This document shows, in pieces, positions 1-64,000 of a DNA stretch of 64,000 bases. Both the position numbers and the translations under genes were made by a program. The notes under the pieces are model-generated. The model ran no database searches. It was not told where the DNA came from and worked only from the letters and a program-made list of their open reading frames with translations. Every line of letters starts with the position of its first letter. Position 1 is the first letter of the stretch. This DNA comes from Bosea sp. AS-1 (lineage in GTDB: Bacteria > Pseudomonadota > Alphaproteobacteria > Rhizobiales > Beijerinckiaceae). The stretch spans positions 211,001-275,000 of the forward strand of contig NZ_CP022372.1 in NCBI RefSeq assembly GCF_002220095.1. The letters are read 5' to 3'.

Positions 1-434
1 AGGAAGTCCAGGAACATCTTCTGCTGGTGGCGGTAGTAGCTCGGATCGCAGGTGGCGAGCTCGCGGCTCCAGTCGAGCGACAGGCCCATCGACTTGAGCT
101 GCTTGCGCATCGTCGCGATGTTCTCATAGGTCCAGTCGCGCGGATGCACCTTCTTCTGCTTGGCGGCATTCTCTGCCGGCAGGCCGAAGGCGTCCCAGCC
201 CATCGGATGCAGCACCGAGAAGCCCTTGGCGCGCTTGTAGCGCGCGACCACGTCGCCCATCGCGTAGTTGCGGACATGGCCCATATGGATGCGCCCCGAC
301 GGGTAGGGGAACATCTCGAGGACATAGTAGCTCGGCCGCGTGTCGTCGTTCCTCGTCTCGAAGAGCTTGCGCTCCTCCCAGACGCTGCGCCATTTCGGCT
401 CGGATTCCTTGGGGTTGTAACGTTCGACGGCCAT
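1..434 (-). CDS. leuS: Leucyl-tRNA synthetase, N-terminal part (gene runs off the left edge)
   Basis: Class I aminoacyl-tRNA synthetase that charges tRNA-Leu with leucine in the cytoplasm. Only about 144 N-terminal residues are present; the 3' end of the gene lies left of base 1. The start gives [16 protein letters not shown], typical of the family. The ATP-binding HIGH-type motif appears as HMGH at about residue 48, within [15 protein letters not shown]. It is divergent from yggS, with about 165 bp between the starts. In many Rhizobiales leuS is followed by an LptE-like gene, holA and parB (established synteny, not visible here). Identity is certain; full length cannot be judged. Confidence 0.96.
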
Positions 435-600
435 GTCAGCGAGCAATCACTCTACGGGCATTCTTGCGGGATCCGCCGGTGCGGGAAGCGGCCGGCGCAG
501 GGGTCCGTTGCGAAAAACCGGATGAGGTTTTCCACATCCTGTTCTAGGACACCATTGCGCGCACGGGGTCAACGGCACGCTGGACATGAAGGGCTGCGAT

Positions 601-1266
601 ATGAGCGATACGGTTACGCGTCTGGAGGCGATTCGGGCCTCGGTCACGCGTGCGGCGCGCGATTTCGGGCGCAAGCCGGAGAGCGTTACGTTGGTCGCCG
701 TGTCCAAGACGAAGCCGGCCGAGCAGATCCTCGAGGCGCTCGAAGCAGGCCAGCGGGTGTTCGGCGAAAACTATGTCCAGGAGGCCAAGGCGAAGTGGCC
801 GGCGCTGAAGGAGCGCTTTCCAGAGGCCGAGCTGCACATGATCGGGCCGCTGCAGTCGAACAAGGCGCGCGAAGCCGTCGCGCTGTTCGACGTCATCGAG
901 TCTCTCGACCGCGAAAGTCTGGCCAAGGAGCTGGCACGCGAGATCGCGCGGGCCGGCAGGGCTCCACGGCTGTTCGTGCAGGTCAATACCGGCGAGGAGC
1001 CGCAGAAGGGCGGCATCCTGCCCGGCGATACGGACGCCTTTCTCGCGCGCTGCCGCGAGGTTCACGGTCTCGCGATCGAAGGTCTGATGTGCATTCCGCC
1101 GGCGGACGAGCCGCCCTCCCCGCATTTCGGGCTGCTCGCCAAGATCGCCGCTCGCAACGGGCTCAAGGGCCTGTCGATGGGCATGAGCGCCGATTACGAA
1201 GCGGCGATCCAGCTCGGCGCCACGCATGTGCGCGTCGGCAGCGCCATCTTCGGGGAGCGCGGCTAG
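601..1266 (+). CDS. yggS: YggS family pyridoxal phosphate-dependent protein (PLP homeostasis)
   Basis: Single-domain PLP-binding protein (alanine racemase N-terminal fold, PROSC/YggS) that buffers free pyridoxal phosphate; no catalytic reaction is firmly known. The PLP lysine is about residue 37 in VAVSKTKP, and the conserved GENYVQEAKAKW and HMIGPLQSNKAR blocks follow. At 221 aa it has the usual length. I chose the ATG at 601 because AAGGG lies 7 bases upstream; an in-frame ATG at 586 would add five residues without a better ribosome site. Its 3' end overlaps the convergent VOC gene by 4 bp. Confidence 0.93.
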   Translation: MSDTVTRLEAIRASVTRAARDFGRKPESVTLVAVSKTKPAEQILEALEAGQRVFGENYVQEAKAKWPALKERFPEAELHMIGPLQSNKAREAVALFDVIESLDRESLAKELAREIARAGRAPRLFVQVNTGEEPQKGGILPGDTDAFLARCREVHGLAIEGLMCIPPADEPPSPHFGLLAKIAARNGLKGLSMGMSADYEAAIQLGATHVRVGSAIFGERG

Positions 1267-1646
1267 GCTCTCAGCGGTTCGCCGACATCGATGCGGTTGC
1301 CATCGGGATCTTCGAAGACGAAGGCGCGTAGCCCATAGTCCTTGTCGCGCAGGCCCTTGACGATGCGCAGGCCGCGCTCGCGAACGATGGCGTGGATGGC
1401 CTCGATGTCCTCGACCATCATGTGGGCGACGTTGAATGCTGCCGCCTTATGGCTGGGCTGAAGCGTCAGGTGCAGCTCGGCCGCGTCGCGCTTCAGGATC
1501 ATGAAGCCAACGGGATTGCCGTTCTCGAAGGTTTTCCGGAAGCCGAGGGCACCGATATAGAAGTCGCAGGCGCGGGCCATGTCGGCAACAGGCAGCATGG
1601 TGGCGATCCGCCCGAAGCGGAGGCCGGAAGAGACCGAATCAATCAT
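1263..1646 (-). CDS. VOC (glyoxalase/bleomycin resistance) family protein
   Basis: A 127-residue protein of the vicinal oxygen chelate superfamily with paired beta-alpha-beta-beta-beta modules. The N-terminal half has MLPVADMARACDFYIGALGF. The C-terminal half has FVFEDPDGNRIDV, the usual closing motif carrying the metal-ligand or acidic residue. Such proteins are glyoxalases, dioxygenases or drug-binding resistance proteins, and sequence alone does not say which. It is convergent with yggS with a 4-bp overlap, so the two share no terminator. Confidence 0.85.
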   Translation of the reverse strand: MIDSVSSGLRFGRIATMLPVADMARACDFYIGALGFRKTFENGNPVGFMILKRDAAELHLTLQPSHKAAAFNVAHMMVEDIEAIHAIVRERGLRIVKGLRDKDYGLRAFVFEDPDGNRIDVGEPLRA

Positions 1647-1761
1647 CGCAAGTTCTCAGGCTGGGAGCGGCTTGACGGCCCGGGACGGTGCCCGAATGCG
1701 TTCGCCGTTTCCGAGAGGATGGTCGAGACGGTGCTCGCCCTCGCTTCTAGCCGGATTCGGA

Positions 1762-2313
1762 CTAGCTGACCAGAATGCGGCAATGACGGGCCAGCCGTGG
1801 CAGCACCTTGGCGAAGACGTGCGCCTCGACCGCCACGCAGCCGGCGGTCGGCGTGAAGCCCGGGCGGGCAAGATGCCAGAAGATCGCGCTGCCACGCCCG
1901 CGAATCACCGGCCGGTCGTTCCAGCCGAGCTCGACGATGATGTCGTAGAGGTGATCCTCGCGTTGGAGCCGTTCCTCGGCTTCGCCCGGCGGGCGGTCGA
2001 TCAGGCGATTGTAGCGGCGGTCCTTCTGGTCGTCGCACCAGGCATCGCGCGGTCCAATTCGCTTCAGAGGCAGCAGGGTGCGTGGCCGGGCGAGGCGGTC
2101 AGCCCGGTAGAAGACGCCGCGCAGCGGCAGCTCGGTTCGCGGGGTGCCGCCGTCGCCCTCGCGTTTGTCGGTGCGAATGCCGGAGCGGCCGAGCGCGCAG
2201 GGAAAGACCGCGTTGCCCGCGACGAGGAAACCCTTTCGGCGATCGTGCACTGAAGCGAAAACCCGCAGCGACGAGAGGTTGCGCGGGCGGAAGCCGGGGC
2301 GCCCGGCAGTCAT
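1762..2313 (-). CDS. L,D-transpeptidase (YkuD) family protein
   Basis: About 183 residues with the L,D-transpeptidase catalytic signature near the C-terminus: His at about residue 147 (FWHLAR) and Cys at about residue 159 (TAGCVAV), the nucleophile that acylates on peptidoglycan tetrapeptides in 3-3 cross-linking. No obvious signal peptide is present from this start, which suggests either an upstream start (a GTG about 15 bases earlier) or the short exported subfamily seen in rhizobia. It is divergent from the CenR-like regulator. The family is clear; substrate and start are uncertain. Confidence 0.85.
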   Translation of the reverse strand: MTAGRPGFRPRNLSSLRVFASVHDRRKGFLVAGNAVFPCALGRSGIRTDKREGDGGTPRTELPLRGVFYRADRLARPRTLLPLKRIGPRDAWCDDQKDRRYNRLIDRPPGEAEERLQREDHLYDIIVELGWNDRPVIRGRGSAIFWHLARPGFTPTAGCVAVEAHVFAKVLPRLARHCRILVS

Positions 2314-2409
2314 TTCACGGTTTCTCACGGGGATTCCAGAATGCGTGACTTGCGATGACGACTCGGGCGGCCCATGTTGCCCTACTCTTTGCGTTCGAGC
2401 GAACAGCCC

Positions 2410-3096
2410 ATGTCCGTCGTCCATCATATTCTCCTGGTCGATGACGACCAGACCCTTCGCGACGCCCTCGCGGAACAGCTGGCGCTCTATGACGAGTTCC
2501 GGCTGTCGACGGCGGGCAACGCGACGGAAGCGATCAAGGCTGCGCAGAACGAGCGGATCGACCTCGTGGTCATGGATGTCGGGCTGCCCGACATGGATGG
2601 GCGCGAGGCCGTGAAGCTGATGCGCAAGAACGGCTTCAAGAGCCCGGTCGTGATGCTCACGGCGCAAAGCTCGGACGCAGACACGGTGCTGGGGCTCGAG
2701 GCCGGTGCCAACGACTATGTGGTGAAGCCGTTCAAATTCGCCGTGCTGCTGGCGCGCATCCGGGCGCATCTGCGCCAGTACGAGGCGAGCGAGGATGCCA
2801 TTTTTCAGGTTGGCCCCTACACATTCCACCCGGGCTCCAAGCTGCTCGTCAGCGAGAAGGGCTCGAAGACCAAGCTGACCGAGAAGGAAACGGCGATCCT
2901 GCGCTTCCTCTATCGCGCCGGCCGCAAGCCGATCGCGCGCGAGGTGCTGCTGCAGGAGGTTTGGGGCTATAACAGCCAGGTGACCACGCATACCCTCGAA
3001 ACCCACATCTACCGGCTGCGCCAGAAGATCGAGCCCGATCCCGGCAATGCCCGTCTCCTCGTGACCGATGCCGGCGGCTACCGGCTGAATCCCTGA
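2410..3096 (+). CDS. cenR: OmpR-family response regulator, CenR-like
   Basis: Two-domain DNA-binding response regulator of 228 aa. The receiver has the acidic pair in LLVDDDQ, phospho-acceptor Asp at about residue 56 (VVMDVGLPDMDG) and Lys at about 106 (VKPFKF). The winged-helix half ends VTTHTLETHIYRLRQKIEP...GGYRL. The wording closely recalls CenR of Caulobacter and other alphaproteobacteria, an essential cell-envelope regulator paired with CenK; that orthology is inferred from memory of the family. I took ATG 2410 (MSVVHHILLVDDD); an in-frame ATG at 2374 is possible. It is followed after 3 bp by the cyclic-nucleotide-binding gene. Confidence 0.88.
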   Translation: MSVVHHILLVDDDQTLRDALAEQLALYDEFRLSTAGNATEAIKAAQNERIDLVVMDVGLPDMDGREAVKLMRKNGFKSPVVMLTAQSSDADTVLGLEAGANDYVVKPFKFAVLLARIRAHLRQYEASEDAIFQVGPYTFHPGSKLLVSEKGSKTKLTEKETAILRFLYRAGRKPIAREVLLQEVWGYNSQVTTHTLETHIYRLRQKIEPDPGNARLLVTDAGGYRLNP

Positions 3097-3099
3097 CGG

Positions 3100-3564
3100 A
3101 TGGCTCTCGACGACGACATGGCCTTGCTGGCCCGGCAGCCGCTGCTGAGCCTGATGGAACGCGATGCACTGCGGTTGCTGGCTTTCGCTGCCGAAAGCCG
3201 CATCCTGCGGGCCGGCGACGTGCTGTTTCGCGCCGGCGAGCCGTCCGACGGCGCCGTGCTTGTCGTTTCCGGAGCGGTGGCGCTGACGGCGCAGGAGGAT
3301 GGCCAGCCCGCCAGCGAGATCGTCGGTCCCGGAGCAATGATCGGCGAGCTCGCCCTGTTCACCTCGGTGCCCCGGCAGGTCACGGCCATCGCCCGTGAGC
3401 CGACGCAGATCATGCGGTTGCCGCGCAGCGTGATGCGCCGCGTTCTCGGCGAATCGCCGAATTCGGCGGAGGCGATCGTCGAGGCGATCGGAGACCGACT
3501 ACGGGGTTTCGTCGGAGAGCTGTCCGCGGTGCAGGCGGCGCTTGGCGCGATCGATCGCAAGTAG
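3100..3564 (+). CDS. Cyclic nucleotide-binding domain protein (Crp-like effector domain only)
   Basis: A 154-residue protein made almost wholly of a Crp/Fnr-type cNMP-binding beta-barrel: LRAGDVLFRAGEPSDGAVLVVSGAV, then GPGAMIGELALFTSVPRQVTAIA, the phosphate-binding-cassette region with Glu and Arg. There is no helix-turn-helix afterwards, so it is not a stand-alone transcription factor. Starting 3 bp after the CenR-like gene, it is almost certainly co-transcribed with it, suggesting that a nucleotide signal feeds into that pathway (inference). The ligand is unknown. Confidence 0.88.
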   Translation: MALDDDMALLARQPLLSLMERDALRLLAFAAESRILRAGDVLFRAGEPSDGAVLVVSGAVALTAQEDGQPASEIVGPGAMIGELALFTSVPRQVTAIAREPTQIMRLPRSVMRRVLGESPNSAEAIVEAIGDRLRGFVGELSAVQAALGAIDRK

Positions 3565-3578
3565 CGGACGACGCCGGG

Positions 3579-4496
3579 TCAGGCGGCTGGCGGGTGCCGA
3601 GCGGCGCGGATGGCGGCGAATTTCGGCCACAGGATGTTGACGCAGAGCCCCGCCAGGACGAGGCCTGCCGCCAGGAACTTCCAGCCAGGTAAAGGCTCGC
3701 CCAGCCAGATCGCGGCGGCGCCCATGCCGAAGACCGGAACGAGCAGGGACGTTGGCGCCACCGTGGCGGCCGTGTAGCGCGAGAGCAGCCAGCCCCACAG
3801 GGCAAAGCCGAACATGACGTTGCCCACAGCCTGCCAGATCGCGGCGGCCCAGGCCACGATGGGCGCGCCGATGAGGCCGCCTTGGATTGCTGACCAACCT
3901 TCGATGCACCAGGACAGGGCGAAAAGTGGCGGCACGGCAAAGAGGCTCGTCCAGACGACATAGGCCAGCATGTCGACATTGGGGGTGCTGCGCGCCACGA
4001 TATTGCCGCCGGCCCAGCAAATTGCGGCGCCGAGGATCAGGATGACCCCGAGCGGGGTCGTCGTGCCGTCGGTGTGCCAGAGAATCACGACGATGCCGGC
4101 AGCGGCGAGCAGGAGGCCGGCGATCTGGAAAGGCTGGACGCGTTCACGGGTGATCGCCGCGGCGAGCAGGATCGTGAAGAAGGATTGCGACTGCACCACG
4201 AGAGAGGCGAGGCCCGGCGTGATGAAGCCTTTGATGGCGATGAACAGCAGCCCGAATTGGCCTGCACCGATCAGGAAGCCATAGGCGGCAAGCTTGCTCC
4301 AGGGCACGTCCGGCCGCTTGAGGAAGAAGACCATCGGCAACAGCGCGAAGGTGAAGCGCAGGCAGGCAAAGAGCAGCGGCGGAAAATGCTCGACGCCGAT
4401 GCGGATGACGACGAAATTCGTGCCCCAGACCACCATCACGGCCAGGGTCAGCAGCGCGTCGCGCAGGGATAGCGATGTCGAAAGGGGGCGCTGCAA
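3579..4496 (-). CDS. EamA/DMT family transporter
   Basis: Integral inner-membrane protein of 305 aa with about ten hydrophobic helices and two EamA repeats. The first begins ALLTLAVMVVWGTNFVVIRIG; the second repeat follows GVILILGAAICWAGGNIVAR. It ends LGEPLPGWKFLAAGLVLAGL, the usual last-helix motif. Members related to RhaT and the cysteine/O-acetylserine exporter YdeD export amino acids or metabolites, but the substrate cannot be read here. It is convergent with the preceding cNMP-binding gene, 15 bp apart. Confidence 0.9.
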   Translation of the reverse strand: MQRPLSTSLSLRDALLTLAVMVVWGTNFVVIRIGVEHFPPLLFACLRFTFALLPMVFFLKRPDVPWSKLAAYGFLIGAGQFGLLFIAIKGFITPGLASLVVQSQSFFTILLAAAITRERVQPFQIAGLLLAAAGIVVILWHTDGTTTPLGVILILGAAICWAGGNIVARSTPNVDMLAYVVWTSLFAVPPLFALSWCIEGWSAIQGGLIGAPIVAWAAAIWQAVGNVMFGFALWGWLLSRYTAATVAPTSLLVPVFGMGAAAIWLGEPLPGWKFLAAGLVLAGLCVNILWPKFAAIRAARHPPAA

Positions 4497-4642
4497 CGGC
4501 TCGGTCTTGCGAAGGCCCGACCGGCGGCCGAGCGCTGCGCGCTATATCATGAAGACGGTCGAGCCGGGCGGTGCGGTGCAACATGGCCGGGGCGCTGCCG
4601 ACACATGGGCTTGGCCCCGCCTGCCCTCTGCGGAGGTTGGCG

Positions 4643-5458
4643 TCAGAGCTCCAGCGTCACCGTAACCGGGACGTGATCCGAAGGGCGTTCCCAGCCGCGC
4701 GCTTCGCGCAGGAAGGTGAGGTCGCGCAAGGCCGGCTTCAGCGCGTCCGAGAGCCAGATGTGGTCGAGCCGGCGGCCGCGATTGGAGGCTTCCCAGTCCT
4801 GCGCGCGATAACTCCACCAGGAATAGAGCTTTTCGGGCTCGGGCTTGAGTGTGCGCGCAGCGTCGGTCCAGCCGAGCTCGCTGCGCAGTTTCTCCAGCGT
4901 CGTCGTCTCGATCGGCGTGTGGCTGACCACATCGAGGAGCTGCTTGTGGCTCCAGACGTCATGCTCCAGCGGCGCGATGTTGAGATCACCGAGCAGGATC
5001 GCCGGCCGGTCGGTCGGCTTCTTGGTCACGCCCCAGGCTCCGAGCTCGTCGAGGAAAGCGAGCTTATGGGCGAATTTGTCGTTTTTGGCGGGGTCCGGGA
5101 TATCGCCGCCGGCCGGGATGTAGAAATTATGGATGGCGACACCGGCGGCCGCACCGGCTGCCTTGTCGAGCGTCACCGTCATGTGCCGGGCGTCGTTGCG
5201 GCCGCACATCGACATCGCCTCCTTCTCGCTGAAGGGCAGCTTCGAGACGATGGCGACGCCGTTATAGCCCTTCTGGCCGATGAAGGCCTGGTGCACATAG
5301 CCGAGCCGATGGAAGTCCTTGGCCGGGAACTGCTCGTCCGGCGTCTTGGTCTCCTGAAGGCAAAGAACGTCGGGCGCGTGGCGGGTGAGGAACTCGCCGA
5401 CCATGCCGATGCGCAGGCGGACGGAATTGATGTTCCAGCTCGTGACGGTGAGTTGCAC
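4643..5458 (-). CDS. xthA: Exodeoxyribonuclease III
   Basis: Mg-dependent AP endonuclease and 3'-5' exonuclease for base-excision repair, about 271 aa. The endonuclease/exonuclease/phosphatase motifs are in order: TSWNINSVRLRI at the N-terminus, LCLQETK, YNGVAIVSK, LLGDLNIAP and the closing SDHVPVTVTL. I chose the GTG at 5458 (MQLTVTSWNINSV). The longer frame from ATG 5509 would begin inside the hairpin terminator of the upstream lolA-like gene. Downstream of lolA and ftsK on the same strand, a conserved rhizobial order. Confidence 0.93.
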   Translation of the reverse strand: MQLTVTSWNINSVRLRIGMVGEFLTRHAPDVLCLQETKTPDEQFPAKDFHRLGYVHQAFIGQKGYNGVAIVSKLPFSEKEAMSMCGRNDARHMTVTLDKAAGAAAGVAIHNFYIPAGGDIPDPAKNDKFAHKLAFLDELGAWGVTKKPTDRPAILLGDLNIAPLEHDVWSHKQLLDVVSHTPIETTTLEKLRSELGWTDAARTLKPEPEKLYSWWSYRAQDWEASNRGRRLDHIWLSDALKPALRDLTFLREARGWERPSDHVPVTVTLEL

Positions 5459-5508
5459 GCGAAGATTCCGGCAAAGAGGGAGGCCGGAAACTGGGTCGTC
5501 AGACGGCA

Positions 5509-5537
5509 AAAGGCAAGCCGTTTCGGGGCTTGCCTTT
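5509..5537 (-). terminator. Intrinsic terminator downstream of the lolA-like gene
   Basis: An 11-bp perfect stem, AAAGGCAAGCC (5509-5519) with GGCTTGCCTTT (5527-5537) and a 7-base loop. On the minus strand it ends in a U-rich 3' arm just past the lolA-like stop codon at 5544. It separates that gene from xthA. Confidence 0.75.
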
Positions 5538-5543
5538 GAGAGC

Positions 5544-6401
5544 TCAGAGGGTGCGCTGGTAATCGATCACGAAATTCTTGGGGTCGGCCCGGCGCTGAAG
5601 GCTGAGATTGTAGAGCGAGACCGCGGTCTCGTAGCCTTGCGGGTCGATCACCACCCATTGCCGCAACTCGTTGGCGACGAGATCGAATTTCAGCGTGATC
5701 TTCGAGGTGCCGCCGAGCGTCGAGCGATCCTCGATCCGGACGGAGAGAATGTCGCCATCGACGCTGGCGCTGGTGATGGTGCCTTCACGGCTCAAGTCCA
5801 TCTTCTCGCGCACCAGGAATTTCAGAGGCGTCTGGCCGATCGAATAGACGTCCTGCGTGCCCAGGCGCTTGTCGCGCACGGCGACGGAGGTGCCGTCGGC
5901 GATGACCTCGGTCGTCGCGGGTGGCTCGTATTCGAAGCGCATCTTGCCGGGGCGCTGGATGTAGACACGGCCTTCCAGGCGCTTCCCGTTGTTGGCGAAC
6001 TGGATGAAATTGCCCTGCAGCGTGGTGAAGCTGTTGAGATAGGCGTTGAGCCGCTCGATCGCTTCTTCCTGTGTCGCCGGTGGCGGCAGCTTCGTCTTGG
6101 CCGGGGCGGGGGCCGGCTTGGCCGCCTCAGGCTTCGCTGTTGTCGTGGCTGGAGCCGCCGTCGTCGCGACGACGGGGCTGGCAGCCTCCGCTGCCGGAGC
6201 GTCGTTCGAGGCGGTGCGCGACTGGCCGAGATCGGCAGGACGGATCGGCGGAAGCGGGATCGGACGCGGCTTGGCGGCGGCAGGCTTGGCCGCGGCGGGC
6301 TTCGGCGGCTGCAACTGCAACGGCTGCGCCTGCGCCGACACGGTGCCGTAGCCCAGCGCTACTGTCAGGACCGAAACCCGAAGGATCGGGATCACTTTCA
6401 T
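5544..6401 (-). CDS. lolA: LolA-like outer-membrane lipoprotein carrier protein
   Basis: Periplasmic protein of 285 aa. It has a signal peptide (MKVIPILRVSVLTVALGYGTVSAQAQ), then a long Pro/Ala/Lys-rich linker to about residue 115. The LolA beta-barrel follows, with RLNAYLNSFTTLQGNFIQF, GRVYIQRPGKMRFEYEPP and a final WVVIDPQGYETAVSLYNL. LolA carries lipoproteins from LolCDE to the outer membrane. The linker is longer than in enteric LolA but common in rhizobial versions. ATG 6401 was chosen over 6500 because it gives the signal peptide and has AGG upstream. It lies directly after ftsK. Confidence 0.88.
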   Translation of the reverse strand: MKVIPILRVSVLTVALGYGTVSAQAQPLQLQPPKPAAAKPAAAKPRPIPLPPIRPADLGQSRTASNDAPAAEAASPVVATTAAPATTTAKPEAAKPAPAPAKTKLPPPATQEEAIERLNAYLNSFTTLQGNFIQFANNGKRLEGRVYIQRPGKMRFEYEPPATTEVIADGTSVAVRDKRLGTQDVYSIGQTPLKFLVREKMDLSREGTITSASVDGDILSVRIEDRSTLGGTSKITLKFDLVANELRQWVVIDPQGYETAVSLYNLSLQRRADPKNFVIDYQRTL

Positions 6402-6589
6402 GAGCAAACCTGCTCCACTCCCTGTCCTGCGGCGACCCTCATGCCGACATGATGCGTGGCGGCTCCGGCCGCAGCGAGGGACCGCTTCTCCCGGTCTCAA
6501 CGCTTTCCATACTGCCGAGGTTGCAGCAACGTGATGGCAATTTGAGGACCGGCATCCGCTAGCGCAAGTCCTCCCGCACGGTGCTGCGG

Positions 6590-9199
6590 CTATTCGTCGT
6601 CGCCGTGACCTTGGGTTTCGACGAGGATTTCGCGTTTACCGGCGTGGTTGGCGGGACCGACGATGCCCTCGTTCTCCATGCGCTCCATGATGGATGCGGC
6701 GCGGTTGTAGCCGATCTGGAGGCGTCGCTGGATGTAGGAGGTCGAGGCCTTCTTGTCGCGCAGCACGACGGCGACGGCCTGCTCGTAGGGGTCGTCGGAG
6801 TCGACGGAACCCATGCCGGTCTTGTCGAAGACGGCGCCGTCCTCGCCCTCCTCGCCCTCCTCTTCCTCGGAGGTGACGGCGTCGAGATATTGCGGCCGCC
6901 CTTGCGTCTTGAGATGGGCGACGACCTTCTCGACCTCGTTGTCCGAGACGAAGGGGCCGTGCACGCGGGTGATGCGGCCGCCGCCGGCCATGTAGAGCAT
7001 GTCGCCCTGGCCCAAGAGCTGCTCGGCACCCATCTCGCCGAGGATCGTGCGCGAGTCGATCTTGCTCGTGACCTGGAAGGAGATCCGGGTCGGGAAGTTC
7101 GCCTTGATCGTGCCGGTGATGACGTCGACCGAGGGCCTTTGGGTGGCCAGCACGACGTGGATGCCGGCGGCACGGGCCATCTGGGCGAGCCGCTGGATCG
7201 TACCCTCGATCTCCTTGCCGGCGACCATCATCAGATCGGCCATCTCGTCGACGATGACGACGATATAGGGCAGAGGCTCGAGGTCCATGACCTCCTCCTC
7301 GTAGATCGCCTCGCCGCTGTGCTTGTCGAAGCCTGTCTGGACCGTGCGGGTGATGATCTCGCCGGCGGCCTTGGCCTCGCCGACCCTGGCGTTGAAGCCG
7401 TCGATGTTGCGCACCGAGAGCTTCGACATCTTCTTGTAGCGCTCCTCCATCTCGCGCACCGCCCATTTCAGGGCGACGACCGCCTTCTTCGGATCGGTGA
7501 CGACGGGGGTGAGCAGATGCGGGATGCCGTCATAGACGGAGAGCTCCAGCATCTTGGGATCGACCATGATCAGGCGGCACTGCTCCGGCTTGAGCCGGTA
7601 GAGGATCGACAGGATCATGGTGTTGATCGCGACGGACTTGCCCGAGCCGGTGGTGCCCGCCACGAGCAGGTGGGGCATACGCGCCAGATCCGCGATCACC
7701 GGCTCGCCGCCGATGGTCTTGCCGAGGCAGAGGGCGAGCTTGTGCTTGGTCGCCTCGAAATCCTGGCTGGCGAGGAGCTCGCGCAGGAAGACGGTCTCGC
7801 GCTTGCTGTTGGGCAGCTCGATGCCGATGGCGTTCTTGCCCTGCACCACCGCGACCCGCGCCGACACCGCGCTCATCGAACGCGCGATGTCGTCCGCCAG
7901 CGAAATCACACGCGACGACTTCGTCCCCGGAGCTGGCTCCAGCTCGTACAGCGTCACAACAGGGCCGGGCCGGACCTGCGTGATCTCGCCGCGCACGCCG
8001 AAATCCTCGAGCACGCCTTCGAGCAGCGTGGCGTTCTGTTCCAAAGCGTCGGTCGAGAGGGCATTGGCGGCGATCTTCTTCGGCTCGGCCAGATAAGTCA
8101 GCGGCGGCAATTCGAAGGAATCGCGGTCGAGGAAGGAGGGCTGGGCCTCGCGCTGCATGCGCTTGCCCGGCTTGGGCGCGGGAGCGGGCGCCGTTACGCG
8201 GGGTGCATTGAGGTCGCGCAGGTCCTGCGCATCGTCGATGTCGAAGGGTGGATCGTCGTCGAAATCACGAGCCGCGGGAGCGCGCGCGCCGGGCAGTGGT
8301 TCGGGATCGAAATTCGGCAGGGACTGGCGCGGTGCCGGCCCGGCGCCGAATTGCGGTTCGCGGCGGACGCGACCGGCGTTCGCCTGTGGTGTCGGGCCGG
8401 TGTCGACGGCGGGCTCGGGCGGGTGCGGCAGGCGGCGCAGGATCGCGGCGCGCAGCGCCATCGCGCCATGGGCAAGCCAGCCGATGAGGATCACGGCGAT
8501 GCCGGGCTCTTCATCGCCACGCTCCTCGCCGTCGGACAGGCCGTCATCGGTTTCGTCATCGAGGACCGGATCCTCGTCATGGACGAAGCCGAAGCCGGCA
8601 GCGGCGGTGACGGCAAGAATTGCGATGCCGGCATAGAGGAAACCGACGAGGCTCGCGACCGCACCGCCCGCGATTCCGGCGATGTTGCGCGTGCCGAAGA
8701 GCAGGCCGTCGCCGACAACGCCGCCCATGCCGGTCGGCAGGGGCCAGCGCGGCGTGGCTGGCAGCGCGCTGGCGACGGCGGCGGCCGCGGCGATGCCGAT
8801 GACCCAGAGGCCGAGCTTGAGCGCGCCGCGGTCGAAGAGATGGAAGCGAATCAGCCGCAGCGCCCAGATCATCGGCGGAAAGAGCAGGGCGATGACGCCG
8901 AGGCCGACGAGCTGCATCAGCAGATCGGCGATCATCGCACCCGGTCGGCCGAGCCAGTTGCGCACGGCGCCGTTGGTGGCGTTGTTGAGGCTCGGATCGT
9001 CGACCGACCAGCTCGCAAGGGCGAGCGCGACGACGACCATCAGCGCGAGCAGCCCGAGCCCGATCAGCTCGGAGGCGCGGCGCGACAGGAACTCCCGCAC
9101 CGGATCGGGCAGGCGGTCCATGAGCGATCGGGAGCGGCGGATGGTGCGCATGCGGCTTCGGGTCGTATTCCGGGCTTTGGGCCGCCTCATGCCGGCCAT
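6590..9199 (-). CDS. ftsK: DNA translocase FtsK
   Basis: Septal DNA pump (869 aa) that clears chromosome dimers at the division site. The N-terminal 200 residues hold about four to five membrane helices, followed by an acidic/Pro-rich linker to about residue 350. In the motor domain Walker A is AGTTGSGKS near residue 518 and Walker B is [10 protein letters not shown] near 650. The gamma winged-helix, which reads KOPS sequences and activates XerD, occupies the last 65 residues ([22 protein letters not shown]). A CtrA-type box lies 27 bp before the ATG. lolA follows on the same strand. Confidence 0.97.
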
Positions 9200-9225
9200 A
9201 TCTCCATCAGGTTAGGAAGCTGTGG

Positions 9226-9241
9226 TTAAGGCTCGCTTAAC
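9226..9241 (-). promoter_or_regulatory. CtrA-type binding site (TTAA-N7-TTAAC) upstream of ftsK
   Basis: Exact match to the CtrA consensus: TTAA at 9226-9229, seven bases, TTAA at 9237-9240, followed by C. The surrounding 19 bp, GGTTAAGGCTCGCTTAACC, form a 7-bp inverted repeat. It lies 27 bp before the ftsK start, in the gap shared with a divergent small gene. In a GC-rich genome a chance match is unlikely but not excluded. Regulation of ftsK by CtrA here is inference. Confidence 0.6.
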
Positions 9242-9349
9242 CTTGAAGCCGCCGAGCAGGATTGCTGCCGTCGGCCGTCATGATGATGCGCGAGCATTCT
9301 CGCTGTCGATATTGGCAAATCAATGCCGTTGCAGGACGAGGAGGCGGCC

Positions 9350-9673
9350 ATGGCAGCCAAGCAAGCATCCATCGCCCGGATCTGGCGCGGGCGGACCCGG
9401 CGCGACAAGGCGGATGCCTACGCCGTCTATCAAGAGAGCGAGGGGGTGGCACTGCTGCGGCAGAAGGCTCTCGGCGTGCAGATGTTTCGTCAGGACCGGC
9501 CGGAGGAGAGCGAGTTCGTGGTGATCTCGTATTGGGAGAGCATCGAGGCGATGTCGCGCTTCGCTGGGTCCGATCCCCGCAAGATTCACCATCTGCCGCG
9601 CGATGCGGACTTTCTGATCGCGTTGCCGGAGGGTGTCGAGGTTCTTGAGATCGTCGTGAACGAGCCTGCCTGA
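9350..9673 (+). CDS. Small ABM-like (antibiotic biosynthesis monooxygenase fold) protein
   Basis: A 107-residue soluble protein with the dimeric alpha/beta-barrel pattern: IARIWRGRTRRDKADAYAVYQ at the N-terminus, then ALGVQMFRQDRPEESEFVVISYWESIEAMSRFAG. Relatives are small monooxygenases, heme-degrading or stress proteins, and many have no known substrate. The start at 9350 has a strong GAGGAGG eight bases upstream; the in-frame ATG at 9323 lies upstream of that site. Divergent from ftsK. Confidence 0.75.
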   Translation: MAAKQASIARIWRGRTRRDKADAYAVYQESEGVALLRQKALGVQMFRQDRPEESEFVVISYWESIEAMSRFAGSDPRKIHHLPRDADFLIALPEGVEVLEIVVNEPA

Positions 9674-9688
9674 GACGGCTGGATCATG

Positions 9689-9716
9689 AAAAACCCCGGC
9701 GGTTTCCCGCCGGGGT
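9689..9716 (-). terminator. Intrinsic terminator downstream of amtB
   Basis: A 10-bp perfect GC-rich stem, ACCCCGGCGG (9693-9702) and CCGCCGGGGT (9707-9716) with loop TTTC, preceded on the plus strand by AAAA. Read on the minus strand it is a hairpin followed by a U-run, as expected after amtB (stop at 9748). The plus-strand gene ending at 9673 may also use the stem. Confidence 0.8.
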
Positions 9717-9719
9717 CGT

Positions 9720-9735
9720 GGTTTCACGTGAATCG
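9720..9735. other. parS-like ParB binding site (copy 1)
   Basis: Contains GGTTTCACGTGAATC around a perfect TTCACGTGAA palindrome (9723-9732). The classical parS consensus is TGTTTCACGTGAAACA, and this 16-mer differs at three positions, all in the outer arms. The same 15-mer recurs at 56844-56858. It lies between the amtB terminator and the amtB stop codon. Assignment is by motif only. Confidence 0.5.
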
Positions 9736-9747
9736 TCCAGCAGATGA

Positions 9748-11103
9748 TCAGATGTTGTAGGCGCGCTCGCCATGCTCGGCGATGTCGAGGCCCTCGCGCT
9801 CCTGATCGGAGGTGACACGCAATCCGACGACAACGTCGACGATCTTGTAGAGGATGAAGGAGCCAATACCGCTCCAGAGCACGGCGATCGCGACGGCGAC
9901 GAACTGCTTCCAGACCTGAGCGCCCATCGCGTAGTCGGCGACGCCGACGCCGCCCAAAGCCGGCGAGACGAAGATGCCGGTGCCGATCGAACCGATGATG
10001 CCGCCGACGCCGTGGACGCCGAAGACGTCGAGCGAATCATCGTAGCCGAGCGCGTTCTTCACCGTGGTGCAGAAGAAGAAGCAGACGATGCCGGCGACGA
10101 TGCCGAGCACGATCGCTCCCATCGGCCCGACGAGTCCGGCGGCCGGGGTGATGGCGACGAGGCCGGCAACGATGCCCGAGAGCATGCCCAGCAGCGAAGG
10201 CTTGCCCTTGACCACCCATTCGATGAAGAGCCAGCCGAGGCCGGCGCCCGCTGTTGCGACGAAGGTGTTGATCATGGCGAGCGCCGCGCCGGCGGTCGCC
10301 TCGAGGTTCGAGCCGGCGTTGAAGCCGAACCAGCCGACCCAGAGCACGGCGGTGCCGATGAAGGTCATGGTCAGCGAGTGGGGCGTCATCAGCTCCTTGC
10401 CGTAGCCGATGCGCTTGCCGAGCAAGAGCGCGCCGACCAGGGCCGCGATACCGGCATTGATATGCACGACGGTGCCGCCAGCGAAATCGAGCGCGCCGAG
10501 GGTGAAGAGATAGCCTTCGGAGAACCAGACCATGTGGGCGATCGGGAAATAGACGAAGCTGCCCCAGAGCACGACGAACAGCACCAGCGCCGAGAACTTC
10601 ATGCGCTCGACGAGGCCGCCGACGATGAGTGCGGGCGTGATCATCGCGAAGGTCATCTGGAAGCAGATGAAGACGTATTCGGGGATCACGACGCCCTTGG
10701 TGAAGGTGTCGGAGGTCGAGTCATTGGTCACGCCGGCGAGGAAGGCTTTCGAGAAGGAGCCGACGAAGCTGGTGAGGGAGCCGCCGCTGGTGAAGGCCAG
10801 GCTGTAGCCGTAGATCACCCAGATCAGGCACATGATAATCGCCGTGGCGGTGATCTGGCTCATCACGGAGAGCATGTTCTTCGAGCGGGCGAGACCACCG
10901 TAGAACAGCGCCAGCCCCGGCAGCGTCATGAAGAGAACGAGGAGCGAGGACACCAGCATCCAGGCGGTATCGCCCTTGTTGGGCACGGCGGCGGCCGCCG
11001 CCGGCGCCTCGGGCGCTGCCGTCTGGGCGAAGGCTACGCCGGCGCCGAGCGCGGCGAACGCGAGGCCGGTCGCTCCGGCCCGCAGGAAAGTCCTGAAATT
11101 CAT
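9748..11103 (-). CDS. amtB: Ammonium transporter
   Basis: Amt/Rh family channel of the inner membrane, 451 aa. An N-terminal signal peptide (to about residue 26, ...AGVAFAQTAAPEAP) is followed by 11 expected transmembrane helices. Family signatures include GLALFYGGLARSKNML, DFAGGTVVHINAGIAALVGA (first pore His) and FGVHGVGGIIGSIGTG (second His region). It imports ammonium under nitrogen limitation and is plugged by the PII protein GlnK, encoded immediately upstream (28 bp). Expression probably comes from the sigma-54 promoter before glnK. Confidence 0.97.
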   Translation of the reverse strand: MNFRTFLRAGATGLAFAALGAGVAFAQTAAPEAPAAAAAVPNKGDTAWMLVSSLLVLFMTLPGLALFYGGLARSKNMLSVMSQITATAIIMCLIWVIYGYSLAFTSGGSLTSFVGSFSKAFLAGVTNDSTSDTFTKGVVIPEYVFICFQMTFAMITPALIVGGLVERMKFSALVLFVVLWGSFVYFPIAHMVWFSEGYLFTLGALDFAGGTVVHINAGIAALVGALLLGKRIGYGKELMTPHSLTMTFIGTAVLWVGWFGFNAGSNLEATAGAALAMINTFVATAGAGLGWLFIEWVVKGKPSLLGMLSGIVAGLVAITPAAGLVGPMGAIVLGIVAGIVCFFFCTTVKNALGYDDSLDVFGVHGVGGIIGSIGTGIFVSPALGGVGVADYAMGAQVWKQFVAVAIAVLWSGIGSFILYKIVDVVVGLRVTSDQEREGLDIAEHGERAYNI

Positions 11104-11131
11104 GGTTTGAAACTCCTGGAGGGTCGGATGC

Positions 11132-11581
<450 letters not shown>

Positions 11582-11654
11582 AAGCGTTCCGCCGGCCGCG
11601 AAGCGGTAAGCCGAGGCGAAACGGGGCGCGATTCCGGCAAAGTGCCGAGATGAG

Positions 11655-11671
11655 TGCCTAAATCCTAGGCA
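11655..11671. promoter_or_regulatory. Candidate NtrC enhancer palindrome
   Basis: TGCCTAAATCCTAGGCA is a 17-bp palindrome (6-bp arms, 5-bp centre) with the TGC-N11-GCA spacing of the classical NtrC box TGCACCAAAATGGTGCA, though the inner bases differ. It is centred about 108 bp upstream of the predicted glnK start site, a normal enhancer distance. Confidence 0.4.
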
Positions 11672-11704
11672 ATCGCCTGCGGCGCGCGCAGGCGCTCGAC
11701 CGGC

Positions 11705-12574
11705 TCAGGCGCGATCGGGTCGCGGGCGGATCAGCCCCTCCTGCGCCACCGAGGCGACGAGATTGCCCTGTCGGTCGAAAACCAGCCCGCGCGAAAAGCC
11801 GCGTGCGCCCGAGGTCGAGGGGCTGTCCTGCGCGTAGAGCAGCCAGTCATCGGCGCGGAAGGGGCGGTGGAACCAAAGGGCGTGGTCGAGGCTGGCACCC
11901 TGGATCTTCTGGTCGAAGACAGTGGTGCCATGGGCGATGAGGCTGGAATCGAGCAGCATCAGGTCAGAGGCATAGGCGAGCACGCTCCGGTGGAGGGCGG
12001 GCTCGTCCGGGAGCGGTTCCATCGCCCGGATCCAGACGTTGAACTTCGGTTCCATCTTGCCGCCGGTGCGATAGCGCTCAAGCTCGACCGGGCGAATCTC
12101 GATCGGCCGCTTGCGCTGGTAATAGGCCTGCACTGCGTCCGGCATGTGCGGCAGGATGCTACTGGCCATCTCCTCCCTGTCCGGCAGTTCCTCGGGCATC
12201 GGCACCTTCGGCATCGGCATCTGGTGCTCGTAGCCCGGCTCGTCGACCTGGAACGAAGCCGACATGGCGAAGATCGCCTCGCCCTTCTGGATGGCGAGCA
12301 CGCGCCTTGTGGTGAAGGAGCGACCGTCGCGCAAACGGTCAACCTCATAGACGATCGGTTGCTCCGGATCGCCCGGCAGAAGGAAATAGGCGTGCAGGGA
12401 ATGCGGCTGGCGGCCCTCGACAGTCTTGCACGCGGCATAGAGCGATTGCGCGATCACCTGACCGCCAAAGACACGCGGCCAGGTCGATTTAGGGCTGCGA
12501 CCCCGGAACAGATTGCTTTCAAGCCGCTCGAGATCGAGGATCGCTGTCAGGGAAGCGCTGATCTGCTGTGACAT
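11705..12574 (-). CDS. tesB: Acyl-CoA thioesterase II
   Basis: Double-hotdog cytosolic thioesterase (289 aa) hydrolysing acyl-CoA to free fatty acid and CoA. The N-terminal hotdog has ESNLFRGRSPKSTWPRVFGGQVIAQSLYAA. The C-terminal hotdog has DHALWFHRPFRADDWLLYAQDSPSTSGARGFSRGLVFDRQGNLVASVAQEGLIR, matching the TesB C-terminal signature. Length is as expected. It lies upstream of the glnK promoter region and is divergent from the UbiH-type gene. Confidence 0.94.
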   Translation of the reverse strand: MSQQISASLTAILDLERLESNLFRGRSPKSTWPRVFGGQVIAQSLYAACKTVEGRQPHSLHAYFLLPGDPEQPIVYEVDRLRDGRSFTTRRVLAIQKGEAIFAMSASFQVDEPGYEHQMPMPKVPMPEELPDREEMASSILPHMPDAVQAYYQRKRPIEIRPVELERYRTGGKMEPKFNVWIRAMEPLPDEPALHRSVLAYASDLMLLDSSLIAHGTTVFDQKIQGASLDHALWFHRPFRADDWLLYAQDSPSTSGARGFSRGLVFDRQGNLVASVAQEGLIRPRPDRA

Positions 12575-12691
12575 GGGCCCTATCGCGGTCGGGTTGACGT
12601 TGGCAGCGGCGGCCCGCAGAGGAACAGCCGAGTTTCGCCTGCATCAGCACCGAGGCGTTCAGCCTCGTCAAGCGGCTCGCCGGGGAGAAGT

Positions 12692-13942
12692 ATGATGGCC
12701 ATTGCGCCGGATGGAAGCACGCGCATCGTCATTGCCGGCGGCGGCATCGCCGGCCTGAGCCTGGCGCTCGCGTTGAAACAGGCTCTCGGGGCGGCTTTCT
12801 CGATCGTCCTCGCCGATCCGACGGTGAACGCGGTGCCGAAGGCCGACAACCGTGCCTATGCGGTGGCCGCCGGGGCTCGCGCCATGCTTGAGACGCTCGG
12901 TGTCTGGGATGCGGTTTCCGACAAGGCGCAGGCTATGACGGAAATGGTCATCTCCGACAGCCGGACCAACGACGCGGTCCGGCCAATCTTCCTGACCTTC
13001 GACGGCGAGGTCGAGCCCGGCCAGCCCTTCGCCCATATGGTCGAGAACGGTGCGCTCGTGGTCGAGCTGAAGGCGGCCTGCCAACTGGCCGGGGTCGAGC
13101 TGCGGCCGGTCGGCGTCCGCCGTTTCCGTGTCGAGGACGAGGATGTCGAGGTCGTCTTCGCGGATGGCGTGCGCGAGCGCGCTGCGCTGCTCGTCGCGGC
13201 CGATGGTGCTCGCTCGAAGCTGCGCGATCAGGCGGGTATCGGCTGGGTCGGTTGGGGGTACCGGCAGTCGGGCATCGTCGCGACAATCGGGCATGAACGG
13301 CCTCATCATGGCCGCGCCGTCGAGCATTTTCTGCCCGCGGGCCCCTTTGCGATCCTGCCTCTGGCGGATGGCGGCAGGCTCGGCCACCGCTCCTCGATCG
13401 TCTGGACGGAGCGGACCGAGAACGTCGAGCCCCTGCTCTCGCTGGACGCAGAGGACATTCTGACCGAGATCGAGGCGCGCTTCGGGCTCGAGCTTGGCGA
13501 GATCGCCCTGGAAAGTCCGGTGAGCGCGCACCCGCTGGGCTTCGGCGTGGCGCGGCGCTTCGTCGACTACCGCTTCGCACTGCTCGGCGATGCCGCCCAC
13601 CTCATCCACCCGATCGCGGGGCAGGGGCTCAATCTCGGCCTGAAAGACGTTGCGGCATTGGCGGAGGCGATCGTCGATGCGGCCCGGCTCGGGCTCGACC
13701 CCGGTGCGCTCGACGTGCTGGAGGGCTACGAGAAGGCCCGCCGCTTCGATACCGTCGCCATGGGCGCGGTAACGGACGGGCTCAACCGGCTGTTCTCGAA
13801 CGATGCGACGCCGCTCAGGCTGGCCCGCGACCTCGGATTGGGAATGGTCGACCGGCTGCCTGGGCTGAAGCGCTTCTTCATCCGCGAAGCGGCCGGTGTC
13901 GCCGGCGCCCCGCCGCGTCTGCTCAGGGGCGAAACGCTTTAG
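12692..13942 (+). CDS. UbiH/UbiF/COQ6 family FAD-dependent hydroxylase
   Basis: Flavoprotein monooxygenase (416 aa) of ubiquinone ring hydroxylation. The FAD dinucleotide motif is IVIAGGGIAGLSLAL at residues 12-26, DG follows in LLVAADGARSKLR, and the FAD ribityl motif is LLGDAAHLIHPIAGQGLNLGLKDVAAL near 300. A strong GGGGAG precedes the tandem ATGATG start. Alphaproteobacteria use several paralogues (UbiH, UbiF, UbiL, UbiM) with overlapping positions, so the exact hydroxylation site cannot be assigned. Confidence 0.9.
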   Translation: MMAIAPDGSTRIVIAGGGIAGLSLALALKQALGAAFSIVLADPTVNAVPKADNRAYAVAAGARAMLETLGVWDAVSDKAQAMTEMVISDSRTNDAVRPIFLTFDGEVEPGQPFAHMVENGALVVELKAACQLAGVELRPVGVRRFRVEDEDVEVVFADGVRERAALLVAADGARSKLRDQAGIGWVGWGYRQSGIVATIGHERPHHGRAVEHFLPAGPFAILPLADGGRLGHRSSIVWTERTENVEPLLSLDAEDILTEIEARFGLELGEIALESPVSAHPLGFGVARRFVDYRFALLGDAAHLIHPIAGQGLNLGLKDVAALAEAIVDAARLGLDPGALDVLEGYEKARRFDTVAMGAVTDGLNRLFSNDATPLRLARDLGLGMVDRLPGLKRFFIREAAGVAGAPPRLLRGETL

Positions 13943-13950
13943 CATCCTGC

Positions 13951-13973
13951 CGTCATGGTCGGGCTTGACCCGA
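13951..13973. repeat. REP-like short palindromic element
   Basis: Begins CGTCATGG and continues with the hairpin TCGGG-CTTGA-CCCGA just after the hydroxylase stop codon. A related element starts with the same eight bases near 49469. The pattern resembles dispersed palindromes common in Rhizobiales intergenic spaces, and it may also help end the upstream transcript. Confidence 0.35.
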
Positions 13974-14048
13974 GCAAGACGAACATCGGCAAACGCATCT
14001 CAAGATTCTAGGGACGCCGTAGCGCGGCGCCTACAAACGGCTTTCGCT

Positions 14049-14246
14049 TCAGTCCTCCAGCGGCCGTGCCTCTTCCGGCAGCATGATCGGGATGCCGTCG
14101 CGGATCGGATAGGCGAGCTTGGCGGCCCGGCTGATCAGCTCCTGCTTTGCCGCGTCATACTCCAGCGTGCTCTTGGTCAGAGGGCAGACCAGGATCTCGA
14201 GCAGCTTCGGGTCGATGCGCGTGGCGGTGTCGGTCTCGTTCGTCAT
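14049..14246 (-). CDS. Trm112 family protein
   Basis: A 65-residue zinc-ribbon-like small protein: [22 protein letters not shown]...[21 protein letters not shown]. This is the bacterial Trm112/YcaR form, which often keeps only one of the CPxC cysteine pairs, as here (a single Cys in VCPLTK). Bacterial members are thought to chaperone or activate partner enzymes such as methyltransferases; the partner is unknown here. It lies 10 bp downstream of the glutamate dehydrogenase gene on the same strand. Confidence 0.9.
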
Positions 14247-14256
14247 AGGGGTTCCT

Positions 14257-17200
14257 TCAGTTCTTGCGCGGCAGGTCGGCCAGCATGCCGGCCGCGACCA
14301 TCAGCTTCGGCAGGGTCAGGCCGGAGGCCGCGATGGCGTTGACCGTGCTGCGGATGCGCTCGGCATCGCTACCGCGTTCAGCCAGCCAGCTTTCGAGCGA
14401 GCCTTTGCCGGCGTCCGAAGCGGCGATCTCCTGCGTGATCTGCGCATGGGCGTCGTCCAGCGTCTCCAGCGCCCTTTCCCGGGCCAGGCGCTCGTAGTCG
14501 TCCGTCGCCGGCACCGCCGCGGCAGCCGCCTTGAGGCTGGCGAGACCGAAGAAGGCATCGACCCCGAAGTGGATTCGGGCGACGTCGCCGATGTGGCGCT
14601 TGCTGCGCTCGGCGATGTCGACGATGTCAGTCGCTTCAGCGAGCGACGGCAGGCTGGCGACGCGGGTCGCGAGCGCTTCCGGCACGCCCTCCGAGGTCAG
14701 CACCGCGATGCGGGCGAGCCGCGCCTGGGCAGCCGTTTCCGGCAGCAATGCGTTGAGCTCGGCCGAGAGATCGGCGACACCCTTGGCATAATGCGCGATG
14801 GTCTGCTCGATCGTGCCTGGCTTGGCCGCACCGCGGCGCAGGAACCAGCCCATGCGGTCAATGACGAGCTCCTGTGCGGCAGCGTAGAGCCCGAGCTGAG
14901 TCTTGCCGGGTATCGTCGCGTCGAGCGCGTCGATCTCGCTGTTGAGGCCGATGAGGTCGAAGGAATCGCGTGCGACCGCATAGGCGGCGGCGATGGCCGG
15001 GACCTCCGAGCGGGTCAGCGCGGCCAGCACCGGCACCAGCGCCGGGCCGCCGCGATTGACGATGGCATTGGCAAGCTGGGTCGCGACGATCTCGCGGCGC
15101 AACCTGTGGCTGGCAATCGCCTCGGGATAGGCGTCACGTAGAGCCTTCGGGAAATAGCGGACGAGCTCGGTCGCGAGGTAGGGGTCGTCCGGCACCGACG
15201 ATTCGAGCAGCGCGTCGTGCAGCGCGAGCTTGGCATAGGCCAGCAACACGGCGAGCTCCGGTCGCGTCAGTCCCTCGCCACGCTTCTCGCGTTCGGCAAG
15301 CTGGGCGTCGCTCGGCAGGAATTCGACGCCGCGGTCGAGCCGACCCTCCTGCTCAAGTGTCTGCATCAGGAAGCGCAGTCCCGGCGTCGCCGCGACGCCC
15401 TTGGCCTCGGTGAGCGAGAGCGCCAGTGTCTGGAGATAGTTGTTGCGCAGGACGAGCAGGCCTACCTCGTCGGTCATCGCCGCAAGCAGCTCGTTGCGCT
15501 TGTCCTCCTTGAGGCGGCCATCCTTCACCAGGCCGGCCAACGCGATCTTGATGTTGACCTCGACGTCGGAGGTGTTGACGCCGGCCGAGTTGTCGATGGC
15601 GTCGGTGTTGAGCTTGACACCCTTGCGCGCCGCCTCGATGCGCCCGCGCTGGGTCACGCCGAGATTGGCGCCCTCGCCGATGACGCGGGCGCGGACGTCG
15701 TTGCCGGCAATGCGGATCGCGTCGTTGGCGCGGTCGCCGACCTGAGCATCGCTCTCGTCGGCGGCACGGATATAGGTCCCGATGCCGCCGAACCAGAGCA
15801 GATCGACACGCGCTTTCAGGATCGCGGTCATCAGTTCGGGCGGCGAGACCTCCTTCTTGTCGATATCGAGCAGGGCACGGATTTCCGCTGAAAGCGGGAT
15901 GCTCTTGGCCTGGCGCGAGAAGATGCCGCCACCCTTCGAGATCAGGCTCTTGTCGTAGTCGCCCCAGGACGAGCGCGGCAGGGCGAAGAGGCGCTGACGC
16001 TCGGCCAGCGACTTCGTCGGATCGGGATCGGGATCGAGGAAGATGTCGCGATGGTCGAAGGCGGCGACGAGCTTGATCGCTGGCGAGAGCAGCATGCCGT
16101 TGCCGAAGACGTCGCCCGACATGTCGCCGACGCCGGCGACGGTGAAGGGCGTGGTCTGGATATCGACATCGACCTCGCGGAAGTGACGCTTCACCGCCTC
16201 CCAGGCGCCGCGGGCGGTGATGCCCATGCCCTTGTGGTCGTAGCCTTGCGAGCCGCCCGACGCGAAGGCGTCGCCGAGCCAGTGGTGCTTCTCCAGCGAG
16301 ATCGCGTTGGCGGTGTCGGAGAAGGTCGCAGTGCCCTTGTCGGCGGCAACGACGAGATAGGGGTCGTCGCCATCATGGCGCACCGTGTCCGGCGGCGGCA
16401 CGAGGGTCTCACCATCGAGATTGTCGGTGAGCTCGAGCAGGTTGCGGATGAAGATGCGGTAGCTCTCGGTGCCTTCGGCCAGCCAGGCGGCGCGGTCGGA
16501 GGCCGGCGGCAGCTGCTTGGGAACGAAGCCGCCCTTGGCGCCGACCGGGACGATGACCGCGTTCTTGACCTGTTGCGCCTTGACGAGGCCGAGCACCTCG
16601 GTGCGGAAATCCTGCGGCCGGTCGGACCAGCGCAGGCCGCCGCGCGCGACCTTGCCGAAGCGCAGATGGATGCCCTCGACACGCGGCGAATAGACGAAGA
16701 TCTCGTAGAGCGGGCGCGGCAGCGGCAGGCCGTCGACCTGGGCGCAGTCGAACTTGAAGGTGATGGTTTCGCGCGGCAGGCCGTCCGGACCGATCTGGAA
16801 GAAATTGGTGCGCAGCGCCGCGTCGACCAGATTGACGAGGCGCCGCAGGATGCGGTCCTCGTCCAGGCTGGTGACGGCGTCGAGCGCTTCCTCGATCGCG
16901 GCGCGCTTCTGCGCCATGCGCTGCTCGCGCTCCTCCGGCTTGATGCGCGGATCGAACTTGGCGGTGAAATAGCCGACGAGGTCGGAGGCGATACCGGAAT
17001 GGCGCGTCAGCGCATCGGCGATATAGCCCTGCGCATAGGGCGCGCCGACCTGGCGGAGATAGCGGCCAAAAGCCCGCAGCAGCGCGGCCTCACGCCAGGC
17101 GAGCCCGGCTGCGAGCACGAGCTGGTCGAAACGGTCGGATTCGGCCAACCCCCGGAATTGCGCCATCAGCGCCGCTTCGATGGTCGGGTCGAGGTGCTCG

Positions 17201-19098
17201 ATATCGATCTCGCCGTCGTCGGCGCGCTCCAGCGTCATGTCGTGCAGCCATACGGGGAGGTTCTTGCCCTCGCCGCCCTGGCCCTGCGGCATCACGTTGA
17301 AGGTCCGCTCGTTGACGACGCGGAAGCCCATGTTTTCCAGGAGTGGAACGCGGGCGGAGAGCGAGATCGCGCCGCCGCGCGAGAAGACCTTGAGATTGGC
17401 GCGCGTCGCCGGGTCGCCCTCGCGGCGGTAGAGATTGACCGCGCGCGGCCGCTCGGCCGAGAGCTGCTGCAGCATCTCGATATCGATCAACGCGTCGTCG
17501 GCGGAGAAGCGCTCGCGGTAGGCGGCGCCGAAGGCGGCGGCATAGCGCTCGGCCAGTGCGCGGGCGGCCGGACCCGATTTCTCGCGGTCGAGCGCATCCT
17601 TGAGCCCGTCACTCCAGGTGCGGACGATCGCGCCGATGCCAGCCTCGAGGGTCGCGCGGTCGATCTTCGGGGTTTTGCCCTCGTCGCGGCCGATGATGTA
17701 GTGGGTGCGGGAGAGAGGCCCTTCGGGATAGGCCGGGTAGGCGGCCGAGAGGCGGCCGTTGTAGATCCGGGCCAGGAACTCGCCGACACGCTGGCGCACC
17801 GTGGTGTCGTAGCGGTCCTTCGGGATGAAGACGAGGATCGAAACGAAGCGGTCGAACTCGTCGACGCGGGCAAGTGCCCGGATCCGCGGCCGCTCGGTGA
17901 GCTGCAGGATATCGAGGGCGAACTGCTCCAGCGTCGGGGCATCGATCTGGAAGAGCTCGTCGCGCGGATAGGCGTCGAGCACGTTCATGAGCGCGCGGCC
18001 GGAATAGCTCGCCGGGTCGAAGCCGATGTTCTTGGCGACGCGCGCGACCTTGAGGCGCAGATAGGGGATGACCCGGGCCGAGCCGGTATAGGCGTTGGAG
18101 GTCAACAGGCCGAGGATGCGCAATTCGCCGTCGAGCCGCCCGTCCGGCGTGAACAGCTTGACGCCGACATAGTCGAGATGGACGTGCCGGTGGACGCGGC
18201 TCTTGACGTTGGCCTTGGTGATGATGAGCGCCAGCGGCCGGGCCAGGAAGGCGCGCACCTCCGGCGTGGTGGTCACCAGTTCGCGGCCGCGACGCAGCAC
18301 CTTGACCGCGGGGTCACGCAGGATGCCGAGGCCGGACCCCTCGATCGGATCGGCAGCGACATCGCCGCCGGGGAAGCGATAGGCGCGCACGCCGAGCAGG
18401 GTGAAGTTGTCGCCCGCGATCCATTCGAGGAATTGCAGCGCCTCGGCGATCTCGTCCTCGGGCAGCGGCGGCGGATTGGCGCGATAGGCCTGAATGACCT
18501 CGGTGATGCGCCCGCGCATCGCCGCCCAGTCGTCGACGGCCAGCCCGACATCGGCATAGACCCGTTCCAGCGCGAGCTTGAGCTGTTCGCGCGCCTCGGG
18601 CGTGTCGATGCGATCGAGATGGATGTGAAGAAGGCTCTCGCGGCGGGTGCCTTCCGGAGCACGGCCGGTAGCTTCACCGGCGAGCGAGACGAACTTGCCC
18701 TTGGCATCGCGGGCGACGGCCAGGATCGGATGGGCGACGAGGCGCGGCTCGTAACCCTGCTCCTGCAACTCCGCCAGGGTCGAATCGAGCAGGAACGGTT
18801 TGTTGTCGTTGACCACCTCGAGGATGGTGATCTGCTGCTCGCGACCGTCCGCGCTGAACGCGTCGTCACGGAAGCGCAGGCTGATGGCTTCAGGCTTGCG
18901 TGGCTCGATGAGGTGCTCATAGGCCGCGGCGGCGGCACGGGCGAGCAGTTCCGGTGGGAGGGCTTCGAGATCTTCGGCGACGGAGCGGCCGTAGAGCAGC
19001 TTGGGGAACTCGGCGGGCATCGCGGCCTTCAGGCCGGCCGTGGCGGCTTCAATGGCGGCAACCGCCGCGACCGTAGCATTCGTGACCCGCTTGCCCAT
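14257..19098 (-). CDS. gdhB: NAD-specific glutamate dehydrogenase (180-kDa class)
   Basis: Very large catabolic glutamate dehydrogenase, about 1613 aa, converting glutamate and NAD to 2-oxoglutarate, ammonium and NADH. N-terminal ACT-like regulatory segments occupy the first half. The catalytic Rossmann core lies near residues 800-1150, with [58 protein letters not shown] and [16 protein letters not shown]; a helical C-terminal region follows. ATG 19098 ([12 protein letters not shown]) has GGGGG upstream and was preferred over the longer frame from 19230, which overlaps the divergent gene. Confidence 0.95.
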
Positions 19099-19210
19099 GC
19101 TAACCCCCGTTGTTTTGCCGCAGCGATGACATAGGCTGCACGGCCTTTCAACTTTGCCTTGCCCAACAAAGCGGCAAAAATGCTGTTCCCCGAACAAAGC
19201 AGGACGCACC

Positions 19211-19828
19211 ATGGCGACGAAGCATGACAAACCAAAGGTGGGCGAGGAGCCGGTGCGGCAAGATGCCCCGCCGGCCGTGATGGCGCTCGAACTGAAGCCG
19301 GGGACGTTGTCTCCGGAGAATCAGGCCTATTTCGAGAAGTGCCAGGAGAAGCTCGGCTTCGTTCCGAACGTGCTTTCCTCCTATGCGTTCGACGATGCCA
19401 AGCTTTCGGCCTTCGCCGCATTCTACAACGATCTGATGCTGGCGCCGTCAGGGCTGTCGAAGCTGGAGCGTGAGATGATCGCGGTCGCGGTATCGAGCGT
19501 CAATCGCTGCTATTACTGCCTCACCGCGCATGGCGCCGCGGTGCGCCAGCTCTCGGGCGATTCCGTCCTCGGCGAGCTCATGGTGATGAATTACCGGGCA
19601 GCGGAGCTATCGAAGCGGCATCGCGCCATGCTCGATTTTTCGGTGAAGCTGACCGAGACGCCGCACCTGATCGGCGAGGCGGATCGCACGGCCCTGCGGG
19701 AGGCGGGGTTCGGCGAACGCGACATCTGGGACATCGGCGCCGTCGCATCCTTCTACAACATGTCGAACCGTATGGCCTCGGCCGTCGATATGCGGCCGAA
19801 CGCCGAATATCACCGGCAAGCCCGTTGA
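19211..19828 (+). CDS. AhpD-like peroxidase-related protein
   Basis: A 205-residue carboxymuconolactone-decarboxylase/AhpD fold protein. The CxxC redox pair is in SSVNRCYYCLTAHGAAVRQLSGD (about residues 100-105), with the downstream His two positions after the second Cys block. The C-terminal ERDIWDIGAVASFYNMSNRMA fits the peroxidase-related subfamily. It probably acts as a thiol peroxidase or disulfide reductase in the cytosol; the partner is unknown. Divergent from the glutamate dehydrogenase. Confidence 0.88.
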   Translation: MATKHDKPKVGEEPVRQDAPPAVMALELKPGTLSPENQAYFEKCQEKLGFVPNVLSSYAFDDAKLSAFAAFYNDLMLAPSGLSKLEREMIAVAVSSVNRCYYCLTAHGAAVRQLSGDSVLGELMVMNYRAAELSKRHRAMLDFSVKLTETPHLIGEADRTALREAGFGERDIWDIGAVASFYNMSNRMASAVDMRPNAEYHRQAR

Positions 19829-19852
19829 TCCGCCGACGCTTTCGCTGCGAAA

Positions 19853-20000
19853 GAAAAACGGCCGGCGAAGACGCCAGCCGCTAGTTGGCCTCGATCGAAT
19901 GGCCCGGTCCCACCCGAACTCCGGGGGGCTGGGGGGCTGACAAGCCGGGGTCCGAGAAGACCGGGCCATCGAGGCAACGGTTGCAGTTGAGCCGTGCAAC
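19853..20000 (-). ncRNA. Candidate small RNA with rho-independent terminator
   Basis: The 328-bp gap 19829-20156 has no credible gene but is highly structured on the minus strand. In transcript order there is a small hairpin (GTTGCA/TGCAAC, 19980-20000). Then comes a long bulged stem (19885-19909 with 19959-19977), whose C-rich apex holds CAGCCCCCCAGCCCCCCGG, and finally an 8-bp terminator stem (19860-19879) with five U (19854-19858). One terminator pair is G-U on the minus RNA but a C-A mismatch on the plus RNA, fixing the strand. The 5' end is a guess, and no Rfam family was recognised. Confidence 0.45.
19854..19879 (-). terminator. Intrinsic terminator (end of the candidate small RNA)
   Basis: Stem 19860-19867 with 19872-19879, four-base loop, then TTTTT on the minus strand. 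No minus-strand protein gene ends here. It could alternatively end read-through transcription from the acetyltransferase gene to the right. Confidence 0.7.
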
Positions 20001-20156
20001 TTGGCGGGTCCTTGTCCTGTTGGCGGCGAAATTGCGGCATTTCCGACGAAGCCGTGAGGAGCCGCTTTCGTCCCGTCTCTTGCCAGCGCAGCATCGGGGG
20101 CGCATCATCACCGGCATGTCGTATCCGGGTTTCATCGAGCGAAGCGGGGAGGCGCC

Positions 20157-20525
20157 ATGAGCGAAAGCGACACGCCGCAATCGCAGGCCTCCGGCGCCGT
20201 GGTGAGCTTTCCGGCGCCGGTTCGTCCCAGCGCCGTCACCTTCGACCGCCGTGAGCTTTCCGAATTGCTCAACCTCTATGGCCGCATGGTCGCGGCCGGC
20301 GAATGGCGCGACTACGCCATCGATTTCCTGAAGGACAAGGCGCAGTTCTCGGTGTTTCGCCGCTCCTCCGAAATGCCGCTCTATCGCATCGTCAAGGATC
20401 CGGCGCTGGCGCGCCGGCAGGGCGCCTATTCCGTGGTGGCGGCGACGGGGCTGATCCTGAAGCGCGGCTCCGAGCTTTCGCGCGTGCTCCGGGTCCTCGA
20501 CAAGAAGCTCAGCGTCGTAGGCTGA
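20157..20525 (+). CDS. DUF2794 domain-containing protein
   Basis: A 122-residue alphaproteobacterial protein of unknown function. After a low-complexity N-terminus, the conserved core runs VTFDRRELSELLNLYGRMVAAGEWRDYAIDFLKDKAQFSVFRRSSEMPLYRIVKDP, then QGAYSVVAATGLILKRGSEL. No signal peptide or membrane helix. GGGGAGGCGCC supplies a ribosome site just before the ATG. Convergent with the acetyltransferase gene, 9 bp away. Confidence 0.88.
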   Translation: MSESDTPQSQASGAVVSFPAPVRPSAVTFDRRELSELLNLYGRMVAAGEWRDYAIDFLKDKAQFSVFRRSSEMPLYRIVKDPALARRQGAYSVVAATGLILKRGSELSRVLRVLDKKLSVVG

Positions 20526-20534
20526 CGCCGCGGC

Positions 20535-21071
20535 TCAAAAGGCCGGCGGCGAGCGGTCGCCTTCGCCCAGTTCCTTCTGCATCAGCATCTGATCGAGCCA
20601 GCGGCCGTGCTTGAAGCCGACCCTTTCGGCGACGCCGATCAGCCGAAAGCCCGCCTTCTCGTGCAGGCGGCGCGAGCCGACCGAGGCGCCGGTGCCGTCG
20701 CCGATCACGGCGATCATCTGGCGGAAGCCACGCTTGGTACATTCCTGCATCAAGGCGTCGAGCAGCAGGCTACCCAACCCCAGTCCTTGGGCCGCCGGCG
20801 CAAGATAAATCGAGTTCTCGACGGTGGCCCGGTAGGCCGGCCGGGGCCGATAGGCACCGGCATAGGCGTAACCCAGGACGGCACCGCCCCGTTCGGCAAG
20901 GAGATAGGGGTAGCCGCCTGCAAGGATCGCCTCGAAGCGCCGGAGCATTTCGGCTTCGTCGGGAGGATCGAGCTCCCAGGAGGCCGTGCCATGAAGGACG
21001 GCTTGGGCATAGATCGTCGCAATGGCGGGGATATCGGTGGGGGTGGCCGGGCGGATCGTGGCGGTCGTCAT
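20535..21071 (-). CDS. GNAT family N-acetyltransferase (phosphinothricin acetyltransferase-like)
   Basis: A 178-residue acetyl-CoA-dependent N-acetyltransferase. It begins TTATIRPATPTDIPAIATIYAQAVLHGTASWELDPP. The acetyl-CoA-binding segment is SIYLAPAAQGLGLGSLLLDALM, and SRRLHEKAGFRLIGVAERVGFKHGRWLDQMLMQK is diagnostic of the Pat/Bar-like branch. Members acetylate phosphinothricin, methionine sulfoximine or similar amino acids; the true substrate is not shown. ATG 21071 was chosen because homology begins there, although the frame stays open far upstream. Confidence 0.88.
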   Translation of the reverse strand: MTTATIRPATPTDIPAIATIYAQAVLHGTASWELDPPDEAEMLRRFEAILAGGYPYLLAERGGAVLGYAYAGAYRPRPAYRATVENSIYLAPAAQGLGLGSLLLDALMQECTKRGFRQMIAVIGDGTGASVGSRRLHEKAGFRLIGVAERVGFKHGRWLDQMLMQKELGEGDRSPPAF

Positions 21072-21105
21072 GTCCAAAGAATGAGCAATGACCGTGCCAA
21101 AACAA

Positions 21106-21131
21106 ATGCCCCGGCCTTGCGGCCGGGGCAT
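21106..21131 (-). terminator. Intrinsic terminator downstream of the Bax-inhibitor-1 gene
   Basis: An 11-bp perfect stem, ATGCCCCGGCC (21106-21116) and GGCCGGGGCAT (21121-21131) with loop TTGC, followed on the minus strand by TTTGTTTTGG. Confidence 0.8.
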
Positions 21132-21160
21132 GTCGGCTCCGTCGACGGAGCAGGTTCGTC

Positions 21161-21943
21161 TTACTCGCGGTTGCCGAGCAAGGAGAGCAGGAACTGGAAC
21201 ATGTTGACGAAGTTCAGGTACAGCGACAAGGCGCCGTTGACCGAGAGCTTCGCGGCCTCCTCGGGGTTGAGGTCCGAGTAGAGGTACATCTGCTTCAGGT
21301 TCTGGGTGTCCCAGGCGGTCAGGCCGGCGAAGATCAGCACGCCGAACAGCGAGATGACGAAGCCGAGCCCGCTCGAGGCGAGGAAGATGTTCACCACCGA
21401 GGCCAGGATCAGGCCGATCAGACCCATGATCAGGAACGAACCCATGGCCGACAGCGACTTGGTGGTCGTGTAGCCATAGAGGCTCAGGCCACCGAAGGCG
21501 GCTGCCGTGATCAGGAACACCTGCACCACCGAGGCGCCGGTATAGCGGATCAGCAGCGTCGACATCGACACGCCCATGACCGCCGCGAAGGCAAAGAACA
21601 TGGAGCGGGCCGTCGAGGCGGACATCTTCTCGATCCGGAACGAGAAGAAGAAGATGAAGGCCAGCGGCGCGAGCGCGAACACCCACATCAGCGGCGTGCC
21701 GTACATCAGCTGGCCGAACGAGGTGAGATAGGTGTTGCCGATACGCGCGACGGCGTTGGCCTGGTCGGTGACGGCCATCTTGTTGACGCCCAGCGCGAAC
21801 AGCGCCGAGATCGCCAAGCCGATCACCATGTTGTTGTAGACGCCGAGCATGAACGAGCGCAGGCCCTGATCCATCTCGACGGCGCTGGTCTGCTGTGCGC
21901 GGCCGGCACCCCAGACTGGAGCATTGCGGTCGAAGTTGCTCAT
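21161..21943 (-). CDS. Bax inhibitor-1/YccA family membrane protein
   Basis: Polytopic inner-membrane protein (260 aa) with about seven hydrophobic helices after a soluble N-terminus (MSNFDRNAPVWGAGRAQQTSAVEMDQGLRSF). Typical BI-1 features are LGVYNNMVIGLAISALFALGV and the C-terminal LSLYLNFVNMFQFLLSLLGNRE. Homologues are pH-sensitive calcium-leak channels or regulators of membrane proteases (YccA with FtsH). Single-gene unit with its own terminator. Confidence 0.92.
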   Translation of the reverse strand: MSNFDRNAPVWGAGRAQQTSAVEMDQGLRSFMLGVYNNMVIGLAISALFALGVNKMAVTDQANAVARIGNTYLTSFGQLMYGTPLMWVFALAPLAFIFFFSFRIEKMSASTARSMFFAFAAVMGVSMSTLLIRYTGASVVQVFLITAAAFGGLSLYGYTTTKSLSAMGSFLIMGLIGLILASVVNIFLASSGLGFVISLFGVLIFAGLTAWDTQNLKQMYLYSDLNPEEAAKLSVNGALSLYLNFVNMFQFLLSLLGNRE

Positions 21944-22121
21944 CGAGCGAGTTTCCCCTCACGTAGTTTCGGACGACGGAAGGCGCGCGGGCGCCAGCCA
22001 TCCTCGCGCACAATCGTCGCGATAAAGGGAATATGAGGCGCTTTTCGCCTTCTTACAAGGGCCGGGCATGATTAAGGGCAGGCGAGCCATAGAAGTTCGG
22101 CCGCCGGCTCATGCAGAATTA

Positions 22122-22175
22122 CAGGATTTTAATGTCTATCCTGCCGGCATGGCAGATAGTCATTATAAATTCCTG
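22122..22175 (-). terminator. Long AT-rich hairpin at the 3' end of the ABC permease gene
   Basis: Imperfect inverted repeat of about 22 bp per arm, capped by a perfect CTGCC/GGCAG stem (22141-22145, 22151-22155). The permease stop codon (22163-22165) lies within its right arm. Its low GC stands out from the surroundings. It probably ends or stabilises the operon transcript. There is no clean U-run, so the terminator label is tentative. Confidence 0.45.
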
Positions 22176-24751
22176 AGATGAGAAGCCGGCGCTTTCGATA
22201 GTATTTTTACCGTACCGACAAGCCCGAACAGGACAGTGACCACGATCGCGGCAGTCGCAGCCAGTAAAGCGCCTGTCGGATCACTGACGAAATCGATGCG
22301 CATCACTTGCGTGACGACGCCCCAGCCAGCCGCTGTACCCGCGACAACGCCGAACAGCGCGGCGACGAGACCGATGGCGGCGTATTCAAAGGCGTACGAC
22401 GAAAGTATGAAGCGGCGAGTCGCCCCGAGGGTTTTCAGGATCATCGCGTCATAGAGCCGCGCCCTCTGCCCGGCGGCCAGGGCGCCGCCCAGGACCAGCA
22501 GGCTCGCGGTGATGGCGAGGCCGGAGGCGCCTCGGATCGCGGTGGCGAGCTGCTCGACGATGGTGTTGACCGCCTCCAGCGCGTCCTTGACCCGGACGGC
22601 GGTGACCGCAGGGAACTCGGCCGCGAGCCGGCGCATCAGGGCGGGGTCGCTAGCGCCGTCGCCGTTCGGCGCAGCCGTGATGGTGGCGAGGTCGGTATGC
22701 GGCGCGCCTGCGAAGGTGTTGGGCGAGAACACCATGACGAAATTGATGCCGAAGGAGCGCCAGTCGATGGTGCGCAGATTGGCGACGCGGGCGGTGACGC
22801 TGCGGCCAAGCACGTTGACGGTGAGTCTGTCGCCGATCTTGAGGCCGATGCCGGCGGCGTTCTGCGCATCGAAGGACACGAGCGGCTCGCCCTTGTAGTC
22901 GGCCGGCCACCATTCGCCGGCCGAGACCTTCGAGCCCTCGGGAACGGTGGCGGCATAGGTGATGCCGCGGTCGCCATCGAGCACCCAGGCGGATTGTTCG
23001 CTCGCCTTGATGTCCTCGGCACGGGTGTCGTTCACCCGGAGGATGCGGCCGCGCATCATCGGCACGCGCTCGACGCTGGCTCCGGGCCGCTCCTGGGCGA
23101 GGAAGGCATCGAAGCGAGCGGAATCGCGGCTCGGAATATCGAGGAAGAAGAAGCTCGGCGCCTTGGCCGGCAGGGCGCCGGTGAGCTGGCGCGTCAGGCT
23201 GACGTCGATGAAGGCGAGTGCCGAAAGCAGCGCAACGCCGAGGCCGAGCGACAGCACCAGCGAGGGCGTCAGCGCGCCGGGGCGATGGCTGTTGGCGAGC
23301 GCCATGCGGAGTGCGGGGCTGCGCGGGCGCGGCAACCGGCGGGCCAGGGCCATCAGCCCGAGCGAGACCCCCCGCAGCAGCAGAAACACGCCGAACATCA
23401 CGCCGATATAGATCAGCGCGATGCGTCGGTCATAGGCGAAGCCGAGCGCCACGCCGACGAGACCGGCCAGCGCCAGCAGGCAGAGCACGAGATAGATCGC
23501 GCGAGGACGGCGGGGATCGGGCTCGACCTGATCGCGGAACAGCGCCGAGACCGGCACGTCATGGGCACGGCCGAGCGGGATGACGGCGAAGACCAGCGCT
23601 GTCAGCAGGCCGTAGAGCGCGGCGACGGCAAGTTCGCTCGGAGCCAGCGTCGGCTCGAAGGGCACCGGCAGGATGCTCTGCAGCACGGCGCCGAGCGCGA
23701 ACGGCGCGGCCGCGCCGAGGACGAGACCGATCGCCGTGCCGAGGCTTGCGACCAGCATGACCTCGGTCAGGTGGATCGCGACGACGCGGCCGCCGGTGGC
23801 ACCGACCGCCTTCATGGTGGCGAAGTCGAGCTTCTTGGCGTCGACGAAGCGGCGCACGGCATTGGCGACGCCGACACCGCCGACCAGCAAAGCGGTGAGG
23901 CCGACCAGAGTCAGGAACTGGGTGAAGCGTTCGAGATTGCGCTGGAAGCTCGGCGCTGCATTGGCACGGGAGCGGATCTCCCAGCCGGCGTCGTGCTGCT
24001 GTGTCCCGATATCTGCGATCAGCTTGTCGAGATCGGCGTCGCTCGATGCGACCTCGGGGAGCTGGAGGCGGTAGGTCCAGCGGATCAGGCTGCCGGGCTG
24101 GATCAGGCCGGTTGCACGCAGGGCGTCCTGCGAGATCAGCAGGCGTGGCCCGAAGCCGACGCCCGCGGCAATCTTGTCGGGTTCGGAGACGAGGTTGGCG
24201 CGAAGCTGGATCCTGGCGCTGCCGACCGTGACGGTATCGCCCGGCTTGAGGTCGAGACGGCCGAGCAGGATCGGGTCGGCGACCGCGCCGTAGGCTCCGT
24301 CACGCTGCTCGAGCAGGCTGGCGATCGGCTGTTGCGGGTCGGTCTCGACCGCGCCGATGCTGGGATAGTTGCTATCGACCGCCTTGATTTCGACGAGGGC
24401 GGCACCCTTCTCGCCGGCGCTGGCCATGGCACGCATGGTGGCAATGGTCGAGACCGTGCCGCGCGCCGTCAGAAAGGCAAGCTCCGGCGGCGTCGCCTCG
24501 CGCTGGATCAAGCTGAAGGAGGCGTCACCGCCGAGGATTCGCCTGCCCTCCCGCGCCAGTCCCTCGGTGAGGCCACGCGAGGCGGAGGCGACGGCGGCGA
24601 TGGTCATGACGCCCAGCGCAAGGCAGGCGATGAAGACACCGAAGCCGCGCAGGCCGGCGCGCAAATCACGCAGGGCCAGCCTGAGCGCGATACCGAAGCC
24701 GAAAGCAGGGCGGGTGGACGGGCCGTCGAGCGGCTTGACCGGAGCGTGCAT
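22163..24751 (-). CDS. ybbP: ABC transporter permease, YbbP-like (FtsX domains)
   Basis: Large inner-membrane protein (862 aa) with about ten helices in three clusters and two FtsX-type permease domains. A long periplasmic domain of about 220 residues follows the first helix. It pairs with the ATPase encoded upstream, and a lysophospholipase/esterase gene is divergent from both. The same arrangement in E. coli is tesA / ybbA-ybbP. The transporter's substrate is unknown; it belongs to the LolCDE/MacB-like superfamily that moves hydrophobic or envelope molecules. Confidence 0.9.
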
Positions 24752-24753
24752 CG

Positions 24754-25455
<702 letters not shown>

Positions 25456-25461
25456 CACGCC

Positions 25462-26202
25462 ATGATCCTGACTTCGCACTCCATCCCCGTCCCAGCCGGG
25501 ACCTTGCGCCGATATGGGCGTGGTTCCGGACTTGTCCAATCTTTTGCAGCGATTTTCGCGCTGATAGCCCTTGCCCTGATGGTGGCCGCTCCGATGGCTC
25601 TCGCCCAGACCGCAATCCCGTCGGTTCCGGCCGGAAAGACGCTGAAGCTCGTGGCCTTCGGCGATTCGCTCTCCGCCGGCTACAACCTGCCGGGGAGCGC
25701 CGCCTTCCCTGCCGTTCTGGAGCAGGCCCTGCGGCAAAATCACATCGCTGTCGAAATCGTGAATGCCGGCGTATCCGGCGACACCACGCAAGGCGGGCTC
25801 GAACGGCTCGATTGGTCGGTGCCGGACGGGACCGATGGCGTCATCCTTGAGCTTGGCGCGAACGATGCTCTGCGTGGCGTCGATCCAAGCCAGACTCGCC
25901 AGGCGCTGGAAGCGATGATCACGCGGTTCAAGGAGCGCAAGATCCCGGTGATGCTGGCCGGCATGTTCGCGCCGCGCAATCTCGGCACGGATTATGCGAA
26001 GCGCTTCGATGTGATCTATCCGGAGCTTGCCGAAAAGCATGGTCTGGTGCTTTACCCCTTCTTCCTGGAGGGTATCGCGGGTGACCGCGCGCTGAACCAG
26101 GCGGATGGGCTCCACCCCACGGCCGATGGCGTCAAGGTCATCGTCCGCAACATCCTGCCGACGGTCGAGCGCTTCATCGCGACGCTACCCGCCAAATCCT
26201 GA
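25462..26202 (+). CDS. tesA: Arylesterase / lysophospholipase L1-like (TesA), GDSL family
   Basis: Secreted or periplasmic SGNH hydrolase of 246 aa. The hydrophobic export signal is FAAIFALIALALMVAAPMALAQ, at about residues 30-50. Block I is AFGDSLSAGYNLPG (nucleophile Ser), block III LELGANDALRG, and block V GLHPTADG (Asp and His). E. coli TesA is thioesterase I, protease I and lysophospholipase L1. The ATG at 25462 leaves only 6 bp to the divergent ABC operon, so the promoters must lie inside each other's coding regions, or the true start lies downstream. Confidence 0.92.
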   Translation: MILTSHSIPVPAGTLRRYGRGSGLVQSFAAIFALIALALMVAAPMALAQTAIPSVPAGKTLKLVAFGDSLSAGYNLPGSAAFPAVLEQALRQNHIAVEIVNAGVSGDTTQGGLERLDWSVPDGTDGVILELGANDALRGVDPSQTRQALEAMITRFKERKIPVMLAGMFAPRNLGTDYAKRFDVIYPELAEKHGLVLYPFFLEGIAGDRALNQADGLHPTADGVKVIVRNILPTVERFIATLPAKS

Positions 26203-26282
26203 TCCGTCTCCGGTTACCCGCAGGACGAATCCCAAGCCTTTCCCATGCCGCCCGCCGGCACCGCTTCCGGAGTTGCTGTCCC

Positions 26283-27338
26283 ATGGAATATCGCCGTCTC
26301 GGGCGCACCGATCTCAAGGTCTCGGTGATCTGCCTCGGAACCATGACCTGGGGCGAGCAGAACACGGAGGCCGAGGGCCATGCCCAGATGGATTATGCCA
26401 TCGAGCAGGGCGTGAATTTCTTCGACACGGCAGAACTCTATTCGATTCCGCCGAAGCCGGAGACTCAGGGTTCGACCGAGCGGATCGTCGGGAGCTGGTT
26501 CAAGGCGCGCAAGAACCGCGACAAGATCATCCTGGCCTCGAAGGTCTGCGGGCGCGGTGGCAACACCTGGTTCCGCGACGACCAGAGCCCGACCCGCCTC
26601 ACCCGCAAGCAGATCATGGAAGCGGTCGACAAGAGCCTCGGGCGCCTGCAAACCGACTATATTGACCTCTATCAGATCCATTTCCCCGAGCGTCCGATGC
26701 CCTGGGGCTCCAACCCGACGCGGTTTTCGCACGCGGCCTATGAGAAGCCGGCCGACGAAACCTCGATTCCAGAGCAGCTCGACGCCTTCGCCGAGTTGGT
26801 GAAAGCCGGCAAGATCCGCCATCTCGGCCTCTCGAACGAGAGCGCCTGGGGCGCGATGCGCTTCATCGGCGATTCGGAGGCTCGCGGAACCCCGCGAGTC
26901 CAGTCGATCCAGAACGCCTACAACCTCCTGAACCGCACCTTCGAGACGGCGCTGGCCGAGGTCGCGATCCGCGAGGATGTCGGGCTGCTCGCCTATTCGC
27001 CGCTCGCGCAGGGTTATCTGACCGGCAAGTATCTCGACGGGGCGCGGCCTGCGGGAGCGCGCACGACGCTGTTCAACCGCGGCCAGCGCTATGAGGGTGC
27101 GGGTACCGAAGACGCGATCAAGCGCTACATGACGATTGCGCACGAAGCCGGGCTCGACCCGGCGCAAATGGCGCTCGCCTTCGTCAATTCGCGCGATTTC
27201 GTCACCGCCAACATCATTGGCGCGACCTCGATGGAGCAGCTCAAGACCGACATCGCTTCGATCGACGTGAAGCTGACGCCGGAGATCGAGGCGAAAATTG
27301 ACGCAGTCCACCAGCTCGTCGGCAATCCCTGCCCTTGA
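26283..27338 (+). CDS. tas: Aldo/keto reductase, Tas-like
   Basis: NADP(H)-dependent oxidoreductase with a TIM-barrel fold, 351 aa. It begins MEYRRLGRTDLKVSVICLGTMTWGEQNTEAEGHAQMD. The catalytic Asp/Tyr region is NFFDTAELYSIPP and the Lys region is ILASKVCGRGGNTWF. The cofactor-binding end reads NIIGATSMEQLKTDI. This matches E. coli Tas and the YhdN/Tas branch. The physiological carbonyl substrate is not known. Confidence 0.92.
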   Translation: MEYRRLGRTDLKVSVICLGTMTWGEQNTEAEGHAQMDYAIEQGVNFFDTAELYSIPPKPETQGSTERIVGSWFKARKNRDKIILASKVCGRGGNTWFRDDQSPTRLTRKQIMEAVDKSLGRLQTDYIDLYQIHFPERPMPWGSNPTRFSHAAYEKPADETSIPEQLDAFAELVKAGKIRHLGLSNESAWGAMRFIGDSEARGTPRVQSIQNAYNLLNRTFETALAEVAIREDVGLLAYSPLAQGYLTGKYLDGARPAGARTTLFNRGQRYEGAGTEDAIKRYMTIAHEAGLDPAQMALAFVNSRDFVTANIIGATSMEQLKTDIASIDVKLTPEIEAKIDAVHQLVGNPCP

Positions 27339-27353
27339 CCGTGCCCGCGACCG

Positions 27354-27381
27354 ACGATGCCCGGCGCATGCCGGGCATCGT
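27354..27381. terminator. 12-bp palindromic hairpin between tas and thpR
   Basis: Perfect stem ACGATGCCCGGC (27354-27365) and GCCGGGCATCGT (27370-27381) with loop GCAT, 16 bp after the tas stop codon. It has no following U-run, so it may act as a rho-dependent end, an RNA-stabilising hairpin or a REP-like element. Confidence 0.4.
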
Positions 27382-27461
27382 GCGGTTGAAAAGCGGTTCC
27401 CTTGAGCCGGCTTCGCGCCTACCGTCTCGCCAGAGTCACAATCGCTTGGCAGGAATCGATC

Positions 27462-28037
27462 ATGCCGAGGCTGTTCATCGCTCTGGAAATCCCCGCCGAT
27501 GTCGCATCCGAGCTGACGCTGCATCGCGGCGGCGTGTCGGGCGCTCGCTGGATCGACCCGCCCGACTACCACGTCACGCTGCGTTTTCTCGGCGATGTCG
27601 ATCGGCGCATGGCGAACGATGTCGACCACATGCTGTCGGATATCGGCGCATATCCCTTCGAGGTGACGCTCGATGCGCTTGGCTCCTTCGGTGGGGACAA
27701 GCCGCGCGCGCTCTTTGCCCGCGTGGCGCCGTCCAAGGCCCTGACCGAGTTGCAGGCCGACATCGAACGGCAGATGCGCCGGATCGGCCTGCCGGCGGAG
27801 GGGCGCAAATTCGTGCCGCATGTCACGTTGGCGCGGCTGCGCGACACGACTCCCGTCGAGCTTGCGCATTTCCTCAGCCTGCATCCGATCGTGCGGCCGA
27901 TCACCTTCACTGCACGCCGGGTCGCGCTGATGTCGTCGCGTGATTCGATCGGTGGCGGCCCCTATGTTCTGGAGGCTGCCTATCCGCTCGGCCCGTCCTA
28001 TCCCAATCGCCTGCCGAGGGAGGTTCAGCGGCGATGA
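27462..28037 (+). CDS. thpR: RNA 2',3'-cyclic phosphodiesterase
   Basis: 2H phosphoesterase family enzyme of 191 aa that opens 2',3'-cyclic phosphates on RNA ends. Two catalytic HxTx motifs are visible: HVTLRF at residue 37 and HVTLAR near residue 121. [14 protein letters not shown] is the standard N-terminus, and AGGAAT precedes the ATG. Its stop overlaps the start of the pterin dehydratase gene by 4 bp, so the two are co-transcribed. Confidence 0.93.
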
Positions 28038-28330
28038 CGAGACCCAAGCGGCTGAGCCCCGAGGCTCAGGCGGAAGCTCTGGCAACTCTGACCGGCTGGA
28101 AGCTCGCACAAGGTCGCGAGGCGATCAGCAAGCGCTTCGTGTTCCGTGATTTCAGCGAGGCTTTCGGCTGGATGACGCGGGTGGCGCTGTTGGCTGAGGC
28201 AGCGAATCACCATCCGGAATGGTCCAATGTCTACCGGACGGTGGACGTGACGCTCGCGACCCATGATGCCGGCGGCCTCACGGAACTGGATGTGAAGCTG
28301 GCGCGGGCCATCGACGCGCTTGCGAGCTAG
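28034..28330 (+). CDS. phhB: 4a-hydroxytetrahydrobiopterin dehydratase
   Basis: Small pterin-4a-carbinolamine dehydratase (98 aa) that regenerates oxidised pterin cofactor. The catalytic signature is complete: [32 protein letters not shown] (HHPEW at residues 59-63). No phenylalanine hydroxylase gene is present here, so the enzyme may serve another pterin pathway such as the molybdopterin-linked role proposed for bacterial PCD proteins. It overlaps thpR at its start and the convergent rluA-type gene at its end. Confidence 0.95.
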
Positions 28331-29073
28331 CCACTCCAGCCGCAAGCTTTGAGCGCTGCCAGCATATGCGGCGGCGGCGGCGACTCGACATGGATCGGCT
28401 CGCGGTTGCGATAGAGCGGCACGGTGATCGCGCGGGCATGAAGCTGGAGACCGGGCCCGCCATCGCGCGGGGCATCGCCATAGATCTCGTCGCCGAGCAT
28501 CGGCCAGCCGGATGCCTGGCAGTGAACCCGCAACTGATGGGTGCGGCCGGTCAGCGGCTCCATGGCGAGCCAGGCGAGCGGCCCATCCTCGCCTTGCCCG
28601 CGGCCCAGTACGCGATAGCGCGTCTGCGAGGGCAGGCCGGCCGGGTCGACCTTCATCCACCAGCCGCGGTCGGGCGAGCGCCGCGCCAAGGGCAGGTCGA
28701 TCAATCCCTCGTCCTGCGCGGGTCTGCCTTGCACGATCGCCCAATAGGTCTTGTCGATGCGCCCGTCACGAAACATCTGGTTGAGTTCGGCCATGGCGCG
28801 AGGATGGCGACCGAGCACGAGGCAGCCGGAGGTGTCCTTGTCGAGGCGATGCGCCAGTTCCGGCCGGCGCGGCAGGCCGAAACGCAGCGCGTCGAGATAA
28901 TCGGTCAGGACAGGTACTTCGCGCCGCTTGGCCTGCGGGCCGCGATGGACGGGCAAGCCTGCGGGCTTGTCGATGACGAGCATCATGGCGTCGCGATAGA
29001 GCAGCGGCATCGGCAGATCGGCGTCGATTTGCCCCGGCGCTAGCGAATTTTCTGGTCGGTCGGGCCTTGCCAT
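28327..29073 (-). CDS. RluA-family pseudouridine synthase
   Basis: RNA pseudouridine synthase, 248 aa, without an S4 domain. Catalytic Asp is residue 78 in [15 protein letters not shown]; the other motifs are [14 protein letters not shown] and [26 protein letters not shown]. The compact size fits the RluA/RluC-like group acting on rRNA or tRNA; the target uridine cannot be told. Convergent with phhB (4-bp overlap) and divergent from ftsY. Confidence 0.93.
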
Positions 29074-29143
29074 GGCATTGCGCTAGCGAAGCCGGGCCGG
29101 CGGCGCAACCCGAGACAGCCGCCGAACCGAAGACAGGATGGCG

Positions 29144-30409
29144 ATGAGCGAGACCGAACCGAAGAAACGCGGCTTCTTTTCGAGGCTGTTCGGACGTGAC
29201 GAGGAAGCGGCCAAGCCGGCACAGACCCCTGAGGCGGTTGTCGAACAGGCGCCGGAGCCTGTCGAAGAGCTGAAACCGGAAGGCGAGGAGGGCGTCGCTC
29301 CACCGGCCGCCAAGCCAGAAGCTCCCGTCGTCGGGACGCCGGCCCCGGAGCCGCTTGCGCTGCCCGCTTCAGTCGAAAGCGCCCCGCTCCCTGTGGAGCC
29401 GGAACCGGAACCCGAGGTTGCCGTCGCTCCGCAGCCCGAGCCTGCTGTCATTCCAGAACCTGCTCCCGCGCCCGTACAGCCGAAGCGGAGCTGGTGGCGC
29501 CGGCTGACGGAGGGGCTGTCGCGCACCTCCTCGGCGCTGACGACCGGCATCACCGACCTCTTCACCAAGCGCAAGCTCGATGCCGGCACGCTCGAAGACC
29601 TGGAAGACATCCTGATCCAGGCCGATCTAGGCCTGGCCACCTCGGCGCGGATCGCCAAGGCGGTCGGCGAGGGCCGCTACGACAAGCAGATCGATCCATC
29701 GGAGGTGAAGGCGATCCTGGCGCGCGAGGTCGAGACGATCCTGACGCCCGTCGCCCATCCGCTGGCGATCGATGCCACGAAAAAGCCGTTCGTGGTCCTG
29801 ATGGTCGGTGTCAATGGCTCCGGCAAGACCACGACGATCGGCAAGCTCGCGGCGAAGTTCCGCGCCGAGGGCAAGTCGGTGATGCTGGCGGCCGGCGATA
29901 CCTTCCGTGCCGCGGCCATAGAGCAGCTGCGCGTCTGGGGTGAGCGCACCGGCGCCGAGGTCGTTTTCGGCCAGCAGGGCGCGGATGCGGCGGGCCTTGC
30001 TTTCGAAGCATTGCAGAAGGCCAAGGCCAATGGCACCGACGTGCTGCTCGTCGACACGGCCGGACGGCTGCAGAACAAGCAGGGGCTGATGGACGAGCTT
30101 GCCAAGGTCGTGCGCGTCATTCGCAAGCAGGATGCGAGCGCTCCGCATGCGGCGCTGCTCGTGCTCGATGCCACCGTCGGACAGAACGCGATCAGCCAGG
30201 TCGAGGCCTTCCGCGAAACGGCGGGCGTGACCGGGCTTGTCATGACCAAGCTCGACGGTACGGCGCGCGGCGGCATTCTGGTGGCGCTGGCGGCGCAATT
30301 CGGCCTGCCGGTGCATTTCATCGGCGTCGGCGAGGGCGTCGAGGATCTGGAGCCATTCTCGGCGCGCGACTTTGCCCGCGCCGTGGCCGGGTTGGGAGAA
30401 GTGGCGTGA
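29144..30409 (+). CDS. ftsY: Signal recognition particle receptor FtsY
   Basis: SRP-receptor GTPase (421 aa) that docks ribosome-SRP complexes at the inner membrane. The N-terminal KKRGFFSRLFGRDEE lipid-binding helix is followed by an acidic/Pro-rich A domain to about residue 110, then the NG domain. G1 is GVNGSGKTTTIGKL near residue 223, G3 DTAGRLQNK, G4 TKLDGTARGG. ATG 29144 has AGG six bases upstream; ATG 29138 would be too close to it. Stop overlaps the next gene's GTG. Confidence 0.97.
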   Translation: MSETEPKKRGFFSRLFGRDEEAAKPAQTPEAVVEQAPEPVEELKPEGEEGVAPPAAKPEAPVVGTPAPEPLALPASVESAPLPVEPEPEPEVAVAPQPEPAVIPEPAPAPVQPKRSWWRRLTEGLSRTSSALTTGITDLFTKRKLDAGTLEDLEDILIQADLGLATSARIAKAVGEGRYDKQIDPSEVKAILAREVETILTPVAHPLAIDATKKPFVVLMVGVNGSGKTTTIGKLAAKFRAEGKSVMLAAGDTFRAAAIEQLRVWGERTGAEVVFGQQGADAAGLAFEALQKAKANGTDVLLVDTAGRLQNKQGLMDELAKVVRVIRKQDASAPHAALLVLDATVGQNAISQVEAFRETAGVTGLVMTKLDGTARGGILVALAAQFGLPVHFIGVGEGVEDLEPFSARDFARAVAGLGEVA

Positions 30410-31053
30410 GCGACGGCGCAAGCGAGACGACGCAGCAGGCTCCAGTCGAGGCAGCGAAGGGCAAGGCCGTCAGCCCCTTGCTCAAGCTCGCCCTGGAATT
30501 CGGGCCGCTCGCGATCTTCTTCTTCGCGAACTCCTACGGCGACCGGCTCTTTCATGTCGCCGAGGACCGGCGCATCTTTGTCGCCACCGGCATCTTCATC
30601 GTCGCCTCGCTGGTGGCGCTGGCCTTGTCGCGGGTCCTGATGGGCTATCTGCCGCGCATGGCGATCGTGAACGCCATCGTCGTCACGGTCTTCGGCGGAC
30701 TGACGCTGGCGCTGGACGACGCGTTCTTCATCAAGGTCAAGCCGACCATCGTGAACACGCTGTTCGGCTGCGTCCTGCTCGGCGGGCTGTTCTTCGGGAG
30801 ATCGCTGCTCTCCTTGGTGCTGGAGACGGTGCTGCAGCTCGACGAGGAGGGCTGGCGCAAGCTGACCTTCCGCTGGGGCCTGTTCTTCTTCGTGCTGGCG
30901 GCGCTGAACGAGGTGGTCTGGCGCACCCAGACCCAGGATTTCTGGGTCGCCTTCAAAGTCTGGGGCGTGATGCCGCTGACCATGCTGTTCGCATTGGCGC
31001 AGACACCCCTGATCCTGAAGCACGAGATCAAGCCGGCCAAGATCGAAGAATAG
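30406..31053 (+). CDS. yciB: Inner membrane-spanning septation protein A (YciB/IspZ family)
   Basis: Membrane protein of 215 aa with about six helices. Family motifs are LALEFGPLAIFFFANS near the N-terminus, IKVKPTIVNTLFG, WRKLTFRWGLFFFVLAALNEVVWR and FWVAFKVWGVMPLTMLF. YciB interacts with elongation and division machinery and influences septation. It starts with GTG overlapping the ftsY stop, so translation is coupled; ftsY-yciB is a common alphaproteobacterial pair. Confidence 0.93.
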   Translation: MSDGASETTQQAPVEAAKGKAVSPLLKLALEFGPLAIFFFANSYGDRLFHVAEDRRIFVATGIFIVASLVALALSRVLMGYLPRMAIVNAIVVTVFGGLTLALDDAFFIKVKPTIVNTLFGCVLLGGLFFGRSLLSLVLETVLQLDEEGWRKLTFRWGLFFFVLAALNEVVWRTQTQDFWVAFKVWGVMPLTMLFALAQTPLILKHEIKPAKIEE

Positions 31054-31070
31054 CGGCGAGAAGCTCCCTC

Positions 31071-31110
31071 TTGCCATTTGGCAAAATTATCTCCATTTTA
31101 TGCCAAATGG
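31071..31110. promoter_or_regulatory. Paired palindromic operator/promoter of the RES-Xre operon
   Basis: TTGCCATTTGGCAA (31071-31084) is a near-perfect palindrome, and TGCCAAATGG (31101-31110) is a second copy in inverted orientation; their centres are 29 bp apart. Between them lies AT-rich sequence suited to a -10 region. The second box ends 11 bp before the antitoxin ATG. This is the layout expected for autorepression by the Xre antitoxin (inference). Confidence 0.65.
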
Positions 31111-31121
31111 AGAGCAATGCT

Positions 31122-31535
31122 ATGAGCGCTCTGCTGCGCATCGAGACGGCCCAGCGTGATTTCGTTCCCGATCCGATCAGCGATGACGAGGCGGCTGCGA
31201 TGTTTCGCGCCGCCGTCAACCTGTTCCGGCTCTGGCGGATCACCGACGAGGAAGCGGCGGTGCTGATCGACCTGCCGGCACGGACCTATGCGCGCTGGAA
31301 GGCCGGCGGCGTGGGGCGGATCTCGCGCGACGGCAAGGCCCGGCTCTCGAACCTGATGGGCATCCACAAGGCGCTGCGCCTGATCTTCACCGAGCCGCAG
31401 CGCGGCTATGACTGGATCAAGTGCCCCAACAGGGAATTCGGCGGCAAATCGGCGCTCGACATCATGCTGGGTGGCGAGCTGACCGACCTGATGCGGGTGC
31501 GACGCCTGCTTGATGCCGAGCGGGGCGCCTGGTGA
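31122..31535 (+). CDS. Xre/MbcA/ParS-type antitoxin
   Basis: Antitoxin of 137 aa. The N-terminal two-thirds form an Xre-like helix-turn-helix region (FRLWRITDEEAAVLIDLPARTYARWKAG). The C-terminal Xre-MbcA-ParS toxin-binding domain (formerly DUF2384) reads ALRLIF...REFGGKSALDIMLGGELTDLMRVRRLLDAERG. GGAG sits 9 bases before ATG 31122. The stop overlaps the toxin GTG (4 bp), the usual coupling. It probably both inhibits the RES toxin and represses the operon through the palindromes just upstream. Confidence 0.92.
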   Translation: MSALLRIETAQRDFVPDPISDDEAAAMFRAAVNLFRLWRITDEEAAVLIDLPARTYARWKAGGVGRISRDGKARLSNLMGIHKALRLIFTEPQRGYDWIKCPNREFGGKSALDIMLGGELTDLMRVRRLLDAERGAW

Positions 31536-32245
31536 CCGATCCGGCGAGCCTGCCGATCACGCGCATCGCGTGGCGCGGGGCGGTCCGGATCATCCGCAGC
31601 ATCTTCCCGCCGATCGACCTGTTCGAGGACATCGCCGACCCGGCCGACTGGCCGCTGCTGATAGCGGCCGAACAGAAGACCAATCCGCGCCTGATGGAAA
31701 CGATCGGCAATCTCGATCTCGTTCCGCCCGAAAGACGTGTCTCTGGGGTGGGCGCGAGCTGGCTGATGGCGCCGTTCACCCATGTCAGCGTCGATCGGCC
31801 GAGTCGCTTCAGCGATGGCAGCTTCGGCGTGCTCTATATCGGCGATCGGTTCGATGTCGCGCTGCTGGAGACGGTGCATCACCATGCCCGCTTCATGCTG
31901 GCGACGGCGCAGCCGCCGGGGTGGACATCGCAATTCCGCGAGATCGTGCTCGATATCGAGGCCGAGCTGCATGATCTGCGCGGGTTGGGCGACGAGGCGG
32001 CAGAGCTGCTCGATCCGGTCGATTATGCGGAGAGCCAGCGGCTGGGCGAGAAACTCCGCGCGGCGGATTCGGAGGGCGTGGTCTACCCGAGCGTGCGCTG
32101 CCCGGGCGGAGAGTGCGCGGGGCTCTTCTATCCCGATCTTGCGAGCCATCCGGTGCAGGGCCGACATCTCGACTATCACTGGAACGGCGAACGGGTGGAC
32201 CTCTACCGGGATCGCAGTGCCGGAGAAGTCTACCGCATCGTGTGA
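31532..32245 (+). CDS. RES-domain NAD+-degrading toxin
   Basis: Toxin of 237 aa with a RES domain, an ADP-ribosyltransferase-like fold. Known members (MbcT, ParT, Res) hydrolyse or phosphorylyse NAD+ or modify host enzymes. The conserved Arg lies in RIAWRG at the N-terminus. RFSDGSFGVLYIGDRFDVALLETVHHHARF supplies the core and the Glu, and GVVYPSVRCPGG the Ser. GTG start overlaps the antitoxin stop. The domain appears intact, so the pair is likely functional. Base composition matches the neighbours. Confidence 0.92.
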   Translation: MTDPASLPITRIAWRGAVRIIRSIFPPIDLFEDIADPADWPLLIAAEQKTNPRLMETIGNLDLVPPERRVSGVGASWLMAPFTHVSVDRPSRFSDGSFGVLYIGDRFDVALLETVHHHARFMLATAQPPGWTSQFREIVLDIEAELHDLRGLGDEAAELLDPVDYAESQRLGEKLRAADSEGVVYPSVRCPGGECAGLFYPDLASHPVQGRHLDYHWNGERVDLYRDRSAGEVYRIV

Positions 32246-32264
32246 CGGCCTTGGCGTGAATGCG

Positions 32265-32489
32265 TCAATCGCCCGGCTGGCGCATCTGCGTCACCTTGTA
32301 GATGCGTCCCGCTGCATCATAGGTGGTCCATTCGCCAACCTGCTCGCCCCTCTCGAAATGGCCGGAGCGCAGCTTGGTTCCGTCCTTGCGGAACCACTCC
32401 CAGTAGCCGGTGGGCAGGTCGTCCAGGGTCTGGCCGCGCGCCCACAGGCTGCCATCCTTGTGGCGCTTCTCGAAGGGAATCGGCGTCAC
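32265..32489 (-). CDS. Small MORN/YwqK-like repeat protein
   Basis: A 74-residue protein rich in aromatic and charged residues. It holds about two MORN-like repeats: GSLWARGQTLDDLPTGYWEWFRKDGTKLRSGHF and GEQVGEWTTYDAAGRIYKVTQM. The spacing resembles the YwqK-type repeat family, in which the name antitoxin is historical. The GTG start at 32489 has a strong GGGAGG six bases upstream and was preferred over an ATG at 32582 lying within the next gene. Function unknown; its convergence on the RES-Xre operon is probably coincidental. Confidence 0.72.
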   Translation of the reverse strand: MTPIPFEKRHKDGSLWARGQTLDDLPTGYWEWFRKDGTKLRSGHFERGEQVGEWTTYDAAGRIYKVTQMRQPGD

Positions 32490-32532
32490 GATCGCCTCCC
32501 GGCAAAGACCTCCGCCAATGCGGAGGTATCCG

Positions 32533-33318
32533 CTATTTCGGCGCCAGCCGGATCGCGCCGTCGAGGCGGATTGAGGTGCCATTCAGCATGTCGTTCTCGA
32601 TGATGCCGCGAGCGAGCGCGGCGTACTCCTCGGGCTTGCCGAGGCGCGACGGGTGCGGCACCGAAACGGCGAGCGAGGCCTTGGCCTCCTCGGGCAGGCC
32701 GGCGAACATCGGCGTCTCGAACAGGCCGGGCATGATGGTGACGATACGGATGCCGAGCTGGGCCAGATCGCGCGCGATCGGCAGCGTCATGCCGGCGACG
32801 CCAGCCTTGGAGGCCGCATAGGCCGCCTGGCCGATCTGGCCGTCCTCGGCCGCGACCGACGCCGTGCAGATGATGACGCCGCGGCCGCCATCGGCCGTGA
32901 TCGGGTCCAGCCCGGCCAGTGCCGCAGCCGATTTGGCGATGATGCGAAAGGTGCCGACGAGGTTGATCGCAACGGCCTTCTCGAAGGTCGCGGTGTCGTG
33001 GGCGATCAATTCGCCCGTGTCGCGCTTCTTTGAGACGACGCGGCGACCGGGGGCGATACCCGCGCAGTTGACGATGATGCGGGCGATGCCATGGGCGGCC
33101 CGGGCCTTGGCCAGCGCTTCATCGACGGAGGCCTCGCTGGTGACGTCGCAGGCGCAGAACACGCCACCGATGTCCCTGGCGATCGCCTCGCCGCGCTCGG
33201 CGTTGAGGTCGAGCAGCGCGACCTTGACGCCCTGGCTCGCCAGCATGCGTGCAGTCGCCTCGCCGAGGCCGGATGCGCCGCCTGTGACGATGGCGGCAAG
33301 GGAGGAATCGAGTTTCAT
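32533..33318 (-). CDS. Short-chain dehydrogenase, 3-hydroxyacyl-CoA dehydrogenase-like (HSD10 type)
   Basis: NAD-dependent SDR of 261 aa. The Rossmann motif is AIVTGGASGLGEATARML; NCAGIAPG follows. The catalytic triad is Ser in CTASVAAEDGQIGQ, with Tyr and Lys in AAYAASKAG. The overall pattern, including NGTSIRLDGAIRLAPK at the end, matches the HSD17B10-type 3-hydroxyacyl- or 3-hydroxy-2-methylbutyryl-CoA dehydrogenases of beta-oxidation and isoleucine breakdown. Substrate choice is inferred. Located between the MORN-like gene and a DUF1232 gene. Confidence 0.9.
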   Translation of the reverse strand: MKLDSSLAAIVTGGASGLGEATARMLASQGVKVALLDLNAERGEAIARDIGGVFCACDVTSEASVDEALAKARAAHGIARIIVNCAGIAPGRRVVSKKRDTGELIAHDTATFEKAVAINLVGTFRIIAKSAAALAGLDPITADGGRGVIICTASVAAEDGQIGQAAYAASKAGVAGMTLPIARDLAQLGIRIVTIMPGLFETPMFAGLPEEAKASLAVSVPHPSRLGKPEEYAALARGIIENDMLNGTSIRLDGAIRLAPK

Positions 33319-33498
33319 GGCGCGTTTCCCTGACGTCCTGATTGTCGATCCGGTTTAGAGGGCGCGCGCCGCCGCTCCAAGCGGGTTTTCAGGCAGGCCC
33401 CTTGTGCAGGATTGCGGCGGGGCCATCTTTCGACATGGCGCGCCCGGACGAGGCGCGGGATCATTCGCGTCGTCGGACGCGAAAGGAATGAGACAGGA

Positions 33499-33873
33499 AT
33501 GAGCCAGGGGTTCAGCGCCCGCTTCAGCCGCGAGGAGATGGAGGCGATCCGCAAGAGCCTGCGCGACGAGGCGAAGTTCGGGACCGATTTCATGGCCCGG
33601 CTCAAGCGCGTCGCGAAGCGTATTCCCTTTGCCGAGGATCTGCTGGCGGCGTGGTTCTGCGCGCGTGATCCAGCGACGCCACGGCGCGTCCGGCTGACGC
33701 TGCTCGCAGCGCTCGGCTATTTCGTGCTGCCGATGGATGCAATCCCGGACATCATGCCGCTGATTGGCTTCACCGACGACGCGGCGGTGATCGCAGCCGC
33801 CATCGCCGCGGTGGCGGGTTCGATCAAGCCCGAGCATCGCGAGCGCGCAAAAACGGCGCTGTCCGATCTCTGA
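33499..33873 (+). CDS. YkvA family (DUF1232) membrane protein
   Basis: A 124-residue protein with the DUF1232 core: RVRLTLLAALGYFVLPMDAIPDIMPLIGFTDDAAVIAAAIAAVAG, a hydrophobic hairpin containing the invariant P-DAIPD-P-G-DD pattern. It is probably membrane-associated; function unknown. AGGA precedes ATG 33499. Divergent from the SDR gene and convergent with the quinone oxidoreductase gene. Confidence 0.9.
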   Translation: MSQGFSARFSREEMEAIRKSLRDEAKFGTDFMARLKRVAKRIPFAEDLLAAWFCARDPATPRRVRLTLLAALGYFVLPMDAIPDIMPLIGFTDDAAVIAAAIAAVAGSIKPEHRERAKTALSDL

Positions 33874-33879
33874 GGCTAT

Positions 33880-34854
33880 TCAGAAGGTCAGCACGACCTT
33901 GCCTTTGGCTTGGCGGTTGCCGATCAGTGCATAGGCTTCCGTCCAGCGCTCGACAGGGATCGCAGCGTGGACATGGGCGCGGATATGCCCACTGGCCGCC
34001 CACTCCAGCAGGCGCTCCATGTTGCGGCGGTGCGCGGCCGGTTCGCGGGCGACGAACTCGCCCCAGAATACCCCGCGCATGTCGCAGCCCTTCAGCAGCA
34101 GCAGATTGAGCGGGATCCTCGGAATGGTGCCGCCGGCGAAGCCGACAACGAGGTAACGCCCCTCCCAGGCCATGGAGCGCAGGGCCGGTTCGGCGAGCTC
34201 GCCGCCGACCGTATCGTAGAGCACGTCGACGCCGCGCCCCTCCGTGATGCGCTTCAGCGCAGCACGGATGTCATCGGTTCCATAGTTGGTCTCCTCCTGG
34301 GCCCCATGCTCGCGGGCGAGTGCGAGCTTGTCCGGCGAGGAGGCGCAGGCAATGACGTGAGCGCCGAGCAAGGCGCCGATCTCGACAGCGGCAAGCCCCG
34401 CGCCGCCCGAAGCGCCGAGGATCGCGAGCGTTTCTCCCGCCTTCAGCCCGGCGCGTTGGATCAGCCCGTGCATGGCCGTGCCGTAGGTGACGAAAAGGCC
34501 GGCGGCCTGCGCATCTGAAAGCTTCTCCGGGATCCGGACCAGTGCTTCGGCCGGGACCGCGACCTTTTCACGCGCGGCGCCGAAGCCGAGCCAGGCTGCG
34601 ACGCGCTCGCCCACCTGCCAGCCGGCGACGCCCTCGCCGACGGCGGCGATGGTGCCGGCGCATTCGGCCGAGGGCGAGAAGGGTAGGGCTGGCTTGGTCT
34701 GGTAGCGATTCTCGATGATCAGCGTGTCGAAAAAGTTCAGCGCCGCGGCACTGACGGCGACGACGACCTCACCCGGGCCGGGCACAGGTTCCGGCAGGTC
34801 CCGGATGACCAGTTCCTCGGCTGGGCCGTGATGTTCGCAGAGAAGGGCTTTCAT
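33880..34854 (-). CDS. NADPH:quinone oxidoreductase family (zinc-independent MDR)
   Basis: Medium-chain dehydrogenase/reductase of 324 aa. The catalytic domain begins MKALLCEHHGPAEELVIRDLPEPVPGPGEVVVAV. The NADPH-binding Rossmann motif is LAILGASGGAGLAAVEIGALLGAHVIA near residues 140-165. The structural-zinc cysteine cluster is absent, so it belongs to the quinone oxidoreductase/acyl-CoA reductase branch. ATG 34854 was chosen because homology starts at MKALL; the upstream ATG at 34899 adds 15 unrelated residues. Confidence 0.92.
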   Translation of the reverse strand: MKALLCEHHGPAEELVIRDLPEPVPGPGEVVVAVSAAALNFFDTLIIENRYQTKPALPFSPSAECAGTIAAVGEGVAGWQVGERVAAWLGFGAAREKVAVPAEALVRIPEKLSDAQAAGLFVTYGTAMHGLIQRAGLKAGETLAILGASGGAGLAAVEIGALLGAHVIACASSPDKLALAREHGAQEETNYGTDDIRAALKRITEGRGVDVLYDTVGGELAEPALRSMAWEGRYLVVGFAGGTIPRIPLNLLLLKGCDMRGVFWGEFVAREPAAHRRNMERLLEWAASGHIRAHVHAAIPVERWTEAYALIGNRQAKGKVVLTF

Positions 34855-35045
34855 CGCTTTTCCGTCGCCGCTTTCCCGAAGGGGAGATCGTGCCATCACG
34901 TGCTTGCCGACGTAACAGCCTGGTGCCCCAAGCTCATTCGCATTTTTGCCAGGATCGTGACACTCTATGCCGCCGCCCCGCGCGGTCCACTCCCTGAACG
35001 GGTGGTAAACGCGGTATTAAGATTTTTAGTGACTGATGGCGGTCC

Positions 35046-35648
35046 ATGATCAGCTCCTTCTTCTCCCTTCGCGACGCCGCTTTTTTCCGCTTCGCAGCTG
35101 CGCTCGGCCTGACGGCCGGGTTGCTGGGCCTGGTGACGTTGCCGGCGCAGGCCGCACCGGCCAAGCCGAAGCCCGCTGCGGCGGCTCCGGCTGCCAGCTC
35201 CGGCCAGGGGCAGGCCATGCTCCTGGAGACGGCCGGCAAGTGGCAGGCCTTCTCCTCGCAGCAAGGCCGCTCGAAGGTCTGCTATGCGCTTTCCAAGGCC
35301 GAAAGCCGTTCGCCAGCCAATCTCAAGGATGTCGAGGGGCTGCTCTTCGTCTCCAACCGTCCGGGCGAAGGCGTGCGCAACGAGATCAGCTTCGTCATGA
35401 ACTTCGACGTCAAGGAAGGCGTCGAGCATCAGGCGATCATCGGCAATGACCGCTTCGCCCTGGTGGCGAAGGGCAAGAACATGTGGCTGAAGAACCCCGC
35501 CGAAGAGCCGCGCATGCTCGATTCGCTGCGCCGCGGCTCCGGCCTTGAGATCAAGGCCACCTCCAAGCGCGGCAACGCGACCAGCGACAAATATTCGCTC
35601 TCGGGCATGACACAGGCCGTGAAGCGGGCCGAGGACGCCTGCAAGTAG
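35046..35648 (+). CDS. Invasion-associated locus B (IalB) family exported protein
   Basis: Periplasmic protein of 200 aa. Signal peptide to about residue 36 (...LLGLVTLPAQAAPAKP), then an Ala/Pro/Lys linker and an IalB domain: WQAFSSQQGRSKVCYALSKAESR, EISFVMNFDVKEGVEHQAIIG, and two Cys (SKVCYA and the C-terminal EDACK). IalB was named in Bartonella, but the family is general in Hyphomicrobiales and its biochemical role is unknown. Stand-alone gene 114 bp before rlmN. Confidence 0.85.
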   Translation: MISSFFSLRDAAFFRFAAALGLTAGLLGLVTLPAQAAPAKPKPAAAAPAASSGQGQAMLLETAGKWQAFSSQQGRSKVCYALSKAESRSPANLKDVEGLLFVSNRPGEGVRNEISFVMNFDVKEGVEHQAIIGNDRFALVAKGKNMWLKNPAEEPRMLDSLRRGSGLEIKATSKRGNATSDKYSLSGMTQAVKRAEDACK

Positions 35649-35761
35649 GGCGGCGCGCCGCCGCAAGCCTGCCGACAGCGGTGGGATTTCCGGTTTTGTC
35701 GCGATTGTGCTAGGAAGCCGGCGAAAGCCGCCCTTCCAATGCCGGCGACGACAGAGCTCCG

Positions 35762-36991
35762 ATGACCGTGCCCGTTTCCGAAATGGCCGCCCCCGCGGCC
35801 GATATCGCTTTGCGGCGCCCCTCCCTAGTCGGGCGCACCCGCGCCGGCATGGCCGAGGCGCTGGCCGAGATCGGGGTTCCCGAGAAGGAGCGGCGCATGC
35901 GCGTCGGCCAGCTCTGGAACTGGGTCTACCATTACGGTGTGCGCGATTTCGACGCGATGACCACCATCGGCAAGGGCCTGAGAGCTCAGCTCGCCGAGCG
36001 TTTTTCGCTCGACCTGCCCGAGGTCACGGCTGAGCAAGTCTCGACCGACGGCACGCGCAAATGGCTGCTCCGGATGCCGCCAGCCGGCCCGCGCGACCGC
36101 GGCGCCGAGATCGAATGCGTCTACATCCCCGAGGTCGATCGCGGCACGCTCTGCGTCTCCAGCCAGGTCGGCTGCACCTTGACCTGCACCTTCTGTCACA
36201 CCGGTACGCAGCGCCTGGTGCGCAACCTCAAGACCGAGGAGATCGTCGCGCAACTGATGGTCGCGCGCGAACGGCTTGGCGATTTCCCGAACCGTAAGGC
36301 GCCGGACGGCGCTTTCGTTCCCAATGATGGCGGACGCTTCGTCTCAAATATCGTCTTCATGGGGATGGGCGAGCCGCTCTACAATTTCGATGGCGTGCGC
36401 GACGCCATCGACGTGATCTCCGACGACCAGGGCCTCTCGCTCGGGCGGCGGCGCATCACCGTCTCGACCTCCGGCGTGGTGCCGCAGATTGGCCCGCTCG
36501 GCGACGAGATGGGCACGATGCTGGCGATCTCGCTGCATGCGGTGCGCGACGATCTGCGCAACGAGCTGGTACCGCTCAACAAGAAATATCCGATCAAGGA
36601 CCTGCTCGAGGCTTGCCGGAACTATCCCGGCCTGTCGAACGCGAAACGCATCACCTTCGAGTACGTCATGCTGAAGGGCGTGAACGACTCGGATGCCGAG
36701 GCGCGCGAGCTGGTGCGGCTCCTCAAGGGCATCCCGGCGAAGATCAACCTGATCCCGTTCAATCCCTGGCCCGGCACGAAATACGAATGCTCTGACTGGG
36801 AGCGGATCGAACGCTTCTCCGAGATCGTTTTCCGCGCCGGATACGCCTCGCCGGTGCGAACTCCGCGCGGGCGCGACATCCTCGCCGCCTGTGGGCAGCT
36901 CAAGAGCGAGACGGAAAAGCTTTCCGCCCGAGCCCGGCTGCTGCTGGAGCAGGAAGAGGCCGGGGCAACCCCGGCCGTGGCGGCGGAGTAG
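35762..36991 (+). CDS. rlmN: Dual-specificity 23S rRNA/tRNA adenine-C2 methyltransferase
   Basis: Radical SAM enzyme (409 aa) making m2A2503 in 23S rRNA and m2A37 in some tRNAs. The iron-sulfur cluster cysteines are C138, C142 and C145 ([11 protein letters not shown]). [15 protein letters not shown] and [11 protein letters not shown] are core motifs, and the resolving C-terminal Cys is in [10 protein letters not shown]. The N-terminal helical domain carries [23 protein letters not shown]. Followed after 5 bp by a small membrane-protein gene. Confidence 0.96.
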
Positions 36992-36996
36992 CCCGT

Positions 36997-37491
36997 TTGG
37001 CACTGCGCTGGCTGCTGCTCGTTCCCTTCGCCTGCCTCGTCGCCATGGGTGCGGGGCTGTTCTTTCTGACCGCCGCCAGCGTCGCCTCGCCGGCGGTGGC
37101 GCTGCTGATCGGGGGCGGCATCGAGCGCCTGCTCGATATCGTCTTCGGGCTGGCCGAGAGCGGTGTCGATCCGACGCCCGCCGCCCAGGCGGCCTTCTCG
37201 CTGATCGGACGGCTTGGATTCGCGATCATCGTGGCGCCGGTCGTGCTGGTCGCGGTCGGCTCGGAACTGTTCCGGTTGCGCAGCGGGCTCTTCCAGAGCG
37301 GGTTGACGGGTCTGCTCGCGGCTCTTCTGCCGCTCGCGATGCTGCGGCTGGCGCGCGCGCCGAGCTCGGCCGAACTGCAGATCATCTCCGGGCTGTTCCT
37401 GGTCGGCGCGGCGACAGGGTTCGTCTACTGGCTGATCGCGGGGCGCGGGGCCGGCGGCGACAAACGCCCGGCCGACCCCGTTACGCGCTGA
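36997..37491 (+). CDS. Hypothetical membrane protein
   Basis: A 164-residue hydrophobic protein with about four predicted helices: LLLVPFACLVAMGAGLFFLTAAS, RLGFAIIVAPVVLVAVGSEL, LTGLLAALLPLAMLRLA and LQIISGLFLVGAATGFVYWLIAG. It ends in a short charged tail. The TTG start lies 5 bp after the rlmN stop, so it is probably in that operon. I do not recognise a family; similar small proteins follow rlmN in related bacteria, but no function follows from that. Confidence 0.7.
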   Translation: MALRWLLLVPFACLVAMGAGLFFLTAASVASPAVALLIGGGIERLLDIVFGLAESGVDPTPAAQAAFSLIGRLGFAIIVAPVVLVAVGSELFRLRSGLFQSGLTGLLAALLPLAMLRLARAPSSAELQIISGLFLVGAATGFVYWLIAGRGAGGDKRPADPVTR

Positions 37492-37494
37492 TCT

Positions 37495-38187
37495 TCAGAG
37501 GCCGAGCACCTTGCGGAGTTCTGCCTTGGCGGCGGCGAACTCGGTCTGGAAATCCTGTTGTTCCATGATCCGTGCGGCGATGACCGAGCCGGCGATGCGG
37601 CCGGCTTCGATGTCCGAGCGGTAATGGATGCCGCCGATAATGCGGTTCTCACCGTAGAACCAGGCGCGATCCATGATCGCGGCGCGCTTCTCCGGCACCA
37701 TGTTCGACAGCACGATGCCCATCAACGTGCCGACCGTGGTGTGGCCGGAAGGGTAGGCGCCGGAGTTGGACATCTTCACCGCCGGCTTGACCAGGGGGCT
37801 GAGCTGGTGTGGGCGCGGGCGCTTCCACGAATCCTTGGCCGGGTCGACGACGGCGCCCTCTGTCGCGACGATGCGGTCGAAGAAGGACGAGAAGACCGGC
37901 AAGGCTTCCGGTTTGAAGGCCGGGCCCATTACATCGGCGAAGCGCCAGACATTCTCCTCGGCATCGGCCTTTGCCTTGGCTTCCATCTCCGAGGTGCGGG
38001 TGACCTGGAGCGTCAGTACCTCGCCGAGCTCGGCCTTGGTCTGTGCCGAATCATCGGCCGGCGGCGGCTTGAGGAAAGCCTGGAGGTCGACGGATTTGGC
38101 GGTGGTGAACGGCGCAGCGTCCTCGGCTTGAGCGGGCGAGAAGGCGAGCGTGACGGCAGTCAGAAGAGCGAGGGCAAGATGGCGCAT
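37495..38187 (-). CDS. Class A acid phosphatase (PAP2 family), exported
   Basis: Periplasmic phosphatase of 230 aa with signal peptide MRHLALALLTAVTLAFSPAQAED. The PAP2 signature is present in three parts: KRPRP, YPSGHTT and RIIGGIHYRSDIEAG. The order and the spacing match PhoN/PhoC non-specific acid phosphatases, which hydrolyse phosphomonoesters through a phospho-histidine. Convergent with the preceding membrane-protein gene; downstream of the gamma-glutamyltransferase gene on the same strand (63 bp). Confidence 0.93.
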   Translation of the reverse strand: MRHLALALLTAVTLAFSPAQAEDAAPFTTAKSVDLQAFLKPPPADDSAQTKAELGEVLTLQVTRTSEMEAKAKADAEENVWRFADVMGPAFKPEALPVFSSFFDRIVATEGAVVDPAKDSWKRPRPHQLSPLVKPAVKMSNSGAYPSGHTTVGTLMGIVLSNMVPEKRAAIMDRAWFYGENRIIGGIHYRSDIEAGRIAGSVIAARIMEQQDFQTEFAAAKAELRKVLGL

Positions 38188-38250
38188 GGTTGCGGTTCCC
38201 GGTTGGCCGGGGAGGGACGCGCCCGCAACATGACAGCGTGATGAAGCCGG

Positions 38251-39987
38251 TCAGTCCCCGATCGCGACACCCTCCCGCCTTCCGTCGGCTCCACCGAGGA
38301 AGCCTTCCGGTGTCTTGACGATCACCTGCGTCCCGGAGGTCATTTCCATGAGCTGGACCTTGTGACCCTTGGCCTCGAGCGCGGCCTTCCAACCTTCCAC
38401 CTCAGTGCCCGCTTCAAGCTCGGTCGGGCCGTTGCGGCTGCCAAAATTGCCGAAATCCGCGGCTTGCTGCGGGTCCATGCGCCAGTCGAGCAGGGCGACC
38501 AGCGTTTTGGCGACGAATTCGATGATCTGGCTGCCGCCGGGCGAGCCCGCCACCGCGTAAAGCCGCCCGAAGGCGTCGAAGACAAGGGTCGGTGCCATGG
38601 AGGAGCGCGGGCGTTTGCCGGGCTCGACCCGGTTGGCGACCGGTTTGCCGTCCTCTTCCGGCGCGAAGTTGAAGTCGGTCAACTCGTTGTTGAGCAGGAA
38701 GCCCGCCTTCGTCATCAGGTGGGAGCCGAATCCGCCCTCGATCGTCGTCGTCATGGCGACGGCGTTGCCCTGCGCATCGACGACCGAAATGTGGCTGGTG
38801 CCATGCTCGACCCCGTCGGAGGGTGCGAGCAATCCGGCACGCCGATGGGGCGGATCGCCCGCTTGAGCCTTGCCCATCGAGCGCTCGGGGCTGATCAGGC
38901 CGGCGCGGGAGCGGATGTAGTCGCGGTCGATCAGGCCGCGCACCGGCACGGCGAAGAAGGCGGGGTCGCCGAGATAGAGATTGCGGTCGGCAAAGGCGAG
39001 CCGGCCGGCCTCGCTGAACCAATGAGCGGCTTCCGGTCCTGGCCCCAGGCGCCTGAGATCGACGGTCTCCAGCATGCCGAGCATCTGCTGGATGGCGACG
39101 GCGCCCGAGCTCGGCGGGCCCATGCCGCAGAGCTTCCAGACCCGATAGGTGCCGCAGACCGGCTCGCGCTCCTCGACCTTGTAGGCGGCGAGGTCGGCCA
39201 GCGTCATGTCGCCGGGATTGCCCGGATGTTCCGCTATGGTCGTGACGATGTCCTCGGCGATCGGTCCCTTGTAGAGCGCATCCGCCCCTTGCGCCGCGAT
39301 GGCGCGCAATGTCTCGGCGAAGGCCGGGCTCTTCAGGATGGTGCCGACGGCCTTGGGCTGCCCATCGGCCTCGTAGAAATAGGCGGAAGCACGCGGATTC
39401 TTCGGCAGATCCTTGTCTCCGGCCAGGAGGCCATTGAGGCGCGGCGATATGGCGAAGCCTTCCTCGGCGAGCTTGAGTGCTGGAGCGATCAGGTCGGCCC
39501 AGGGCAGCTTGCCCCAGCGGCGATGCGCCTCCTCCAGCAATTTCAGCGTGCCCGGCACGCCGACCGAGCGGCCGCCGATCACAGCTTCGCGGAACGGCAT
39601 CGGCTTGCCGTCCTTCAGAAAACGATCAGACTTGGCGGCGGCGGGAGCCGTCTCGCGCCCGTCGAGCGTGGTCACCTTGTGGGCCGCCTCGTCCCAGTGA
39701 ACGAAGAATGCGCCGCCGCCGATGCCGGAACTTTGCGGCTCGACGAGGTTGAGTACGAGTTGGGTGGCGATGGCGGCATCCGTGGCGCTGCCCCCGGCGC
39801 GCAGGATGTCGCGCCCGGCCGCGGCCGCGAGCGGGTTGGCTGCCGCCGCCATGAACCGTTGCGCGGTCGTCTCGACCTTAGCGACCTTGCCCGTTCCGGC
39901 CTCCGGCGCCGGCGCGAGGGGCTGTGCAATCGCGATCTGTGTGGCGAGGGTCACCGCCGGCACGAGGATGAAGGGGAGAAAGCGCAT
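38251..39987 (-). CDS. ggt: Gamma-glutamyltransferase
   Basis: Periplasmic N-terminal-nucleophile hydrolase, 578 aa, that cleaves glutathione and transfers gamma-glutamyl groups. Signal peptide MRFLPFILVPAVTLATQIAIAQ. The autoprocessing site and nucleophile Thr lie near residue 395 in HGTSHISVVDAQGNAVAMTTT. GIGGGAFFV, LDGRETAPAAA and the final GSPGGSQIIEFV are family motifs. ATG 39987 gives a clean signal peptide, so the upstream ATG at 40089 is unlikely. Confidence 0.95.
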   Translation of the reverse strand: MRFLPFILVPAVTLATQIAIAQPLAPAPEAGTGKVAKVETTAQRFMAAAANPLAAAAGRDILRAGGSATDAAIATQLVLNLVEPQSSGIGGGAFFVHWDEAAHKVTTLDGRETAPAAAKSDRFLKDGKPMPFREAVIGGRSVGVPGTLKLLEEAHRRWGKLPWADLIAPALKLAEEGFAISPRLNGLLAGDKDLPKNPRASAYFYEADGQPKAVGTILKSPAFAETLRAIAAQGADALYKGPIAEDIVTTIAEHPGNPGDMTLADLAAYKVEEREPVCGTYRVWKLCGMGPPSSGAVAIQQMLGMLETVDLRRLGPGPEAAHWFSEAGRLAFADRNLYLGDPAFFAVPVRGLIDRDYIRSRAGLISPERSMGKAQAGDPPHRRAGLLAPSDGVEHGTSHISVVDAQGNAVAMTTTIEGGFGSHLMTKAGFLLNNELTDFNFAPEEDGKPVANRVEPGKRPRSSMAPTLVFDAFGRLYAVAGSPGGSQIIEFVAKTLVALLDWRMDPQQAADFGNFGSRNGPTELEAGTEVEGWKAALEAKGHKVQLMEMTSGTQVIVKTPEGFLGGADGRREGVAIGD

Positions 39988-40118
39988 GGACGACCTCCGC
40001 AATGCTCCAGCACAGAATAGGCTATTCGTCGCGGCCTGACAGCTTGGTGCAGCGCGGCTCGGCAGGTAAGGTTCCGAATCGAACAGCAACGCATCGATGC
40101 CAAAAAGGGGTTTTCGGC

Positions 40119-40721
40119 ATGACGTTCTCCGCCCAGCTACGCCGTCCGTTGGCCTGGCTCGCGCTCGGCCTTCTCGGCATCGCGCTCGCCGGTTGCGGCT
40201 ACAACAACGTGCCGACGCTGGAAGAGAAGGCGAAAGCGGCCTGGTCCGAGGTGCAGAACCAGTATCAGCGCCGGGCCGACCTGATTCCCAACCTCGTCGA
40301 GACAGTGAAGGGCTATGCGGCGCAGGAGAAAGAGGTTCTGACGGCCGTAATCGAGGCCCGTGCCAAGGCGACGCAGGTCAAGGTCGACGCCTCGACCATC
40401 AATGACCCAGCCAAGTTCAAGGAATATCAGGACGCGCAGAACCAGCTCACCGGCGCGCTTGGGCGGCTGCTCGTCACGGTCGAGCGCTATCCCGATCTGA
40501 AGTCGAACCAGAACTTCCTCGCCCTGCAGTCCCAGCTCGAAGGCACGGAAAACCGGGTCGCCGTGGCGCGGCGCGACTACATCCAGGCGGTGCAGGCCTT
40601 CAACACGGAGATCCGCACCTTCCCGGGTGTGATCTGGGCCAAGCTGTTCTGGGGCGCCAAGCCGATGGAGACCTTCACCGCGACGGCCGGAGCCGACAAG
40701 GCGCCGAGCGTGAAGTTCTGA
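40119..40721 (+). CDS. lemA: LemA family lipoprotein
   Basis: Membrane-anchored coiled-helical protein, 200 aa, with a lipobox (GIALAGC, lipidated Cys near residue 25). The LemA signature runs AWSEVQNQYQRRADLIPNLVETVKGYAAQEKEVLTAVIEARAKA, then ALGRLLVTVERYPDLKSNQNFLALQSQLEGTENRVAVARRDYIQAVQAFNTEIRTFP. Function unknown, though it is repeatedly linked to TPM-domain proteins, as in the two genes that follow (gap 4 bp, then overlap). Confidence 0.95.
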   Translation: MTFSAQLRRPLAWLALGLLGIALAGCGYNNVPTLEEKAKAAWSEVQNQYQRRADLIPNLVETVKGYAAQEKEVLTAVIEARAKATQVKVDASTINDPAKFKEYQDAQNQLTGALGRLLVTVERYPDLKSNQNFLALQSQLEGTENRVAVARRDYIQAVQAFNTEIRTFPGVIWAKLFWGAKPMETFTATAGADKAPSVKF

Positions 40722-40725
40722 ACCT

Positions 40726-41586
40726 GTGACGACCTTGCTGGGAGAGGCGTGGAATAGCTCTCTTCCGCGCGGGAGAGGGCGGGCGTGGGGCGCTTTCCTC
40801 CTGCTCCTCGCCCTGCTGCTCTGCATCGCGCCGGCCTTCGCCGCCGATCCGACCTATCCCGCTCTCTCGGGCCGGGTCGTCGACGACGCCAACATCATCG
40901 CGCCGGATGCGCGCCAGCGCATTGCGGACAAGATCAAGGCCCATGAGGACAAGACCTCCGACCAGATCGTGGTCGCGACGGTGCCGTCGCTGCAGGGGCT
41001 GACGATCGAGGATTTCGCCAACGGCCTGTTCCGGCACTGGCAGCTCGGCCAGAAGGCGAAGAACAACGGCGTGCTGCTGATCGTGGCGCCCAAGGAGCGC
41101 AAGGTCCGCATCGAGGTCGGGTACGGGCTCGAAGGCGCACTGACCGATGCGCTCTCCAAGGTCATCATCACCACGGCGATCGCGCCCAAGTTCAAGACAG
41201 GCGATTTCGCGGGTGGCATCGAGGCCGGAGTCGACGCCATCGTCACAATCCTGGCAGGCGATGCCGAGGAATGGCAACGACGTGCCGAGGTGCGTTCCGA
41301 CGAGAGCTCGCCGGTCGAGGACATCGCGGTCCTCGTCGCGATGGTGCTGATCTTTCTGTTCATCGTCGCCTTCCTGCGCGGCCTGAGCCAGCAGGGCAAT
41401 GGCGTGCGCCGGCACCGGACGCGCGACGGACGCTGGATCGTGCTGCCGCCGAGCAGCTCCGGTTGGGGCTCGGGCTCCGGCTGGGGCGGCGGAGGTGGCT
41501 GGAGTTCCGGCGGCGGCTTCTCCGGTGGCGGGTTCTCGGGCGGCGGCGGATCGTCCGGCGGCGGTGGTGCTTCGGGAGACTGGTGA
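40726..41586 (+). CDS. TPM-domain protein, YgcG-like, with Gly/Ser-rich tail
   Basis: Exported or membrane protein of 286 aa. An N-terminal signal helix (AFLLLLALLLCIAPAFAADP) is followed by a TPM domain (RVVDDANIIAPDARQRIADKI...VGYGLEGALTDALSKVII). A membrane helix near residue 210 comes next, and then a Gly/Ser/Trp-rich C-terminus. TPM_phosphatase domains are found in the plant TLP18.3/PSB32 photosystem repair proteins; the bacterial role is unresolved. GTG start, 4 bp after lemA. Confidence 0.9.
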   Translation: MTTLLGEAWNSSLPRGRGRAWGAFLLLLALLLCIAPAFAADPTYPALSGRVVDDANIIAPDARQRIADKIKAHEDKTSDQIVVATVPSLQGLTIEDFANGLFRHWQLGQKAKNNGVLLIVAPKERKVRIEVGYGLEGALTDALSKVIITTAIAPKFKTGDFAGGIEAGVDAIVTILAGDAEEWQRRAEVRSDESSPVEDIAVLVAMVLIFLFIVAFLRGLSQQGNGVRRHRTRDGRWIVLPPSSSGWGSGSGWGGGGGWSSGGGFSGGGFSGGGGSSGGGGASGDW

Positions 41587-42191
41587 TGGACGCCGCGGAC
41601 AGGGATGCGATCGCGGAAGCGGTGCGCCGCGCCGAGACCGGCACGGCCGGCGAGATCGTCGTGGTCATCGACCGGGCGGCGTCGAGCTATCGCAACGTGC
41701 CGGTGGTGATGGCGCTCGCGCTTGCGCTGCTTGTGCCCTGGCCGTTCATCTCGCTGACAGCGATGAGCACGCAGCGCATCTTCATGATCCAGCTCTTCTG
41801 CGCCGTGATCCTGCTCGGCACCCTGCTCTGGTACGGCCGCGGCGGGCGCTTCGTGCCGGGTTTCGTCAAGCGGCGCCGGGCGCATGACACCGCGCTCCGG
41901 GAGTTCACGGCGCGCGGGCTGACGCGGACCAAGGGGCGGACCGGTGTCCTGCTCTATGTCGCCCTGCAGGAGCGCTATGCGGAGATCCTGGCCGATACCG
42001 GCATCGACGGCCTGGTCGAGCAGAAGACCTGGAACGGCATCATCGAGCCGCTGCTGGTTGCGGCGCGGGAGGACAGGCTGACCGAAGGGCTGATCGCGGC
42101 GGTCGATGCGGTCGGCGCCGTGCTGGCGCAACATGTCCCGCCCGTGCCGGGCGATGTCGACGAGCTGTCGAACAAGGTGATCCTGCTCTAA
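41586..42191 (+). CDS. TPM-domain membrane protein (second paralogue)
   Basis: A 201-residue protein. A short N-terminal TPM fragment (AIAEAVRRAETGTAGEIVVVIDRAASSYR) is followed by two membrane helices (VVMALALALLVPWPFISL and FMIQLFCAVILLGTLLWYG). A cytoplasmic domain follows, with RTGVLLYVALQERYAEILADTGIDGLVEQKTWNGIIEPLL. Its ATG overlaps the preceding stop, so LemA and the two TPM proteins form one coupled operon and probably one envelope complex (inference). Confidence 0.88.
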   Translation: MDAADRDAIAEAVRRAETGTAGEIVVVIDRAASSYRNVPVVMALALALLVPWPFISLTAMSTQRIFMIQLFCAVILLGTLLWYGRGGRFVPGFVKRRRAHDTALREFTARGLTRTKGRTGVLLYVALQERYAEILADTGIDGLVEQKTWNGIIEPLLVAAREDRLTEGLIAAVDAVGAVLAQHVPPVPGDVDELSNKVILL

Positions 42192-42257
42192 AGCCTCACT
42201 GATCGCGCCTGTGCGGGGCGCGCGATAACTAGAGGCCGATGCGAGCCGGTCGACGGG

Positions 42258-43025
42258 TCAGGGCGTTATCTTGCCGCGCGCGGCGCCGAGGATCGGCCCC
42301 GGCATCATGCCGTATTTCCCGGGCTGGTCGGTCTGAACGATGACGACGTACCCGTCCGCTTCCGGCGCCTGGGTGGCGCTCAGCGGAGCAGTGATCGTGG
42401 TTTCCCTGCCGTTCCAGTCGCCGACACGGACCATGCCGCGCACGACATTGGCATAGGACAGAGTCTTGCCCTGGTTCTCCCCGCGCGTGACCGGCACGGA
42501 GGCGAGATGCGTGGTCGGGAGCACCCAGACGCCGGCTGCGTTGTCGGACGTGGCCCCGGAGGAGGCGAGCTTGATCTCGAGATTGCCGTTCGCTTCCTTG
42601 AGCCCGACCTGGACCGGGAAACCCGTGGGCGCGAGCTGCTGGATCGTCTTCTGGATCTCGTCCTTGTCGGAGCCGACCAGATGACCGGTGCCATTGACGA
42701 CGACCTGGGGGGTGTAGACCTGCCCATCGCCGCGAGCCTTGGCATAGAACTTCTGGCGCTTGGCGAAGGAATCCTTGCCGAGCGTGTCCTTCCAACCGAG
42801 ATAATCCCAATAGGTCACCGGCAGCGTCAGCGCGATCAGATCGGGATCCTTCGAGAGCTCGATCACGAGCGCATCTGCCGGCGGGCAGGAGGAGCAGCCC
42901 TGGCTGGTGAAGAGCTCGAGCAGCGCCTTCGGCTGCTTGGCGGGAGTCTGTGCCCGGCCGTCCGCGACGCCCATGGCGAGGGCCGCGATCGTCACAGCTA
43001 GGAGGCGCTTGCCGGGGAACATCAT
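42258..43025 (-). CDS. DUF1223 exported thioredoxin-fold protein
   Basis: Secreted protein of 255 aa with signal peptide MMFPGKRLLAVTIAALAMGVADGRAQ. The DUF1223 core opens LLELFTSQGCSSCPPADALV, with a CxxC-like pair (GCSSC) in a thioredoxin-like setting. Then come PVTYWDYLGWKDTLGKDSFAKRQ and GQVYTPQVVVNGTGHLVGSD. Function unknown; a periplasmic thiol/redox role is the usual suggestion. Convergent with the second TPM gene and immediately beyond the lipid A acyltransferase gene. Confidence 0.9.
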   Translation of the reverse strand: MMFPGKRLLAVTIAALAMGVADGRAQTPAKQPKALLELFTSQGCSSCPPADALVIELSKDPDLIALTLPVTYWDYLGWKDTLGKDSFAKRQKFYAKARGDGQVYTPQVVVNGTGHLVGSDKDEIQKTIQQLAPTGFPVQVGLKEANGNLEIKLASSGATSDNAAGVWVLPTTHLASVPVTRGENQGKTLSYANVVRGMVRVGDWNGRETTITAPLSATQAPEADGYVVIVQTDQPGKYGMMPGPILGAARGKITP

Positions 43026-43088
43026 CGAACTCTGCAGAGAAAGTCTTGTGGCGAGGTTACCAAAGCCCCCATTCGCGGCATTTGGAAA

Positions 43089-44039
43089 TCACGTTGCCTT
43101 GAAAACAGGCGTCGTCGCGCGGCCGTGATCGAACTCGGCCAGGGCGGCCGCCGATATCATCTTCGGCCGCCAGCGGCGGTGCATCCAGAGCCACTGCTCG
43201 GGATACTCGCGCACCCAGCCCTCCACCACGGCCGTCATCATTGCCATGGCGCCCTGGACGTCGATCTCGCCATTGGCATCGCGCGGCAGATCGAGCGGCG
43301 GGGTGAGCTCCAGCCGGAAGCGGTGGTTCGGCAGACGGATGACCCGCACGCCATGAACCGGGCATTCGAAGCGCTTGGCGAACTTGCCCATGATCGGGTT
43401 GGTCAGCGCCGGGCGGCCGAAGAACGGCACCACGACGCCGCGGGTGAAATGCTGGTCAATCAGCATGCCGAGATGGCCGCCATTCTCCAGCACGCCCTGC
43501 ATGGCGAAGGCTGCGCCCTGTTTCGCGGCGGCAAGCCCACCCATCGCGCCGGATCGGATCTCGTGGACGACGGCGGCGATTGCGGGATCGTTGGGAGCCC
43601 GGAAGACCGCGGTGGTTTCCAGATCATAGGTCTGCGCGCAGATCGCCGGCAGTTCCCAGTTGGCGAGATGGGTCGAGAAGATCAGGCCTGGCTTGCCGTC
43701 ATCCTTGAGCGCGATGAAATGCTCGATGCCCTTGACCTCGACGCGCGAGGGCTTGTCGGGGTTGTGGTAGTCATAATCGAAGAGCGCCTTCAGGTTGGCG
43801 TATTCGCCGGCGACGCGGCCAAGGTTTTCCCAGGCACCGCGCGCGATGCGCCTGACCTCCGCCTCGTCCTTTTCGGGAAAGGCTGCGCGGATATTGGCGA
43901 GCGCCACGCGGTTGACCGGGATCAGCGGGCTCGCGGTCCGGAGAAGCCAGCCGCCGAGATCGCTGGCGCGCTCGGGGCCCAGCAGGCGCAGAAAACCGAA
44001 CAGGGCGCGGATCACGCCGATCATCACCGCCGCGCCCAT
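43089..44039 (-). CDS. lpxXL: Lipid A VLCFA acyltransferase, LpxXL-like (HtrB/LpxL family)
   Basis: Inner-membrane lysophospholipid-type acyltransferase, about 316 aa. The family HX4E-type motif is STHLANWE near residue 130, and DQHFTRGVVVPFFGRPALTN and EYPEQWLWMHRRWRP near the end are diagnostic. In rhizobia this enzyme transfers the very long acyl chain from AcpXL to lipid A. It is the last gene of the XL cluster. The start is uncertain: ATG 44039 lacks a good ribosome site, and TTG 44069 or a TTG further upstream are alternatives. Confidence 0.88.
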   Translation of the reverse strand: MGAAVMIGVIRALFGFLRLLGPERASDLGGWLLRTASPLIPVNRVALANIRAAFPEKDEAEVRRIARGAWENLGRVAGEYANLKALFDYDYHNPDKPSRVEVKGIEHFIALKDDGKPGLIFSTHLANWELPAICAQTYDLETTAVFRAPNDPAIAAVVHEIRSGAMGGLAAAKQGAAFAMQGVLENGGHLGMLIDQHFTRGVVVPFFGRPALTNPIMGKFAKRFECPVHGVRVIRLPNHRFRLELTPPLDLPRDANGEIDVQGAMAMMTAVVEGWVREYPEQWLWMHRRWRPKMISAAALAEFDHGRATTPVFKAT

Positions 44040-44179
44040 CCGCGCGGCGATCGCCTTCAATCGTCTCAAGGTCGGTCCAGCCTCAATCGCCCGTGCCGAG
44101 AGCAAGACCGGGCCTGAAACGGGCGATCTGGGGCAGGAATGCGCCGGCGTCAAGTCTCTCGCCAGAGCGGGTCGATCGC

Positions 44180-45202
44180 TCAGAAGGTGATGACGACCTT
44201 GCCGAAGACCTGCCGACCCTCGATACGGGCGAGGCCCTTCTCGAAATCGGCCAGCGGGAAGACCGAATCGATCACCGGCTTCATGCCGCCGGCCATCTTC
44301 TCCAGCGATTGCGCGATATTCTCGATGCGGCAGCCGAAGGAGCCGGTGATCCGGTATTGCTGCTGGAAGAGCTGCATCAGGTTGATCGTGGCCGAGGGGC
44401 CCGAGGTCGCGCCGCAGGTGACGAGCCGGCCGCCACGCTTCAGGCAGAGCAGCGAGCCGTTCCAGGTATCGGCGCCGACATGCTCGAAGACGACATCGAC
44501 GCCCTTGCGGCCGGTCAGCTTGCGCACGACGCCCTCGAAGCGGTCCTCCCGGTAGTTGATGACGTGATCGGCGCCGAGGGCCTTGGCCTTGGCGCCCTTC
44601 TCGTCGTCGCCGACGGTCGTATAAACCGTGCAGCCGATCGCCTTGGCCATCAGGATCGCGGCCGTGCCGATGCCGGAGCCGCCGGCATGGACCAGCACGG
44701 ATTCGCCGGGCTCCAGCTTCGCATTGTCGAAGAGCATGTGCTGGACCGTGCCGAAACCGATCGGCGCGCAGGCGGCATCCTCGAAGGAGACCCCTTTTGG
44801 TGCCTTGATCGTCAGGCGGGCGGGGCGGTTCAGCACCTCGCGAGCGAAGCCGTCGATATGGAAGCCCATGATGCCGGCGACGTTCTCGCAGAGATTGTCC
44901 CGACCCTCGCGACAGGCCTTGCACTGGCCACAGGTGTCGGCGCCATAGGCGGTGACGACGTCGCCAGGTGCGAAGCCGGTCACGCCCTCGCCGACGCAGA
45001 CGATCTCGCCTGCGGCTTCGACACCGGCCGCCTGCGGCATCTTGCGCTTGGCGAAGGCCATGCCGCGGAAACCCCAGAGGTCGAGATAGTTCAGTCCGAC
45101 TGCCTTGATGCGGATCTGCACTTCGCCCGGAGCGGGCGGCGGCGGCGGCTCGATCTCTTCCAGGCGCAGGTCGCGATCGCCGTGGAGCTGGAGGGAACGC
45201 AT
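44180..45202 (-). CDS. Zinc-containing MDR oxidoreductase of the VLCFA cluster (probable enoyl reductase)
   Basis: Medium-chain dehydrogenase (340 aa) with the structural-zinc Cys cluster CGQCKACREGRDNLC and Rossmann motif LVHAGGSGIGTAAILMAKAIGC. In Rhizobium the equivalent gene (fabXL/adh2XL) sits in the acpXL operon and is thought to reduce the enoyl intermediate in 28-carbon chain synthesis. Here it lies 28 bp after the ketoreductase gene. The enoyl-reductase role is inferred from context; alcohol dehydrogenase activity is the annotation alternative. Confidence 0.87.
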   Translation of the reverse strand: MRSLQLHGDRDLRLEEIEPPPPPAPGEVQIRIKAVGLNYLDLWGFRGMAFAKRKMPQAAGVEAAGEIVCVGEGVTGFAPGDVVTAYGADTCGQCKACREGRDNLCENVAGIMGFHIDGFAREVLNRPARLTIKAPKGVSFEDAACAPIGFGTVQHMLFDNAKLEPGESVLVHAGGSGIGTAAILMAKAIGCTVYTTVGDDEKGAKAKALGADHVINYREDRFEGVVRKLTGRKGVDVVFEHVGADTWNGSLLCLKRGGRLVTCGATSGPSATINLMQLFQQQYRITGSFGCRIENIAQSLEKMAGGMKPVIDSVFPLADFEKGLARIEGRQVFGKVVITF

Positions 45203-45230
45203 CGGATATCGACCTTTCAGAACAAACTTG

Positions 45231-45977
45231 TCAGCGATGCACGCCGAGCTGGGCGGTCAGGCCGCCGTCGATCGGCAGCACGGTACCGCTGATATAGGCG
45301 GCAGGCTCGCTCATCAGGAAAGCGGCGACGCCGGCGACTTCCTCCGGCTTGGCGAACCGGCCAGCGGGAATCTGCGCCTGCATCTTGTCGCGATAGGCGG
45401 CATAGGGCGCCATCATGTCGGTGTCGACGAAGCCGGGCGCGATGATGTTGACCGTGACGCCGCGCTTCCCGGTCTCGACCGCGAGCGTCTTGGCATAGGA
45501 GATCAGCGCGCCCTTGGAGGCGGCGTAGGCGGCATTGCCGGCGTTGCCGCGCAGCGCCGCGACCGAGCCGATCGCGACGATCCGACCGGCCCGGGCACGG
45601 ATCATGTTGCGCATCAGGCTTTTGGCGAGGCGGGTGAAGGCCCAGAAATTGACCTGCATCGCCGCCTCGGCCTTGTCTTGGTCCATCATCGCTGCCAGCG
45701 AGTCATAGGGCTGGCCGGCGTTGTGAACGAGGCCGAAGTAGCTCTCGCCCTCGCGCGCCTCGCAGAAGGTTTCGAGCGCCGCCTTGTCGGAGAGGTCGAG
45801 CGGCAGCGCCGTGACCGTACGGCCAGGATGGGCGGCTGCGATCTCCCCAGCCAGCGCCTTCGCCTGCTCGGCGGAGGAGCGGAAGGTGAAATCGACATCG
45901 TGGCCGGCCGCGGCGAGCGCGCGCACGATCGCGGCGCCGACACCTTTGGCGCCACCCGTCACGAGAATCTTGGTCAT
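45231..45977 (-). CDS. FabG-like 3-oxoacyl-ACP reductase embedded in the VLCFA cluster
   Basis: SDR of 248 aa with cofactor motif ILVTGGAKGVGAAIVRAL and HNAG. The catalytic triad is complete: Ser138 (IGSVAALRG), Tyr151 and Lys155 (NAAYAASKGAL). PGFVDTDMM and GTVLPIDGGLTAQ fit the FabG group. ATG 45977 overlaps the fabF1 stop (ATGA), with GGAGG upstream. It supplies the ketoreduction step missing from the classical rhizobial XL gene list, which makes the operon nearly self-sufficient (inference). Confidence 0.9.
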   Translation of the reverse strand: MTKILVTGGAKGVGAAIVRALAAAGHDVDFTFRSSAEQAKALAGEIAAAHPGRTVTALPLDLSDKAALETFCEAREGESYFGLVHNAGQPYDSLAAMMDQDKAEAAMQVNFWAFTRLAKSLMRNMIRARAGRIVAIGSVAALRGNAGNAAYAASKGALISYAKTLAVETGKRGVTVNIIAPGFVDTDMMAPYAAYRDKMQAQIPAGRFAKPEEVAGVAAFLMSEPAAYISGTVLPIDGGLTAQLGVHR

Positions 45978-47254
45978 GCGGCCTCCGGGGGCGCCGTCAG
46001 CACGAGGCAAGTGTTCTGGCCGCCGAAGCCGAAGGAGTTGGAGAGGACCGTCCTCACCTTCGCCTTGCGTGCCTCGTTCGGCACGACGTCGATCGCGATG
46101 GCGGGGTCCGGGTTCGCATAGTTGATCGTCGGCGGGATCGTGCCGTTGGCGATGGTCAGGAAGGAGATCACCGCCTCGACCGCGCCGGCTGCCGTCAGCG
46201 TGTGGCCGATCATCGACTTGTTCGAGGAGATCGGCAGTTTGGCCATGCGCTCGCCGAAGACGGCGGCGCAGCTCATCGCCTCCATCTTGTCGTTCTCGGG
46301 CGTCGAGGTGCCGTGGGCGTTGATGTAGTCGACATCGTCCGGCGTCAGCCCGGCATCGGCGAGTGCGTCCTGCATGGCGAGGATCGCCGGCTTGCCGTCC
46401 GGGCTCGAGCGGGTGCGGTGGAAGCCGTCGCCGCGCTCGCCGCAGCCGGCGACGATGCCGAGGATGGTCGCGCCGCGCGCCAGCGCATGATCGTAGTCCT
46501 CCAGCACAAGGGCGCCAGCGCCCTCGCCCATGACGAAGCCGTCACGGTTCTTCGAGAACGGCTTGGCGGCACCTTCCGGTGGATCGTTCTGGGTTGAGAG
46601 GGCCGAAAGCAGCGAAAAGCGGATCAGCGCCTCGGCATGGATCGAGCCGTCGGTGCCGATGCAGAGCGCGGCCTCGGTGTCGCCACGGCGGATCGCCTCG
46701 ACGCCCATCTGGATCGCCGTCGCGCCCGAGGAGCAGGCGGTCGAGAGCGAGATCGGCGAACCCTTGGTGCCGAAACGGTCGGCGATATGGTCGGCGACGC
46801 CGCCAAAGACGAAAAGCTCGTGCATCGCCCGGTACTTGCCGGTTTCGGCGGCGCGCAGCAGCCCGTCATAGTCGACATCACCCTCGATGGTCTGGGCCAT
46901 CTCCTGCTTCTGCGGCCATTCCATCTCGACCGGCGGGACGGCCATGAAGAGCTCACCGGGGAAATCGCCGGAGGTTCCGAGGCCGCTCTGGGCGACAGCC
47001 TCCTCGGCCGCCAGGGTCGCGAGCTTTTCCGAGAGCTGCGGGGCGGTGAACGGCTCGTCGAAGAGGAAATCGACGGTGCCGCCGATCGTGGTGCGCAGGC
47101 CCTCGGTCGGGAAGCGTTCGATGCGGTGGATGCCGGACTGGCCGGCCGTCAGCGCCTGCCAGTTTGTTTCCTTGCCCTGGCCGAGCGAGGTGACGACGCC
47201 GAGGCCGGTGACGGCGACGAGCGGGCGGCCCTTGGCATCACGATGCGTGGTCAT
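45974..47254 (-). CDS. fabF1XL: Beta-ketoacyl-ACP synthase FabF1XL (catalytic partner)
   Basis: Condensing enzyme, 426 aa, with all catalytic residues: Cys174 (STACSSGATA), His314 (NAHGTSTPEND), Lys346 and His351 (NKSMIGHTLTAAG). It elongates the AcpXL-bound chain with malonyl-ACP units. It lies 12 bp after fabF2XL and overlaps the reductase start. The neighbouring paralogue lacks these residues, so this subunit probably carries all the chemistry of a heterodimer. Confidence 0.93.
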   Translation of the reverse strand: MTTHRDAKGRPLVAVTGLGVVTSLGQGKETNWQALTAGQSGIHRIERFPTEGLRTTIGGTVDFLFDEPFTAPQLSEKLATLAAEEAVAQSGLGTSGDFPGELFMAVPPVEMEWPQKQEMAQTIEGDVDYDGLLRAAETGKYRAMHELFVFGGVADHIADRFGTKGSPISLSTACSSGATAIQMGVEAIRRGDTEAALCIGTDGSIHAEALIRFSLLSALSTQNDPPEGAAKPFSKNRDGFVMGEGAGALVLEDYDHALARGATILGIVAGCGERGDGFHRTRSSPDGKPAILAMQDALADAGLTPDDVDYINAHGTSTPENDKMEAMSCAAVFGERMAKLPISSNKSMIGHTLTAAGAVEAVISFLTIANGTIPPTINYANPDPAIAIDVVPNEARKAKVRTVLSNSFGFGGQNTCLVLTAPPEAA

Positions 47255-47266
47255 GGTTTCAACCTC

Positions 47267-48415
47267 TCACGCTTGGACCAGATGGGCGGCGCCTTCGCCG
47301 CGCCAGTGACCGGCGCCGGTGACGATCGCTTCCTTCACCTGCCCGGCTGACAGGGCGATTGCCGCCAGGGCGACCGAGATCGGGAAGGCTGCCTCGACGC
47401 CATGGCCGACGAGATCGCCGGCGGCGACGCGCCTGGCAGCAGGAGCCGCCGCCTTCAAGGCAGCGGCTTCTTCAGCCGTGATGCCCGCGCAGCCGGTCGC
47501 GGCAGAAATGGCGAGGCTGTCAGGGCCGATGGAACCGAAAGCGTCGACGAGCTTCGTCAAGGCTGCTTCGACCGTACCGGGCGCGCGGCGACTGCGGGCG
47601 GCTCCCGCATGGCTCAGCTTGGCGTAAACCTTGGCACCACGTGCCGCGGCACGCTCGGCCGATTCGAGGACGAGGAAGGCGCCCGCGCTGCCGGTGATCA
47701 GCCCTGGGGCATCGTCCCGCTCGAACACGGGAGCGAAGTCATTCCGGCGCAGATAGCCACCGAGCTCGAAGAGCAGCAGCATGTCGCGACGCTCGGCGTT
47801 GTAGGCACCGCCGACGAGCATCAGGTCGGATTGGCCCGAGGCGATGCGGGCATGGGCCGTGCGGATGGCGTCGACGCCGGCCTGCTCTTCGCCCATGAAG
47901 GTGCGCGACGGGCCCGTGACACCGTGAACGATGGCGATATTGCCGGCGAGCAGATTGGAAAGCTGGGCGAGAAAGAGTGTGGGCCTGAGATCGCCCATCA
48001 AGTGCTCGTTGAGATAGGTGCCGGGCTCGTTGGCGCCGCGCAATCCTGTAAGAATGGCGGAATCGACAGCATGGTCGCGTTCCCCGCCACCGGCGGCAAC
48101 GATCACCTGCAGCGCGCTCTTGGCCTCGGCATCCTCCTTGATCCCGGCGGAGTCGAGGGCGAGGCCGGCCGCATAGACGCCGAGGCGCTGCCAGGGCTCC
48201 ATCTGGCGCTGGTCGGACTTCTTCGGGATCTGCCGGTCCAGCTCAAGCGCGGCGAGCGGGTGGAGCGGATAGGGCTTGAAGCTCTCGGTATCGACGACCG
48301 GCGGCCCGCCCGCCTTCAGCGCGGCGGCGTGGGCCTCGATGCCTTCGCCGAGGCTGGAGGCGATGCCGATTCCGGTGATGACCACGTCACGACGGTTCGT
48401 CGTCATATCGCTCAT
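47267..48415 (-). CDS. fabF2XL: Beta-ketoacyl-ACP synthase homologue FabF2XL lacking the active-site cysteine
   Basis: Thiolase-fold protein (382 aa) clearly related to FabF along its length (GVTGPSRTFMGEEQAGVDAIRTAHARIASGQSDLMLVGG). Ungapped alignment puts Glu177 of GEEQAG where the nucleophilic Cys should be. The HGTxT motif is replaced by ATGCAG and the Lys is missing; only the second His (VGHGVEAAF) remains. It cannot condense alone and most resembles a chain-length factor to FabF1XL. Its start overlaps the fabZXL stop. Confidence 0.9.
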   Translation of the reverse strand: MSDMTTNRRDVVITGIGIASSLGEGIEAHAAALKAGGPPVVDTESFKPYPLHPLAALELDRQIPKKSDQRQMEPWQRLGVYAAGLALDSAGIKEDAEAKSALQVIVAAGGGERDHAVDSAILTGLRGANEPGTYLNEHLMGDLRPTLFLAQLSNLLAGNIAIVHGVTGPSRTFMGEEQAGVDAIRTAHARIASGQSDLMLVGGAYNAERRDMLLLFELGGYLRRNDFAPVFERDDAPGLITGSAGAFLVLESAERAAARGAKVYAKLSHAGAARSRRAPGTVEAALTKLVDAFGSIGPDSLAISAATGCAGITAEEAAALKAAAPAARRVAAGDLVGHGVEAAFPISVALAAIALSAGQVKEAIVTGAGHWRGEGAAHLVQA

Positions 48416-48876
48416 GGAGCAGGCTCCGGCTTCAGGCCGATGGCTTCGATGCGGCTCTGCATGAGCGCGCGCATATCGGCGGGGAAAGGCATCAGGCGGA
48501 AGCGCAATTCAGCGTCGCAGATCGGCTTGCCGTTGCTGGTCAGTTTCGCCCTGGTGGCGGCATAGCCCGACCCCTCGATGACGAGCTCGGCGCTGGCTTC
48601 CAGTTCCGTCTCGGGCTCGACGAAGGTGCGGAAGCGCGCCTTGTCGACCGTCATCAGGAAGGGCATCTGGCTGAGGCCATTCAGGCCGAGCAGCAGATAA
48701 CCGGAGGCCTGCGCCATGGTCTCGGTCAGCAGCACGCCCGGAACGAGCGGGTGCCCGGGGAAATGCCCTTCGAAGACCGGGCTTTCGCTCGGGACGGTAG
48801 AGCGCGTGACGATGCGCTTCTGCGACGGATCGAAGGAAACGACCCTGTCGATCATGTCGAAATATTCGAGGCGCAT
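48412..48876 (-). CDS. fabZXL: 3-hydroxyacyl-ACP dehydratase FabZXL
   Basis: Single-hotdog dehydratase of 154 aa. The catalytic pair is present: His38 in EGHFPGHPLVPG and Glu52 in LLTETMAQASG. It removes water from the 3-hydroxyacyl-AcpXL intermediate. The longer C-terminus (ELRFRLMPFPADMRALMQSRIEAIG) distinguishes it from housekeeping FabZ. Second gene of the XL operon, 159 bp after acpXL, with a hairpin in the gap. Confidence 0.92.
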   Translation of the reverse strand: MRLEYFDMIDRVVSFDPSQKRIVTRSTVPSESPVFEGHFPGHPLVPGVLLTETMAQASGYLLLGLNGLSQMPFLMTVDKARFRTFVEPETELEASAELVIEGSGYAATRAKLTSNGKPICDAELRFRLMPFPADMRALMQSRIEAIGLKPEPAP

Positions 48877-48922
48877 GCGATCCCTGACTCAGATGGGCGC
48901 CGGAACGACGCAAAGCCGCGGC

Positions 48923-48940
48923 GCGGATCGGAGGATCCGC
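48923..48940. other. Hairpin between acpXL and fabZXL
   Basis: Perfect 7-bp stem GCGGATC (48923-48929) and GATCCGC (48934-48940) with loop GGAG in the 159-bp acpXL-fabZXL gap, without a U-run. It may be a processing or partial-attenuation hairpin that lets acpXL be expressed above the enzyme genes (inference). Confidence 0.35.
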
Positions 48941-49035
48941 ATCGCGGGCTCAATGCTCTATCGGGAGCGGCGCGCCGGCTCAAGTGCGGCGGCGGCCGAT
49001 CGCGCCGGAGACTTGGGCCGGGCTCGGGCCCGCGC

Positions 49036-49317
49036 TCAAGCCTTCTTGGCGGCGACCAGGTCGTCGATGCGCTTGCAGAGGTTCTCGAGCACGAAATACT
49101 GCTCGGCCGGAGCCTTGCCCTCGTTGACCTCCTGCGTCCACTGCTCGAGCGGCAGCTTGATGCCGAAAGCCTTGTCGATCGCGAAGGCGATATCGAGGAA
49201 GGCGAGCGAGTCGATGCCGAGATCGTCGATGGCGTGGCTCTGCGGCGTGATCTTCTCACGCGGAATATCGCAGGTTTCGGAAATGATGCCGGCGACCGTC
49301 TCGAACGTGGCGGACAT
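49036..49317 (-). CDS. acpXL: Acyl carrier protein AcpXL
   Basis: Specialised acyl carrier protein (93 aa) for very-long-chain fatty acids of rhizobial lipid A. The phosphopantetheine attachment Ser37 lies in [22 protein letters not shown]. The sequence follows the AcpXL pattern ([25 protein letters not shown]..., ending [17 protein letters not shown]), not housekeeping AcpP. It heads the seven-gene minus-strand cluster ending with lpxXL. The 208 bp upstream to acnA presumably hold its promoter. Confidence 0.96.
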
Positions 49318-49469
49318 GCTGCGGGTGCTCCCGTCTTAAAAGGATTTCGGCGGATGACGTCCGAGCGCGGGATATCGCCTGCGCTTGCCCCAAGTCGCCG
49401 CGGAGGATGACTGATCCGCCCCCTTACACTGCAGCGGGCGCGAGGACAACCGGGGCTGCCCCTCAATGC

Positions 49470-49497
49470 GTCATGGCCGGCTTGCACCGGCCATGAC
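49470..49497. terminator. 11-bp palindrome downstream of acnA
   Basis: GTCATGGCCGG (49470-49480) pairs with CCGGCCATGAC (49487-49497), loop CTTGCA, about 29 bp past the acnA stop. No U-run on either strand. The start CGTCATGG is shared with the element at 13951, so it may be a REP-type repeat doubling as a transcription end. Confidence 0.45.
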
Positions 49498-49525
49498 ATG
49501 GTTTGCGTCCGGTTGAGCCGGCTGC

Positions 49526-52225
49526 TTATGCGGCAAGGCCGCGCAGGACGTATTGCAGGATGCCGGCGTTCTTGAAGTAGTCGATCTCGTCCAGCGTATC
49601 GATGCGGCAGAGGATCGGAACCTTCTTCACCGTGCCGTCGGCATAGGTGATCTCGGCTTCCATCATCTGGCGCGGCTTGACGTTGGCCAGGCCGTGGATG
49701 GTGACCATCTCGTCGCCCTTCAGGTTGAGCGAGGCCCAGCTCGTGCCTTCCTGCAGGGTGAAGGGCACGACGCCCATGCCGACCAGGTTCGAGCGGTGGA
49801 TGCGCTCGAAGCTCTGGGCGATCACTGCCTTGACGCCAAGGAGGTTGGTACCCTTCGCCGCCCAGTCGCGCGACGAGCCGTTGCCGTATTCGACGCCGGC
49901 GAAGATGACCAGCGGCACCTTCTCCTGCTTGTACTTCATCGCCGCGTCATAGATCGGCAGCTCTTCCTTGGACGGGTAGTGGATGGTGTAGCCACCCTCG
50001 CGGCCGTTCGGGCCAAGCATGTGGTTGCGGATGCGGATATTGGCGAAGGTGCCCCGCATCATCACCTCATGGTTGCCACGGCGCGTGCCGTACTGGTTGA
50101 AGTCGGCCACCGCGACGCCGTGCTCGGTGAGGTAGGCGCCGGCCGGGGAGGCCGCCTTGATCGAACCGGCCGGAGAGATGTGGTCGGTGGTGATCTTGTC
50201 GCCGAAGAGGCCGAGGATGCGGGCGCCCTTGATGTCGGTGATCGCGTCCGGCTTCTGGTGCATGCCCTGGAAATAGGGCGGGTTCTGCACATAGGTCGAA
50301 TCGTTGTCCCAGGCATAGGTCTCGCTCCTGGGAGCATCGACCGCCTGCCAGTGGGCATCGCCCTTGAAGACGTCGGCGTACTTCTCCTCGAACATCGCGC
50401 GGGTGACGTTCTGCTGGATGAAGCTCTGGATCTCCTTGTTGGAGGGCCAGATGTCCTTCAGGTAGACGTCCTTGCCGTCCGAGCCCTGGCCGAGCGGCTG
50501 GGTCGTCAGGTCCATCTGGACGGAGCCGGCGAGCGCATAGGCGACGACCAGCGGCGGCGAGGCGAGGTAGTTCGCCTGCACGTCCGGCGAGACGCGGCCT
50601 TCGAAGTTGCGGTTGCCGGAGATGACCGCGCCCGCGATCAAGCCCTTATCGTTGATCGTCTTCGAGATCGGCGCCGGCAGCGGGCCGGAATTGCCGATGC
50701 AGGTGGTGCAGCCGAAGCCGACCAGGTTGAAGCCAAGCTTGTCGAGATCGGTCTGGAGGCCGGACTTGGCCAGGTACTCCGCCACGACCTGCGAGCCGGG
50801 CGCCAGCGAGGTCTTCACCCACGGCTTGACCTTGAGGCCCTTCTCGACGGCCTTGCGGGCGAGCAGGCCCGCGGCCATCAGCACCGAGGGGTTCGAAGTG
50901 TTGGTGCAGGAGGTGATGGCGGCGATGACGACATCACCATGGCCGAGGTCGAAATCCTCACCCTCGACCTGCACGCGGCGGGAGATCTCGCCGCCCTTCT
51001 TGTAGTCGTTCTCCATGGCGGCGGCGAAACCGGCCTTGACGCCGGAGAGGTCGACGCGGCCCTCGGGGCGCTTCGGACCAGCCATCGAGGGCTGAACCGT
51101 CGAGAGATCGAGCTCGAGCGTGTCGGTGAAGACCGGATCGGCGGTCTCGCGGGTGGCGAAGAGGCCCTGCGCCTTGGTGTAGGCCTCGACCAGCGCGATG
51201 CGGTCCGACTTGCGGCCGGTGGTGGTGAGGTAGTCCAGCGTCTCGGCATCGACCGGGAAGAAGCCGCAGGTCGCGCCGTATTCCGGGCCCATATTCGCGA
51301 TCGTGGCACGGTCGGCCAGCGTCAGGTTGTAGAGGCCGGGGCCGAAGAACTCCACGAACTTGCCGACAACGCCCTTCTTGCGCAGCATCTGCGTGACGGT
51401 CAGCACGAGGTCGGTGGCGGTGATGCCTTCCTTCAGCGAGCCGGTCAGCTTGAAGCCGATGACCTCCGGCAGCAGCATCGACTGCGGCTGGCCGAGCATG
51501 GCTGCTTCCGCCTCGATGCCGCCGACGCCCCAGCCGAGAACGGCGAGGCCGTTGACCATGGTGGTGTGCGAATCGGTGCCGACCAGCGTGTCGGGATAGG
51601 CGACCTCGACCTCCTTGCCGTCGATCGTCTCGTTACGGGTCCAGACCGTCTGGGCGAGATATTCGAGGTTGACCTGGTGGCAGATGCCGGTGCCGGGCGG
51701 GACGACGCGGAAATTGTCGAAGGCCTGCTGGCCCCACTTCAGGAACTTGTAGCGCTCGGCGTTGCGTTCATATTCGAGCTCGACGTTCTTGGCGAAGGCC
51801 TTGGGCGAGCCGAATTCGTCGACGATGACCGAATGGTCGATGACGAGATCGACCGGAACGAGCGGGTTGATCTTCTGGGCGTCGCCACCCAGCGCCTTGA
51901 CGCCGTCACGCATCGCGGCGAGGTCTACCACCGCGGGAACGCCGGTGAAGTCCTGCATCAGCACGCGAGCCGGGCGGAAACCGATCTCTTTGCCGGCCTT
52001 GCCCTTGTCGTCGAGCCAGGCGACGAAGCCCTGGATGTCTTCCTTGGTGACGGAGCGGCCGTCCTCGAAGCGCAGCAGGTTCTCGAGGAGCACCTTCATC
52101 GAGAAGGGCAGCTTGGAGATACCGGGCAGGCCGTTCTTCTCGGCGTCAGGCAGCGAATAATAGGTGTAGCTCTTGCCGCCGACATCGAGTGTCTTGCGGG
52201 CCTTGAATGAATCGAGCGAAGCCAT
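49526..52225 (-). CDS. acnA: Aconitate hydratase A
   Basis: TCA-cycle enzyme (899 aa) isomerising citrate and isocitrate through a 4Fe-4S cluster. The cluster cysteines lie in [14 protein letters not shown] and [41 protein letters not shown] and the swivel-domain motif [40 protein letters not shown] are complete. ATG 52225 ([17 protein letters not shown]) was preferred to the longer frame. Divergent from the ccm operon, an order seen in other Hyphomicrobiales. Confidence 0.97.
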
Positions 52226-52460
52226 GTCGGCAATATCCTGATCAAGGGGTTGCGGTCGCGAGCGGCAAGTCTTCAAGGGTTTCTGCCCTTGCGGACGCTG
52301 CCGTTCGAAGGCCTAATGCGCGTGACGCGCGCGCCGCCCCGGGAGTGCCCGGGCCCCGCGCCGGATCGGCGTGCGGCGTAGCCGCGGGTTCTATAGAGCA
52401 ATTCCAAGAAGCGCGCTACATGAACGAAATGTGGTCGAATGCATCGGCGGCATCGCTGCC

Positions 52461-53081
52461 TTGACGCAAGTTTCCTTCCCCGATCTGCGGCTTCGCGTCG
52501 AGAATCTGTGCTGCCGCCGGGGTGGCCGACTGATTTTCGAGGGCGTGAGCCTGTCGCTGGCCAATGGCGAGGCGCTGGCGCTGACCGGTCGCAATGGTGC
52601 CGGTAAGTCGAGTCTCATCGCCATGCTCTGCGGGCGCCTGCGGCCTGACGGCGGCAGCATTCGCATCGACGGTGCGGATGAGGCGGAGCTCGTCGAGCTC
52701 AGCCATCTCGTCGGTCACCGCGACGGGCTCAAGACCGCGCTGACGGCGCGCGAGAACCTCGCCTTTGCGCAGGATTTGCTGGGGAACCCCGCTGCGTCGC
52801 CGGAGGCGGCGCTGGCAGCCGTTGGTTTGGCTCATGCTGCGGCGCTGCCGGTAGGGTATCTCTCGGCGGGCCAGCGGAGGCGGGTCGCGCTGGCGCGGCT
52901 ACTGGTTTCGCAACGCCCGTATTGGCTGCTGGACGAGCCGATGTCGGCGCTCGACGCGGCGTCGCAAGCCATGCTGACCGGGCTGATGCGCGATCATCTC
53001 GGCGCGGGCGGCGCGATCCTTGCCGCGACGCACGGGCCGCTGGGGCTGGACGAGGCACGCGAATTCAGGATCGGACCGTGA
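52461..53081 (+). CDS. ccmA: Heme exporter ATP-binding protein CcmA
   Basis: ATPase subunit (206 aa) of the CcmABCD complex that loads and releases heme-CcmE during cytochrome c maturation. Walker A is LTGRNGAGKSSLI, the signature LSAGQRRRVALAR, Walker B WLLDEPMSALD and the switch ATHG. The best start is TTG 52461 (MTQVSFPDLRLRVENLCCRRGGRLIF); GTG 52431 would add ten residues. Ribosome sites are weak for both. Its stop overlaps the ccmB GTG. Confidence 0.92.
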   Translation: MTQVSFPDLRLRVENLCCRRGGRLIFEGVSLSLANGEALALTGRNGAGKSSLIAMLCGRLRPDGGSIRIDGADEAELVELSHLVGHRDGLKTALTARENLAFAQDLLGNPAASPEAALAAVGLAHAAALPVGYLSAGQRRRVALARLLVSQRPYWLLDEPMSALDAASQAMLTGLMRDHLGAGGAILAATHGPLGLDEAREFRIGP

Positions 53082-53746
53082 CCCGCGCCTTCCTCGCCAT
53101 CCTGAAACGCGATCTCGCCTTGGCTGCTCGGGCCGGGGGTGGCGGCGAGCTCGCACTCGTCTTCTTCCTGACGATCGTCGTGCTGGTGCCCTTCGCGCTC
53201 GGGCCAGACCTCAACCTTCTGTCGCGGATCGGGCCGGCGATCCTGTGGCTGGGCGCACTGCTTGCGGTGTTGATCGGGCTCGACCGGCTGTTCCAGGTCG
53301 ACGAAGAGGACGGCTCGCTGGAGCTGATGCGGGCCTCGGCCCTGCCGCTCGAAGGCGCGGTGCTGGCCAAGGGACTGGCGCACTGGCTGACGACCGGCCT
53401 GCCGCTGGCGCTGATCTCGCCGCTGCTGGGCCTGCTTGTCGCGTTGCCGGGAGACGGCGTGCTGCCGCTGTTCGCCACGCTCCTGGTCGGCACGCCGGCG
53501 CTCAGCTTCATCGGTGCAGCCGGTGCGGCGCTGGCGGCGAGTCTGAAGCGGGGTGGGCTGATCGTGCCGGTGCTCGTCGCGCCCTTGACGATCCCGGTGC
53601 TGATCTTCGGCGTCTCGGCCGCCAACGCCGCACTTGGCGGGACAGTGCCGTTCAGGACGCCTTTCCTGATCCTCGCGGCCCTGTCGCTGGCCGCGATCGT
53701 GGTCGGGACGCTGGCCGCCGCTGCCGCGTTGCGTCAGCCGGAGTGA
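53078..53746 (+). CDS. ccmB: Heme exporter permease CcmB
   Basis: Six-helix inner-membrane subunit (222 aa) of the Ccm complex. It starts MTRAFLAILKRDLALAARAGG. Family motifs are LALVFFLTIVVLVPFALGPD, GLDRLFQVDEEDGSLELMRASALPLEGAVLAKGLAHW and LVGTPALSFIGAAGAAL. GTG start overlaps ccmA (GTGA). Its last 13 bp overlap the small minus-strand gene that separates it from ccmC. Confidence 0.94.
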   Translation: MTRAFLAILKRDLALAARAGGGGELALVFFLTIVVLVPFALGPDLNLLSRIGPAILWLGALLAVLIGLDRLFQVDEEDGSLELMRASALPLEGAVLAKGLAHWLTTGLPLALISPLLGLLVALPGDGVLPLFATLLVGTPALSFIGAAGAALAASLKRGGLIVPVLVAPLTIPVLIFGVSAANAALGGTVPFRTPFLILAALSLAAIVVGTLAAAAALRQPE

Positions 53747-53964
53747 TGGCCGCCCGTATGATCGAGCTCGACGGCGCAACCGCATTGCGCCGCCAGGCGC
53801 ACCACCGTGGCGGCGATGGCGTCGAGCTCGACATCGCCGACATCGTGCTCACGCTGGATTTCCTGGGCGGTCGCATAGACGTCGACGACGAGCGATTGGC
53901 TCGCCTTCGCGCGGATCGCCAGCTCGACTTCGCGCTGGACCGCGTCGGACAGTCGCACTTCCAT
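53734..53964 (-). CDS. Conserved-looking small hypothetical protein
   Basis: A 76-residue soluble protein, unrecognised: MEVRLSDAVQREVELAIRAKASQ, then a predicted helical stretch and CGCAVELDHTGGHHSG with Cys and His residues at the C-terminus that could bind metal. GGGGGA precedes ATG 53964, supporting translation; an in-frame ATG at 53979 lacks a site. It lies on the strand opposite the ccm genes, between ccmB and ccmC. The 292 bp from here to ccmC hold no other clear gene. Confidence 0.55.
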   Translation of the reverse strand: MEVRLSDAVQREVELAIRAKASQSLVVDVYATAQEIQREHDVGDVELDAIAATVVRLAAQCGCAVELDHTGGHHSG

Positions 53965-54256
53965 GGTGGTCCCCCGCATCTGACCGTGACGGTAATGGGC
54001 CGAGATGAAGGCCGCAAGCGGAGAGTTCCAAATCTGTAATATGTTCAATGTGATACAGACGGATCGGGGTGACGTTACGGAGCCCTTCCGCGTTCGCCGG
54101 AAAAAGACCAAGGCCTGGAGCCGCTTGCCTCGTCGCGGCCAGGTTCGTGTGTCAGCAGCTTCGTGATGTCGCAGCCGGCGCCAGCGCATTGCTTGGATGC
54201 CGCTCGCATTGCTATTGCTGCGACGCCCCAGCCTCGCGGCATCGTTTACGGATGAC

Positions 54257-55018
54257 ATGGCCAGCCTGATCGACCTCGCCAACCCGACGCGTTTCATGCG
54301 GTTTTCCGCCGTGGTGCTGCCTTGGCTCGCCGCGGTGTCGCTGGTGCTGCTCGCCGTCGGCTTCTATCTCGCCTGGTTCGTCGCTCCGGCCGATTACCAG
54401 CAGGGCGAGACCATCCGCATCATGTTCGTGCATGTACCGGCGGCCTGGCTCGCCATGATGTTCTACTCGATGATGGCCGTCTCGGCGCTAGGCACGCTGG
54501 TCTGGCGCCATCCGCTCGCCGATGTCGCGCAGAAGGCGGCGGCGCCGATCGGGGCCTGCTTCGCGCTGGTCTGCCTCATCACAGGAGCGCTCTGGGGCAA
54601 GCCGATGTGGGGCACCTACTGGGTCTGGGATGCCCGCCTGACCTCGGTGCTGGTGCTGTTCCTGATCTATCTCGGCATCATCGCGCTCTGGCGCGTGCTC
54701 GACGAGCCGTCCCGGGCCGGGCGCGCCGTTGCGATCCTGACGCTGGTCGGCTTCGTCAACGTGCCGATCATCAAGTTCTCGGTCGACTGGTGGAACACCT
54801 TGCACCAGCCGGCCTCGGTGTTCCGCATGGGCGGGTCGACGATCGACGGCTCGATGCTCTGGCCCCTGCTGATCCTGGCGCTCGGCTTCACCCTCTTCGC
54901 GCTCATGCTGCACATGGTGGCGATGCGGGCCGAGATCATGCGCCGACGCGTGCGGACCCTGACGATCCTCGAGGCCGAGCGGCTCGACCGGCTGGCGACG
55001 CAGGAGCTGCCGGCATGA
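54257..55018 (+). CDS. ccmC: Heme exporter/handling protein CcmC
   Basis: Six-helix membrane protein (253 aa) that attaches heme to CcmE. The WWD heme-handling motif is WGTYWVWDARLTSVLVLFLIYLG, and flanking His ligands are in FVHVPAAW and WNTLHQPASVFR. ATG 54257 (MASLIDLANPTRFMRF) was preferred; ATG 54197 adds 20 residues. The stop overlaps ccmD. It sits 292 bp from the small minus-strand gene, so it may have its own promoter. Confidence 0.95.
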   Translation: MASLIDLANPTRFMRFSAVVLPWLAAVSLVLLAVGFYLAWFVAPADYQQGETIRIMFVHVPAAWLAMMFYSMMAVSALGTLVWRHPLADVAQKAAAPIGACFALVCLITGALWGKPMWGTYWVWDARLTSVLVLFLIYLGIIALWRVLDEPSRAGRAVAILTLVGFVNVPIIKFSVDWWNTLHQPASVFRMGGSTIDGSMLWPLLILALGFTLFALMLHMVAMRAEIMRRRVRTLTILEAERLDRLATQELPA

Positions 55019-55203
55019 GCGCGCTGACCCAAAGCCTCGGGCCCCATGCCGGTTTCATCCTGGCCTCTTATGGGGCGGTCGCGGCCGTCCTCGTCGGGCT
55101 GACGCTGTCGATCGTCCTGGATCATCACGCGCAGAAGCGGGCGCTCGCGGCGCTTGAGCAGCGCGGCGCCGGGCGTCGCCGCTCGGAGCGAGGCACGCCA
55201 TGA
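55015..55203 (+). CDS. ccmD: Heme exporter protein CcmD
   Basis: Small single-helix membrane protein (62 aa) needed for release of holo-CcmE. It has GPHAGFILASYGAVAAVLVGLTLSIVLDHHAQKRALAALEQRG: one N-terminal helix, then a basic tail, the standard CcmD design. The ATG overlaps the ccmC stop and its own stop overlaps the ccmG ATG, so translation is coupled on both sides. Confidence 0.92.
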   Translation: MSALTQSLGPHAGFILASYGAVAAVLVGLTLSIVLDHHAQKRALAALEQRGAGRRRSERGTP

Positions 55204-55826
55204 GCTCGACCGAAATCAAGGAAGCCGCATCGGCAATGGAAGGCGAGGCCGCGCCCCGTCGCCGCTCGCCGCTCATCTTCCTCGCGCCGCTGATCTTGTT
55301 TGGCGGTCTCGCCATCGTTTTCGGCATCGGCCTGTTCTCGGGCGATGCGAGCCGTGTCCCTTCCGCGCTGATCGGCAAGGCAGCGCCTGCAATCACGCTG
55401 ACCCCGGTCGAGGGGCTGCAGCGGGATGGCCAGCCGGTGCCGGCCTTCGGCAATGCCGATCTCGGCAAGGGGCGGGCAACGCTGGTGAATGTCTTCGCGA
55501 GCTGGTGCGCGCCCTGCAAGGTCGAGCATCCGGTGCTGGTCGGGCTCTCGCAGACGGACGCCGTCAAGCAGGGCAAGGTTGCGTTGGTCGGGATGAACTA
55601 CAAGGACGAGGCGGAGAATGCCCGTCGATTCCTCGGCGCGCTCGGCAATCCGTTTTCGGCGGTCGGCGCCGACAAGGGCGGCCGCGCCGCGATCGAATGG
55701 GGTGTCTACGGCGTGCCGGAGACGTTCCTGATCGGGCCGGACGGGCGCGTCCTCGACAAACATGTCGGGCCGCTCGACCAGGCGGCCGCGGCGAAGCTGC
55801 TTCAGCGGGCGCTGACGGGGAGCTGA
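55200..55826 (+). CDS. ccmG: Thiol:disulfide interchange protein CcmG/DsbE
   Basis: Membrane-anchored periplasmic thioredoxin (208 aa) that keeps apocytochrome c or CcmH thiols reduced. Anchor helix at residues 24-47 (LIFLAPLILFGGLAIVFGIGLF); active site Cys103 and Cys106 in ASWCAPCKVEHPVL. The cis-Pro loop GVYGVPETFLIGPDG is typical of CcmG. Last gene of ccmABCDG; ccmE, F and H are not in this window. Convergent with purQ (7 bp). Confidence 0.95.
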   Translation: MSSTEIKEAASAMEGEAAPRRRSPLIFLAPLILFGGLAIVFGIGLFSGDASRVPSALIGKAAPAITLTPVEGLQRDGQPVPAFGNADLGKGRATLVNVFASWCAPCKVEHPVLVGLSQTDAVKQGKVALVGMNYKDEAENARRFLGALGNPFSAVGADKGGRAAIEWGVYGVPETFLIGPDGRVLDKHVGPLDQAAAAKLLQRALTGS

Positions 55827-55833
55827 AAGCTCC

Positions 55834-56526
55834 TCAGGCGGCCTTGGCCGCGACGAGACTCTCGAACAGACCGCGCCCGTCGGTACCGCCGACCAGCGAA
55901 TCGATCAGGTTTTCCGGGTGCGGCATCAGGCCGAGCACGTTGAAGCCTGGCGAGTAGATGCCGGCGATGTTGTTGAGCGAGCCGTTCGGATTCGCTTCGG
56001 CCGTGACCTTCCCCTGCGCATCCGCATAGCGGAAGGCGACGAGGCCTTCGCCTTCGAGGCGGGCGAGCGTCTCGGCATCGGCGATGTAGTTGCCCTCGCC
56101 ATGGGCGATGCAGACGTCGATCGCCTGCCCCTTGGCGTAGGCACGGGTATAGGGCGTGTCGTTGCGCTCGACCGTGAGGTGCTGGCGCCTGCAGACGAAT
56201 TTCAGATGGGCGTTGCGGACCAGGATACCGGGCAGGAGCCCCGCCTCGCAGGCGATCTGAAAACCGTTGCAGATGCCGAGCACATAGCCGCCGCGGGCGG
56301 CATGAGCGCGAGTCGCGTCCATGATGTGGGCACGGCCGGCGATGGCGCCGGTGCGCAGATAGTCGCCATAGGAGAAGCCGCCCGGCAGCACGACGAGATC
56401 GGTCCCGGCCGGCAACTCGGTGTCGGCGTGCCAGACATGGGCGATTTCGGCGCCGGCCTGCTTCAGCGCCTTGGCGACGTCGCCGTCACGGTTGGAGCCC
56501 GGGAAGGTGATGACGGCGGCCTTCAT
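55834..56526 (-). CDS. purQ: Phosphoribosylformylglycinamidine synthase, glutaminase subunit
   Basis: Class I glutamine amidotransferase (230 aa) supplying ammonia to PurL in purine synthesis. Nucleophile Cys86 lies in VLGICNGFQ; His and Glu lie in GLMPHPENL near the C-terminus. LPGGFSYGDYLRTGAIA is diagnostic. It begins 3 bp after purS and is presumably translated with it. Confidence 0.97.
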   Translation of the reverse strand: MKAAVITFPGSNRDGDVAKALKQAGAEIAHVWHADTELPAGTDLVVLPGGFSYGDYLRTGAIAGRAHIMDATRAHAARGGYVLGICNGFQIACEAGLLPGILVRNAHLKFVCRRQHLTVERNDTPYTRAYAKGQAIDVCIAHGEGNYIADAETLARLEGEGLVAFRYADAQGKVTAEANPNGSLNNIAGIYSPGFNVLGLMPHPENLIDSLVGGTDGRGLFESLVAAKAA

Positions 56527-56529
56527 CGT

Positions 56530-56772
56530 TCAGCCTCCGATCTCGACGCGGTAATTCTCGATCACGGTGTTGGCGAGCAGCTTTTCACAGGCCGCCTTCA
56601 GCGCAGTCTCGGCAGCGGCCTTGTCGGCGGTCGAGAGCTCAATGTCGAAGACCTTGCCCTGGCGCACCGAGCCGACGCCGTCGATGCCGAGCGACTTGAG
56701 CGCGCCTTCGATCGCCTTGCCCTGCGGATCGAGCACGCCGTTCTTCAGGGTGACGGTGACGCGGGCTTTCAT
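56530..56772 (-). CDS. purS: Phosphoribosylformylglycinamidine synthase subunit PurS
   Basis: Small bridging subunit (80 aa) of the PurSQL complex: MKARVTVTLKNGVLDPQGKAIEGALKSLGI and VRQGKVFDIELS, ending VIENYRVEIGG. It is present with the small-type PurL of Gram-positives and alphaproteobacteria. ATG 56772 was chosen by homology; the frame continues upstream without a better start. purQ follows 3 bp later. Confidence 0.95.
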   Translation of the reverse strand: MKARVTVTLKNGVLDPQGKAIEGALKSLGIDGVGSVRQGKVFDIELSTADKAAAETALKAACEKLLANTVIENYRVEIGG

Positions 56773-56843
56773 GAGTCTCTCCGGGGCCGGGCTTCGATCC
56801 GGTGCCTTAGCGATGAATCGGGGCGGGCTCAACCGTTTCCAGC

Positions 56844-56859
56844 GGTTTCACGTGAATCA
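56844..56859. other. parS-like ParB binding site (copy 2)
   Basis: GGTTTCACGTGAATCA, 14 of 16 matches to the parS consensus TGTTTCACGTGAAACA, around a perfect TTCACGTGAA palindrome. Its first 15 bases are identical to the site at 9720. It covers the stop codon (56857-56859) of the lipoprotein gene, just outside purS. Confidence 0.5.
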
Positions 56860-57444
56860 GCGGCTGCGCCAGGCCGCTTCCGCGTCGTGCTTCGCGGCGT
56901 CGGCCGTGTCGCTGACGGCGAGCGCTACAACCAGGCGGTCATTCTCACGCCCGTAGAGGATCGCGGTGACGCCTTGCCGGGCGGGGGCATCCTTGGCGCG
57001 AATCGTGACGAGGATGCCGTTGGCCCCTGCCGCGTCGAAGCGGGCATAGTCGGTGACGCTGTTTTCCGGCTTGGGTTTCGGTGGCTTCTTGCCGGCCCGG
57101 CGCTGTTCGGCGGCCCTGGCTGATGCCTTCTCTGCCGCCAGACGGGCGAAGGAGCGTGCCAGCTCGGCCGGCTTCTCCGAAAGGGCCTGTTCCATGCCGC
57201 GGGCCTGCGCGCCCTCGAAGGCGACCACGGCGGCAAAACCTTGCCGGATGCAGGCATTGCGCGGGCAGAAGGCCATGGACCGGGCTTCGAGCCCGTCGTT
57301 CAGCACCCAGGCGCCGATCGGGAGCGGTTGCCAGCCGGCGGAGGCTGGCAGGTCCACGATGGGCGAGCCGTACTGGCTCGAGCAGGAGGAGAGAAAGAGC
57401 CCGGCCGCGAGAAGCAGCGGCGCGACGTGAAAACGGGAGCGCAT
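56857..57444 (-). CDS. Hypothetical lipoprotein between purC and purS
   Basis: A 195-residue envelope lipoprotein. The lipobox is GLFLSSC, with the acylated Cys at about residue 20. A domain with two Cys (SMAFCPRNACIRQG), a Lys/Pro-rich hinge (AGKKPPKPKPENSVTDYARF) and a C-terminal beta-rich part follow. ATG 57444 has GGGAG just upstream; ATG 57459 lacks one. I do not recognise the family. It is on the same strand between purC (41 bp) and purS (84 bp), so it is probably co-transcribed without an obvious metabolic link. Confidence 0.75.
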   Translation of the reverse strand: MRSRFHVAPLLLAAGLFLSSCSSQYGSPIVDLPASAGWQPLPIGAWVLNDGLEARSMAFCPRNACIRQGFAAVVAFEGAQARGMEQALSEKPAELARSFARLAAEKASARAAEQRRAGKKPPKPKPENSVTDYARFDAAGANGILVTIRAKDAPARQGVTAILYGRENDRLVVALAVSDTADAAKHDAEAAWRSR

Positions 57445-57485
57445 GCGCTCCCGCTTCATTCGCGATTGTGGCCGGGTGACGGCGC

Positions 57486-58250
57486 TCACTGCACGAGGCG
57501 CGGGCCGCTCTGGCCGGGGTTCTCGTTCTCGCCCAGGATGCCGAGGCGGCGGGCGACTTCCGAGTAGGCTTCGATCAGGCCGCCCATGTCGCGGCGGAAC
57601 CGGTCCTTGTCCATCTTGTCCTTCGACTTGATGTCCCAGAGCCGGCAGGAATCGGGGCTGATCTCGTCGGCGACGACGATACGCATCATCTCGCCTTCCC
57701 AGAGCCGGCCCGTCTCCATCTTGAAGTCGACGAGGCGGATGCCGGCGCCGAGGAAGAGGCCGGAGAGGAAGTCGTTGACGCGGATGGCCAGCGCCATGAT
57801 GTCGTCGATCTCCTGCGGGGTCGCCCAGCCGAAGGCCGTGATGTGCTCTTCGGAGACCATCGGGTCGCTGAGCGCCTCGTTCTTGTAATAGAACTCGATG
57901 ATCGAGCGCGGGAGCTGCGTGCCCTCCTCGAGGCCAAGGCGGGTCGCCAGCGAGCCGGCGGCGACGTTGCGCACGACAACCTCGAGCGGAATGATCTCGA
58001 CCTCGCGGATGAGCTGTTCGCGCATGTTCAGCCGGCGGATGAAATGCGTCGGCACGCCGATATCGTTGAGGTTCGAGAAGATGTGCTCGGAGATGCGGTT
58101 GTTGAGCACGCCCTTGCCGTCGATCACCTCGTGCTTCTTCGCATTGAAGGCGGTGGCGTCGTCCTTGAAATGCTGGATCAGCGTACCGGGCTCCGGTCCT
58201 TCATAGAGGACCTTCGCCTTGCCTTCGTAGATGCGACGGCGGCGATTCAT
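57486..58250 (-). CDS. purC: Phosphoribosylaminoimidazole-succinocarboxamide synthase
   Basis: SAICAR synthetase (254 aa), an ATP-grasp-like enzyme joining aspartate to CAIR in purine synthesis. Signatures are [61 protein letters not shown] and [15 protein letters not shown] 58250 ([16 protein letters not shown]) gives the standard rhizobial length; the frame stays open upstream but without homology. Divergent from the DUF1476 gene across a 345-bp gap. Confidence 0.97.
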
Positions 58251-58595
58251 GGGGATGTACCGTGGCTTGAGGAAATCCAAAGGTCGGCCCTTCTCTGGAC
58301 GCGATGGGGTCGCGGCGGGATCTTGGCCCCTGAACTGTCGGCTTGTGCCAGTCGCGGCGACCCTTGTGGATCGCGGACCGGCGCCAGAACCGGATTCTCG
58401 CATTGCACCCCTGGAGGCGCCATGCGCCTGCTATATGGAGCGTCTCGCCCGCAAACGCAACAAATCGCCTGTCGCAGGTCCGCGCGAGGCTTAAGAGCTC
58501 CTGAAGTCCGTGGTCGAGGCTGGCTCTTACCGCTGCGTCGCCCTATATGGAGCGAACGACGCCATCTCAAGCCCCGCACAGGAGCCCGACGCCGC
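58251..58595. other. 345-bp intergenic region between purC and DUF1476
   Basis: Divergent promoter region with no credible gene and no terminator. It contains CTATATGGAGCG twice as a direct repeat (58431-58442 and 58543-58554, 112 bp apart). The CTATAT core could serve as a -10 element for the DUF1476 gene, but no convincing -35 partner is seen. Confidence 0.4.
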
Positions 58596-58919
58596 ATGAC
58601 GACCTTCGACCAGCGCAAGGACGCCTTCGAGAACAAGTTCGCCCATGACGAGGAGCTGCGCTTCAAGGCGACGGCGCGGCGCAACAAGCTGCTCGGACTC
58701 TGGGCCGCGGAGAAGCTGGGCAAGAGCGGCGCCGATGCCGACGCCTATGCCAAGTCGGTCGTCGTGGCCGATTTCGAGGAGGCCGGTGACGAGGACGTGC
58801 TTCGCAAGGTCAAGAACGACTTCGCCCTGGCCAATGTTGCGACCGCAGAAACGGAGATCCGGCAGGTCATGACCGAATTGCTGATCAAGGCGGCTGAGGA
58901 GATCCAGGCTGGACGCTGA
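58596..58919 (+). CDS. DUF1476 protein, ATP synthase zeta (inhibitor) subunit-like
   Basis: A 107-residue helical protein: TFDQRKDAFENKFAHDEELRFKATARRNKLLGLWAAEKLG, then DADAYAKSVVVADFEEAGDEDVLRKVKNDF. DUF1476 includes the zeta subunit of Paracoccus F1-ATPase, an inhibitor of ATP hydrolysis. The inhibitory N-terminus is present here, but whether this homologue binds F1 in this organism is inferred. Own unit with a strong terminator. Confidence 0.92.
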   Translation: MTTFDQRKDAFENKFAHDEELRFKATARRNKLLGLWAAEKLGKSGADADAYAKSVVVADFEEAGDEDVLRKVKNDFALANVATAETEIRQVMTELLIKAAEEIQAGR

Positions 58920-58949
58920 CCGCCTCCCGGTTGATGCAAGGCGAGATTG

Positions 58950-58980
58950 AAACGGGCGCATGGGCGCCCGTTTGCTTTTT
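58950..58980 (+). terminator. Intrinsic terminator of the DUF1476 gene
   Basis: A 10-bp perfect stem, AAACGGGCGC (58950-58959) and GCGCCCGTTT (58964-58973), loop ATGG, followed by GCTTTTT on the plus strand. Confidence 0.88.
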
Positions 58981-59050
58981 GGTGGCCCGCCGGTCCAATT
59001 TGCAGGAGCCCGCCGATCACCGGGAGCGGGCCTGAAACGGATCAACGCAC

Positions 59051-59830
59051 ATGGCCAAGCCCACCGTCCTGTCCTCTCTCGCCGATCGCTTTGCGACGGG
59101 CGGGACCGTCGTCTCGGCCTGGTGCGGACTGCCCGATCCGTCGATCTCCGCCATCCTCGCGCAGGAGGATTTCGATGCGATCACGCTCGACATGCAGCAT
59201 GGGCCGATCACGCTCGGCGAAGTCATCCGCGCGATCCCGCTGATCAACGCCGCGGGCAAGCCTGCGATTGCCCGCATTCCGGTCGGCGAATTCCAGAATG
59301 TCTCGAAGCTGTTCGACTCCGGGGTTTCCGGCGTGATCGCGCCGATGATCAACACCATGGAGGATGCGCGGACCTTCGCGGCTTATTCCAAGTACCCGCC
59401 GATGGGCGAGCGCAGCTGGGGCAGCTATGGCGGGCTCGGCGCCTCGGGCCTGGACCAGAACAGCTACCTCAAGGCTGCCAACGGCTTCTCGATGACCTTC
59501 GCGATGATCGAGACGCGCGAGGCGATGGCGATCGTCGACGACATTCTGGCGCTGGAGGGGATCGACGCCCTGTTTGTCGGGCCCTCCGACCTGTCGATTG
59601 CGCTGTCAGGCGGGGCGAAGGTCGATGCCACCGCACGCGAGGTCGATGAAGCGCTCAAGCACGTCGTCGCCCGCGCTTCGGCGGTGAACAAGCCGGTCGC
59701 GTTCTATTGCGCGACGGCGGAACGCGCGAAACAGGGCCTCGACATGGGCGCGCGCATGGTCACGGTGATGAGCGACAGCGGCATGCTGCGCGCCGCGGCG
59801 CAGACGGCGCTCAAGGTCGTGCGCAGCTGA
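59051..59830 (+). CDS. HpcH/HpaI family aldolase
   Basis: Class II pyruvate-dependent aldolase (259 aa, TIM barrel). ITLDMQHGPITLGEVIRAIPLI has the catalytic base region and AIARIPVGE the Arg. The metal-binding Glu and Asp lie in FAMIETREAM and LFVGPSDLSIALSG. Relatives cleave 2,4-dihydroxyhept-2-enedioate or 4-hydroxy-2-oxo acids; nothing nearby indicates an aromatic pathway, so the substrate is open. Confidence 0.92.
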   Translation: MAKPTVLSSLADRFATGGTVVSAWCGLPDPSISAILAQEDFDAITLDMQHGPITLGEVIRAIPLINAAGKPAIARIPVGEFQNVSKLFDSGVSGVIAPMINTMEDARTFAAYSKYPPMGERSWGSYGGLGASGLDQNSYLKAANGFSMTFAMIETREAMAIVDDILALEGIDALFVGPSDLSIALSGGAKVDATAREVDEALKHVVARASAVNKPVAFYCATAERAKQGLDMGARMVTVMSDSGMLRAAAQTALKVVRS

Positions 59831-59847
59831 ACTCGTTCCCGCACTGA

Positions 59848-59881
59848 CGGGCCGAAGAGGACTCTTTCGCTTTTCGGCCCG
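59848..59881. terminator. Hairpin between convergent aldolase and glycosylase genes
   Basis: Stem CGGGCCGAA (59848-59856) and TTCGGCCCG (59873-59881), 16-base loop, sitting in the 55-bp gap between two convergent genes. It may act in both directions; no U-run on either side. Confidence 0.45.
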
Positions 59882-59885
59882 AGGT

Positions 59886-60530
59886 TCAGGCGTTGATGCC
59901 TTCGCGGCGCTTCAGCACGGCGTAATAGGCCCAGAGCAGTCGCGCCGCGACGCCGCGCCAGGGACGCCAGGCTTCCGCCATGGTGGCAAGCTCCGCTGCC
60001 TTCGGGCGCGCGCCGAGGCCGAAGGCATGGCGAGCCGCCTCCTGGATCGCAAGATCGCCGGCGGCGAAGCCGTCGCGATGGCCGAGGCAGAACAGAAGAT
60101 AGACATCGGCCGTCCAGGGGCCGATGCCGGAAATCGCGGTCATCTGGGCATGGACCTCCTCGGGACTCATTCCGTCGAGAGCCTCGAAGGCGAAGCGCTG
60201 CTCGGCGAGCGCGGTTGCCAGCGCCAGCAACGTGCGCTGTTTCGGTCGTGACAGGCCGGAGAGACGCATGTCGTCATCGGTCGCAGCCAGCAATCGTTCC
60301 GGCGTCAGCGGCACGAAAACGCTTTCGAAGCGATTCCACACCGCGCGGGCACTGGCGACGGAGAGCTGTTGCGAGACGATGATGCCGGCGAGCCCGGCCA
60401 GGCCGCCCTCGCGCAATCGCAAGGGCGGCAGGCCGGTGCGGGCGATGATGGCCTGCCAGTCTGGGTGGAGCGCCGCCAGCGCGGCCATCCCTTCTTCGAG
60501 ATCGGTGTTGCAGGTGATTCGTGCGGTCAT
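59886..60530 (-). CDS. alkA: DNA-3-methyladenine glycosylase II (AlkA-like)
   Basis: Base-excision glycosylase of the HhH-GPD superfamily, 214 aa, that removes alkylated purines. Helix-hairpin-helix at about residues 133-150 (ISGIGPWTADVYLLFCLGH) and catalytic Asp159 (AAGDLAIQEA). It lacks the N-terminal domain of E. coli AlkA, like many bacterial short forms. Convergent with the aldolase gene, divergent from gluQRS. Confidence 0.92.
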   Translation of the reverse strand: MTARITCNTDLEEGMAALAALHPDWQAIIARTGLPPLRLREGGLAGLAGIIVSQQLSVASARAVWNRFESVFVPLTPERLLAATDDDMRLSGLSRPKQRTLLALATALAEQRFAFEALDGMSPEEVHAQMTAISGIGPWTADVYLLFCLGHRDGFAAGDLAIQEAARHAFGLGARPKAAELATMAEAWRPWRGVAARLLWAYYAVLKRREGINA

Positions 60531-60625
60531 GGTGTCAGGATGGATGGCAGCTCGGACGCTTCCCGTCAGCAGCGCCTGGTCCGGGCCGGTGGCGCTTTGG
60601 AACGATGTAGCTCAAGATCGAACCG

Positions 60626-61522
60626 ATGGCCGCATATCCACCCGTTTCCGGCAAGCCTGTCTTCCGCTTCGCGCCGAGCCCGAACGGACGGCTGCATCTG
60701 GGCCACGCCCTGTCCGCCCTCACCAACGAGGCATTGGCGCGCCGCTTCGACGGCCGATTGCTGCTGCGGATCGAGGATATCGATCTTGGCCGCTGCAGGC
60801 CGGAATTCGCCGACGCAATCCTCGCTGATCTCGATTGGCTCGGAATCCGCTTCGAATTGCCGCTCCGGCGGCAATTCGAGCACTTCGACGACTATATCGC
60901 GGCGCTTGCATCCCTTCAGGCGCGCAGGCTGGTCTATCCGTGCTTCTGCTCGCGGCAGGAGATCAGGGCTGCCGTTGTCGCGCGCGAAACCGAAACGGGA
61001 CGCCCCTGGCCCACCGACCCCGACGGGGCGCCGCTCTACCCCGGTTCCTGCAAGGAACTGGATGAGGCGGAGGCATCGCGCCGAATCTTAGCAGGCGAAC
61101 CCCATGTGCTGCGGCTCGACATGGCGCGGGCCATGGCGCTCGCTGGAGAAGACCCCGGCTATGAGGTGTTCGATCCGAAGGGGAGTCGGGGTCGGGCTCC
61201 GGCGCAGCCTGCCCGCTGGGGCGATGTCGTGCTGGCGCGCAAGGACGTGCCGACGAGCTATCATCTGGCCGTGGTCGTCGACGATGCCCTGCAGGGCGTG
61301 ACCCATGTGGTGCGCGGCAAGGATCTCGAGGCCGCGACCGATATTCATGTCGTTTTGCAGCGCCTGCTCGGCCTGCCGACGCCGCTTTACCATTTCCATA
61401 AACTGCTGATCGACGAGGATGGGCGCAAGCTGGCCAAGAGCCGCTCTTCCGAAAGCCTGGCGGAATTGCGCGAGCGGGGCGTCAGCGCTGCAATCATCCG
61501 GCAAGGACTCGGCTTCGACTGA
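60626..61522 (+). CDS. gluQRS: Glutamyl-Q tRNA(Asp) synthetase
   Basis: Paralogue of glutamyl-tRNA synthetase (298 aa) lacking the anticodon-binding domain. It glutamylates queuosine 34 of tRNA-Asp. The N-terminal FRFAPSPNGRLHLGHALSA has the HIGH motif (HLGH, residues 24-27), and KLAKSRSS near residue 270 is the KMSKS equivalent. The zinc cysteines are in YPCFCSRQEI and YPGSCKEL. Convergent with the AEC transporter gene. Confidence 0.94.
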   Translation: MAAYPPVSGKPVFRFAPSPNGRLHLGHALSALTNEALARRFDGRLLLRIEDIDLGRCRPEFADAILADLDWLGIRFELPLRRQFEHFDDYIAALASLQARRLVYPCFCSRQEIRAAVVARETETGRPWPTDPDGAPLYPGSCKELDEAEASRRILAGEPHVLRLDMARAMALAGEDPGYEVFDPKGSRGRAPAQPARWGDVVLARKDVPTSYHLAVVVDDALQGVTHVVRGKDLEAATDIHVVLQRLLGLPTPLYHFHKLLIDEDGRKLAKSRSSESLAELRERGVSAAIIRQGLGFD

Positions 61523-61545
61523 GCCCCGGCTTCACTCGAAAGGCA

Positions 61546-62463
61546 CTAGCCGACGCCGAGGAAGGTCAGCCAGGCGGCGGTGCTGAACAGCGAGAGCAGC
61601 GTCGACAGCGTGATCGCGCTCGATGCGTCGGCGACGCCCTGCCGGTAGCGCTCTGCAAAGAGGTAGGCGTTGATGCCGCAGGGGCAGGCCGCGAAGAGCA
61701 CCGCGACACCGGACCAGTGCACCGGCATCTCGAAGACATGCGCCGCGAGCCAGTAGACCAGCAGCGGGTGGAGTCCGAGCTTGAGACCGCTGAGCACGGC
61801 CGGCAGGGCGAGGCCGGATTCCAGCCCGTACCGGCGCATGGCGATGCCGAGGCTGATCAATGCGCAAGGCACGGCCGCGCCAGCTAGCAGATCGACCAGC
61901 GTCCAGAGCGGCTGCGGGATCTCTCCCACAAAGGGGCGCACGGCCGAGCCGAGGATGATGCCGATGATGATCGGATGGGTGAAGAGGCGCTTGATCAGAA
62001 GGGGGATCGAGGCCGAACGGCCCTCCGCCAGCAAGGTCGCTACGGTCATCGTCACCGGCAGATGGACGGCGAGCAGCAGGCCGAGCGGCACGGCGCCGGC
62101 ATCGCCATAGGCTTTCAGGATCATCGGGACGCCGACGAAAACCGTGTTGGACTGAGCAGCGGCGAAGCCCGAGACGACGAGCTCCGGCCCCTTGCGGGCG
62201 AAGCAGCGACTGGCGATCAGCATCGCCAGCACCCAGACCACGGCGAGCCCGGCGAAATAGGCGATCCAGTAGCCCCAGGGCTGGGTCAGGGGAATGTCCG
62301 CCTTGGCCAGCGTGCGGAACAGCAGGCAGGGCACGGCCAGGACGAAGACGAAGTCGGACAGGCCCTCGCCGGTGGTTTCGCGCAGGAGCTTCGTCCACCG
62401 GGCGACATAGCCCAGCCCGATCAACCCGAAGACGGGCAGGACGACGAAGAGGGAGGCGAGCAT
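61546..62463 (-). CDS. AEC (auxin efflux carrier) family transporter
   Basis: Inner-membrane carrier of 305 aa with about ten helices in two five-helix repeats. It begins MLASLFVVLPVFGLIGLGYVARWTKLL; the first-repeat crossover is FAAAQSNTVFVGVPMILKAYGD and the end has ALSTLLSLFSTAAWLTFLGVG. Bacterial members move malate, malonate or other organic acids; the substrate is not shown. Between gluQRS (convergent) and the M23 peptidase. Confidence 0.92.
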   Translation of the reverse strand: MLASLFVVLPVFGLIGLGYVARWTKLLRETTGEGLSDFVFVLAVPCLLFRTLAKADIPLTQPWGYWIAYFAGLAVVWVLAMLIASRCFARKGPELVVSGFAAAQSNTVFVGVPMILKAYGDAGAVPLGLLLAVHLPVTMTVATLLAEGRSASIPLLIKRLFTHPIIIGIILGSAVRPFVGEIPQPLWTLVDLLAGAAVPCALISLGIAMRRYGLESGLALPAVLSGLKLGLHPLLVYWLAAHVFEMPVHWSGVAVLFAACPCGINAYLFAERYRQGVADASSAITLSTLLSLFSTAAWLTFLGVG

Positions 62464-62574
62464 GGTGGGAGGCTCACGCCGCGAGAACAGGATGCGGCTT
62501 CGCGGTGTCGTCTTTAACGATGCATGTCAACCGCGGAAGCAGGTCGCGCGGCTGCATGCCGGCGCGCCATGCGC

Positions 62575-64000
62575 TCAGCGCAATTGTGCGACCGTGCCGC
62601 CAGCCTTCTCGATCAGGCCGCGAATCTCGTCGCGCTGCCGCTTGAACTCGGCCAGGCTCGGCCCCTGCAGCTCGCGTCCGCGCGGCACGCGGATCTTGAG
62701 GGGGTTCACGAAGTTGCCGTTGACCAGCACCTCGTAATGCAGGTGCGGGCCGGTTGAGAGGCCGGTCGAGCCGAGATAGCCGATGACCTGGCCTTGGCGA
62801 ACCTTGGCGCCGGGCACGATGCCAGCCGCGAAATTCGACTGATGCGAATAGGTGGTGACGTAGCCGTTGGCGTGCTGGATCTCGGTATGCTTGCCATAGC
62901 CGGAGGACCAGCCGGCCTTCAGCACCGTGCCGTTGCCGGCGGCGAGAATCGGCGTGCCGATCTTGTTGGCCCAGTCGATGCCGGTATGCATCTTCGAGTA
63001 GCGCATGATCGGGTGGTAGCGCATGCCGAAGCCCGAGCGCAGCTCGCCCTCGGCGATCGGCTTGCGCAGCAGGAATTTCTTCAGCGACTTGCCCTCGTCG
63101 TCGAAATACTCGATCAGACCGTCCTCGGGCGACTGGTAGCGGAAGACCCGACGGGTCTCGCCGTTGACGGTGAGGCTGGCGGAGAGAATTTCGGCGCGCT
63201 CGCCCTCGTCTTCCTCGGTGAAGATCACTTCCAGATTGTCGCCGCCATGGACGCGCTGCTGGAAATCGAGGTCGTAGGAGAAGATCCGCACGAGCTCGTC
63301 GACGAGCGGTCGCGGCAGATCGTGGCGCGCGCCGGTTTCGTAGAGGCTCTCATAGAGACGGGCGCCGCCGGTGCCCTCATCCTCATCGCCGTCTTCCGTG
63401 TCGCGCCGCTGTTGCCGCTGGGCCGCAAGGTCCTGGTGCGGCAGGTTGACGGCGACGAAGGCTCCCTTGTCGTTCATCGCGATCGTGCCATCCGGCTGGC
63501 CGTTGCTCAGCAACGAAATGCGCATGATCTGGCGCGGGTCGCCCGTATTCGGACCGGGAGCATAGAGAACCTGCAGCACCTGCCCGTCCGGCAGGGGCGA
63601 GGTCTTCACCTTGCCGCCGAAGGCCGCGATCATCGTCCGAATCTGTTCCGGCTGGGCGCCGGCGCCGCGCATCGCCTGCTCGAAATTCTCGCCGCGCTTG
63701 GCCATGACCAGCTTGTCCTCGACCTGCGGCTCGCGCGAGGCTGGGATCGGGGTCTTCGGGGCGTTGGTGACGTTCTCGGGAACGACCCGGACCTCGATCC
63801 CCGAGAAACGCGTATCGGTGGCGGGCGCATAGCCGAGAATGTCGCCATTGGCGGGTGCAGTCCCGGTCAAAGTGCGGCTCAGCATGAGCTGCGGCGGGAT
63901 CGGCAGGGCGCGCTGGCGGCCGGAATTGGCGTTGGCGCGCTCCTCCTCCACCTGCGACACCACCTCGCCGTCGGTAAGCTGCGGCTTACCGGGTGGAACG
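62575..64000 (-). CDS. M23 family metallopeptidase, 5' end beyond the window
   Basis: Envelope peptidoglycan endopeptidase, about 475 residues visible, C-terminus complete. A presumed N-terminal membrane anchor lies past base 64000, because the frame is open to the edge. The LytM core is RSGFGMRYHPIMRYSKMHTGIDWANKIGTPI...GYVTTYSHQSNFAAGI...GLSTGPHLHYEVLVNGNFVNP, with His and Asp zinc ligands (HTGID) and the HLH pair intact. It matches rhizobial M23 proteins related to elongation or division. Whether it is active or a LytM-type activator is not decided here. Confidence 0.9.
   Translation of the reverse strand, partial: VPPGKPQLTDGEVVSQVEEERANANSGRQRALPIPPQLMLSRTLTGTAPANGDILGYAPATDTRFSGIEVRVVPENVTNAPKTPIPASREPQVEDKLVMAKRGENFEQAMRGAGAQPEQIRTMIAAFGGKVKTSPLPDGQVLQVLYAPGPNTGDPRQIMRISLLSNGQPDGTIAMNDKGAFVAVNLPHQDLAAQRQQRRDTEDGDEDEGTGGARLYESLYETGARHDLPRPLVDELVRIFSYDLDFQQRVHGGDNLEVIFTEEDEGERAEILSASLTVNGETRRVFRYQSPEDGLIEYFDDEGKSLKKFLLRKPIAEGELRSGFGMRYHPIMRYSKMHTGIDWANKIGTPILAAGNGTVLKAGWSSGYGKHTEIQHANGYVTTYSHQSNFAAGIVPGAKVRQGQVIGYLGSTGLSTGPHLHYEVLVNGNFVNPLKIRVPRGRELQGPSLAEFKRQRDEIRGLIEKAGGTVAQLR

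Follow-up and report, generated by a model that had tools for sequence, protein, structure and literature searches.

A ketosynthase homologue without its catalytic cysteine, FabF2XL, as a probable partner of FabF1XL in the synthesis of very long lipid A acyl chains

Results

The XL cluster of Bosea sp. AS-1

The window, by which we mean the whole stretch of 64,000 nucleotides that was analysed, derives from an assembly of 5.84 Mb in three contigs. On its minus strand, at 43089-49317, it carries a cluster in the order acpXL-fabZXL-fabF2XL-fabF1XL-SDR-adh-lpxXL, with the following features.

49036..49317, minus strand: acpXL, 93 aa, the acyl carrier protein that serves the XL pathway (NCBIfam NF005079, 173 bits, cut-off 83)
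48412..48876, minus strand: fabZXL, 3-hydroxyacyl-ACP dehydratase-like, 154 aa (FabA-like Pfam PF07977; FabZ profiles below their cut-offs)
47267..48415, minus strand: fabF2XL, putative pseudo-ketosynthase of 382 aa in which the Cys, the first His and the Lys are lacking (NCBIfam NF005084, 535 bits, cut-off 320; Pfam N-terminal domain only; catalytic columns)
47885..47893, minus strand: codons for G175-E176-E177 of fabF2XL, GEE at the place where active ketosynthases have TAC (coordinates counted on the sequence)
47255..47266, minus strand: in-frame 12-base spacer from fabF2XL to fabF1XL (on read-through, one stop precedes fabF1XL, the TGA of fabF2XL)
45974..47254, minus strand: fabF1XL, active-type ketosynthase with Cys174/His314/Lys346/His351, 426 aa (NCBIfam NF005076, 745 bits, cut-off 629)
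45231..46010, minus strand: short-chain dehydrogenase (SDR), FabG-like ketoreductase, overlapping the end of fabF1XL (FabG profile NF004200, 208 bits, below its cut-off of 273; PF13561)
44180..45202, minus strand: zinc-type dehydrogenase/quinone reductase-like protein (adh XL; PF00107, PF08240)
43089..44117, minus strand: lpxXL, lipid A acyltransferase attaching the very long chain (NCBIfam NF005120, 435 bits, cut-off 273)

The dehydrogenase at 44180..45202 is perhaps the enoyl reductase of the cluster. The extra FabG-like SDR at 45231-46010 of the window is also found in several relatives (for example loci L047-L050) and is absent from the S. meliloti locus L241. Among the matches listed, the closest named relatives of FabF2XL are from Bosea.

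The protein under study exceeds the curated cut-off of NF005084 (PRK06519), an equivalog model named beta-ketoacyl-ACP synthase, and the S. meliloti FabF2XL scores 618 bits against the same model. In the accessible part of one study, fabF1XL and fabF2XL are both named 3-oxoacyl-ACP synthase II (PMC11901934); in excerpts of another they are termed fatty acid elongation proteins (PMC5613085).

Catalytic residues in the FabF2XL and FabF1XL families

Our FabF2XL set comprised 230 hits above 150 bits (225 distinct) and our FabF1XL set 216 hits above 450 bits (210 distinct). One FabF2XL fragment below the threshold (L073, 45.7 bits) and partial FabF1XL ends were not counted; all other rows were kept. 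At the level of the order, 397 genomes were drawn from a larger group, of which 124 lay over the cut-off, and these supplied 30 loci and then 96 regions. Named genomes contributed the best 80 of at least 593 matching stretches. A draw from the class gave 15 of 289 genomes over the cut-off, including the Bosea genome itself and one other of its family, and the locus of S. meliloti strain Ak57 was added to the sample.

In MAFFT alignments, Glu177 of FabF2XL shares a column with Cys174 of FabF1XL and with the nucleophilic Cys of E. coli FabF and FabB, which bears out the placement proposed in the initial annotation. Across the 225 distinct FabF2XL sequences this column holds Glu in 224 and Asp in one, and Cys in none; the preceding residue, 176, is Glu in all 225. 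The S. meliloti protein likewise reads GEE. The same annotation had described the first catalytic His and the Lys as missing, and this is true of the whole family: neither residue occurs in its column in any of the 225 sequences (2 gaps in each column). In the window protein, the column of the first His is occupied by Ala or Thr, depending on which of two alignments, one column apart, is taken, with His in neither; the Lys column holds Gly.

The second His was said to remain. That holds for the window protein and for 192 of the 225 sequences; in the rest of the family it is lost (N 14, Q 6, T 4, S 3, Y 2, A 2, gap 2). An intact Cys/His/His triad was found in 0 of 225 orthologues. FabF2XL thus does not have the Cys-His-Lys-His site of FabF (3-oxoacyl-ACP synthase II). 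By comparison, the 210 distinct FabF1XL sequences retain His, Lys and His without exception and Cys in 209, the remaining one reading X, so that the catalytic residues attributed to the neighbouring gene are confirmed for its family.

The residue following Glu177, Gln178 in the window, had been singled out beside the Glu. It is present, but the position is variable across the family (S 59, A 50, Q 26, M 24, L 23 and others among 225) and the residue therefore carries no information. Its reading as the Gln typical of chain-length factors (CLFs) was rejected on this ground. A shift of one residue that would place this Gln at the Cys site was also discarded, as it would need a gap demanded by neither flank.

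Taken together, the residue counts support the view that FabF2XL would be unable to carry out FabF-type condensation by itself, and that the loss of the site is conserved across the family.

Selection on fabF2XL

Between the window gene and six near relatives, dN/dS was 0.09-0.23 for FabF2XL and 0.08-0.16 for FabF1XL. The former values place fabF2XL under purifying selection and rule out a pseudogene or damaged copy; one second copy elsewhere (L073) is nevertheless split in two frames. That copy, at 13445-14565 of its locus, belongs to a second cluster, as does a FabF2XL in L080 (2588-3574) that is shortened at its C-terminus to 329 aa. Measured against these six genomes, fabF2XL has a synonymous divergence some 1.4 to 2.3 times that of the neighbouring fabF1XL (window 45974-48415).

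Linkage, duplication and distribution

FabF2XL and FabF1XL exceed their cut-offs in the identical 124 of the 397 sampled genomes of the order. FabF1XL lies directly downstream for 216 of the 230 FabF2XL hits, a count in which some loci are repeats of one genome, and 208 distinct full pairs were recovered. The 14 non-adjacent hits consist of three contig ends (L131, L174, L224), L105, which comes from a fragmented genome (G043) with FabF1XL on two other contigs, and ten Methylobacterium loci. In these ten (L184, L186, L181, L189, L187, L188, L177, L167, L198 and L210, from M. fujisawaense, M. mesophilicum, M. longum, M. pseudosasicola, M. gregans and others), FabF1XL does not stand beside FabF2XL and is absent from the stretch retrieved around it; each of the genomes has one FabF1XL over the cut-off elsewhere, making 11 of 11 with one control genome.

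Where the pathway is doubled, both genes have been copied together (G262, G274, G287, G372, G361, G010 and G087). A second cluster lies nearby in L073, L074 and L080. In four loci (L079, L081, L087 and L090, from G287, G372, G274 and G262), tandem pairs with adh between them stand in one cluster, in the order acpXL-fabZ-F2-F1-adh-F2-F1; such tandem pairs perhaps represent two elongation ranges.

In a draw from the phylum, 16 of 150 genomes exceeded the FabF2XL cut-off, all of them Alphaproteobacteria. The draw did not single out known producers of such chains, for example Legionella; among its 109 genomes from outside the class, FabF2XL was found in none.

Phylogeny

In a tree of 54 rows, FabF2XL forms one clade on a long stem and falls outside the active FabF rows. 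FabF1XL groups with ApeO, the aryl polyene ketosynthase (KS), and the KS half of a Streptomyces fusion protein (96/89). After removal of the FabF2XL, CLF and HR2 rows, the split of FabF1XL, ApeO and HR3 from the rest stands at 88/90; the grouping depends on long branches, of which ApeO is one. A constraint placing FabF1XL with the FabF-type rows as one clade was not rejected (AU p 0.116). FabF2XL and the CLFs are not joined in the tree, and a one-clade constraint on them was likewise not rejected (AU p 0.389); nor, at 0.05, was a sister relationship of FabF1XL and FabF2XL (AU p 0.078).

Segment conservation, predicted structure and coevolution

The two families differ in which parts they conserve. 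FabF1XL is 9% identical to E. coli FabF over FabF 100-150, where FabF-type rows reach 46%. Among the other six segments, identity is 39-51% in four and 14% and 29% in two that flank this one. FabF 100-150 is a segment that builds the interface and pocket. The same stretch shows 57% identity within the FabF2XL family; within the FabF1XL family it is also the least conserved part (27%). Loose constraint would therefore explain its divergence in FabF1XL as well as a change of interface would. The best-kept part of FabF2XL is its match to FabF 60-199 (55-57% within the family), while its C-terminal half has 12-14% identity to E. coli FabF and 29-39% within the family.

The 12-base spacer keeps the frame, so fabF2XL and fabF1XL could be folded as one chain with the TGA read as Gly. 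AlphaFold2 gave this read-through chain of 813 residues a pLDDT of 90.7 and a pTM of 0.92, values obtained with a short artificial linker and no negative control. For a chain of two equal halves, so high a pTM indicates that the position of one half relative to the other is confidently predicted. Ketosynthases dimerise anyway, and it is possible that the pairing in the model is driven by the fold. Stretches of at least three residues with values under 50 are confined to 1-5 and the linker, 384-392. FabF2XL alone was predicted with a pLDDT of 90.5 and a pTM of 0.89. Its residues 111-120 and 141-150 score 68 and 57 alone against 88 and 75 in the pair, the two predictions resting on different alignments (44 and 30 rows). 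In both models E177 starts a helix, 177-192, and Cys174 of FabF1XL (561 in the joined chain) falls within the opening turn of helix 560-577. A VIA-align of the joined model covered the FabF1XL half alone and is therefore silent on the dimer arrangement.

Coevolution was analysed by Gaussian-type direct coupling on 209 paired rows (effective number 107, which is small) and 567 variable columns, with interface-like segments set from the FabF structure. Coupled pairs between FabF2XL and FabF1XL were not enriched in these segments: the top 50, 100, 200 and 500 pairs contained 0, 3, 5 and 12, against 1.6, 3.1, 6.2 and 15.6 expected, and with a second correction 0, 2, 4 and 11. Coevolution thus gives no support for a contact between the two proteins.

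Comparison with chain-length factors and other paired ketosynthases

FabF/KAS II is a homodimer with two active sites; FabF2XL differs from it in lacking the catalytic site. The nearer likeness is to the KS-CLF pairs of aromatic polyketide synthases (actinorhodin, PDB 1tqy), in which, as in the XL pair, adjoining genes encode an active KS and a KS without Cys. The products differ, the aromatic type II systems making a poly-beta-ketone and the XL pathway a reduced fatty chain. The initial annotation had read FabF2XL as an inactive KS of the chain-length-factor type. The dead site and the inheritance shared with FabF1XL agree with this reading; by profile and by motif, FabF2XL falls outside the known CLF families.

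We compared five CLFs (actinorhodin and four from Streptomyces plasmid records) with 13 FabF2XL rows. The CLFs read EQAGG (two), EQAAG, EGAGG and DQAGG around the Cys position; they have Asp in place of the first His and Arg in place of the second, and they retain the Lys. The 13 FabF2XL rows read GEExxG; the first His is replaced by Thr, Ser or Cys and the Lys by Gly, Ala, Ser or Thr, and the second His is kept in 10 of 13 (otherwise Gln, Thr or Tyr). FabF2XL and four of the five CLFs thus share a Glu just before the Cys position, the fifth CLF having Asp there, whereas at the Cys position itself the CLFs have Gln or Gly and FabF2XL Glu. The CLF active-site pattern (xEQAGG-like, Asp, Lys, Arg) was absent from all 13 rows, and the different residue pattern means that the site was lost by another route.

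The profiles lead to a similar result. At an E-value of 0.01, 30 of 30 FabF2XL proteins matched PF00109 alone, and in none of the 30 was there a match of the known CLF kinds (PF13723, or PF00109 plus PF02801). The one aromatic CLF scanned matched both PF00109 and PF02801, whereas FabF2XL has no C-terminal domain match. The one aryl polyene CLF scanned, ApeC, matched PF13723 and is about half the size (240 aa in E. coli CFT073), while FabF2XL is of full size. The aryl polyene CLF is described, in the accessible text of PMC8358021, as being without nearly the whole second domain. The C-terminal domain is thus nearly gone from the CLF of the ApeO-ApeC pair and decayed in FabF2XL. In other respects the aryl polyene KS-CLF resembles the XL system, being Gram-negative and having dedicated ACPs, KR and DH, and ApeO lies near FabF1XL in the tree. 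A third pair, AmcF-AmcG of cispentacin biosynthesis, joins an active KS to a partner without functional motifs and is reported, in the available portion of the paper, as a demonstrated heterodimer (PMC10698177). AmcG is described there as a cyclisation factor for one C2 step, whereas the XL pair would iterate. The best reading is that FabF2XL may work like a CLF but, on motif and profile, stands outside the known CLF families.

Two Streptomyces plasmid proteins of about 790 aa (L247 5317-7680 and L248 5322-7688) join a KS to a Cys-less KS half (TTGHAAG in L247); this is a natural KS-CLF-like fusion. The same reducing clusters also encode ketosynthases without the active-site Cys (L247 4001-5290 and L248 4001-5287; GTADSG) in which His, Lys and His are kept.

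Discussion

In this report, we propose that FabF2XL, a ketosynthase homologue without catalytic activity, and the active ketosynthase FabF1XL together form one condensing enzyme dedicated to AcpXL, and we regard this as probable. A KS/pseudo-KS heterodimer is the best account because of the dead site, the strict partnership, the conserved interface-side half and the need for the protein in vivo. The confident model of the joined chain, the divergence of FabF1XL at FabF 100-150 and its grouping with ApeO and the KS half of the Streptomyces fusion also speak for it, each with the reservations given above; the coevolution result and the absence of CLF profile matches speak against it. On the need in vivo, the accessible part of PMC11901934 is informative: in an A. 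fabrum C58 fabF2XL insertion mutant the very long chain is missing from lipid A altogether, and plasmid-borne fabF2XL alone, in trans, partly restores that chain. Restoration by fabF2XL points to a need for the dead subunit itself and not just to a polar effect on fabF1XL, although its partial extent leaves room. In Bradyrhizobium ORS278, mutation of either fabF1XL or fabF2XL was unobtainable, according to the excerpts of PMC5613085.

In the proposed mechanism, the Claisen condensations would take place at the Cys-His-Lys-His site of FabF1XL, and FabF2XL would complete both the dimer interface and the acyl pocket, in the manner of a CLF in type II polyketide synthases. The presence of FabF2XL would most likely allow the chain to grow beyond C18 to C26-C30. 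That the two proteins form a physical heterodimer seems to us quite probable. That FabF2XL controls the length of the long chains, or their access, we suggest with more reserve and place just on the doubtful side; it is the weaker half of the claim, since, as AmcF-AmcG illustrates in the available portion of PMC10698177, a partner that lacks the motifs may do something other than set length.

One could go further and picture the XL cluster as a type II synthase that is complete in itself, iterative and fully reducing. The chain bound to FabF1XL would cross the interface between the subunits and enter the pseudo-active site of FabF2XL, and the conserved Glu-Glu pair there would hold its (omega-1)-hydroxyl end, so measuring C26-C30. 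If the starter were 3-hydroxybutyryl, no hydroxylase would be required to account for the (omega-1)-hydroxyl, and the even lengths (25-OH C26, 27-OH C28, 29-OH C30) would likewise result. We consider it highly speculative and improbable.

An alternative to the dead partner is that FabF2XL has a non-condensing catalysis of its own through the Glu-Glu pair, for example malonyl-ACP decarboxylation for priming or an acid-base step for its partner. Gln at the Cys position permits decarboxylation in KSQ domains. Further, the conservation of E176 (225/225) and E177 (224/225) is stricter than would befit a mere scar, and the five classical CLFs are more variable there (EQ, EQ, EQ, EG, DQ). However, Glu is not the Gln of KSQ, and ketosynthase decarboxylation requires the His pair; the first His and the Lys are gone from every FabF2XL, while the five CLFs keep the Lys. 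We thus hold a catalytic role of this kind to be unlikely.

Another possibility is that FabF2XL serves as a homodimeric or monomeric scaffold for AcpXL, FabZXL or LpxXL and shares no dimer with FabF1XL. The unenriched coevolution would suit such a role, and operon linkage alone fits any function in the XL pathway. Yet the two genes duplicate as a pair, the predicted model of the pair is confident, and the interface-type segment has diverged in FabF1XL; both genes have also been retained after moving apart, though any shared pathway would fit that. A separate scaffold therefore appears distinctly unlikely to us. Finally, an ordinary active FabF whose active site was misaligned would agree with the names given by NF005084 (beta-ketoacyl-ACP synthase) and in the accessible part of PMC11901934 (3-oxoacyl-ACP synthase II), but is virtually untenable given a Cys column without Cys in 225 of 225 sequences, the missing His and Lys at two further sites, and models that set E177 at the first turn of the helix bearing the nucleophile in active enzymes.

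In the literature searched, a scope that excluded most subscription papers, we found no description of a dead-partner or CLF-like role for FabF2XL, and no report of a homodimeric, active FabF2XL enzyme. NF005084 probably gives this Cys-less family a wrong enzyme name, which has spread through databases.

In nitrogen-fixing symbionts, as in several intracellular bacteria, the outer membrane is supported by lipid A with its very long chain. If one of the two fabF genes in the pathway of this chain encodes a dead partner of FabF1XL, then mutants, reconstitutions and annotations such as NF005084 need rereading. Chain length would become a question that can be tested on two purified proteins, and a saturated, structural fatty acid would join polyketides and polyenes as products of KS/pseudo-KS pairing.
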